Origin: Nitrososphaerota archaeon
Lineage (GTDB): Archaea; Thermoproteota; Bathyarchaeia; Bathyarchaeales; Bathycorpusculaceae
Length of the DNA: 37,864 bases
Direction of reading: 5' to 3'
Assembly: GCA_031274765.1 (NCBI GenBank)
Contig: JAISPR010000095.1
Span: 1-37,864, forward strand
The position numbers and the translations under genes were made by a program. Shown here one piece after another: positions 1 to 37,864 of this stretch (within the stretch, counting starts at the first letter, position 1; each line of letters begins with the position of its first letter). The notes beneath the pieces are model-generated. The model made no database searches and was not told where the DNA came from. It worked only from the letters and a program-made list of their open reading frames with translations.

Positions 1-52
1 TTCCCAATTTTGGTTTACTAGTAGGATGTCTTTGATGTGGATTTTGATGGCC

Positions 53-73
53 GCTGCCCTTTAGAAGGGCAGC
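53..73 (+). terminator. Strong hairpin, possible terminator of an upstream + gene
   Basis: A perfect 9-bp stem (GCTGCCCTT pairing with AAGGGCAGC) closes a three-base loop TAG. It lies about 18 bases after a possible + strand stop codon at 33-35. Archaeal termination usually relies on T-runs, and only a short TTT follows, so a terminator role is an inference; it could also be an RNA processing structure. Confidence 0.4.
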
Positions 74-82
74 TGCTTAGTT

Positions 83-163
83 TAAAAAGGGATTGTCCCG
101 ATTATATAAATTCGTTAACCATTAAAAAGGGCATTGTCCCGATTATATAAATTCGTTAACCAT
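83..163. repeat. Two tandem copies of a 40/41-bp promoter-like repeat
   Basis: Copy 1 is at 83-122 and copy 2 at 123-163. They are identical except for one inserted C (GGGATTGTCCC against GGGCATTGTCCC). Each carries a short inverted repeat (GGGA/TCCC in copy 1) followed directly by a TATA-like ATTATATAAAT and then TTCGTTAACCAT. The arrangement TTGTCCC next to a TATA box also occurs upstream of hcp at 2648-2660, so it may be a regulator site. No gene starts immediately downstream on either strand within the window. Confidence 0.75.
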
Positions 164-178
164 AAAAAATGTCAGACA

Positions 179-289
179 CAGACTGTACAAAATGTCAAAA
201 AACACCAGCGCTAACCGCTACGGGTAATATACTTTTCATCTGCTATTGATGTTGTGGTTTAGTGAATTTTATCAGTTTTGCGCAGTCTG
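179..289. mobile_element. MITE-like element, copy A
   Basis: This non-coding element of about 111 bp has imperfect 14-bp terminal inverted repeats: CAGACTGTACAAAA at the left and, read on the other strand from the right, CAGACTGCGCAAAA. It is clearly related along its whole length to copy B at 21649-21763, including the shared core CTAACCGCTAC and the block GAATTTTATC near the right end. It encodes no protein, so mobilisation would need a transposase elsewhere. It ends about 24 bases beyond the metG stop codon. Confidence 0.7.
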
Positions 290-313
290 GAACCTCAACA
301 GTTAGTTAAGGGT

Positions 314-2005
314 TTATTTAGGAAAAGTTTCTCGGATTTGTGTAAGTTGTTGGTCTAGTTTGGTTTCGTCGGTTTCGATTTTGTGAAATAAAGGTTGGGG
401 TTTGAGGATTTGGTGTCCTGCGACAAGAGGAACCAAAGCATCGGTAAATTTGCTTTGTTTAACTGTTTGCGGCAGATTTAGGGTTTGCCAGAGTTGTTGT
501 GCGGTTGTGGGCATGAAGGGTTCAGTGAGCACAGCTATGGCTTTGACAATTTGGGCAGCTACATAAAAGATGGTTGCAGCTCTTTCTTTGTCTGTTTTCA
601 TAAGGTTCCAGGGTTCTTGGGTATTTAGATATTGGTTACCAATACGGCTCAGAGTGATCAGATTGTTAGCAGCTGATTGGAGCCAGCTGTTTTCAATGTC
701 TTTGGCGATTTGGACGGTTTTTTCTGCGATAGTATCCAATATGGCTTGGTCATCACTATCAAGCTTGGTGGGAGTAGGGACTTTACTGTCGAATTTGGTA
801 GTGATAAAAGAGAGGGTGCGATGGATAAAGTTACCAAAGGTATCGTTTAGATCAGCATTGATTTTGTCGGCAAATAGGGTCCAGGTAAAGTTGGTGTCTT
901 TGTTCTCGGGACGGGTGGCTATAAGGAAAAACCGCCAGTAATCCACCGGAAACATGGCAAGGGCTTCATCTATCCAAATGCCCACCCGCTGGCTTTTGGA
1001 GGCTTTTTGGCCGCGGAATTGCAAAAATTCCGTAGCAGAAACAGTCCAAGGTAAATTATAGCCCTGTCCAGATGCTAAGAGGAGCGCTGGAAGAATGATT
1101 GTGTGAAAAGGGATATTGTCTTTGCCTACAAAATAGAGGGTTAGGGCGTCTTTGCCAAACCAGAATTCACGCCAGGCTTCAGGTTGCCCGCGGCGTTGGA
1201 AATATTCAAGGGTAGCAGAAACATATCCCAGAACTGCATCCACCCAAACATAGATAGTTTTACCCTCAGCACCCTCAAAGGGAGCTGGAATACCCCAGGT
1301 GACATCCCGAGTTATAGCCCGGGGTTTTAAGCCCTCTTTTATCCAGTTTAAACTAAAATTTTTAACGTTTGCTGGAAGCTGGGTATTGTCTTTGATGTAT
1401 TTGGACAATGGTTCAGAGAGTTTGGAGAGATCAATATACCAGTGCCGGGTAGTTCGCACAACCGGGGGCGTTTTACAAAGAGTACAATAGGGCGCAACCA
1501 GTAAAGTAGGTTCAAGAAGTTTACCACAACTATCACATTGATCTCCCCTAGCCCGCTCACACCCACAATGGGGACATTGGCCCTCAACAAAACGATCAGG
1601 AAGAAAGCGCTGATCATGCTCGCAGTAGAGCATCTGAGTGTCTTGGCTAAAAATGTAACCGTTTTGTTGAATTTCAAGCAGAGTGTTTTGTACAAATGTC
1701 CTATGTATTGGGCTCTCTGTGGTGGTGTAATTATCAAATGAAATATTCCAGCGGTAAAAGAGCTCAGAGACTTGGCTATGATTACAATCAGTTAGCTTTT
1801 TTGGGGTTATGCCTTGTTTTAGGGCCTCTACTTCAATGGGGGTACCATGAGTATCAGATCCACTAACCATCAACGTGTCTGCACCACTTAGTCTATAGTA
1901 TCGGGCAACAACATCAGCTGAGAGTACAGAACCAACTAGATTACCCAGATGTGGGGTGACATTGATGTAGGGCCAAGCAGAGGTTATGAGAACTTTTTGT
2001 GGCAA
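314..2005 (-). CDS. metG: Methionyl-tRNA synthetase (core, no C-terminal domain)
   Basis: This class I aminoacyl-tRNA synthetase charges tRNA-Met, initiator included, in the cytoplasm. The HIGH-type motif is HLGN at residues 19-22 and the KMSKS-type loop is KASKS at about 334-338. Between them lies the MetRS zinc-binding insert at about 128-177 with several paired cysteines (CPHC, CDSC, CTLC). At 563 residues it lacks the C-terminal EMAP/Trbp111-like tRNA-binding domain, which archaea often encode separately. I chose the TTG at 2005 because a good ribosome site, AGGGTGAT at 2013-2020, lies seven bases before it and the protein then begins at the expected point (PQKVLITSAWPY). The ATG at 2014 overlaps that site. 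It is monocistronic as far as visible and is followed by MITE copy A. Confidence 0.95.
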   Translation of the reverse strand: MPQKVLITSAWPYINVTPHLGNLVGSVLSADVVARYYRLSGADTLMVSGSDTHGTPIEVEALKQGITPKKLTDCNHSQVSELFYRWNISFDNYTTTESPIHRTFVQNTLLEIQQNGYIFSQDTQMLYCEHDQRFLPDRFVEGQCPHCGCERARGDQCDSCGKLLEPTLLVAPYCTLCKTPPVVRTTRHWYIDLSKLSEPLSKYIKDNTQLPANVKNFSLNWIKEGLKPRAITRDVTWGIPAPFEGAEGKTIYVWVDAVLGYVSATLEYFQRRGQPEAWREFWFGKDALTLYFVGKDNIPFHTIILPALLLASGQGYNLPWTVSATEFLQFRGQKASKSQRVGIWIDEALAMFPVDYWRFFLIATRPENKDTNFTWTLFADKINADLNDTFGNFIHRTLSFITTKFDSKVPTPTKLDSDDQAILDTIAEKTVQIAKDIENSWLQSAANNLITLSRIGNQYLNTQEPWNLMKTDKERAATIFYVAAQIVKAIAVLTEPFMPTTAQQLWQTLNLPQTVKQSKFTDALVPLVAGHQILKPQPLFHKIETDETKLDQQLTQIRETFPK

Positions 2006-2012
2006 AGCAATC

Positions 2013-2020
2013 ATCACCCT
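2013..2020 (-). promoter_or_regulatory. Ribosome binding site deciding the metG TTG start
   Basis: AGGGTGAT on the minus strand complements the 3' end of archaeal 16S rRNA (AUCACCUCC). It is seven bases from the TTG at 2005 but overlaps the upstream ATG, favouring the TTG. Confidence 0.6.
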
Positions 2021-2132
2021 CAAACCGTTTCATATCGCCTTTATTAAAATTGCTATAACACATTAGGTTAAGGATTTAGGTGGAGAGAAGACTTAAATTT
2101 TGAGGCGTGCAATACCCATTGGTTGAGGATAC

Positions 2133-2477
2133 ATGCCTTATTGTCGCAAATGCGGAGCGCCCCTTGAAGAGCATATACGGTTTTGTCCCAAATGCGGAAC
2201 GCCCGTTGTTATCATCCGCACCGCTTCGATAACACCTGTGCCGGTTCGCAGAGAACCTACAGGGTTACTTGTTATTGGGTTAGTGATTATTTTGGTTTTA
2301 ACGGTTGCCATTGTGTTTTTTTTGTTGATTCAAATTAGTAATCAATGGAACTTTAATACTCAACACCAAGTCAGGGCATCTAATAAACAACCGCTAAATA
2401 ATTTCGAAGCAATTAATGTCAATATAGAAAGGTCAGCATTAAAACAATGCAGAGTAGAACAGAACATTTGTTGCTAA
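2133..2477 (+). CDS. Zinc-ribbon protein with one membrane segment
   Basis: The 114-residue protein starts with a compact zinc ribbon (CRKC at residues 4-7 and CPKC at about 18-21), the double CxxC form common in archaeal membrane-anchored proteins. A hydrophobic segment at about 45-68 follows (GLLVIGLVIILVLTVAIVFF), leaving a short polar tail outside or inside the membrane. The start has a good ribosome site, GAGGAT at 2125-2130, and a TATA-like TTAAAT near 2094. Relatives usually have a longer folded domain after the membrane segment; here the tail is only about 45 residues and ends CRVEQNICC, so the gene may be truncated. The function is unknown. Confidence 0.7.
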   Translation: MPYCRKCGAPLEEHIRFCPKCGTPVVIIRTASITPVPVRREPTGLLVIGLVIILVLTVAIVFFLLIQISNQWNFNTQHQVRASNKQPLNNFEAINVNIERSALKQCRVEQNICC

Positions 2478-2648
2478 GTGGTTTAAATGTGTGCTAAACA
2501 CAGGGCAAATAACGTGTTTGAGCACGACCATACCAAATAGAAAAGACAAGGGATAATAAAACATGAGTAGCGGGTTTGTAACTCAAAAATAAGCTCTGTT
2601 GGTCGTTGCCAGCAAGGGTTGATTATTTTTTGTACCTGACGTACGGTT

Positions 2649-2705
2649 TGTCCCTTATATGTTTGGGGCAATATCTATCTGTAAAAACACCCTACCTTTA
2701 TAGGG
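2649..2705 (+). promoter_or_regulatory. hcp promoter with two inverted repeats
   Basis: A TATA-like TTATAT at 2655-2660 is bracketed by an imperfect inverted repeat, TGTCCC at 2649-2654 and GGGGCA at 2665-2670. A second one, CCCTA at 2690-2694 with TAGGG at 2701-2705, sits directly before the hcp start codon and overlaps its weak ribosome site. Both are plausible operators. TTGTCCC beside a TATA box recurs in the tandem repeats at 83-163. Confidence 0.5.
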
Positions 2706-2711
2706 ATTAAT

Positions 2712-4328
2712 ATGAATCAAAACCAAATGTTTTGCTATCAATGTGAACAAACAGCCAGAGGCACAGGCTGTACTACCACAGGGGTTTGCGGTAAAACCGC
2801 TGAGGTTGCAAACCTCCAAGATCTCCTAGTTTATAAACTCCGTGAACTCAGCCAACTTGTCCTCCAAGCTCAAAAAACGGGTTTAGAAAACGAAAAAATC
2901 GCCGTCTTTACCACAGAAGCCCTGTTTAGTACCCTGACAAATGTAAACTTTGACCCCGATGCCATTGTAGAGTATATCAAAAAAACCGAACACTACCTAC
3001 AAAATTTAGCCCTAACAATAGAGTCCAAAACCTCTTATCTAACCCTTGAACCAACAACTGGAGCTTTGGTTGAACAAGGCAAAAAAGTCGGCATAACTTC
3101 AAAGTCCACCACAGAAACAGATCTGCACTCACTGCAGTGGCTGCTAACATTTGGCTTAAAAGGAGTAGCAGCTTATGCCCATCATGCTTATCGACTGGGC
3201 AAAAAAGACCCTCGCGTCTTTGCCTTTATCCATGAAGGGTTAGCTGCCCCGCTTAACAAATCTTTGGGGACTAATACGTTTGTAGAGTTAGTTTTTAGAT
3301 GCGGGGAGATAAATCTTTTAGCTATGGAACTTCTTGATGCGGGCAACACTGAGAAATATGGCCACCCCGTGCCTACCAAGGTAGCGTTGGGACACAAAAA
3401 AGGTAAAGCCATTTTGGTTTCAGGACATGATTTAGGGGATCTTGAAGAACTTTTAAAACAGACACAAAATAAGAACATAACCATTTACACGCATGGTGAA
3501 ATGCTTCCCGCCCATGGCTACCCCAAACTCAAGGTGTATTCTAACTTTTATGGGCATTATGGAACCGCATGGTTTAATCAGCAAAAAGAATTTGCCCAAT
3601 TCCCTGGAGCCATATTAATGACAACCAATTGTATCCAGCGACCCACTGAAAGCTATCAAAACAACATCTTTACCACTGGCCCAGTTGGTTACCCAGGTAC
3701 GCACCATGTAGATGGCAGAGATTTTAGTTGGGTAATCAAAAAAGCCACAGAGTTAGAAGGGTTCCAAGAAGATGTTGAATCCAAAACAGTTATGACAGGG
3801 TTTGGTAGAGAGGCTGTTTTGAGTGTTGCTGATAAAGTCATAGCGGCTGTTAAAAGAGAACGCATCAAGCGTTTCATCCTTGTGGGTGGATGCGATGGTG
3901 CAAAATATGAACGCAACTATTATGCGGAATTTGTCAAAAAAGCACCTAAAGATACGATCATACTTACATTGGCATGTGGTAAATTTCGTTTTTTTGACAA
4001 AGATCTTGGCACCATTGATGATATTCCACGACTGCTCGACATTGGACAGTGTAATGATGCCTATAGTGCAGTCAAAATCGTTTTGGCTTTAGCTGACGCA
4101 TTCAAAGTCGGAGTTAATAAACTGCCACTCTCCATAGTGCTTTCGTGGTATGAACAAAAAGCCGTTGCCATACTACTTTCCTTGCTCTATTTAGGCATAA
4201 AAGACATCCGCATAGGCCCCAGCCTGCCGGCTTTCATAACGCCAGGCATTCTAAATGTGTTAGTAGAAAAATTTAACCTCATGCCCATTAAAACTGTTGA
4301 CGAAGATCTCAAAGCCATACTCAACTAA
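2712..4328 (+). CDS. hcp: Hybrid cluster protein (hydroxylamine reductase), class I
   Basis: This cytoplasmic iron-sulfur enzyme reduces hydroxylamine in vitro and is linked in the family to nitric oxide and redox stress. The N-terminal cubane ligands are C8, C11, C20 and C26 (Cx2Cx8Cx5C), the class I pattern. All expected hybrid-cluster ligands are present by position: H239 (SGHD), E263 (HGEM), C307 (TTNC), C394 (GGCDGAKYERNY), C422 (LACGKF), C447 (IGQC), E481 and K483 (WYEQK). The length of 538 is normal for the class. It stands alone, with its own promoter, between the zinc-ribbon gene and a 444-base gap, and no dedicated reductase partner (Hcr) is nearby. Confidence 0.97.
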   Translation: MNQNQMFCYQCEQTARGTGCTTTGVCGKTAEVANLQDLLVYKLRELSQLVLQAQKTGLENEKIAVFTTEALFSTLTNVNFDPDAIVEYIKKTEHYLQNLALTIESKTSYLTLEPTTGALVEQGKKVGITSKSTTETDLHSLQWLLTFGLKGVAAYAHHAYRLGKKDPRVFAFIHEGLAAPLNKSLGTNTFVELVFRCGEINLLAMELLDAGNTEKYGHPVPTKVALGHKKGKAILVSGHDLGDLEELLKQTQNKNITIYTHGEMLPAHGYPKLKVYSNFYGHYGTAWFNQQKEFAQFPGAILMTTNCIQRPTESYQNNIFTTGPVGYPGTHHVDGRDFSWVIKKATELEGFQEDVESKTVMTGFGREAVLSVADKVIAAVKRERIKRFILVGGCDGAKYERNYYAEFVKKAPKDTIILTLACGKFRFFDKDLGTIDDIPRLLDIGQCNDAYSAVKIVLALADAFKVGVNKLPLSIVLSWYEQKAVAILLSLLYLGIKDIRIGPSLPAFITPGILNVLVEKFNLMPIKTVDEDLKAILN

Positions 4329-4772
4329 TATCAACAAAGACAAACATACCATTTTTCTTTTTATTTGACTATACATTACAACAAACAGGCGTCAAGTTAT
4401 ATTCATTACCACTTATTTTGCTCATAGAAACAGGGTACATCTGACTGTTTCCCAATCACTGACCCTTAAAGCCTTTGCATAATTCACATAAATAGTGCAT
4501 ACAAACCATTTGTTACAATGAAAAACTCAGAATAATTACCCAAATAATTTGTACAAAGAAAACATTTTTAAAGGTAATTATGAGGGCACTCCAGCAATAG
4601 ATATTGAAAAATGGCTCCTTGAAAACACACAGATTACATAAAATAGACATTGTGACGCAGTTTACAGAACAGATTTAGTAACAGATGTAATAAACACGTT
4701 ACTATATGGACGCACACTATATCAGGAACCGTTAATAGGGTTGTTTAGCTCTTTTGGTTTAACGTGATTTAA
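4329..4772. other. Gene-poor gap between hcp and the permease gene
   Basis: No supported gene. From about 4577 to 4768 the + strand frame AAT TAT GAG reads as two open stretches (EGTPAIDIEKWLLENTQIT, then after a TAA, a further 40 or so codons to the TGA at 4766-4768). This might be a remnant of a decayed gene, but it has no start or recognisable family and AT-rich sequence can do this by chance. Confidence 0.3.
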
Positions 4773-6065
4773 TTGGCAGACCAAAAAACCCACACACTTA
4801 AACGCTCAATTGGTTTATGGAGTGCGGTTGCCATAAATGTGGGAGCTATAGTTGGGGGCGGAATTTTTGTTGTTACAGGCATTGTTGCGGGTTATGCGGG
4901 TTCAGCCTTTATCATAGCCATGGTTGTGGCGGGGTTAATTGCTTTTATAACGGCTATGAATTTAGCCAGATTGACTGCTTGGCACCCAGTTGAGGGCGGA
5001 GTATATGAGTATGGCAGACAATTAGTTGCACCTTATGTAGGGTTTTTGGGGGGTTGGATGTGGCTTGTTTCTAATACGTTTACAGGAGCAACGGTGGCAC
5101 TTGGGTTTGCCCACTATTTAGCAGGCGCATTTCCAAACTTACCGGTAAATATAGTTGCCGCAGGGATGTGTTTAGTTTTTATGGGTTTAAATCTTGTTGG
5201 CGCCCAAGAATCCGCATCTATTAATAATGTACTTGTGGGGGTTAAGCTATTTGTGTTGGGTTTTTTTGTTGTTTTTGGTTTGTTATATGTGGATCCAACT
5301 AATTTTATACCGTTTGTACCGTTTTCAAGTGGGGTGTTATATGCTGTTTTTTTTATCTTTTTTGCTTATGGGGGATTTGCACGGGTAACGGTGATTGCTG
5401 AGGAGATAAAAGATGCTAAACGCAATGTGCCTCGAGCGATTTTGTTATCTTTGGGAATTTCGATGGTGATTTATGTTTGTGTAGGTTTAGTGGCTGTGGG
5501 ATTGTTAGGTGCAAAGGGTCTTTCGGGTTCGGTTTCACCACTCAGTACTGCTATGGAAGCTACGGGGGTTATGTGGGCAGTACCGGTCATTGCCATTGGG
5601 GGTTTAGTTGCAACTGCAAGCGTTTTGTTGACTAATATTTTTGGTGTTTCACGGATGGCTTATTCGATGGCACGTCGGGGAGATTTACCTTCTGTTTTGG
5701 CGCGGCTTCAGGGTAAACGGTTTACGCCCTATTATGCCATAATTGTTTCGGGTCTATTGATGGCGGGTTTGGTGCTTTTTGTTGATTTAACTCGCGTTAT
5801 TGCGGTCAGTACGTTTGCACTTGTATTTACGTATTGTATTACCAATATTTCGGCCTACAAACTTGGAAATGGAAATCGGAGATTTAGGGGATTGGCACTA
5901 CTAGGGTTGATGACGTGTCTTATGCTGTTGGGGTTTGTGTTGTTTGCTTCCCCTGATGCGTGGTTTATAGGGGTTATTTTCTTATTTGTGGGTGGGATTT
6001 ATTATGTTGGCAAAAACAGATACGGTGCAGAAAAGAGTTTTAGCCAACGAACACAATACAGTTGA
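4773..6065 (+). CDS. Amino acid permease, APC superfamily
   Basis: This is a polytopic secondary transporter for amino acids or amines. The N-terminus has the APC hallmark, a polar lead followed by the first helix with GAIVGGGIFVVTG at about residues 25-37, and the WHPVEGGVYEYG stretch after the second helix. About 11-12 hydrophobic segments are visible over 430 residues, the usual size. The start is a TTG, supported by GTGAT at 4764-4768, which matches the 16S tail and sits four to five bases upstream; no ATG or GTG fits the conserved N-terminus better. The substrate cannot be read from sequence. The HAD gene follows after 20 bases, so the two may share a transcript. Confidence 0.92.
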   Translation: MADQKTHTLKRSIGLWSAVAINVGAIVGGGIFVVTGIVAGYAGSAFIIAMVVAGLIAFITAMNLARLTAWHPVEGGVYEYGRQLVAPYVGFLGGWMWLVSNTFTGATVALGFAHYLAGAFPNLPVNIVAAGMCLVFMGLNLVGAQESASINNVLVGVKLFVLGFFVVFGLLYVDPTNFIPFVPFSSGVLYAVFFIFFAYGGFARVTVIAEEIKDAKRNVPRAILLSLGISMVIYVCVGLVAVGLLGAKGLSGSVSPLSTAMEATGVMWAVPVIAIGGLVATASVLLTNIFGVSRMAYSMARRGDLPSVLARLQGKRFTPYYAIIVSGLLMAGLVLFVDLTRVIAVSTFALVFTYCITNISAYKLGNGNRRFRGLALLGLMTCLMLLGFVLFASPDAWFIGVIFLFVGGIYYVGKNRYGAEKSFSQRTQYS

Positions 6066-6085
6066 CATCCATGTAGGTTTAGGTA

Positions 6086-6835
6086 ATGTTGGCCATTAAA
6101 TCAGTTCTATTTGATATGTTTGATACCTTGATGCTTATCGAGAAGGATCATGAGTTTTATCCCCCGGCTGTGGAACGGATGTATCGTTACCTCAATAGAC
6201 GAGGCATCGATGTGACTTTTGAACAATTTGAAACCGCTTACAGTACAGAGCGAAATCAACTCTATGCGGAGGCGGATCTAAACTTGGAGGAACCACATTT
6301 CAACGTTCGAATTTCGGGGGCGTTAAAGCGCTTAGGGTATAGTTATCCGACAACAAGTCCAGTCGTGTCGGTCGCAACTAGTGAGTTCTATGAGGAATTC
6401 ATGAAATATGTTCGCATAGATCCACATGCTGAAATTGTTCTGAGGGCTCTTAGTGAGAACTATTGTTTGGGTATAGTCAGCAACTTTGCTATCCCGGAAT
6501 GTGTCTATAAATTGCTAAGGGTAAGCGGTATTGACAATCTTTTTGAGGTAGTGGTAGTTTCAGCGTCGGTGAATAAGCGTAAACCCAGTCCTGAGATCTT
6601 TGAGAGTGCACTCAAAATGTTGGCTGTTTCTGCTTCTGAGACAGTTTTTGTCGGTGACACCATCGATGCAGACATCAAGGGGGCTAAAGCGGTGGGTATG
6701 CGAACAATCTATATCGAGCGGCGAATTCAAAGCGAACCCAAAATCCATCCAGATCAGACCATAAAATGCCTCACCGAACTACCTGTTGCCTTGGAACTTG
6801 TCAAACATAAACAGTTAACTTCAAGCACTGTTTAG
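6086..6835 (+). CDS. HAD-superfamily hydrolase
   Basis: A cytoplasmic phosphatase-type enzyme with the Rossmannoid HAD core. Motif I is DMFDTLM at about residues 10-16 (nucleophile Asp and general acid Asp), motif II is the serine in GIVSNFA, the motif III lysine is in NKRKPSPEIF, and motif IV is GDTIDADIKGAKAVGM, the DxxGA pattern of the phosphoglycolate-phosphatase/2-haloacid-dehalogenase subfamily. A helical cap (about 20-115) lies between motifs I and II. Its substrate is unknown. It follows the permease gene on the same strand by 20 bases and may be cotranscribed with it. Confidence 0.9.
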   Translation: MLAIKSVLFDMFDTLMLIEKDHEFYPPAVERMYRYLNRRGIDVTFEQFETAYSTERNQLYAEADLNLEEPHFNVRISGALKRLGYSYPTTSPVVSVATSEFYEEFMKYVRIDPHAEIVLRALSENYCLGIVSNFAIPECVYKLLRVSGIDNLFEVVVVSASVNKRKPSPEIFESALKMLAVSASETVFVGDTIDADIKGAKAVGMRTIYIERRIQSEPKIHPDQTIKCLTELPVALELVKHKQLTSSTV

Positions 6836-6954
6836 GCGGCTAATATAAATGGCCGTTCTACTATTAACAGCCGGGGGATAAACATCAGTTGCATTGCAAA
6901 GTCGCATGCCGACTCTTAGAACTCAAGTAATTTGGTAAGCAAACGCATAGGGGG

Positions 6955-7155
6955 TTAAAAGTCAGAGTGTCTTTCATCTATAAAGTAACCGATTAACCCA
7001 AAAAATACAAGCACTGGGAACACTACCATACCCCAGGGATAGGGTACAACAGGGTAAAAGAGGTTAACAACAGCAAATAGGGCACATAACAAAAAGACTA
7101 CTCCAAACACCAAAGGACTAAACACTACATCGATTATTTTTGATCTTTTGTGCAC
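6955..7155 (-). CDS. Small two-helix membrane protein
   Basis: The 66-residue product has a short basic N-terminus (HKRSK), two hydrophobic helices separated by a proline-rich turn (YPVVPYPWG) and an acidic end (DERHSDF), a typical small archaeal membrane protein layout. The only in-frame start is the GTG at 7155, since a TAG stop lies just before it. No family is recognised. It runs head to head with the phosphodiesterase gene. The region is not one of the A+C-rich tracts that produce false hydrophobic ORFs, which favours it being real, but the support is modest. Confidence 0.5.
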   Translation of the reverse strand: MHKRSKIIDVVFSPLVFGVVFLLCALFAVVNLFYPVVPYPWGMVVFPVLVFFGLIGYFIDERHSDF

Positions 7156-7340
7156 CTATTTTCGCCTTGACTTCTTTCAAAACATGCATCACATTTAAGT
7201 TGTTCTCCAATGCGTCTGCTATGTGTTTTTTGGAGTGTTTAGCAGCTCAACATTTTTTTGCAATCTGTAATATCTACCCCTTCAGGCTTAAAGGAACAAA
7301 AAGTTTTTTTTGGACCACGAGAAAGAAATCTTGGAGAAAT

Positions 7341-7838
7341 ATGCTAATCGGCGCAGTTTCAGACTCACATGACAATTTACCTCTCATTGAGCAAGCCATA
7401 CAAACGCTAAACACCCAAAAAGTAGCGTTGGTCCTACATGCGGGTGATTACATATCCCCTTTCACCATTGCTAAATTCAAAATGCTCAACTGTCCTCTTA
7501 TTGGGGTGTTTGGCAACAACGATGGCGACCACGAGTTGCTAAAAAAACGGTTCAGTGAAACAGAAAACTGCACCATACACAACCGCTTCATTCAGATAAC
7601 TATAGAAAATCTTCAAATCGGACTTCTCCATGGAGATGAGACCAACCTTCTAAATACCCTAATCAGCTGTAGTCACTTTGATTTTGTCATACATGGACAC
7701 ACCCATCAGCAAAGCATCACCCATAAAAACAAAACGCTCATCATTAACCCAGGTGAACTCTGTGGATACCTAACAGGAATTCCCACAATGGCACTCATAG
7801 ACACCGCAAAAAAAGAAGCATCCATTATAGAGCTATAA
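7341..7838 (+). CDS. Phosphodiesterase, MJ0936/YfcE family
   Basis: A calcineurin-like metallophosphoesterase of 165 residues with the complete two-metal site: DSHDN near residue 8, HAGD near 34, GNND near 57, HGD near 95 and HGHTH near 116. Members hydrolyse cyclic or bis-p-nitrophenyl phosphodiesters in vitro; the cellular substrate is unknown. I place the start at the ATG at 7341, with GGAG at 7333-7336 just upstream, because the conserved core begins there (MLIGAVSDSHDN). The open frame extends further upstream to 7140, but that part shows no homology and opposes another gene. A second family member is at 30792-31325. Confidence 0.92.
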   Translation: MLIGAVSDSHDNLPLIEQAIQTLNTQKVALVLHAGDYISPFTIAKFKMLNCPLIGVFGNNDGDHELLKKRFSETENCTIHNRFIQITIENLQIGLLHGDETNLLNTLISCSHFDFVIHGHTHQQSITHKNKTLIINPGELCGYLTGIPTMALIDTAKKEASIIEL

Positions 7839-7962
7839 CTAACCAGACCATAACTTGAACCCAGCGCCTACGTATTTAAAACCAAACATCATCGCTAAAA
7901 ATCAAACTGCTATTGAACATAAACAGCATATGCAGAATAAAACAGCTTGACAAGTGAAGAGT

Positions 7963-8571
7963 TTAAACGGCAGTTATGAAATGTGTTGCACCATTTAGGA
8001 TATATTGCACCGCTATAGCTGCAATCAGGAGAGCCATAGCACGAGCTATAACTAATGCACCAGTTTTACCTAAGATCCGATAAATTTGATTAATAAAGCG
8101 CAGAATTATCCAAGTTATGGCAAGCACTACAATCACCGCCAAGATTGTTACCACGGTACCGTATGATTGAAGATTAAAGATAGTTGTTGTAATGGCTCCA
8201 GGACCGACCAGCAGCGGTATGGCAATGGGTACTGCTCCAAGGCTCTCGGGGGATTCAGCAGCTTCGTCAGGCGTGGTTCTTGAGGAGCTAAGAATTTTCA
8301 CAGACACAATAAGCAACAGCACACCACCGGCAATTTCAAAACTAAAGATGGATAAACCAAAAATAGACAGAATTTCATTGCCCAAAAACGCGAAAATCAA
8401 CAACAAAACAGCACCCACCAAAGTAGCTACGTCGTAGACTTTGTGGCGGTGACTAGGTTGGATTTTATCAGTTAAACCAACAAATATGGGTATATTTCCA
8501 AATGGGTCAACGATTATGAATAATGCTATGATAGCTTTAGATAAATCTATTATAAAATCAACCGTGAGAAT
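7963..8571 (-). CDS. MarC-family integral membrane protein
   Basis: A six-helix membrane protein of the MarC/UPF0056 family, function unknown despite its historical link to antibiotic resistance. The N-terminus is conserved: an opening helix running into IVDPFGNIPIFVGLT, and later PIAIPLLVGPGAITT. That N-terminus extends well upstream of the first usable start codon in frame (TTG at 8421), which would delete the first helix and the IVDPFGNIP motif. The frame is open up to a TAG at 8578-8580, and between there and the motif there is no ATG, GTG or TTG. The start given is a non-standard ATT at 8571; a leaderless GTT at 8562 or a point mutation are alternatives. Length with this start is 202 residues, normal for the family. 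Confidence 0.8.
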   Translation of the reverse strand: MLTVDFIIDLSKAIIALFIIVDPFGNIPIFVGLTDKIQPSHRHKVYDVATLVGAVLLLIFAFLGNEILSIFGLSIFSFEIAGGVLLLIVSVKILSSSRTTPDEAAESPESLGAVPIAIPLLVGPGAITTTIFNLQSYGTVVTILAVIVVLAITWIILRFINQIYRILGKTGALVIARAMALLIAAIAVQYILNGATHFITAV

Positions 8572-8827
8572 TCCCGGCTATACTTATAATTAGGAGAGAT
8601 TATAAAAAAATTTTGGCACACAAGATCACAAGTTTTCCAACAAAACTCCCCAAAACTGGTAGGTGCTAACATAAAATAGCTTTTTGCAAGTCAGATGTTT
8701 TTACTATTTTTGAATTTAAGCGCGACCTTTCTCTTCAAAACTTGAAAAACTCACCAACCGTCATGGAACTACACGAAGTTAATTTCACGTCAAATAAACT
8801 ATTCTAAATTGACACACTGTCCAAAAA

Positions 8828-9739
8828 TCAGGAGAGGGTTTGATCCCAGTTTTTGACCCAGTTGAGGAATTCTTCGACGGGTTTACCACCATAGGTTTTG
8901 AGGCGTTCTCGTAATTCGGTTTTTTCAAGTGCAGCTCTTTGGAAAGCAGTCATTTCTTTTTCACCATCCGTTAGGTATAGAAAGCCAGTATCAGCACCTG
9001 CTCTTGCGCATCGGGTAGTTACAGTTAGCAACTCGGTTGGAGTGGGTACATCTTGGGGGGCGTCGCCTGGACCGTATACATAGAGACTTATGTAGAAGGG
9101 TTTTTTTAATAACTTTTTAAAAGCACGGGTGAGCATTTCCCAGTACCAAGGGGTGGCATAGTTTTTGCTAAACATGACTACGTTAAATTGATCAGTGTAT
9201 TTGGCGAAGTCGTTAAAGTCTACACCGTAGCGTTCCAGTGAGCTTACAGGGTCAGGTTGTAGGCTTAGCACTAAATCTTTTTTGACGATGGCACGTATTT
9301 CTGTGACGTATTCAGTGACTATTTTGCGTCGCCACTCAAGCCAGCTTAGGCCGCTTTTCTGATAGAGGTGTTGGCATCTTGGGCAGGTGCAGTGGCTGTG
9401 GTCAGCGAAATATTGGCTGTTTAGCCAGATGCCCTGTGACTGTCGGTCGACCTCAGCGATGTATTTGAGTTGTTCTTCGCGGTAGTCAGGTTGGGTTGGG
9501 CACAAAACGCTCCAGTAGATGTTAAAGTTATTGTTACCAAATTTGGCGGGTCCAAGAGGAGATTGTGAGATCCATTCAGGGTGATCTTTTGCAGTTTGGG
9601 TGTCAGCAAATACTGCAAGGTTACTGTGCATATCTTGTTGTGGTTGGAGACGGAGACCTGTTTCGGGTTTAACACGAAAAACGTGGAAATCAAAGCCAGA
9701 GGGTTTTTGGGGCTGAAATGTTAGGGAACCAAACTTCAT
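8828..9739 (-). CDS. Conserved protein, putative TIM-barrel (glycosidase-like)
   Basis: The 303-residue protein looks like an alpha/beta barrel. Strand-like stretches repeat along it (FNIYWSVLCP, GIWLNSQYF, LVLSLQPDP, FNVVMFSKNYATPWYW, FYISLYVYGPG, TGFLYL). An unusual HCTCPRC cluster at about residues 118-124 with adjacent histidines may bind a metal. Similar layouts are found in putative glycoside hydrolases of unknown specificity; I do not recognise the exact family and name no substrate. No signal peptide is visible, so it is probably cytoplasmic. I chose the ATG at 9739 because GTGA lies five bases before it; a GTG at 9748 is the longer alternative. It is followed on the same strand by a gap of 240 bases. 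Confidence 0.6.
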   Translation of the reverse strand: MKFGSLTFQPQKPSGFDFHVFRVKPETGLRLQPQQDMHSNLAVFADTQTAKDHPEWISQSPLGPAKFGNNNFNIYWSVLCPTQPDYREEQLKYIAEVDRQSQGIWLNSQYFADHSHCTCPRCQHLYQKSGLSWLEWRRKIVTEYVTEIRAIVKKDLVLSLQPDPVSSLERYGVDFNDFAKYTDQFNVVMFSKNYATPWYWEMLTRAFKKLLKKPFYISLYVYGPGDAPQDVPTPTELLTVTTRCARAGADTGFLYLTDGEKEMTAFQRAALEKTELRERLKTYGGKPVEEFLNWVKNWDQTLS

Positions 9740-9910
9740 AGTGTTCACTCATGGGCTAAGAAGAGCTATGGGTTATAAGGTTTGTGTGAACTAATAGGCA
9801 ACTATGTTAAATGTTTGTGTTTAGTAATTATGTTTTTTATGAATTAAAAAGAGCAACGGAACAGCAATATTAAGTTGTTAATCACAAAAGAAAGAAAGAA
9901 GAATTGCGGT

Positions 9911-12130
9911 TTAGGGGATTATTCTTGTGTTGTATTGGTTTAGATAGGTTAAGTGGATTGCGTCGTATGGGTAGTTCTCAGCATTGGTGTAGGGAAATCC
10001 AGTCATGTTAAGAAAAGGCAGTGGTTCAACAGTGAAAGTGTAGCCATAGCCCCATTCACCAGGAGGGTCTTTGAACCAGCAGGCAACAACAAAAAAGTAG
10101 TCGCGCTCCATCCCTTCGGCAGGCAAAGAAAGATCATCGATGTAGAATTGCATATTAACTTGGTCGCCTTGGCGTCCGATGACAAACATATCATCAGCTT
10201 CTTGTAACAGAGCAGTTACATCGCCATAACGAGTAAAAGTTCCCGAAGATACTGAGTGGGTTTCCCAGAGTTGTTTGAGCTCAGCAGAAAAAGGCTTTAG
10301 ATTAATAAGTGATAGGTCTTGTTGGGGAGTTGTATCAATGGCGATGTAGTCATAGGTTACATTCCAGAAATTAGTAAACCGGACTACGTAATCAGTGACA
10401 TCGGGGGGGAATAATCCGGTTAGATCCACTGTAAAAGTCCGAGCGGTAAAATCGCTTGGGAGAGGAATTTGACGACTCTGGGGGGTATTTATCCAGGTGC
10501 CATCAGAGGCCAAAATCTCCATCTTGGAAGCCGGAGTGATTGGTGTGTTATCCGCAAGCAATCCAGCGGCTGCAGCTTCTTTGAATTGGTCTATCCAATC
10601 GTAGTAGGTTTCAGCTTGGCCCCAATCCACCATGCATGTCATAACCAGCTTGATTTGTTCTGCCCCTGAGAGATTGCCCAAATTTAGGGTTAGCTGATTT
10701 GGGATTTGGTTATTCCAAGCAGGGCTTTCTAGACCATTAATGCTGGGAGCAAAAATTCCATCTTGCCATAAAAGAGCTTCCAAAACATCTTGGCCTTGCT
10801 CATTGACAGCGCTCACAGGGCTAAGAAAAGAACCTGACGCAGTTGTATAAATCTGACCGGTGGATCCCTTGTTGAGATAGTTAGTCATCGAGGTGTAAAC
10901 ATCAGTACCTATGGGATGATCAACAACAAGCAGATTTACATAATCAAGATAGAAAAGTTCATCCCATTGTTGTGTAAGCGTAAGATCGAAATAACCGTTT
11001 TTGGCGGTTAATACAGTTTTATCAAGTTTAACATAATCATAGGGATTACCGCCACTAAAAATTATATCACCCTCAGGTGTGATGTGGCCAATGTAGCCCA
11101 GCCAGCCAGAGTTTGACACATCAGTGACATAGCTATAGCCAGTACCATTCCAGATATAGAGTGAAGGACAAGAAGCATACCCACTAAGCAGGTCATAGGA
11201 AACAACCAATATGGTTCGTTTATCAAGAGTGAATGTTATTGAAGGACTCTTAGAACCATCACTCCAAGATGCAAACCCTAAAATGCCAGTGCCCACATCA
11301 AAGGGGTTAGGTACCGTAATGGTGTATTGACCCACAGGCAAAATTGCGGTATAGCTAGTTCCAAATTTTTCACCATTAAGAGTAAAGGGTAGAGACGTAG
11401 ATCCGCTCCCAGAACGAGCAATGGTTAGAGTATGATAACCCTCAGGCACAACAACAAAAGAACCACCAAGGGCATTTAGTTTAGTACTATGACGGCCCTC
11501 TGTTGCGGCAGTGACATTAAATTCAAGTTGTAACGTATCACCAGCATCAACTGTTATAAGACGTGCTTCGACTGGTATATCATCAACGCACACCGTTATC
11601 ATCAGCAGGTCTGTTTCTGAGGAGGGATTTGTGGCAAGAGCCGATAGCGTGACAGGCTGATCCGGCCAGACCTCATAGGGGTCAGCTCTAAGATCAGAGA
11701 GCACTATCTTGCTTAATTCTGGTGGCGCATCTTTTAGTAGAAAAGACGAAGCTAACTCCCCGATGGCCACTGTATAGTTTCCAGAGTTTAATTCAATAAA
11801 AGTAAATTCAGCTATTTCAGAAGATTTCACCCCGGCAATTGTCAGGTTTACAGAATCTACAACAACCCCATTGATTTCAAGATTAACCGTTGCATTACCC
11901 TCAACATCACCAATGTTTGTTACATTCACAGAAATCTGTATAGGCTGTCCAACGTATGCTTCAAGGGGATTGACAACTAAATCGTTAAAAACAAACGTCG
12001 CAGGCTTAGCAGCTCCGGTTATAACACCTTGATCTTGGAGATAAAGATAAGCACCAATGGCCCCACATACAACAATTAGATCAATAATCAAGATAGCTTT
12101 TAGTTTAACCAAAGCTGAGCGAGACAACAT
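9911..12130 (-). CDS. Membrane-anchored surface protein with CARDB domains
   Basis: A 739-residue exported protein. An N-terminal hydrophobic segment at about residues 9-31 (AILIIDLIVVCGAIGAYLYL) anchors it; the rest should face outside. Two CARDB-type beta-sandwich domains follow (about 45-130 and 135-220), each with the pattern of a domain opening, GQPI or DQPV, and VNVTN. Next is a PEGA-like segment (about 225-310, ending in SWSDGSKSPSITFTL), then a long C-terminal region beginning YIWNGTGYSYVTD that I recall only from archaeal surface proteins. Several N-x-T/S sequons suggest N-glycosylation. The start is the ATG at 12130 with GGAGAT at 12135-12140; the frame also extends to 12160. Roles in adhesion or the cell envelope are inference. 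Confidence 0.8.
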   Translation of the reverse strand: MLSRSALVKLKAILIIDLIVVCGAIGAYLYLQDQGVITGAAKPATFVFNDLVVNPLEAYVGQPIQISVNVTNIGDVEGNATVNLEINGVVVDSVNLTIAGVKSSEIAEFTFIELNSGNYTVAIGELASSFLLKDAPPELSKIVLSDLRADPYEVWPDQPVTLSALATNPSSETDLLMITVCVDDIPVEARLITVDAGDTLQLEFNVTAATEGRHSTKLNALGGSFVVVPEGYHTLTIARSGSGSTSLPFTLNGEKFGTSYTAILPVGQYTITVPNPFDVGTGILGFASWSDGSKSPSITFTLDKRTILVVSYDLLSGYASCPSLYIWNGTGYSYVTDVSNSGWLGYIGHITPEGDIIFSGGNPYDYVKLDKTVLTAKNGYFDLTLTQQWDELFYLDYVNLLVVDHPIGTDVYTSMTNYLNKGSTGQIYTTASGSFLSPVSAVNEQGQDVLEALLWQDGIFAPSINGLESPAWNNQIPNQLTLNLGNLSGAEQIKLVMTCMVDWGQAETYYDWIDQFKEAAAAGLLADNTPITPASKMEILASDGTWINTPQSRQIPLPSDFTARTFTVDLTGLFPPDVTDYVVRFTNFWNVTYDYIAIDTTPQQDLSLINLKPFSAELKQLWETHSVSSGTFTRYGDVTALLQEADDMFVIGRQGDQVNMQFYIDDLSLPAEGMERDYFFVVACWFKDPPGEWGYGYTFTVEPLPFLNMTGFPYTNAENYPYDAIHLTYLNQYNTRIIP

Positions 12131-13161
12131 ACAAATCTCCACTGGCATAATGCAGTGCAAGCATTAAACCTTTATGGAAAAAGACACAATAACTTTTGAG
12201 AAGAGCTTTTCTATTACAAGGTGCTTTGTCATTCATTTCAAAGATGATAAAACAACCGCCTGCTCTTAAAATTAAGACAAAAATAAACACAACACAGATA
12301 ATTTTCAAATATAAAATATATTTTTTAATAATTCAAAATTAATTAATTCAAGTTTTAACATTTTTATCACACAAATAGCTTGCACATCACAACTGTTTTA
12401 CCAGCATATGAACCATTCCTCAGAAAACTTTCCAACCCCACAAAAACAACTCCAACATCTACCCAGACAGTTTTCTACCACAACCAACCCCTGCAAAAAA
12501 ATGGCTTTTCGCTATTTTAGGTGGGTGCACTACACCATTCCTTCTCTAAACGGGCTATATTCTCCATTCTGTCCCATACAACTATTGCCACAACAAAACT
12601 TATTGACCAACCCACCTATTTAACGAAGAACCAAAAAAAAATAAACAACACAAACCACAAACAAACAATAACCAACACAACACCAACCCCGCATAAACAA
12701 ATTTTAAAAAACATAAAAAATACCATCAGGTTCCCATAAAAACCCAAAAACCCAAAAATAGCACCTCAAAAACAAAAAGGCCCATTTTTGTGCAAAAATA
12801 TAAAAAAACAAACGCCTTGACACCATTTATTAATAAGTTACTTTTGGATAACAACCAGAGTGGTTTGGGTTTGTTTTGCGTTGATTTTTATCTTGTAAAT
12901 ATTGGTTGACGAGATTTTCGGACGGGAACCATTTGGCGGCTTTAACAGATTTAAATACACACCCAGTTATTAACTAACAAAGTTTTTAGAAATACAGAGG
13001 TTATATAGTTTAAATTCCATGTTTTAGGCAATTATAATACATTTAATTCAAACAACTAATCTCGGTTACAAACAGCCCAAAACTAAAAAAACACCACATC
13101 AAACACCAACATTTAAGACAACCCATAAAACAACAAAAGAAAAAAGAAAACAAAAAACTGT
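12131..13161. other. 1-kb gene-free stretch with low-complexity tracts
   Basis: I see no credible gene. From about 12370 to 12830 the + strand is almost devoid of G and made of A and C, so translated frames are biased and repetitive; from about 12850 to 12960 it becomes rich in G and T. A short AT-rich stretch at 12300-12360 (ATATAAAATATATTTTTTAA) is not clearly tied to a gene. Confidence 0.6.
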
Positions 13162-13857
13162 TTATTCAAGAATAATTCTAGCATCAACTGTTTTTGTACC
13201 ATCAAAATAGGCCATAACAGGATTGAGATCCAATTCACTGATTTCAGGATTATCCAAAATCAACTTTGAAACATTACAAAGCACTTGTGCCAGCGCATCA
13301 ACATCAACAGGTTTAGAACCACGATAACCATTTAACAACGGAAACGCTTTGAGCTGAGTAATCATCTCTCTTGCATCTACCAGTGTAAGAGGCGCAACAC
13401 GAAAATTAACATCCTTTAACAACTCAACAAAAATCCCACCTAACCCAAACATAACCGTTTGACCAAACTGTGGATCCTTAACAGCTCCCACAATAACCTC
13501 TATACCCTGAGGTGCCATCTCTTGCACTATGACACCCTCAATTTTTGCATCCACTTTATACCGCTTGGCATTCTCACGTATGGTCCTATACGCAGCCTCC
13601 ACCTCAACAGCAGACTTCAGATTAACTTTAACCCCTCCAGCATCAGATTTATGAATAATATCAGGAGAAACTATTTTCAACACAATAGGATAGCCAATCT
13701 TTTCTGCCTGCTCAACCGCTTCCTGCTCAGTGGTGGCCAAACTGAATTTATTCACAGTTACACCATATTCAGCACAAATGGTCTTTGCTTCAGGTTCTAA
13801 GAGTGCTTTTCGACCTTCTTCTTTTGCTTGGTTGATGATTTTTGTTGTTTGATTCAT
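13162..13857 (-). CDS. acdB: Acyl-CoA synthetase (ADP-forming), beta subunit
   Basis: This ATP-grasp subunit of acetate-CoA ligase (ADP-forming) converts acyl-CoA, phosphate and ADP to acid, CoA and ATP, the last step of archaeal acetate-forming fermentation. Visible features are the LLEPEAK/YGV opening, GYPIVLKIVSPDIIHKSD (ATP-grasp lysine and the mobile histidine region), GGV, the QEMAPQGIEVIVG segment and the closing ELDLNPVMAY. At 231 residues it matches a stand-alone beta subunit. The alpha subunit, which carries the CoA-binding and phosphohistidine domains, is not in the window. The start is the ATG at 13857; a TATA-like CTATAC about 27 bases upstream suggests a leaderless transcript. 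Confidence 0.92.
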   Translation of the reverse strand: MNQTTKIINQAKEEGRKALLEPEAKTICAEYGVTVNKFSLATTEQEAVEQAEKIGYPIVLKIVSPDIIHKSDAGGVKVNLKSAVEVEAAYRTIRENAKRYKVDAKIEGVIVQEMAPQGIEVIVGAVKDPQFGQTVMFGLGGIFVELLKDVNFRVAPLTLVDAREMITQLKAFPLLNGYRGSKPVDVDALAQVLCNVSKLILDNPEISELDLNPVMAYFDGTKTVDARIILE

Positions 13858-14747
13858 GATTATTCTTCCGTCAGCGTATGGGTATAGTGATGTATAGGGG
13901 GGTTTAAAAATTGTTTCGCTATAGCAAAAGAGTTTTGATTGTTGGGGACTTGTTCAGAAACCCGACCAGACAGTCTTACAATCTTACCCATAATTGTTTT
14001 AGTAGCAGTTGGTGAAAAAAGAGTTAACAAACGCGTTGATTGATGATGGAGTAATGTATTTGGTAGGGTCAAGTTGGGATTTAGAAAAAAGGATAACGTC
14101 ATTTTTTAAAATAAAATCCCAAAAAATATGATATAGATAACGTGGGATAAAACGTTTTACGTAAAAAAACCACGAAATAAAACAGTTAACCAAAGAAAAA
14201 ACACCAAAAACCTATCAAAAAAGAAAACACCCACCCACAAAAAACAAACCAACAACAAAAAAACCCACACAAACACCCAAAAAAGTAGGGTATATTATTA
14301 GATAATTACACCCATATCAAACATAAACTATGACAAAACCCATATATCCCAGGGCAACAACAGGCTAACAAAGACCGATACCATACTTTTTGGGAAATTA
14401 TTTTTTTAAGCAAATATTTGTAGATAGGTTTTGGGTTATGACGTTAGAGTTGTATTTTACAGCGTTATTTTGACAGGGGGTTATTTGTTACTTTCTATGG
14501 TTTAGAATTGAGCGGGTTGTTTGTAGACAATAGTTTTTTTGAGAAAAAGCCATGACAAATACAAAACTTAGCGGCAATAGATATGGCGGGCAAATAGCTT
14601 GATAGACATATTGGATGCTACGGGTTTGTGATTAGCTACACCAAAAAGAATTAGGAGTAATAGAAAAGTTTGATTTGCACTTGGGAATTATTGGGGTTTA
14701 GCAAAAGGTTATTGTAGTTTTTTGGGAGATATCTATAGGAACTGCTT
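13858..14747. other. Gene-free stretch between acdB and the sugar kinase
   Basis: Nothing convincing is encoded. An 80-codon minus-strand frame ends at 13860, right before acdB, but shows no family signature and overlaps the likely acdB promoter. From about 14160 to 14290 the + strand is an A+C-rich tract. The last 60 bases hold GGGAGATAT and AGGA, the weak ribosome site of the kinase gene. Confidence 0.5.
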
Positions 14748-15839
14748 ATGACATTTGAGGCGTACAAACAATACCAAGAAGAAGCACAAGTTTTTCTTAA
14801 AAGCACACAAACACAAAACTGCCAAGTTGTGGTTATGCCAGATTTTTTCTTGGACCGTATTGTAGATTTGCAGTGGCATCTCTTAGAAGGAGTGGAGGTT
14901 ATTAAAAAAGTTGTGGAACGCAAAGGCGGTAGCATTGATGGCGTCCATCAAATAGACAAAAGAGGCGGCAACGCCATAAATACTGCCGCATCACTTCTAA
15001 GTTTAGGCGCTTCGGTCACACCAATTATATGCACAAGCAAATATGGTTTGGAACTTTTAAAATATCATTTCAAAAACACCACCATGGATCTTTCCCATGT
15101 AAAAACTGTGGGTAACGCATCTATAACCACAGCCCTTGAATTTATGGAAGGAGAAAAAAAAATTAATGTTATGTTAAGAGATGTGGGCGCTTTAGCAGAT
15201 TTTGGTCCTGATGCATTAGATAAAGCAGATCAGGCCCTAATTGAGAAAACTGATTACGTCTGTGTATTTAATTGGGCAGGTACTAAAAACCATGGCACCA
15301 CACTGGCACAAACAGTTTTTGAACAAGCAAAACACGGCCGGGGCAAGACCTACTGTGACACCGCAGATCCTACACCTAACACTGCGGGTATGGCAAAATT
15401 TTTGGAAACCGTCCTAAAAACTAATCGCCTGGATATTTTGAGTTTAAATGAAAACGAAGCCATAACCTATGCAGGCATAGTTGATCCCGAATTTAGAGCT
15501 AAAAAAATGCATCTCTGTTTTGCGGACTGTGCCTTAGAGGCAGCACGCGTGCTAGCCCAATGTTTCTCTGCACGCATTGATCTGCACACCAGCGCTTTTT
15601 CTGCGAGCCTAAGAGGTACAAATGAGGTTGTGGTTCCCACATTTAAGATATCGTCTGTGTGCGCAACTGGAGCGGGGGATGCTTGGAATGCAGGTAACAT
15701 ATTGGCGGATTTTGGTGGACTCTCAGATGGGGGAAGACTTTTGTTGGCAAATGCTGTTGCTACTTGCTATCTCTCTTGCATAAAAGGAGCCCATCCCACT
15801 AAAGCCAAAGTTGCGGCGTTTCTTAGAGCATTTGGTTAA
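14748..15839 (+). CDS. PfkB-family carbohydrate kinase
   Basis: A ribokinase-like sugar kinase of 363 residues. The first PfkB signature is GGNAINTAASLLSLGA at about residues 73-88, and the second is ATGAGDAWNAGNILA near residue 310, containing the catalytic GAGD anion hole and base. The N-terminal 60 or so residues form an extension before the usual sugar-binding lid. The phosphate acceptor cannot be told from sequence. It lies 52 bases before glmM on the same strand, suggesting a role in amino-sugar supply, for example phosphorylating a hexosamine or fructose; that is inference from context only. Confidence 0.88.
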   Translation: MTFEAYKQYQEEAQVFLKSTQTQNCQVVVMPDFFLDRIVDLQWHLLEGVEVIKKVVERKGGSIDGVHQIDKRGGNAINTAASLLSLGASVTPIICTSKYGLELLKYHFKNTTMDLSHVKTVGNASITTALEFMEGEKKINVMLRDVGALADFGPDALDKADQALIEKTDYVCVFNWAGTKNHGTTLAQTVFEQAKHGRGKTYCDTADPTPNTAGMAKFLETVLKTNRLDILSLNENEAITYAGIVDPEFRAKKMHLCFADCALEAARVLAQCFSARIDLHTSAFSASLRGTNEVVVPTFKISSVCATGAGDAWNAGNILADFGGLSDGGRLLLANAVATCYLSCIKGAHPTKAKVAAFLRAFG

Positions 15840-15891
15840 CGTTAATCTTTTAAATAATCAATCCGTACCATTCAAGTAAGGAAAGATAATT

Positions 15892-17250
15892 ATGGGCAAA
15901 TTGTTTGGCAGCTCAGGTGTACGGGGGGTAGTAAATACAGAGATAACTCCTGATTTGGTTTGTCAAGTGGGTTCTGCGGTTGCAACTCATGTTAAGGCTA
16001 AATTAGCCATCGTGGCTTGTGATACCCGTATTTCAGCTAATATGTTTGAAGATGCCATTGTTTGTGGTTTAATTTCTACAGGATCCGATGTTTTATTAGC
16101 TCATGTAGTGCCTACGCCGGTTCTGGCATATGCAACAAAAGTCTATGGTGCCGATGTAGGGTTTATGCTCACTGCATCTCATAATCCGCCTCAGTACAAT
16201 GGTATTAAAGTTTTCAAATCCGATTTAGCCTACACTGACACCGAACAAGCAGCCATAGAAAAGATCATAACCAACAACACTTATCAGCAGACGAACTGGC
16301 AAAATTTGGGCAACATCACCGCCATAGACGCCCAAACCATCTATCTCAAAGAGATTCTAAACAATGTAGCGCTTACATTGCCATGGCATGTAGTGGTTGA
16401 TTCAGGATGTGGTGCAGCATATGATGTTGCACCCAAGATGTTTAAAAAATTAGGCTGCAAAGTAACGGCTCTAAACAGCCAGCCTGATGGGTACTTTCCT
16501 GCCCGCAAATCCGAACCTACTAAAGAAGCTCTCCAAGATTTAACTAAAACCGTAGAGGCCATAGGCGCAGACATCGGTGTGGCCTTTGATGGCGATGCAG
16601 ACCGGGTGGTGTTTGTTGATGAGAAAGGAGAATTTATAGATTTTGACCGCGCCCTTGCAGCCTACGCCGCACATGCCCTAAAACACACAAACGGCAAAAC
16701 TATTGTAACAACCATTGAGGCATCTATGGCCATAGAGACAATGGCTCAAAAATATGGTGGTAAAGTACTGCGCACACGCGTTGGTGACATCTATGTCTCG
16801 GAGGCCATCAAGCAATGTGGAGCGGTCTTTGGTGGAGAGCCCTGCGGTGCTTGGATACATCCAAAGCATCATCTTTGCGCCGATGGTCTGCTCTCAGCAG
16901 CAATGTTTCTTGTAGCCATGGAAGCCCAGAACAAATCAGTCTCAGAATGCATAGCTAAGATCCCAAAATATCCTACCGAACGAATAAATTTTGCCTGCAA
17001 AAACACTCAAAAACACAACCTCATAAACCAACTCGCAGAGGTATTAAAAGCGGAATTTCCAGACTATACCGATTTTTCTACCATTGAAGGCACCCGTCTC
17101 ACACTCAAAAATGGTTGGCTACTTGTCCGTGCATCGGGCACTGAACCGCTTATCCGCTTAACCGTTGAGGGTCAATCAGAATCAATAACAAAAGACATAA
17201 CCTCAAAAGCAACCGCCCTTATCAATAAACAAAAAGAGGCCCTAACATGA
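15892..17250 (+). CDS. glmM: Phosphoglucosamine mutase
   Basis: A cytoplasmic alpha-D-phosphohexomutase that converts glucosamine-6-phosphate to glucosamine-1-phosphate on the way to UDP-GlcNAc. The four family loops are present: TASHNP with the phosphoserine S96, the metal loop DGDADR at 233-238, the sugar-binding loop GGEPCGAW, and the phosphate loop RASGTEPLIRL near the C-terminus. The start opens with KLFGSSGVRG, typical of the archaeal phosphomutases, and AAGGAAAG lies shortly upstream. Length 452 is normal. The sugar loop GEPCGA rather than GEQSGH suits the archaeal GlmM/ManB group, so activity on glucose or mannose phosphates is possible. It overlaps glmU by four bases. Confidence 0.93.
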   Translation: MGKLFGSSGVRGVVNTEITPDLVCQVGSAVATHVKAKLAIVACDTRISANMFEDAIVCGLISTGSDVLLAHVVPTPVLAYATKVYGADVGFMLTASHNPPQYNGIKVFKSDLAYTDTEQAAIEKIITNNTYQQTNWQNLGNITAIDAQTIYLKEILNNVALTLPWHVVVDSGCGAAYDVAPKMFKKLGCKVTALNSQPDGYFPARKSEPTKEALQDLTKTVEAIGADIGVAFDGDADRVVFVDEKGEFIDFDRALAAYAAHALKHTNGKTIVTTIEASMAIETMAQKYGGKVLRTRVGDIYVSEAIKQCGAVFGGEPCGAWIHPKHHLCADGLLSAAMFLVAMEAQNKSVSECIAKIPKYPTERINFACKNTQKHNLINQLAEVLKAEFPDYTDFSTIEGTRLTLKNGWLLVRASGTEPLIRLTVEGQSESITKDITSKATALINKQKEALT

Positions 17251-18551
17251 AAGCAGTCCTACTGGCAGCCGGTGCAGGCGAAAGACTCCAACCCCTAACT
17301 GCGACACGACCAAAACATCTTCTAAAAATCGCTGGAAAACCTCTGCTACAATACAGTTTAGAAGCCATAAAACACGCAGGAATTAACGAAGCCATCCTCA
17401 TAACCCATTATAGAGGCGAAGCCATAGAGAAATATTTTGGCGATGGCACAGCTCTTGGTTTAAAACTAACTTATCTTAACCAACCCAAACTACTTGGCAC
17501 CGGCAATGCTACAGGCATCGCAGAGCCCTACTTAGACACAGACTTTTTGCTCATATATGGCGATCTCCTCTTTGGGATAGAGACCGTAAAAACAGTAGTT
17601 AACAAATTTAGACCGGGAAAAACCGCCGGTGTCGTAGGTGTTGTGCCTACAGCACATCCTGAGAACTATGGCATTATTGAACAAACAAAAGAGGGTACAA
17701 TAAAAGGTATCATAGAAAAACCTCCTGCAAACAGTGCACCTTCAAATCTTGCCAATACAGGTGTCTATGTATTTAGTCAAGGAATTTTTGAGAAAATCCA
17801 TAAAACAAATATTTCGAGCCGCGGAGAATGGGAACTCACCGATGCCATAACCATGTTGTCAAAAGGAGACAATCCCATCTTATCCGTCGAACTTTCTAAA
17901 GAGGACTGGTTTGATGTAGGCAGACCAGAGGATCTGTTGGATGCTAATCTTTGGGCGCTTAATCGTATGGAGCATCGGGTATTGGGTAAAATTGAGGAAG
18001 GCGCGCATCTGATAGGGCCTGTTACTGTTGCGGAGTCTGCACGTGTTCGTTCAGGAGCCTATATTGAGGGCCCCGTTTTTATCGACAAAGAAGCTGACAT
18101 TGGCCCAAATTGCTATATCCGAAGTGGCACAAGTTTGGGCAGAAAAACTCGTGTTGGCAATGCTGTTGAAATTAAAAATAGTATAATTATGGATAATACA
18201 CACATTGGTCATCTTAGCTATGTAGGCGATAGCATCATAGGTGAGGAGTGCAATTTAGGCGCTGGCACTATCACTGCAAATCTGCGCTTTGATGGGGAGA
18301 AAATAAAGATGGTGCTAAAAGATAAACGGGTAGATACAAACAGGCGTAAACTTGGCGCTATTTTGGGAGATAGGGTCAAAACTGGAATCAATGCATCATT
18401 TATGCCCGGTGTAAAAATAGGAGCTAACACATGGGTCGGTGCAAATTTTATGGTGGAACAAGATATTCCCGCTAACAGCATAGCACTACTAAAGCAAAAT
18501 GTCGATATAAAACAAATCCAACCTAAAATAATTAACCAAAAAGGCACATAG
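17247..18551 (+). CDS. glmU: Bifunctional sugar-1-phosphate nucleotidylyl/acetyltransferase
   Basis: This archaeal-type GlmU acetylates GlcN-1-phosphate and joins the product to UTP to give UDP-GlcNAc. The N-terminal domain (about 1-230) is a nucleotidyltransferase fold with LAAGAGERLQPLT at 5-17, the PKHLLKIAGKPLL lysine, GTGNATG, the metal-binding GDLLF and EKP. The C-terminal part (about 245-420) is a left-handed beta helix of hexapeptide repeats (IGPNCYIRSGTSLG, VGNAVEIKNSIIM, IGHLSYVGDSIIG), as in acetyltransferases. The ATG overlaps the glmM stop in ATGA, so translation is coupled. It makes the donor for glycans that the UppS-derived lipid carrier would accept. Confidence 0.93.
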   Translation: MKAVLLAAGAGERLQPLTATRPKHLLKIAGKPLLQYSLEAIKHAGINEAILITHYRGEAIEKYFGDGTALGLKLTYLNQPKLLGTGNATGIAEPYLDTDFLLIYGDLLFGIETVKTVVNKFRPGKTAGVVGVVPTAHPENYGIIEQTKEGTIKGIIEKPPANSAPSNLANTGVYVFSQGIFEKIHKTNISSRGEWELTDAITMLSKGDNPILSVELSKEDWFDVGRPEDLLDANLWALNRMEHRVLGKIEEGAHLIGPVTVAESARVRSGAYIEGPVFIDKEADIGPNCYIRSGTSLGRKTRVGNAVEIKNSIIMDNTHIGHLSYVGDSIIGEECNLGAGTITANLRFDGEKIKMVLKDKRVDTNRRKLGAILGDRVKTGINASFMPGVKIGANTWVGANFMVEQDIPANSIALLKQNVDIKQIQPKIINQKGT

Positions 18552-18662
18552 AACGAGTTTGTTGATATAACACATAGAGACGGTGAAAAGAGCACTCAAG
18601 TAAACGGTCAGCTATCAATAGGTTCTATTAAACACAGGCAACGCAAATAATATAGCATCCCT

Positions 18663-19910
18663 ATGCACAATAGAGCAGTGAAGCATATGCAACAATCCTA
18701 TTTACGCCTATTAGGAATAGTCGGTAAACCCAATACGGGTAAATCGACATTTTTTTGTGCGGCCACCTTGGCTACTGTAGACATCGCCAACTATCCCTTC
18801 ACCACCATTAAACCCAACCGAGGTGTCGGCTATGTCCGCACCCCCTGTGTTCATCCAGAATTTAGAGTACAAGACAACCCCAAAAATAGTCTCTGTCTCA
18901 ACAATTCCCGTCTGGTACCCGTGGAACTCGTCGACATTGCTGGCATTGTACCAGGGGCCTGGGAAGGCCGTGGGTTAGGTAATCAATTTCTCGACGAAAT
19001 CCGACGCGCAGACGCCTTAATTCACATAATTGATGCTTCCGGGGGAACCGATATTGAAGGTAAAAGTTGCAAACCCGGCGAACACGACCCCATAGAAGAC
19101 ATAGAATTTCTTGAAAAAGAAATTACCATGTGGATGGTTACAATTCTAAAAAAAGAATGGCCACGAATCGCGCGCACCGCTGAACAGGACAAAAAAGGTA
19201 TCGCTCATCACCTCGAAGACCGTCTAAACGGATTAGGTATCAAAAAACAATACATCAACGAAGCCATACGCAAAGCAAATTTAAACATAGATAAACCCGC
19301 CACATGGAGTGAGGAGGATTTTTATCGCTTTGTAGATAACCTCCGGCGCATCTCAAAACCTCTCTTAATTGTCGCCAATAAAATCGATTTACCCAACGCA
19401 CAAAACAATGTAGAGCGCATAAAAAAACTTGGACACACCATTATCTCTGCTAGCGCAGAAGCAGAACTTGCCCTCAGACGTGCTGCCGAAAAGGACTTAA
19501 TTACCTATACCCCGGGGGACAAAGAGTTTACAATTAAGCACCCTGAAAAACTGTCCACAAACCAAATCCAAGCATTAGAGCGCATTAGAGAAAAAATTCT
19601 AAATGCTAATGGCTCAAGCGGCATACAAGAAGCCATAAACACAGCTTACTTCAAACTTCTCAACATGATAACAGTCTATCCCGTTGAAGACCACGAGCAT
19701 TTAACAGACCACAACAAACGTATCCTGCCTGATGCCTATCTTGTACCCAAGGGCACCACTGCACGACAGTTTGCCTACATAATCCACAGTGAATTAGGAG
19801 ACAATTTTCTCTATGCAATTAATGCCAGAGATAAGCGGCGAATCGGAGAAGATACCATCTTAGAAGACCGAGACGTCATAAGCATAGTCAGTACCAAAAA
19901 GCGAGCTTAA
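18663..19910 (+). CDS. YchF/Obg-type GTP-binding protein with TGS domain
   Basis: A cytoplasmic P-loop GTPase of the archaeal YchF group linked to ribosomes in its family. The G1 motif is GKPNTGKST at about 20-28, the G2 region PFTTIKPNRGVGYVR, the G3 motif DIAGI near 100, and the G4 motif NKID near 240. NKID rather than NxxE suits guanine. A helical insert follows G3, and a TGS domain closes the protein (about 320-412, DAYLVPKGTTARQFAYIIH). Start: ATG at 18663, or the in-frame ATG at 18687, which has GTGA five bases upstream. Length up to 415, as in archaeal relatives. It is separated from glmU by 111 bases. Confidence 0.9.
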   Translation: MHNRAVKHMQQSYLRLLGIVGKPNTGKSTFFCAATLATVDIANYPFTTIKPNRGVGYVRTPCVHPEFRVQDNPKNSLCLNNSRLVPVELVDIAGIVPGAWEGRGLGNQFLDEIRRADALIHIIDASGGTDIEGKSCKPGEHDPIEDIEFLEKEITMWMVTILKKEWPRIARTAEQDKKGIAHHLEDRLNGLGIKKQYINEAIRKANLNIDKPATWSEEDFYRFVDNLRRISKPLLIVANKIDLPNAQNNVERIKKLGHTIISASAEAELALRRAAEKDLITYTPGDKEFTIKHPEKLSTNQIQALERIREKILNANGSSGIQEAINTAYFKLLNMITVYPVEDHEHLTDHNKRILPDAYLVPKGTTARQFAYIIHSELGDNFLYAINARDKRRIGEDTILEDRDVISIVSTKKRA

Positions 19911-20323
19911 GATAACGCATACGCATAACAAAAAATGCAAATAAAAAGAGTTACTGTTTATCTTGGTAGTTTGAGTGAAAATTTGTGTTTAATAATTTCC
20001 CAGATAAACAACAAAATGCTACCTAAAAAACAAACAAACCAATCAAAATAAAGATACAAATGCCAAAACTAATCATACAGCCTATCCACACGCAAAAAAC
20101 AGCCCCTTAACTATAGCCATCGCAAACAAACAACGAAAAAATGCCATTAAACACATAAATCAAACCACACCAGGGTTCAACCACAAAAACATATCCTGAC
20201 ACTAAACAAAAAGATGTTATGAGCGCTTTCACAGACATATTCAGCTCATTCACAAAAATAGCAGAACAGCAACATAGGCACAAAATACCCGCATATCGCA
20301 AGACGTCATTGTTCAACTGGTTT

Positions 20324-20339
20324 CTGCTACAGGTAGTGG
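20324..20339. repeat. Palindrome, first of a pair
   Basis: CTGCTACAGGTAGTGG is an imperfect inverted repeat (about 5-6 bp arms around AG) and matches the palindrome at 20410-20425 at 14 of 16 positions. Its TGCTACAGGTA core resembles the CCGCTAC-N-GGTA core inside both MITE copies. Confidence 0.55.
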
Positions 20340-20409
20340 TTTTTTGTCAAAAAATTTTGCATATAACGTTTGATTTGTTTGTTTGCTTTACAGCTGTTTG
20401 TGTGCTGAG

Positions 20410-20425
20410 CCGCTACAGGTAGCGG
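20410..20425. repeat. Palindrome, second of a pair
   Basis: CCGCTACAGGTAGCGG has perfect 7-bp arms (CCGCTAC/GTAGCGG) around AG. It is a good candidate for an RNA hairpin or a protein binding site, and may mark the degraded relative of a MITE core. Confidence 0.6.
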
Positions 20426-20540
20426 TTGGCAAAAGAAAGCTAACCCGCCTGTTTAGTAGTAACTATAAATGTGAACTAAAAGACTGTTTTGGGCGGTCAG
20501 TAGTATCGTTTCTAAATTATGTAACAGTACGTTTGATTTT

Positions 20541-21419
20541 CTATTCAGGATTCCAAATGACCCTATTTGCTAGCTTTAAACTTAAGCAATTCCGCTGAGG
20601 ACACATTTCAACACACCGCAAACAAAGCACACACATTGAAGTTGCAATTTTTCCTGTTTTTTTCTCGTAGATTTCGGTGACCTGCACAGGGCAGACACGT
20701 TTACAGATGCCACATTTGGTACATTTTTCCCCATCTTTGCTTAATCCCAGAAACGGAAGAACACGAAACCGCTTAACCCTGTTTATGGCGGCAAAGGATA
20801 TACCTGTGGGGCAGAAACGGCACCAAAAACGGCGGACTTTAAATGATGCCCCCAACGTAACTCCGACAAAGATAACGGCAAGGGGCAAAGCAAACCAGCT
20901 TTTCTGCAAATACATCAATATTTCACCCACATATGGATAGGTGAAATAAATGCCACTGATTTCGAAGAGGGCTCCAAACGGCGGCTTCCATGGCAGAACT
21001 ATAGTCTGCAGGGGTTCAAGAAAGAAGAGGTAGGGCAAAAACGGTGGACGCAACCAAATAAAATTTGACAACTCGAAAAAACTAACTGAACTTAAAAAAA
21101 TTAGCAGCACCAGTAGAAAAATCATAAAGACCACACTATATCGGATTATGTGGAGTAGGTGGTTGATTTTTTGAGGCAGTGACCAATAGGGGATTTTTAA
21201 GTGTTTACGCAACAGTGTAATGGTATCCATGTATAAGCCAAAGGGGCATAGCCAGCCGCAAAAGAAACGGCCTAAAAAAAGGGTCATGCCGAAAACAATA
21301 AGTAACAATACGCCTTTCCAGACACCAATGGTGGATAGATAGAAAATTAGGAAGAAGAACAACAGCTGAATGATGTAGCGGAATGTGCTGATTTTTCCAC
21401 GTTTATTTTTCCAATTCAA
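20541..21419 (-). CDS. Polyferredoxin membrane protein (NapH-like)
   Basis: An integral membrane electron-transfer protein of 292 residues. About five hydrophobic helices alternate with two cysteine motifs typical of the NapH/CcoG-like group: CGWLCPFG at about residues 54-61 and CRFCPTG near 200. Two 4Fe-4S ferredoxin clusters follow near the C-terminus (CTKCGICKRVCP at about 239-250 and CVLCLRCVEMCP near 267-278). It probably passes electrons between a quinol or ferredoxin pool and an unidentified partner. The start is a TTG at 21419 with GGTGC at 21424-21428 upstream; no ATG fits. It stands alone, and no periplasmic reductase genes are adjacent. Confidence 0.88.
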   Translation of the reverse strand: MNWKNKRGKISTFRYIIQLLFFFLIFYLSTIGVWKGVLLLIVFGMTLFLGRFFCGWLCPFGLYMDTITLLRKHLKIPYWSLPQKINHLLHIIRYSVVFMIFLLVLLIFLSSVSFFELSNFIWLRPPFLPYLFFLEPLQTIVLPWKPPFGALFEISGIYFTYPYVGEILMYLQKSWFALPLAVIFVGVTLGASFKVRRFWCRFCPTGISFAAINRVKRFRVLPFLGLSKDGEKCTKCGICKRVCPVQVTEIYEKKTGKIATSMCVLCLRCVEMCPQRNCLSLKLANRVIWNPE

Positions 21420-21492
21420 AAAAGCACCTTTGTCGGAACTATTGTTCCTGTTTAGGAGACTTTGGGGGCTTAAGTATATTTCTTAGTTAAAA

Positions 21493-21507
21493 CCGCTCTT
21501 AGAACGG
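21493..21507. promoter_or_regulatory. Near-perfect 15-bp palindrome, operator candidate
   Basis: CCGCTCTTAGAACGG reads almost the same on the opposite strand (CCG/CGG and TCT/AGA pairs). It lies 54 bases before the small ORF at 21561 and just after an AT-rich AAGTATATTTC near 21473 that could be its TATA box. The inner CTCTTAGAAC also occurs in two other intergenic places (6913-6922, 30563-30572). Confidence 0.4.
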
Positions 21508-21560
21508 GTCTTTATCAACTATGAACTACTTTGTTGTTACTATTCAGCAGGAGGATTTAC

Positions 21561-21638
21561 ATGCGTTTACGACAACCTGTGAAAATCGCATGGAAGAGTG
21601 GCAAATTACAAAATGATGTGATGCTTGAATCTGTTTAA
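21561..21638 (+). CDS. Possible 25-residue small protein or truncated gene start
   Basis: The ATG has one of the best ribosome sites in the window, AGGAGGAT at 21549-21556, four bases upstream. The product begins MRLRQPVKIAWKSGK, is basic and has no membrane segment. The stop at 21636-21638 is only ten bases before MITE copy B begins. Either it is a real microprotein, or the 5' end of a longer gene whose remainder was lost, perhaps when the MITE inserted. No family is recognised. Confidence 0.4.
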   Translation: MRLRQPVKIAWKSGKLQNDVMLESV

Positions 21639-21648
21639 TATCCAAAAT

Positions 21649-21763
21649 CAGACTGCGTAAAAAGTCAAAAATAACAGCTAACCGCTACCGGTAATGTATA
21701 CCGCTTCCTTTGTTACTGTATGTTGTGGTCTTGGCGAATTTTATCGGAGTTTTGCACAGGTTT
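21649..21763. mobile_element. MITE-like element, copy B
   Basis: A non-coding element of about 115 bp homologous along its length to copy A at 179-289. The left end is CAGACTGCGTAAAA; the right end, read on the other strand, is the more decayed AAACCTGTGCAAAA. The shared core is GCTAACCGCTAC-N-GGTAAT, and a shared TGTTGTGGT and GAATTTTATC lie towards the right. It ends about 20 bases past the stop of the DUF424 gene, much as copy A ends about 24 bases past metG. Confidence 0.7.
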
Positions 21764-21782
21764 ATTGGAGATTTATATCTGG

Positions 21783-22082
21783 TTAGAGTTTTATGATTTG
21801 TGCGTGTGGGATACCCTCGATTTTTAACACTGCCTCGGGGTGTACATATCCCTTTGATATGGCGGTTTCTACACAGGTTTTGCCCACCAAGTTTACAATG
21901 GCAGAATTACTGATTAACCCCATAGCCTCCTCGACTGTTGTTTTTTTGCCTCGGTAAAACTCGGTTTTAATCCGAAAAACAATCTTTCCTTCTCTAAGCG
22001 TTCTGCCTAACAAGTCACAATCGCAAACGGCTAAAATTATACTATTGCCAACTTTTTTAACATTTAAATAGACATCCGCCAA
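21783..22082 (-). CDS. DUF424 family protein
   Basis: A 99-residue archaeal protein of the DUF424 family, function unknown but usually found beside translation genes. The opening MADVYLNVKKVGNSIILAVCD and the closing EAVLKIEGIPHAQIIKL are typical. The start ATG at 22082 is four bases after the aIF2-beta stop, so the two are almost certainly one operon and translated together, and a role in initiation or ribosome function is a fair inference. MITE copy B follows. Confidence 0.88.
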   Translation of the reverse strand: MADVYLNVKKVGNSIILAVCDCDLLGRTLREGKIVFRIKTEFYRGKKTTVEEAMGLISNSAIVNLVGKTCVETAISKGYVHPEAVLKIEGIPHAQIIKL

Positions 22083-22086
22083 ACTC

Positions 22087-22497
22087 TCACAACTGCTTTA
22101 TAGATGACTTTGCGCCACACGCATTACAAACCAAAAACGAGAGCCGTTTTTCTTTAACAAGTTTCGTATCTGGGCGTTTACACACCGGACATACAACATA
22201 CCCTTCTAGATAACGCTGCAAAAGTCGTTCGAAACTATCCACTCGGAACTTACCCTGAAAAATGGCGCGGGAATCATGAAACGTGGCAGCAGTGGCCATT
22301 TCACGGGTGAGAAACTTTAAGATATGTTGAGGGTCACGATCCAATGCATCGGCGATGTCTTTAAAATTGGCAATTATTGTGCGCATACCAATAGTTTGGG
22401 TTAATATGCGGGGTAGTTCTAAACGTTCTTTTTTGGTTTGAACTTCGGGCATTTGTTTGGCTGCACGGGTTAGCAGGTCATCGTAGTTAAACGTCAT
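22087..22497 (-). CDS. eif2b: Translation initiation factor aIF2 subunit beta
   Basis: The beta subunit of the heterotrimeric factor aIF2, which delivers initiator Met-tRNA to the small ribosomal subunit with GTP. The 136-residue length is typical. An N-terminal helix (YDDLLTRAAKQMP) is followed by the alpha-beta core and a C-terminal zinc ribbon (CPVCKRPDTKL and CNACG). Start: the ATG at 22497, with GTGA six bases upstream; the reading frame continues further upstream, but without homology. A TATA box at 22529-22538 would place the transcript start about ten bases before the ATG. It is followed by the DUF424 gene after four bases. Confidence 0.95.
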   Translation of the reverse strand: MTFNYDDLLTRAAKQMPEVQTKKERLELPRILTQTIGMRTIIANFKDIADALDRDPQHILKFLTREMATAATFHDSRAIFQGKFRVDSFERLLQRYLEGYVVCPVCKRPDTKLVKEKRLSFLVCNACGAKSSIKQL

Positions 22498-22908
22498 GTT
22501 TTCACTTCCCTCAAAGAAGAGGCTTGCATATATAAAAATTATAATGTTGTGTTTGGGTTTCTTTGTTGGGTTTTGGCGGGGTTCTGTGTTTTTTAAGAGT
22601 TGTCTGCTACAATAAATGGAAAAGTAGTTTTTTAGGTGATACTTTATTCGCAATTTAACCCCTAACAAACCTCAACCAGCAAACCGCAGAACTAAACTTT
22701 AACTCCACAACCCCCACATACATAAAACTCTAAAGAAAAAAGACTACTGATCCCATATTCAAATCTACACAGGTTGTCACCTCGATAATCACAAATGACC
22801 ACACAATATAGAGACGGCCATAACCCGCTAATAACAAACCCCACAAAGTACACAACCAAACAACAACAAAACGGGCAAATCAAACGACACCTTCAAAGCC
22901 AAACAAAG
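22498..22908. other. Gene-free stretch, promoter plus A+C-rich tract
   Basis: Apart from the aIF2-beta promoter, the stretch from about 22690 to 22908 is low-complexity and A+C-rich on the + strand, and its minus-strand ORF of 63 codons is an artefact of that bias. It ends exactly where the decayed insertion sequence begins. Confidence 0.55.
22529..22538 (-). promoter_or_regulatory. TATA box of the aIF2-beta/DUF424 operon
   Basis: TTTTTATATA read on the minus strand, about 37 bases before the aIF2-beta ATG, giving a short leader that contains the GTGA ribosome site. This is a typical archaeal core promoter. Confidence 0.65.
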
Positions 22909-23422
22909 CAAAAAATTGGTCGTGTCTTACAATTGGCTAACTTTTAATTCCTACATGTTTGGTTTAATTTGTGGGTGTGGTTTGTGTGTTTGGGTTGTGT
23001 GTTTTTGTGGTTTTTTTGTTGGGGTTGTATGTTTGTGTTTATGTGGGTTGGGTTTGTTGTGTTGTTTTGGCATGAAGTTTTGTATTGTGTTTGTTTGTGT
23101 TGGTTGGGTTGTGTTTTTGTTGAGGGTTGAATCCCTGTGCTACGACTGAATAGTTACTTGCTTTCTTTGGTAGGTGGGGCCGCATAGTTCTGGGATTATT
23201 TTTTCTTGTTCTTTGATTAGGGTGATTTTTAGGATTTCTTTGGGTAGGTTTATGTTTGCTATTTGTCTGGATAAGTTGGTAAGGCTTATATTGTCTTGGA
23301 TGTTTATTTGTGTTTGGACTGTTATCATGGGTTTCACTCTTGTTGTTTTGGTTGATAACATAGAGTGGACTCGTTGCAGTCCTTAAAAAGTTAGCCAATA
23401 ACTGGACAGCACCAATTTTTTG
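22909..23422 (-). mobile_element. Decayed insertion sequence with ~41-bp terminal inverted repeats
   Basis: The ends, 22909-22949 and 23382-23422, are inverted repeats. The outer 12 bases CAAAAAATTGGT are identical, and after a diverged middle the block ATTGGCTAACTTTT matches again, giving roughly 30 of 41 positions. Inside, next to the right end, a minus-strand frame encodes the N-terminus of a transposase (23140-23328) that stops after 62 codons. The remaining left half is G+T-rich low-complexity sequence with no coding value. At about 514 bp it is too short for an active element. No clear target duplication is seen. Confidence 0.65.
23140..23328 (-). pseudogene. Transposase N-terminal fragment
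   Basis: The 62-residue frame starts MITVQTQINIQ with GTGA just upstream, and ends soon after ELCGPTYQRKQ. The pattern of a beta-rich start followed by E-x-CG-x-x-YxR resembles the beginning of several archaeal transposases, where an FKRAGT-type continuation would be expected; here there is a stop instead. The catalytic region is absent. Position and orientation, opening beside one inverted repeat and pointing inward, fit a transposase. Family assignment is from memory of the motif and is uncertain. Confidence 0.5.
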
Positions 23423-23648
23423 TGTTTTGCGTTTTGTTTTTGTGTCTTAATGCAAAATTTCAAATGACAGCACTGAGGTGTATTAACTAAGGTGTATTAT
23501 AATCTATCTGGAAGGTGCATTTCCATCTATTGTGCTAATTCATGGGGGTGTATGTAAATTTTAGTGCTAAAAATACGGTAGGTTTATTTTGTTCGGCAAA
23601 AATCGCTATTAATATAAAGTCGGAAGCTACTGTATGTTATGTCTTCCG
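23423..23648 (+). promoter_or_regulatory. Upstream region of the coiled-coil gene: direct and inverted repeats
   Basis: AGGTGTATTA occurs twice, at 23476-23485 and 23490-23499, in near tandem. A TATA-like TATTAATATAAAG lies at about 23607-23619. Just after it, CGGAAG at 23621-23626 and CTTCCG at 23643-23648 form a six-base inverted repeat across the likely transcript start, a possible operator or leader hairpin. Confidence 0.45.
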
Positions 23649-23664
23649 TTCAGAAGGCTAGCGC

Positions 23665-24609
23665 TTGACAGAGAAACAAAAACCCAGTCAAATATCAAAC
23701 ATCAATATTCAAATTGACAAGTTAAAGCAACAAATACACGAGAATAGTGAGCAGATAAAAAAGTTTATCGAAAAAAGAGATCAGCTTCATGCAAAAATAC
23801 GCATCACTCATGAAGAAGTAAACAAACTTAAAGTTGAACGTGACGCTCTAAATCTACGTGTTAAAGAGCTAAAGCAACAAAGAAACGCCGTCAGAGTCAA
23901 TGTTACTCCAATTATGGATGAAATGAAGACTCTAAACGATAAAATTGATGCCCTCAAAAAAAATCTACCCCGTATTAGCCGTCAAGAACTTCAACAAGAA
24001 CTCGATGCCATAGAATGGAAAATCTCCACCACCACCATGGACCTCCAAGAAGAACGTCACCTTATTGACAATGTTAAAGAATTAGAAACCCAACTCATCA
24101 ATTACAAAAAAATTGCTATCCAACACAAAAAAATCAAAGAACTCCTCGAACACCGCAAAACGTTTGACACTCAAGCCGATGTCTACCACAAAGAATTAAC
24201 TGATGTCGCAAAAAAAAGTCAAGACTTACACGCTATAATGATAGAAAAAGTCACCGCCATACGACGCGACCGAGCTGAAGCCAACGGACTTCACCAATCA
24301 TTTGTTAGAGCCAAAGAACAAAACACCCTCATGTATGAGCAAATCCGCCAACTAATAAACCAAGCAACCGGTATTCGAGCAACTCTACGAGACCAATACC
24401 ATATTCGCCGCAAAGAAGACCAAACCCGACGCAAAAATGACGAAGAAAAACGCCGCCAAGAACAAACTGAACGTTCCATCAAAGAACAGGCCATTAAAGA
24501 AAAAATTGGAACTGAAGCTCGAGAAAAACTCAACCGCGGAGAAAAAGTAAACTGGGAAGAATTTGCAATGATGCTTGGAGACGATGAATACAACGAAACC
24601 GAAGCGTAA
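23665..24609 (+). CDS. COG1340-type archaeal coiled-coil protein
   Basis: A 314-residue, almost wholly helical protein with heptad patterns from about residue 12 to 285, rich in Lys, Glu, Gln and Arg, and a short globular end (REKLNRGEKVNWEEFAMML) conserved in this archaeal family. Members are often mislabelled phosphoserine phosphatase; the true function is unknown. A TAG stop lies two codons upstream (23658-23660), so the TTG at 23665 is the only reasonable start. The DUF373 gene follows after 38 bases, probably in the same operon, and uppS lies after that. Confidence 0.85.
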   Translation: MTEKQKPSQISNINIQIDKLKQQIHENSEQIKKFIEKRDQLHAKIRITHEEVNKLKVERDALNLRVKELKQQRNAVRVNVTPIMDEMKTLNDKIDALKKNLPRISRQELQQELDAIEWKISTTTMDLQEERHLIDNVKELETQLINYKKIAIQHKKIKELLEHRKTFDTQADVYHKELTDVAKKSQDLHAIMIEKVTAIRRDRAEANGLHQSFVRAKEQNTLMYEQIRQLINQATGIRATLRDQYHIRRKEDQTRRKNDEEKRRQEQTERSIKEQAIKEKIGTEAREKLNRGEKVNWEEFAMMLGDDEYNETEA

Positions 24610-24647
24610 ACTTAATGTTAAGTGCCGTGTAAGAGATATCGGTTTAG

Positions 24648-25892
24648 ATGGCTAAGCGGGAGACAAAACAAGAGAAGCAAAAACGCGTCCTCATTTTATG
24701 TGTTGACAGAGATGGGGATATAGAAACTAAAGCAAAACTCAAAACACCGCTTCTTGGTCGAACCACCAACGTAGAGGGCGCGGTTACACTTGCACTAAAC
24801 GACCCCGAAGAACCTGACGCTAATGCAATGTTTGAAGCGGTTCGTCTCTATGACCGCATGGTTCAAGAAAAACAACCCAACGAAGTCATAGAAATTGCTA
24901 CCCTCGCAGGTTCGGATTTAGGAGGCGTTAACGCAGACAGAAAATTGTCTGCTGAATTAGAGAGCTTAATAAAAACTTTTGAACCCACCGAAGCCATACT
25001 GGTCTCAGACGGCTACTCCGATGAAGCTGTGTTACCCCTTATCAGTTCAAGAGTACCTGTGTCTTCGATACGACGAATTGTCATAAAACACAGTGAATCC
25101 ATCGAGGAAACCGCCGCCGTCTTTACAAAATATATCCGCATGCTCGTTGATGACCCACGTTATGCCCGAGTAGCATTAGGCCTACCAGGTATTTTAGTTT
25201 TGGTTTTTGGAATTCTCTGGGCCATTAATCGCTTCATACCCGATGCCATCACTTGGTACGGTATTATAATTGCCATAATATTTGGCGGGTTTTTACTTCT
25301 CAAAGGCTTTGGCGCTGACAGAAAAGCCAAAGATTTCTATATTTGGGTCAGAGACTATACTCCACCACCCCTACCGATTCAAATCTCAAACTATGCGGTC
25401 ATAGCAGGCATACTCTGTGTAGCAGTGAGCATCTATCTGGGAGTTGCCAATGTTATTCGCTATGTACCCTTCTCATCAGATCCCAGTGTTTGGTTAAATC
25501 TTATTCCTTTAGTGGCCAATTATTTCATAAAAGGTGTCCAAACCCTACTCATTATTGGTATAGACATTGTTTTGTCGGGACGATGTGTACGTTTATATGC
25601 TGAACGTGATTCGCGGCTATTGCGTAACGGTGCTTTTATTGTAACCGTCACATGGTTTTGGTGGATTTTGGATGCAACCGCAACCCTGCTTGTCACCCCC
25701 CTATATCCCGATGTTGCATTTATAAGTTTTGCTAATACAGCGTTTGCTGATTTTATTCTCAAAATTATAGTGGGCATACTTATTGGGATAGCATCAATTT
25801 TATTGGTTTATATTGCTAATCATTCAGTTAAAGATTTTTTCAAAAAAGACACGGAAGCCGAAAACCCAGAGGCCACACACCAAGAACAATAA
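24648..25892 (+). CDS. DUF373 family membrane protein
   Basis: A 414-residue archaeal DUF373 protein. The soluble N-terminal part (about 1-165) opens with VLILCVDRDGDIETKA, contains GSDLGG and a VSDGYSDEAVLP segment, and looks like a Rossmann-like nucleotide or metal domain with several conserved aspartates. It is followed by about six membrane helices (about 175-395). The biochemical role is not known. It sits between the coiled-coil gene and uppS on the same strand, a neighbourhood that hints at envelope or lipid-carrier functions. Confidence 0.9.
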   Translation: MAKRETKQEKQKRVLILCVDRDGDIETKAKLKTPLLGRTTNVEGAVTLALNDPEEPDANAMFEAVRLYDRMVQEKQPNEVIEIATLAGSDLGGVNADRKLSAELESLIKTFEPTEAILVSDGYSDEAVLPLISSRVPVSSIRRIVIKHSESIEETAAVFTKYIRMLVDDPRYARVALGLPGILVLVFGILWAINRFIPDAITWYGIIIAIIFGGFLLLKGFGADRKAKDFYIWVRDYTPPPLPIQISNYAVIAGILCVAVSIYLGVANVIRYVPFSSDPSVWLNLIPLVANYFIKGVQTLLIIGIDIVLSGRCVRLYAERDSRLLRNGAFIVTVTWFWWILDATATLLVTPLYPDVAFISFANTAFADFILKIIVGILIGIASILLVYIANHSVKDFFKKDTEAENPEATHQEQ

Positions 25893-25987
25893 TCCCTCAA
25901 GGGTGAGTTGGTTGGGAGAAACTTTAAGTGATACTATCCGAGTTAACATTGTACTTTGTGGTATATGTTATTAAGTGGGGTTTATGA

Positions 25988-26770
25988 GTGCTTAAACGTG
26001 TTCTTTCTACTTTTGGAGTCTATAAGCTCTATGAGGCGTGGTTATGGCGCCAAGTTAAAAGCGGAGTTCCACCCGAGCATATTGCTATAATCTTGGATGG
26101 AAATCGGCGTTGGGCTTCTGAACAGGCGCTCAATCCCTGGCTGGGACATGAACGCGGCGCCGAAACAGTTGAGCGACTTTTAGATTGGTGTTTAAAAGTA
26201 AATGTAAAATTTGTAACACTTTATACGTTTTCTATGGAAAATTTTACACGCAATTCTAAAGAAGTAGAGGAGATAATGCGGATTGCCCAGGAACGATTTT
26301 GTAAATTATTAACCGATGAACGGATACATAAAAATAAAGTCCATGTCAAGGTCATCGGTCGGACCAATTTATTGCCTGAGGAGTTACGACAAAGCATAGC
26401 TGATGTAGAACGGGTTACAGAGGAGTATAGTAATCAGTTTTTAAATTTTGCATTTGCCTATGGAGGGCGAGCAGAAATCGTTGATGCGGCCAGGGTTATT
26501 GCTCAGAAGGTTAAAGAAGGGGAGTTGGAACCTTTGGATATTCATGAGAGTACGTTTGAACGTTATCTCTATACTAGCCATATGACTAAGCAGGAACCGG
26601 ACCTGATTATTCGAACGTCCGGAGAGGAGCGGATGAGCGGGTTTCTTTTGTGGCAATCTGCCTACAGTGAGTTAGCATTTTTGGATGTGTATTGGCCGGA
26701 TTTTCGGTTTATTGATTTGTTGCGGGCTATTCGAACTTTTCAGAATCGCAAGCGACGTTATGGTATTTAA
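25988..26770 (+). CDS. uppS: Z-type prenyltransferase (undecaprenyl/dolichyl diphosphate synthase)
   Basis: The enzyme adds isopentenyl units in cis to a short allylic diphosphate to build the long lipid carrier (dolichol type) for N-glycosylation. The catalytic motif DGNRRW is at residues 37-42, followed by GHERGAETVERLLDW, YTFSMENFTR and the closing RTSGEERMSGFLLWQSAYSELAF, which holds the arginines for substrate phosphate. Length 260 is normal. The start is GTG at 25988; the ATG four bases upstream is out of frame and ends after three codons. It shares orientation with DUF373 and may be cotranscribed. A small hairpin at 26856-26872 may end the transcript. Confidence 0.93.
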   Translation: MLKRVLSTFGVYKLYEAWLWRQVKSGVPPEHIAIILDGNRRWASEQALNPWLGHERGAETVERLLDWCLKVNVKFVTLYTFSMENFTRNSKEVEEIMRIAQERFCKLLTDERIHKNKVHVKVIGRTNLLPEELRQSIADVERVTEEYSNQFLNFAFAYGGRAEIVDAARVIAQKVKEGELEPLDIHESTFERYLYTSHMTKQEPDLIIRTSGEERMSGFLLWQSAYSELAFLDVYWPDFRFIDLLRAIRTFQNRKRRYGI

Positions 26771-27490
26771 TTTGTTGTTTTGGCAAATGGGGGAAACTGT
26801 CTAAAAAATAGATTTTCGTGTTTTTGGCGGAAACGGCCGGAGAAAAACAGTCTTTTTCTTGTTTTTCAAGAATTTTGTTAGTTTTCGGACAGTCGGGGGT
26901 ATTTAGTTTTGAGGTGTTGGGTTTGCTTTGCAGCAACGCAATCAATGCTATCAACCCAACTCTATCAGCCAAACACTCATAAAACAATCAACTAAAAATG
27001 AAACTAATCAAGCCACCAATACACAACAACCACCAAACCCCACAACACCAAAACAAAACATACACCATTCAATAAAACGCAACTAAAAAACCAGCAAACA
27101 ATACAACCTAATTCTTAATCAACCAATTATGGTTAACAGCACTAACTAAAAAATTTTATTTAACGTTTCACAAACGGTTTTTGGTGGTTGTTTCTTTCTG
27201 GCGGGGGTTTGTTGGTATTTAGGGCATTCTATCTGCTTCTGGCTTGTTGGTTGTTTGGTGCTTATCTTTTCTGCCATACGATAGTTGAGGTTGGTTATTG
27301 TTACTATTTTATAGTTGGTTGGTTTGTGGTTATGTGGCCGTTTTGGTATGTTGTGTTTTGTTGGGGTGTTAGTGTTTTATTTGTGGTTTTGTCTTTGGGG
27401 TATGGGTTTAGTGAGAGAAAAGTTTAAGGGTAAATGTTTGGTTTAAGTTGCGGATATTCTTGCTTTGAGGTTTGTGGTTTGAGCACCAAG
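26771..27490. other. 720-base gene-free stretch before rpoH
   Basis: It contains a possible terminator at 26856-26876, then an A+C-rich tract on the + strand (about 26960-27125), then a G+T-rich one (about 27180-27420). The latter encodes a spurious 79-residue hydrophobic frame rich in Val, Phe, Trp and Cys. A TTTAAG at about 27451 may be the rpoH TATA box. Confidence 0.5.
26856..26876 (+). terminator. Small hairpin followed by T-run
   Basis: TTCTTG pairs with CAAGAA around a TTTTT loop and is followed by TTTT. The run of T residues fits archaeal termination of the uppS transcript, which ends 86 bases earlier. Confidence 0.35.
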
Positions 27491-28030
27491 ATGGAAACTA
27501 TTGAGGAACGTAAAGCGGAAGTTCTTATTAAACTCCGAAAGTATAAACTAGTTGAAAAACAAAAGTATGAAGGCGCGTATGCTTATATCATTGATATTCC
27601 GCAGGATAAGGAGCGCGCGGTTGTTTGGTGTATTCTTGGTGAAGCTACTGTGGGTATTGCGGCTATGAATGCGCTCTATAAAGTGTTAAAAGAACAGGGA
27701 CTTGAGCGGGCAATTGTGATTACTGAGGGACGCTATACGCATGCTGTAAAGTTAGGGGCAAAGAAAAAGAATGTAGAATTGTTGCCTAAGTCTTTTCCAG
27801 TTTTTGATATTTTTGAACATGCGTTGGTTCCGTTTCATGAAATTCTTGGTGAGAAGGAGAAGGCTCAGTTGCTTGCTCAATTTAAGGTGCAACCCTATCA
27901 AATGCCACAAATAAGGTCGGGTGATCCGGCGGTTAAGGCTATTGGTGCTCAACCGGGTCATGTGCTCAAAATTACTCGTAAGAGTGCTACTGCTGGTGAA
28001 CATGTGACTTATCGTTATGTGGTTGAATAG
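27491..28030 (+). CDS. rpoH: RNA polymerase subunit H (Rpb5) with an N-terminal domain
   Basis: The C-terminal part (about 105-179) is a complete archaeal RpoH/Rpb5 assembly domain: HALVPFHEILGEKEKAQLL, MPQIRSGDPAVKAIGA, GHVLKITRKSATAGEHVTYRYVV. Standard archaeal RpoH is only about 75-85 residues. Here about 100 residues precede it, and by eye they resemble the eukaryotic Rpb5 N-terminal jaw domain: an EATVGIAAMNALYKVLKEQGLERAIVI segment matching the [20 protein letters not shown] part of human POLR2E, and a THAVK segment matching the TPSAK region. I place the start at ATG 27491; TTG 27479 is an alternative. It is not next to rpoB or rpoA genes, unlike in many archaea. Confidence 0.9.
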   Translation: METIEERKAEVLIKLRKYKLVEKQKYEGAYAYIIDIPQDKERAVVWCILGEATVGIAAMNALYKVLKEQGLERAIVITEGRYTHAVKLGAKKKNVELLPKSFPVFDIFEHALVPFHEILGEKEKAQLLAQFKVQPYQMPQIRSGDPAVKAIGAQPGHVLKITRKSATAGEHVTYRYVVE

Positions 28031-28363
28031 TATTGGCTGTTTAGTTATGAGAGCATTTGCAGATGCACCTTAACCAAATTAGTATGGGTTAAAATTTCGT
28101 AAGCACTCTTCAAAGTATGTGTTCGTTTGATTTAACTATCAATTTTAATACCTATATGATTTGAAAGTGGTCAAACCCAATTACCCACACAACAAAAACA
28201 TCAACTGTCCAAATAATAACAAAAACAGATAAACAAAACCAATAATCCATAATTACACAACAATGCTACAAAACATAAAAACACCCACAAATTTAGAAAA
28301 AAACAAATTTTAACAAAACTGAGCGGATTAAAACATATTTTCATCGAGAATTAAATACATACA
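28031..28363. other. Gap between convergent rpoH and RNase HI genes
   Basis: No gene. The second half (about 28170-28320) is an A+C-rich low-complexity tract on the + strand. Confidence 0.5.
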
Positions 28364-29209
28364 CTAAACAGAACTGTTGTGTTCAACTAATTCAATTCGT
28401 ATGCCGTTGGGGTCTTCTACAAAGACCCGAATAGAGGTCTCCTTACCGTGGGCGGGTTCATAAATAAGGGGAAAATTTTCTTTTTTCAGGGCAACAAATA
28501 TTTTTTGGATGTCAACAACTTCAAAACGCAGATGGTCAAAAAGAGAAGGCTTATTCATTGGCAGGCAACCAACTTGAGATTGAGAAGGAATTAGCTCAAG
28601 GGTACAACCCCTACGTTGAGGGTCTTGGAGAAAAACACTTTTTGGATTAAACTCTTTGATTGTCAGGGGGTTTTTAATTTCCAAACCCAAAAGACGACTA
28701 TAAAAATCAACAGAACGCGCCATATTACCGGTACGAATACATACATTAACAAGCAACGCAACTGATTTTTTATCACATGAGGCAAAAGAAAGGGGACGTT
28801 TTTGTCCATCAAGGGTCTGGTTAACAAGGGCATCTGCCTTTGCAATCCCAGAATTACTTCGCCGGACATTTTGAAAACAGATGTCACTAAATTCCCCCCG
28901 GAGTTTTTGCACTTGACTCCACAGTTTTTGAAGCTGAGGACTTTTTACAGCATATTCACCGTTTAGCTGTTTGACAACTAACTCACTGTCAAGATAGCAA
29001 ACAACCCGTTTGGCACCATAGGTGACTGCGAATTGAAGAGCCATCAATAGAGCTTCGTATTCAGCTTGATTATTAGTACTGATTCCCAAACCACGGGTAT
29101 CGGTTTTTATTATTTCACCGGCCTCATTTAGCGCTATATAAGCCGCAGCCGCAGGTCCAGGGTTACCTCTTGCGCCACCATCGGAGTAGAGCAATAGTTT
29201 TTGACTCAT
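28364..29209 (-). CDS. RNase HI fused to a VOC (glyoxalase-like) domain
   Basis: Residues 1-135 form a complete type 1 RNase H that cuts RNA in RNA-DNA hybrids: D10 (YSDGGARGNPG), E50 (NNQAEYEAL), D74 (CYLDSELV) and D126 (AKADALVN) are the four catalytic acids. No hybrid-binding N-terminal domain is present. Residues about 150-281 form a vicinal oxygen chelate domain (VNVCIRTGNMARSVDFYSRLLGLEI, FDHLRFEVVDIQKIF, VFVEDPNGIRIELVEH) like glyoxalase I and dioxygenases, with a His and a Glu as likely metal ligands. The link has no stop or frame change. A TATA-like CTTTAAATAG near 29240-29249 gives a near-leaderless transcript. Confidence 0.9.
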   Translation of the reverse strand: MSQKLLLYSDGGARGNPGPAAAAYIALNEAGEIIKTDTRGLGISTNNQAEYEALLMALQFAVTYGAKRVVCYLDSELVVKQLNGEYAVKSPQLQKLWSQVQKLRGEFSDICFQNVRRSNSGIAKADALVNQTLDGQKRPLSFASCDKKSVALLVNVCIRTGNMARSVDFYSRLLGLEIKNPLTIKEFNPKSVFLQDPQRRGCTLELIPSQSQVGCLPMNKPSLFDHLRFEVVDIQKIFVALKKENFPLIYEPAHGKETSIRVFVEDPNGIRIELVEHNSSV

Positions 29210-29239
29210 AGTATTCGCCTAATTGCTCTAACCCTTCTA

Positions 29240-29249
29240 TTTAAAGGGT
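29240..29249 (-). promoter_or_regulatory. TATA box of the RNase HI-VOC gene
   Basis: CTTTAAATAG on the minus strand is centred about 35 bases before the ATG at 29209. With no ribosome site visible, a very short leader is likely. Confidence 0.5.
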
Positions 29250-29322
29250 AATAGTTTGAGCGCTCAGGATGCTGTTACTACCAGCTCACAATCACATGAG
29301 TTTATGAGGTATAGAACAGTTA

Positions 29323-29781
29323 TTGAGAATTCAAAGAGGCGTCTGTTTGACAAGTTCTGCTGTGGGAACAACAAAACTGAATTCGCATGAGCTCCAATTT
29401 GCACTACTTAAGCATGAACATGAACGAAGTTGTTTTAAGGGGTTTAGGCGAGGGAAGCTGGATATAATTGCTGAGATTTTACTGTTTTGTGAACAGTACA
29501 AAACAAAGACCAGTATAATGTATAACACTAATCTTAACTATGGGCAACTAAAAACGCATATGGATGCGCTTACCACGCGGGGGTTATTGGTTAAAAAGCT
29601 CAACAAGTATATGACCACTGAGAAGGGTTATCGATTTTTGGAATTGTTTGCACAGTTAAATGATCTGCTTGAAGAATTTCCCTCTGAGAATCGGCTTGGG
29701 GGTTCTACTCTGCAGAGACCGGTTCATCAGAGTTGTGAATCCGTTCAAGTGCCTCAGAGTCGATTATTTCAAGCAATTTAA
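29323..29781 (+). CDS. Winged-helix DNA-binding protein
   Basis: The core at about residues 43-118 (RRGKLDIIAEILLFCEQYKTKTSIMYNTNLNYGQLKTHMDALTTRGLLVK...YMTTEKGYRFLELFAQLNDLLEEF is its span) is the archaeal winged-helix family with a conserved T-x-I/M-x-Y-x-x-N-L-x-Y segment, acting as a small transcriptional regulator. The 40 residues before the core show no homology, and the start is uncertain: the TTG at 29323 is the longest, TTG or GTG codons near 29350-29365 are alternatives. The last 25 residues overlap the YkgJ gene on the other strand for 77 bases and look unconserved. Confidence 0.75.
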   Translation: MRIQRGVCLTSSAVGTTKLNSHELQFALLKHEHERSCFKGFRRGKLDIIAEILLFCEQYKTKTSIMYNTNLNYGQLKTHMDALTTRGLLVKKLNKYMTTEKGYRFLELFAQLNDLLEEFPSENRLGGSTLQRPVHQSCESVQVPQSRLFQAI

Positions 29782-30112
29782 TTACGCGTTTACCTTTGTG
29801 GGTTTTTTCGGTTTTTGAGATGGAAGTTCGGGAGTTGCAGAGTTTGTCTAGGATAATTTTGTTTTCTTCGTTAACTATGACAGGATAGACTCGGCATCCT
29901 TGTGGACGGTCAACATATATGTTGCATTGGCGGGTTTGGGAATTGTAGAAGACACAGTAGCCGTTACTGTTTTTTAAGTTTGCATAGCCTTGTTTGTCAT
30001 AGTGGACAAAATTGTTTGGGGAGTAGCCTTTGTGTTTGAGGCGTTGGATATCTTTTTTTGAGAGCAACATTTCGGTTTCTGCGCAACATATGCCGCAGTT
30101 TGAGCATCGCAT
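29705..30112 (-). CDS. YkgJ-family cysteine cluster protein
   Basis: A 135-residue protein with the YkgJ zinc or iron-sulfur cysteine pattern: MRCSNCGICC at the very start, then YCVFYNSQTRQCNIYVDRPQGCRVYPV, and a late LCNSR. Members are soluble metal-binding proteins of unknown role. I prefer the ATG at 30112, where relatives begin; a GTG at 30133 is in frame. It is the last gene of a three-gene minus-strand operon with two small proteins upstream, and its 3' end overlaps that of the convergent winged-helix gene by 77 bases. Confidence 0.85.
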   Translation of the reverse strand: MRCSNCGICCAETEMLLSKKDIQRLKHKGYSPNNFVHYDKQGYANLKNSNGYCVFYNSQTRQCNIYVDRPQGCRVYPVIVNEENKIILDKLCNSRTSISKTEKTHKGKRVIKLLEIIDSEALERIHNSDEPVSAE

Positions 30113-30156
30113 GAACCTAAAGAGTAGGGGCACTATTTGTGTTTTAGGGCCAGTTT

Positions 30157-30378
30157 TTATGAGGGTAGATTGAGTATTTTTGCATATGCAACTGATTTTA
30201 ACGGTATTAGTTCAGGTTTATGGTTTGATAGGTGATATTCGAGTTGTTTATTGTTTCGACCTATGCCGCTGTGAAATCGTACTAGATGAACATTAACGAT
30301 TACTGCACCGTCTTTTAGATGTAGGTTAACGTTTTTTCCAAGGTAGGTTTTAGCGCTGTTTAGGCAGAACCCATTCAT
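30157..30378 (-). CDS. Small basic beta-rich protein, possible Sm-like fold
   Basis: The 73-residue product starts at the ATG two to three bases after the stop of the zinc protein gene, so the two are translationally coupled. Alternating hydrophobic residues suggest beta strands: VNLHLKDGAVIVNVHLVRFH, then QLEYHL, then LIPLKSVAYAKIL. The spacing of a KDG turn and a closing LKSVAYAKI is reminiscent of Sm/LSm RNA-binding folds, but the match is only structural in flavour and the Sm2 signature is not clear. The function is unknown. The YkgJ gene follows within about 25-45 bases. Confidence 0.65.
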   Translation of the reverse strand: MNGFCLNSAKTYLGKNVNLHLKDGAVIVNVHLVRFHSGIGRNNKQLEYHLSNHKPELIPLKSVAYAKILNLPS

Positions 30379-30379
30379 T

Positions 30380-30517
30380 TCACCATCCCTCCTCTTGGTC
30401 GGCGAGCTGCCCCCAGCACTGCTGACATATAGGTAGATTTTCACCATTAATTTGGATGTAGAGTTTTATATCCTCGCTTGTGCAAACATGTTTCCAGGGG
30501 TTTTTACATTGTTCCAT
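30380..30517 (-). CDS. 45-residue zinc-binding protein
   Basis: A very short gene with clear signals: ATG at 30517, ribosome site GGAGGT at 30524-30529 and TATA-like CTTAAAAG at about 30552-30559. The protein has four cysteines, C4, C12, C31 and C34 (C-x7-C and CQQC), with two tryptophans and a histidine, consistent with one zinc knuckle, and begins MEQCKNPWKHVC. It is the first gene of an operon with the possible Sm-like protein and YkgJ. The role is unknown; the pairing with a possible RNA-binding protein hints at RNA or translation control. Confidence 0.75.
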   Translation of the reverse strand: MEQCKNPWKHVCTSEDIKLYIQINGENLPICQQCWGQLADQEEGW

Positions 30518-30533
30518 ATATTTACCTCCAAGA

Positions 30534-30593
30534 AACGTTGACGTTTTTTGCTTTTAAGTCAACTCTTAGAACTACCTCCCGAAATAGGGGAGG
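30534..30593 (-). promoter_or_regulatory. Promoter and operator candidates of the small-protein operon
   Basis: AACGTTGACGTT at 30534-30545 is an inverted repeat (AACGT/ACGTT) placed where transcription should begin. The TATA-like CTTAAAAG lies at about 30552-30559. Further upstream, CCTCCC at 30575-30580 and GGGAGG at 30588-30593 form a second inverted repeat. Confidence 0.45.
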
Positions 30594-30791
30594 GGTAACT
30601 AAAAGTAAACACCCGCCATCCACAAACAACCCCAACACATCAACAACTAACCAACAAGCACCAGCAACAACCATAAACAAACTCAAATACACCAATCAAA
30701 AGTAGCACAAAACACATCAACAAATACCAAAACACGCATTAATTACAAACAAACAACGTCACAAACCTATATCAACCACCAATTTTTATGT

Positions 30792-31325
30792 TTAAAACTT
30801 TAAAATCTGAGGCACTATATTTTGGGGCGTTATCGTTAACAACCCAACAGAGGGCCGACTGAAAACAGAAGCAGGAACCGTAGGACTCCCAGGATTTATA
30901 TAAAGCGTAGAACCTTCCCAGCCAATATCGGCCACGTGGGTATGTCCATAAACAAACACATCAAACCCATGCTCACAAACAAGTGCTCGCATTTGACTTC
31001 TACCAAAAAACGCTCCCGGATCATGCATAACACCAATTTTCCAATTAAACACCCCAAACATGCCAAGCCGCGGCAAAACATCCCCAACACCTACCCCATC
31101 CATATTCCCACAAACAGCCAAAACAGGCGCAATCTGTTCAAGCACATCTACTACCGCGAACTCCACCAAGTCACCCCCATGAATAATGTGATCAACTCCC
31201 GCAAAAAGTTCAAACACTTGCTGTGGCAAACAAAGAGCCCGCTTAGGAATATGTGTATCAGAAATCAAACCCACCACCCGTACACCCTCACACCCCAACA
31301 CCTGCTTGCATCCAACCTCAGACAT
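30792..31325 (-). CDS. Phosphodiesterase, MJ0936/YfcE family
   Basis: The second calcineurin-like phosphoesterase in the window, 177 residues, with the full metal site: SDTHIPK, HGGDLVE, GNMDG, MHDP and GHTHV. The HGD motif of its relative at 7341 is MHDP here, which retains the histidine. Of two in-frame ATG codons, the one at 31325 has GGTG nine bases upstream and is preferred over 31331. It lies 39 bases after the M20 peptidase gene on the same strand, so the two may be cotranscribed. The substrate is unknown. Confidence 0.9.
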   Translation of the reverse strand: MSEVGCKQVLGCEGVRVVGLISDTHIPKRALCLPQQVFELFAGVDHIIHGGDLVEFAVVDVLEQIAPVLAVCGNMDGVGVGDVLPRLGMFGVFNWKIGVMHDPGAFFGRSQMRALVCEHGFDVFVYGHTHVADIGWEGSTLYINPGSPTVPASVFSRPSVGLLTITPQNIVPQILKF

Positions 31326-31364
31326 AAACATTTACACCACAAAATAAACATCAATAAAACAGGT

Positions 31365-32723
31365 CTAAGTTAGAAACATTTTGACTGTTTCATAGAGAAC
31401 ACTTGTACCCCAAACCAGATTCGCTATGCTCAAACGCTCATCGATACCATGCATACGTTTTTCGTATTCATCATTTGGCTCTTCAGGTTGTACAGGATGA
31501 AAACCATAGCAGACACTTCCGGTTTCTCTAAAGAACCGGGAATCAGTGCCACCGGTGGTCAGGGTAGGGGTTACACGACATCCCGGATCAGCTTGTTGTA
31601 GGACACTTGTTATTGTCTCATAGAGAGGAGTTTGGGTGGGAGATTCGTTACCATTGTGTATTTGGATGATTTCATAAAAGAGTTTATCATCCCCCAGTTC
31701 AGATAGATAGACTTTTAGGGAATCAAGGGTTGCATCTACATTTTGACCAGGGAGTACGCGACAATCAAATGTGGCTTCGCACTCAGAGGGGATAATGTTT
31801 TCTTTTTGTCCGCCATGGATTATGGTGGGGGTGAGAGTTGTTTTGATGCGTGGACGGATTTCTTCAGCTAAGGCTTTGTGGGTTTGAGCAAGTTCATTTA
31901 GTATGAGATCACTTTTGTGAGGGTTAGCTATCAGTTGGTCTATTGGGTTTTTTAGGGCAGGGTTTGTTTGGATGATGTGGTCAAGAAATTCTTTTAGGGT
32001 TGGGACATAAATTGTGGGGGGTTGGTAGGTGGCTAGTTTGGTTAGGACGCTATTCATACGGGTTATAGCGTTGTCGGCCATGTTGGGGGTTGAACCATGC
32101 CCAGGGGTGCCTTTGGTTTTTATTTTGAACCATAAAATGCCTTTTTCGGCGGTTTGGATAGGGTAGATGTTTTGGCCGTTTTGGGGAAAAGCTGTTCCGC
32201 CGCCTTCGTTTATCACATAGGGGCACCAGATTTTGTCTTTGTGGTTGCGGAGCAGGTATCCGGCGCCTTTTTCGCCGCCTTGTTCTTCGTCGGCGGTTGC
32301 AGCTAAGACTAAGTCGCCTTTTAGGGGGATGTTGTTTTGTTTTAAGAGTTTTAGGGTCATGACTTCGATGGCGGTCATGCCTTTCATGTCTATGGCTCCT
32401 CGGCCGTAGATAAAGCCGTCTTTGATGGTTCCAGCAAAGGGGTTAGTGGTCCATTCGGCGGGGTTTGCGGCGACGACATCTAGGTGGGAGAGGAGAAGAA
32501 GGTTGGGTTTTTCACCTGTTCCTTTTAGGCGAGTGATTAGATTGCCTCGGTTGGGGGTAGATTCGATAATTTCGGATGGGATATCGTTTTTGGTTAGGTA
32601 TTCTGCGAGGTAGTGCGCGGCGGGGGTTTCGTTTCCGGGGGGGTTGGTGGTGTTTATGTTAATTAGTTTGGAGAGGAGTTGGGTGATTTCGTTTTGGATA
32701 GGGGTTTGGATTTGGATGGACAT
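31365..32723 (-). CDS. M20-family metallopeptidase (ArgE/DapE-like)
   Basis: A cytoplasmic two-zinc amidohydrolase of 452 residues. Ligand and catalytic motifs are LSHLDVV (His and catalytic Asp), YGRGAIDMKG (bridging Asp), DEEQGGEKG (general base Glu and ligand), the closing CYGFHPV (His ligand), and HGST in the dimerisation lid. The size and the long lid suit the carboxypeptidase/acetylornithine deacetylase group; the exact substrate is not clear and may be a dipeptide or an acylated amino acid. The start is the ATG at 32723; a TATA box at 32751-32757 would give a leader of only a few bases. Confidence 0.9.
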   Translation of the reverse strand: MSIQIQTPIQNEITQLLSKLININTTNPPGNETPAAHYLAEYLTKNDIPSEIIESTPNRGNLITRLKGTGEKPNLLLLSHLDVVAANPAEWTTNPFAGTIKDGFIYGRGAIDMKGMTAIEVMTLKLLKQNNIPLKGDLVLAATADEEQGGEKGAGYLLRNHKDKIWCPYVINEGGGTAFPQNGQNIYPIQTAEKGILWFKIKTKGTPGHGSTPNMADNAITRMNSVLTKLATYQPPTIYVPTLKEFLDHIIQTNPALKNPIDQLIANPHKSDLILNELAQTHKALAEEIRPRIKTTLTPTIIHGGQKENIIPSECEATFDCRVLPGQNVDATLDSLKVYLSELGDDKLFYEIIQIHNGNESPTQTPLYETITSVLQQADPGCRVTPTLTTGGTDSRFFRETGSVCYGFHPVQPEEPNDEYEKRMHGIDERLSIANLVWGTSVLYETVKMFLT

Positions 32724-32750
32724 AGGCAATATTTGTATGTAGGGTTGGGC

Positions 32751-32757
32751 TATAAAG
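32751..32757 (-). promoter_or_regulatory. TATA box of the M20 peptidase gene
   Basis: CTTTATA on the minus strand, centred 31 bases before the ATG at 32723, with no ribosome site in between: a near-leaderless arrangement. Confidence 0.5.
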
Positions 32758-32952
32758 TTTTGTGGTTTGGGTTATTTTTTGGCGGTTTGTTGGTTGTTTG
32801 GTTGGGTGTGGGTTTTGTTGGTTGTCTGATTAGGGTTTGGTTTTTATTGGCTGATTAGTTATCATTTTTCTGGGTCAGAATTATGTGCTGATGGTGTTTG
32901 TTTTCATGATTCCTTATTATATGTCGTAACTTTCAGCGAAATCCACAGCATT

Positions 32953-32960
32953 GTTTATAT
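32953..32960 (+). promoter_or_regulatory. TATA box of the Lrp-type regulator gene
   Basis: TTTATATA, a consensus archaeal box A, lies about 40 bases before the first in-frame start, leaving a leader of 10-25 bases. Confidence 0.6.
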
Positions 32961-32994
32961 ATGAGGTGAAAAATGCATTTAGTTAACAGAAATT

Positions 32995-33516
32995 GTGAGT
33001 GGAATGCAAATGAAAGAGCTAAAACCTATAGACTACAAAATTCTATTCGAACTCATGAAGGACTCACACAGAAGCGATAGACAACTAGCCAAAGCGTTAG
33101 GCGTTTCTCAGCCAACTGTGACTAGAAGACGTGCCATGCTAGAGGAGAACTATATCGAAGGCTACACGGTTATCCCCAAATTCGGTCAAATCGGATTTGA
33201 AATCACAGCGATAACCTTTTTGAAAAGTAAACTAAAGTGTCAGACCGGCGATGAAAAGACAAAAGCGATTCAAAAGATGAAAGAATGGTACATGAAGCAA
33301 ACAAATGTCATTCTAGTTTCAGAAGGCAGAGGCATGGGCTGGGATGCAGTATGTATATCCCTTCACGAAAATTTTGCCAACTTTGCCGAGTTCATCAGAA
33401 CACAAGACTCCGAGCTATCAGATTGGGTGGTTGAGAGCCAAACCTTTAGTGCTGACCTCAAAGGCGGAATACTCATCAAACCATTCCATCTAAAGTACCT
33501 CGCTTCGCTAAAATAA
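32995..33516 (+). CDS. Lrp/AsnC-family transcriptional regulator
   Basis: A 173-residue (or slightly shorter) DNA-binding regulator. The N-terminal helix-turn-helix is clear: PIDYKILFELMKDSHRSDRQ then LAKALGVSQPTVTRRRAMLE, followed by YIEGYTVIP, the usual bridge to the effector domain. The C-terminal part keeps a beta-alpha pattern (EITAITFLKSKL, NVILVSEGRGMGWDAVCISL) but has an insert compared with simple Lrp proteins. The start could be GTG 32995, ATG 33004 or ATG 33010. It diverges from the M20 gene and may regulate it; this is inference from position. Confidence 0.85.
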   Translation: MSGMQMKELKPIDYKILFELMKDSHRSDRQLAKALGVSQPTVTRRRAMLEENYIEGYTVIPKFGQIGFEITAITFLKSKLKCQTGDEKTKAIQKMKEWYMKQTNVILVSEGRGMGWDAVCISLHENFANFAEFIRTQDSELSDWVVESQTFSADLKGGILIKPFHLKYLASLK

Positions 33517-34003
33517 ACCAAAAAACTATTTTCTCTCCCCCCTTCTTTTCTATCAAATTTTTCCAAACAAAATGAACTATAATTAAGTATCCTTCTAAAA
33601 CAGCCCATCCTGACTCACCGCTAAAACACAACTATAGCAAACCAACCACGCCAAAACTAACTGCCATCAGCTGTAACTTTGAAGTTTAGAGATTATAGAG
33701 TTTGCATCATAACTATCAATCTACAACAAAACATAAATTTTAAACTAAATAAACAACAAATATAAGTTCTATATAGTGCACATATTTTGAACTAACAAAA
33801 CACCACATACACACCCAACAAACATATATCTTATCACAATCAACATTTAAACACACCCAACAAGATTAAAATACAATTAAATCACCCCCACTCAACCGAA
33901 ATTTCACACATTAACCAACAAAAATACATCAACAAAACACCAAACACACACCCAAAACAAACTAACAAAACCACCCAACAACCAACACAACAAAGTTAGA
34001 AAA
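33517..34003. other. Gene-free, A+C-rich stretch before tRNA-Val
   Basis: From about 33600 to 33995 the + strand is dominated by A and C with very little G. No gene, RNA or palindrome stands out. Confidence 0.55.
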
Positions 34004-34081
34004 TGGTGGGCCGAACCGGATTCGGACCGGCGACCTTCTGCACGTCAAGCAGATGTCCTAACCAGGCTAGACGACCGGCCC
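34004..34081 (-). tRNA. tRNA-Val (anticodon GAC)
   Basis: The cloverleaf is complete without an intron. The acceptor stem is GGGCCGG with TCGGCCC, the anticodon arm is TCTGC-TTGACGT-GCAGA with GAC at the anticodon, and the discriminator is A, as expected for valine. CCA is encoded (34004-34006). The T-loop reads TCCGAAT, so position 55 is C where nearly all tRNAs have U. A TATA box, CCTATATAG, lies at 34112-34120, about 35 bases upstream. Confidence 0.95.
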
Positions 34082-34111
34082 ACATACAGCATCAACACTT
34101 ATAGCACCTAA

Positions 34112-34120
34112 CTATATAGG
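34112..34120 (-). promoter_or_regulatory. TATA box of tRNA-Val
   Basis: CCTATATAG on the minus strand, centred about 35 bases before the tRNA 5' end, the expected spacing for an archaeal tRNA promoter. Confidence 0.6.
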
Positions 34121-34225
34121 CGCTTCGCATCCCAAATGCACAATACACCATTTTCCCAACAACTATTAAACTCTTAGAGCCCCAAACGGGATAAGTTTTA
34201 AGCACCGCGGCACATAATCTATGAC

Positions 34226-35527
34226 GTGCAAGGGTTTATGATAACAAACGACACAACAACGCTACTAAAAGAGTTCATTAACAAAAACTCTAATACCGCC
34301 GATGTCCAATGGGACAACCGCACAATCCCCCAACTACGCTTTAACCCCTACACCACAAACCAAGAAGAACGCCAAACCGCAGCCCACTACTTTCTAATGG
34401 CCGCCTCAATCCTTGACGACACCATCATAGGATACCCCGAAAACGCCCGCATGCTACTAGTCCACCTAAACACCACCCTGGGCAAAAACCTCTTTGAAAT
34501 AAAAAAAGCCCACCTCTTTGAAGAAGCAATCAAAAAAACATATTTCTACCACGAACTAGGACCAAACAAAAAAGCCGCCGCAGAAAATCTCGCATCCGTC
34601 AACGCATTTGTTAAATTCAAAGCCGAACACAACCTCCTAAAATACGCACAAAACTTTAACAACCCAAAAACACTCCTCGAAAACCTCGCCAAAAACATTC
34701 CAGCCCTATCAGGACCCCACAAAGACCGCGCATGGATATATATGCGATGGATGGTTCGCCCATATCCAGATCTACAAATCTACAACCACCTCCACGCCAA
34801 AGACCTAAACGTGCCCCTAACCAAAGAAAACACCAACGTAGCCGCCTGCTTAGGCATAATAGCCACCGCCTCACCCGCACTATGGCGCGATGAACAAACC
34901 GCCACCAACGCCCGCCAAAAACTAACCGACTACGCCAAAACACTTTTCCCCCAAGACCCCGCCAAAATCGACTACCCCTTCTTCTTACTTGGCAGAACCC
35001 TAAAACAAAAACCCCTCACCCACCACACACTCAAAGCCGCCCTATACTTCTTAGAACATATGCAAAAAATTACAGGCCAACCCCAAACATACTACCAAAA
35101 AATGAGTCACTACAAAAGTGGATGGGAAAAAAGAACCGCACTCACCCTACTACGAATGCACATCCCATACGGCTATGAAACCATCAGTTTCCCTCTACCA
35201 AACGAAGTCTACACACCAGACTTTATTTTAGAAAAAACAATCCAAGGCAAAAAAATAATCTTGGAACCCCATTTTGAGATGACCAAACGACAAGCACGCA
35301 AATACGCACTCTTTAAACGCACCTACGGACATCAATTTCTACTCATCCTACTCCTCAAAAACGACCTTATCCCACTCTATCATCAACGAAAAATTCTAAC
35401 AGATGACGTCGCCGATGATGTATGGCCCATAGAATTCATACACCTCTTGGCAGAAAAAATTAAACGTGGCACATACAGACAAGAACCCACAGAACAAACA
35501 AACCATAACTCACACCCCAAAACATAA
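34226..35527 (+). CDS. Putative HhH-GPD/DUF2400-like domain fused to PD-(D/E)XK nuclease
   Basis: The 433-residue protein appears to have two DNA-processing domains. Residues about 50-265 resemble the HhH-GPD DNA glycosylase group, nearest to DUF2400: helices around FLMAASILDD, then DRAWIYMRWMVRPYP (174-181), KDLNVPLTKEN and a closing DYPFFLLGR. The conserved Asp of the glycosylase active site, expected after the VPL, is a Thr here. Residues about 296-400 look like a PD-(D/E)XK nuclease: SGWE301, YTPD332F, then IILE347PH, and a following FLLILLL strand, similar to VSR-type enzymes. The start is uncertain: GTG 34226 or ATG 34238, with a TATA-like GTTTTAAG near 34194. The coding strand is A+C-rich. 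Confidence 0.6.
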   Translation: MQGFMITNDTTTLLKEFINKNSNTADVQWDNRTIPQLRFNPYTTNQEERQTAAHYFLMAASILDDTIIGYPENARMLLVHLNTTLGKNLFEIKKAHLFEEAIKKTYFYHELGPNKKAAAENLASVNAFVKFKAEHNLLKYAQNFNNPKTLLENLAKNIPALSGPHKDRAWIYMRWMVRPYPDLQIYNHLHAKDLNVPLTKENTNVAACLGIIATASPALWRDEQTATNARQKLTDYAKTLFPQDPAKIDYPFFLLGRTLKQKPLTHHTLKAALYFLEHMQKITGQPQTYYQKMSHYKSGWEKRTALTLLRMHIPYGYETISFPLPNEVYTPDFILEKTIQGKKIILEPHFEMTKRQARKYALFKRTYGHQFLLILLLKNDLIPLYHQRKILTDDVADDVWPIEFIHLLAEKIKRGTYRQEPTEQTNHNSHPKT

Positions 35528-35614
35528 ACCAACATGAACCAAACCACAAAACATACAAACACAAGCAAATACATAAGCCGTAAAATAAAAATGCTCCAAC
35601 CACAAATATAACAT

Positions 35615-36367
35615 ATGCTAAACCCCGACAAACCAGAGCCCCTTTGGCTTGATGAACTAAGTACAACAGAGATTGCAAAAGCTACAACACAACGCAAAGT
35701 GGTTATTTTTCCAGTTGGAAGTGTAGAGGCCCACGGCAAACATTTGCCTCTGGGAACAGATAGCATCCAACCCGAATATATCGCACAAGAAGTCGCACGC
35801 AAAACCGGCTGTCTAGTGGCACCGCCACTACGCTATGGCATAATAAATGCCGCGCGCAACTTTCCAGGCACCCTAACCCTCCAATTTGACACGCTCTTTA
35901 ATTTTGTCAAAGACGTTCTCTTAGAGTTAACACGAAATGGATTTAACCGGATAATGGTTCTAAGCGGCCATGCAGGCACCTCGCACATGGTCGCTCTTAG
36001 GCTAGCAGCACAAAGTATTGTACAACAAAACGGAGAACAAGAGGGTAAACAACATACGCGCATTATGGTTTTGTCAGATTATGATTTTGCATCTGAACTT
36101 GCAAGTGAACTAGCCTCCTCAAAAGATGGGCATGCTGGAACTCTTGAAACGGCTCGAATTATGGCTATCCGGCCGGATTTGATTACCACAGAGGGTATTC
36201 CCAGTTGTTATGAGATGCCCCGTTTTGAGGTGGTGTTGCATCCAGAGCAGTACTTCCCAAGTGGAGTACATGGTGACCCTACAGCGGCCACAGCCCAAAA
36301 AGGACAAAAAATCAATGCTTACATAGTTGAGCAGGTCGTTAAACTTGTTCGAGAACTCGAAAGATAA
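35615..36367 (+). CDS. Creatininase-family amidohydrolase
   Basis: A metal-dependent hydrolase of 250 residues in the creatininase family, which includes enzymes opening cyclic amides, such as ArfB in archaeal flavin and deazaflavin synthesis and the peptide-processing MftE. Motifs present: PVGSVEAHGKHLPLGTD (Glu, His and Asp metal ligands, about 33-49), GHAGTSH, and HAGTLETA with the second Glu. The late GVHGDPTAAT loop is also typical. The specific substrate is unknown. The start ATG at 35615 lies about 30 bases after a TATA-like AAAATAAAA, so the transcript is probably leaderless. Confidence 0.88.
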   Translation: MLNPDKPEPLWLDELSTTEIAKATTQRKVVIFPVGSVEAHGKHLPLGTDSIQPEYIAQEVARKTGCLVAPPLRYGIINAARNFPGTLTLQFDTLFNFVKDVLLELTRNGFNRIMVLSGHAGTSHMVALRLAAQSIVQQNGEQEGKQHTRIMVLSDYDFASELASELASSKDGHAGTLETARIMAIRPDLITTEGIPSCYEMPRFEVVLHPEQYFPSGVHGDPTAATAQKGQKINAYIVEQVVKLVRELER

Positions 36368-36695
36368 ACACTAAATTTAATTTGAGTTTCAATTTTCAAC
36401 TATAACTTATTTTTGATAGATTTTTTCGAAAAACTGATTATGTATAGCAGTATTTTACTATGAATAATTATTTTGTGTGGTGCGATTTGGAGTTTTTAGT
36501 TTAGATATTTTTTATAATTTGAGCTTTGTGTAGGGTTTGGAAAATATATGTGTCTTGATTTTTGACAGTTCAAACTGAATATATATAACAAAAACAACTC
36601 CAAACCAACAACCACCCAAACAAACCCAATACACACCAACCATACAAACTAAACCTCTTCACAACATTTATCCATTAAAACCCCATGAAAAACAC
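36368..36695. other. Gene-free stretch before the HExxH gene
   Basis: AT-rich, then A+C-rich from about 36585. A TATA-like ATTTATCC at about 36666-36673, some 27 bases before the next ATG, suggests a leaderless promoter for that gene. Nothing else is seen. Confidence 0.5.
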
Positions 36696-37085
36696 ATGAA
36701 CCCCACTCAATCAAACACATCACCCCCCATTGACTTTAAACCAAAGATTGTCTGGCTAATTCTCGATGGCACTCCCGAAATAGCCCTAAAACTGCTCGCC
36801 AAAAACTATCAAGTAACCACCCCACAACTCAAAGTTGGCATGCCAAAAAAACACAAACATAAAGCATATGCATGTTACACCGCAAAAAACCAAACCATAT
36901 ACGTATACAACAGTGACATACTAGTCAACCCATTTGTTATTCTCCACGAATTCTATCATCACCTCCGAAGCCGAGCAGTAGACAAAATCCACCGAGGCAC
37001 AGAATACCATGCAGACCAATTTGCCAAAGACTTTATTGAACAATACCAAAAAGTAACAAAACCACTACCATCCAGCAATCAGTAA
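36696..37085 (+). CDS. Small HExxH metalloprotease-like protein
   Basis: The 129-residue protein has a zincin signature HEFYHH at residues 84-89 (two His ligands and the catalytic Glu), and the E103-x-x-A-D107 region some 14 residues later could give the third ligand, as in ImmA/IrrE- or SprT-like small metallopeptidases. The N-terminal 75 residues show a beta-strand pattern (QTIYVYNSDIL) just before the helix, also typical. There is no signal peptide, so it is cytoplasmic. Its 3' end overlaps that of the convergent JAMM gene by seven bases. Substrate and partners are unknown. Confidence 0.7.
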   Translation: MNPTQSNTSPPIDFKPKIVWLILDGTPEIALKLLAKNYQVTTPQLKVGMPKKHKHKAYACYTAKNQTIYVYNSDILVNPFVILHEFYHHLRSRAVDKIHRGTEYHADQFAKDFIEQYQKVTKPLPSSNQ

Positions 37086-37498
37086 AAATCATCATCGTCA
37101 CATTTTAATGGTGCAGTTATTTCCAAAGATATCCTATCACCATTTGAATCATAGGCAGCTATACAATCATTACCACTATAGGGATAACCCACTATCATCA
37201 AAACGCGACCAAAAAAATAATTGAGATCAACATGGCTAGGTGAAATATTTCCAGAAGGATGAGAATGCACAGTACCAACTAGACTAAAGTCACCGGTAAA
37301 CATGTAGGGATTAAAGTGAACTTCCCCCTCGTTGTGAACTGCAAACGGAGCTAATACCAAATCAGTGATAGATATGACGCCTTTGCTTTTTTTACCCCTT
37401 AGTAACAAAAAGCTTTCTCGAGGATAGAGTTTTCTTGCACCTGCATAAATGGCATCTAAGAGGTTGCATGGGAGATGGATAGTAAGCGATTGAGGCAT
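37079..37498 (-). CDS. JAMM/MPN-domain metalloprotease
   Basis: A 139-residue stand-alone MPN+ protein. The JAMM zinc site is complete: E28 (RESF), H78 and H80 (VHSHPS), S88 and D91 (SPSHVD), as in Rpn11, AMSH and archaeal JAMM1, which cleave isopeptide or linear bonds of ubiquitin-like proteins. In archaea the expected substrates are SAMP-type conjugates; no SAMP, E1 or proteasome gene is in the window, so this is knowledge from the family. The acidic tail (CDDDDFY) is unusual. The start is the ATG at 37498. It converges with the HExxH protease gene. Confidence 0.88.
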   Translation of the reverse strand: MPQSLTIHLPCNLLDAIYAGARKLYPRESFLLLRGKKSKGVISITDLVLAPFAVHNEGEVHFNPYMFTGDFSLVGTVHSHPSGNISPSHVDLNYFFGRVLMIVGYPYSGNDCIAAYDSNGDRISLEITAPLKCDDDDFY

Positions 37499-37632
37499 AG
37501 TATCAAGTTAGGCTTACCAGTTAAGAAGTTTTCTCAGACTTGGTCGTTTGTAATTGTAGTGAAAAGAGAAGCAGTTTATATGTGCTTTCGGTAGACATTT
37601 AAGATACCCAAAGAATAAGTGTGGTTTATAGT

Positions 37633-37720
37633 GCCGGGATGGCAGAGTGGTTAACGCGCGGGCCTTGAGAGCCCGTGGATCTTCCGGTCCGCATGGGTTC
37701 AAATCCCATTCCCGGCGCCA
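37633..37720 (+). tRNA. tRNA-Ser (anticodon UGA)
   Basis: A class II tRNA with a long variable arm. The acceptor stem is GCCGGGA with TCCCGGC, the anticodon arm is CGGGC-CTTGAGA-GCCCG with anticodon TGA, the T-loop is TTCAAAT, and the discriminator is G, the serine determinant. CCA is encoded at 37718-37720. No intron. A TATA-like ATTTAAG at about 37597-37603 is the likely promoter. Confidence 0.95.
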
Positions 37721-37778
37721 CCTTGATGAGTATGACGCCCTTCCCCAAGTTTTTAAATTCCCAACAACTACTAAGAAC

Positions 37779-37864
37779 ATGAAAACCAACACACCACTCC
37801 TAGAACCCGACGCACCAATCCACAACTACGACCAACGCTTAACAGCATACAAACGCATCATACA
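37779..37864 (+). CDS. Start of an unknown gene running off the window
   Basis: The frame from the ATG at 37779 is open to the edge (28 codons), opens MKTNTPLLEPDAPIHNY and continues YDQRLTAYKRII. A TATA-like TTTTTAAAT at 37750-37758 is about 25 bases upstream, so this looks like a genuine leaderless start. The helical end could fit many families; a tyrosine recombinase next to a tRNA gene is one possibility, but there is too little sequence to say. Confidence 0.45.
   Translation, partial: MKTNTPLLEPDAPIHNYDQRLTAYKRII

Follow-up and report, generated by a model that had tools for sequence, protein, structure and literature searches.

What is the function of an archaeal protein that joins the fold of a DNA glycosylase to a nuclease? 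Such a protein is encoded in the window (the whole 37,864-nucleotide stretch analysed here), which belongs to a Bathyarchaeia genome; the named organisms closest to it are Candidatus Bathycorpusculum and related bins. An earlier note on this DNA had read the protein as a base-sensing domain coupled to a nuclease, and as either a repair enzyme or a modification-dependent defence nuclease. All the motifs that it quoted are present, in the N-terminal part (MRWMVRP at residues 173-179, VPLT at 196-199, LLGR at 254-257) as well as in the C-terminal part (SGWE at 298-301, YTPDF at 329-333, ILEPH at 345-349). The domain architecture is firm; the mechanism, comprising base recognition without excision, nuclease activity, coupling of the two domains and a role in repair, is what we infer.

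The glycosylase-fold domain and its replaced catalytic residues

The gene and the features of its N-terminal part, with residue counts taken over 39 distinct homologues, are:

34226..35527, forward strand: whole gene, 433 amino acids, an open reading frame with GTG as listed start and ATG 34238 as likely true start; dN/dS over the full length 0.08-0.20
34226..35074, forward strand: all-helical glycosylase-fold domain, residues 1-283; AlphaFold2 pLDDT mostly 70-90, best Foldseek matches Pa-AGOG and OGG2
34622..34993, forward strand: match to DUF2400 (PF09674), residues 133-256; 41.7 bits against a cut-off of 25, E 1.8e-10
34724..34726, forward strand: codon 167 (Asp), where DUF2400 and AGOG have their catalytic Lys; D, N, H, S, A or G in homologues, never Lys
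34820..34822, forward strand: codon 199 (Thr), site of the catalytic Asp; Thr in 38/39 homologues, Asn in 1/39
34970..34972, forward strand: codon 249 (Asp), invariant, putative counterpart by spacing of AGOG D208, which contacts the flipped guanine

The ATG is preferred as the start because most homologues begin at the methionine of codon 5, and the low dN/dS confirms a real coding gene. An N-terminal region of the HhH-GPD/DUF2400 type had been proposed from motifs, and this proposal stands: PF09674 is matched above its cut-off, and the comparison with AGOG structures that had been suggested places the N-terminal domain of the AlphaFold2 model (full-length protein, built from 23 homologues) nearest to the AGOG and OGG2 8-oxoguanine glycosylases. 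The best Foldseek matches were Pa-AGOG, the OGG2 enzymes of Thermotoga and Methanocaldococcus, the queuine-salvage enzyme DUF2419 and OGG1, with a probability of about 1.00 for the first of these (Pa-AGOG and OGG2) but E above 0.001; EndoIII-3 and MutY, which are other HhH-GPD folds, were also matched at high probability and E above 0.001. Neither the N-terminal nor the C-terminal model gave a Foldseek match with E below 0.001, and a single-sequence search of the PDB with the protein returned nothing usable. Against TIGR02757, a hypothetical equivalog, the protein scored 39.6 bits, under the cut-off of 139.2.

The window protein shares the signatures RW..R, PDL and DP..D with DUF2400/TIGR02757 proteins, from which it differs in having both catalytic-type residues replaced and a nuclease attached. 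Aligned with DUF2400 proteins from Bacteroides phages, Prevotella and archaea, the canonical motif K-R-x6-R-W..R...PDLG.W...PLD becomes D167-R168...R174-W175..R178..PDL...PLT199 in the window family. The distance from residue 167 to residue 199 is 32 residues, and 32-33 in canonical DUF2400 proteins as counted on the alignment. The replacement of the catalytic Asp by Thr, which had been suspected from the single sequence, is real and conserved; loss of the catalytic Lys at residue 167 had been overlooked. In the alignment, the window protein lacks both the GPD Asp of active HhH-GPD glycosylases and the Lys of bifunctional ones.

AGOG can be compared at these positions. Its catalytic pair, K140 and D172 (PMC9638937), has a spacing of 32 residues (31 in some members). 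Substitution of the Asp (D172N/Q) leaves no activity, and K142Q AGOG in crystals still binds and flips 8-oxoguanine (PMC9638937). R174, D249 and F253 are conserved in homologues of the window protein and would correspond to AGOG K149, D208 and W212, which hold the flipped base. AGOG is the top fold match, with the same separation of the catalytic positions, a pocket Asp and an aromatic residue four positions on; it differs in keeping the Lys and Asp, in lacking a nuclease and in showing no significant sequence match. We infer the residue mapping from spacing and fold, as no significant alignment was obtained between the profiles of AGOG and DUF2400. The AGOG profile itself (PF09171) has no match in the window's own genome or its relatives, and has matches in 57 of 200 genomes of the phylum.

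A nuclease domain related to T7 endonuclease I

The features of the C-terminal part are:

35096..35464, forward strand: T7 endonuclease I-like PD-(D/E)XK domain, residues 291-413; PHROG_945, PDB profile matches, hhalign and domain model
35126..35128, forward strand: E301 (E20 of T7 endonuclease I), invariant in 39/39
35177..35179, forward strand: E318 (invariant Glu in the second strand of T7 endonuclease I), invariant in 39/39
35219..35221, forward strand: D332 (D55 of T7 endonuclease I, the Asp of PD), invariant in 39/39
35264..35272, forward strand: E347-P-H349, the (D/E)XK half-motif with His for Lys (T7 E65 and K67); H in 38/39, R in 1/39
35300..35302, forward strand: K359, invariant, in the following helix twelve residues after the Glu, matching K77 of T7 endonuclease I; may stand in for the missing Lys

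A C-terminal domain of PD-(D/E)XK type with conserved motifs had been claimed, and the invariant acidic residues bear this out; Y329, P331 and E347 are likewise identical in all 39 distinct homologues. The proposed resemblance to VSR needs correction, as T7 endonuclease I is nearer by sequence. Pfam gave a weak match to Phage_endo_I (PF05367) from residue 291 (15.2-17.6 bits against a cut-off of 29.1), and the family profile matched the T7 endonuclease I structures 2pfj, 1fzr and 1m0d in the PDB (E 0.006-0.04). Among PHROGs, the endonuclease family PHROG_945 was found at E 2.3e-8 and a Holliday-junction resolvase family at 6e-4, and tblastn in phages matched endonuclease I genes with weak E-values. 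For Vsr, Pfam returned no match in the C-terminal domain at E up to 10, and Vsr was rejected as the parent of the nuclease.

Profile alignment with the T7-type enzymes (hhalign probability 98.5) places SGWE, YE, YTPDF and E347 on T7-type invariants, which are S17, E20, E37, Y52, P54, D55, E65, K67 and G68. His349 falls on K67, and K359 falls on a Lys kept by most T7-type enzymes. The window protein thus shares with PF05367 the motifs SGxE, YE and YTPDF, the Glu of EXK, the Lys twelve residues after that Glu, and counterparts of E20, D55 and E65. It differs in carrying EXH in place of EXK, in scoring under the Pfam cut-off, in being joined to a glycosylase-fold domain and in the conserved C-terminal tail of its family (DDVWPIEF). 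Vsr is a member of the same superfamily, and its half-motif, FxH, also has His at the Lys position (PMC551604), but the window nuclease keeps the Glu of EXK and its overall motif order fits T7 endonuclease I. Elsewhere among PD-(D/E)XK enzymes the Lys has been replaced by Glu, Gln or Asn, and in COG4636 it has migrated into a helix (PMC551604). One homologue of the second clade described below (L160, 1802-3109) has LEPR for LEPH, so the Lys position of the nuclease stays basic. The exchange of His for Lys could nevertheless leave cleavage reduced or absent.

In the full-length AlphaFold2 model the C-terminal part is poor. Modelled alone, the domain shows the PD-(D/E)XK order of elements at pLDDT 74, with the other four models below 52. 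Foldseek matched this model to Can2, Bax1, VC1899 and restriction enzymes at E-values that are not strong, and T7 endonuclease I itself was absent from the best 50 matches.

Distribution, selection and origin

Purifying selection is strongest on the nuclease domain: among pairs with unsaturated sites, dN/dS was 0.017-0.061 for the C-terminal domain and 0.11-0.31 for the N-terminal domain. The gene is present in 31 of 32 genomes of one Bathyarchaeia genus. A second clade, about 35% identical, occurs in seven genomes of the genus, three of which have this clade only. Other genera of the family carry the gene in a few cases, and most are missing it.

The survey of homologues and their surroundings that had been recommended, which also revealed the invariant acidic residues, shows loci that are stable and have no recognised defence genes. 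The gene has a small number of stable settings. One clade has it beside an HExxH-like gene and a JAB gene; in another it adjoins secY and an EMC3/TMCO1-like gene. At four loci (L051, L055, L049 and L047) it lies in opposite orientation between the latter two, inside a ribosomal-protein/Sec cluster. In the window, the first arrangement comprises, downstream, a 129-residue HEFYHH (zinc-protease-like) protein with no Pfam family above cut-off (36696-37085, forward strand) and a JAB protein (37079-37498, reverse strand), whose genes overlap tail to tail. This pair adjoins the DUF2400-nuclease gene in many loci of one clade and of one clade only, and an obligate partnership was rejected. PADLOC gave no model match and no defence genes were recognised among the neighbours, leaving a defence island unsupported. 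The profile of the fused protein found no relatives in viral contigs, and no full-length match was found in phages or plasmids; the idea that the fused protein came from a mobile element or virus was accordingly set aside. Nearly all genomes that carry the gene also encode Hjc and NucS, so it does not stand in for either of these. Nor does it replace a missing glycosylase, as EndoIII, AlkA-like and OGG1-like genes (names that reflect our reading of the sequences) are present in the genus; AGOG is absent.

The closest relatives that keep both Lys and Asp are nuclease-less DUF2400 proteins in two genomes of a sister genus (G185 and G544); the one placed in the tree diverges immediately outside the fused clade, with support of 98/95. 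Within the limits of a tree that rests on 91 columns, the branch on which Lys and Asp were lost appears also to be the one on which the nuclease was gained. In both of these genomes the nuclease-less DUF2400 is spread over two overlapping frames with the same break point (L148, 2674-3487; L159, 1300-2150), representing a split gene, a decayed gene or a frameshift.

Other archaeal DUF2400 proteins of 411-463 residues (L062, L139 and L141; L142 and L143; and ApPV1_gp05) also carry, behind their DUF2400 domain, a PD-(D/E)XK-like segment that was identified by eye through its motifs. Unlike the window protein, they keep the Lys (and most the Asp) and have an FeS-type Cys cluster, and their nuclease motifs are different: VEVE in L139, L141 and L062, AEAK in L142 and L143, and VEVK in ApPV1_gp05. 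The two Thermoproteota proteins (L142, 934-2271; L143, 1246-2637) keep the Lys and have Gly for Asp (VPLGTE), a Cys cluster and a C-terminal RPDFF...AEAK segment. ApPV1_gp05 is a hypothetical protein of Archaeoglobus profundus pleomorphic provirus 1, a pleolipovirus-like provirus (L108, 2482-3741; BK065154.1), and matches DUF2400 at E 6e-30. It keeps Lys and Asp together with a CxxC cluster and a VEVK nuclease-like segment, and is a viral version of the DUF2400-nuclease architecture. Bacteroides and Parabacteroides phages also carry DUF2400 genes (L106, 2551-3303; L107, 2653-3801; L109, 1530-2270), near genes of DNA metabolism that encode a methyltransferase and RecN-like and RuvC-like proteins.

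A probable role in repair, and its alternatives

We favour, at a probability of about 0.5, the view that Bathyarchaeia have here a chromosomal endonuclease for the repair or maintenance of DNA, which would read a base without excising it and cut nearby with its predicted nuclease. The DUF2400 domain retains the HhH glycosylase fold and base-pocket positions, and its most likely action is to bend DNA and to flip or probe an abnormal base; excision is not expected because the nucleophilic Lys and the catalytic Asp are both lost. The T7 endonuclease I-like domain would then cut the backbone near the recognised site, probably in a metal-dependent manner through E301, E318, D332 and E347, with His349 or Lys359 in the role of the usual Lys. 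The repair genes with which the genus is already equipped (EndoIII, AlkA-like, OGG1-like, NucS and Hjc) count against this reading. For the base sensor coupled to a nuclease that the earlier note had envisaged, the fold, the lost catalytic residues and the conserved nuclease residues all speak in favour, and the coupling itself is plausible. Of its two suggested roles, repair is favoured over restriction, because the gene is near-universal in the genus, occupies stable chromosomal sites and has no defence neighbours.

The kinship of the nuclease with T7 endonuclease I and phage Holliday-junction resolvases, and the presence among its structural neighbours of Bax1, which cuts forked DNA with XPB, would also suit an enzyme that resolves Holliday junctions or forks, with DUF2400 as an added DNA-binding platform only. 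We consider this rather unlikely, as Hjc in nearly all the same genomes leaves nothing to be replaced and the base-pocket positions of the DUF2400 domain are still conserved. Furthermore, T7 endonuclease I acts as a domain-swapped dimer. Defence against viruses or plasmids with altered bases, triggered by modification or damage, is improbable: vertical, near-universal inheritance in one genus, stable loci, silence from PADLOC and the lack of viral relatives of the fused profile all count against it, despite the suggestive fusion of a glycosylase-fold sensor to a PD-(D/E)XK nuclease and the DUF2400 proteins of Bacteroides phages and the Archaeoglobus provirus.

Slightly harder still to credit is a DUF2400 domain that remains an active glycosylase or lyase of unusual mechanism (using, for example, Thr199, Asp167 or the nearby Lys166), with the nuclease completing the incision. 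Lys166 is found in 32/39 homologues and the N-terminal domain is under purifying selection, but the other homologues do without this Lys, its place is shifted by one residue from the catalytic register, and Thr occupies the place of an Asp whose substitution inactivates AGOG (D172N/Q; PMC9638937). Least credible is a structural DNA-binding factor with both domains catalytically dead. The glycosylase Lys and Asp and the nuclease Lys have all been replaced, yet a dead nuclease would be unexpected, because its acidic residues are invariant over two paralogous clades and it is the domain under the strongest purifying selection.

Returning to the repair endonuclease, we propose more tentatively that a glycosylase fold stripped of its chemistry recognises a damaged base and guides the fused PD-EXH domain to incise beside the lesion, which would be removed without base excision, and that fusions of a DUF2400 reader with a PD-(D/E)XK nuclease arose on more than one occasion in archaea. 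In the literature searched, mostly of non-subscription journals, we found no functional study of DUF2400, with one incidental mention, and none for TIGR02757.

The gene probably codes for a repair enzyme that is little known, and not for a defence against viruses. DUF2400 proteins are widespread, and their fusions in archaea suggest a family that reads bases in DNA and acts together with nucleases. If loss of the Lys and Asp marks a switch from excision to sensing, the window protein offers a testable case of a glycosylase fold serving as the targeting part of a nuclease and, if true, may represent an incision pathway in uncultured Bathyarchaeia.
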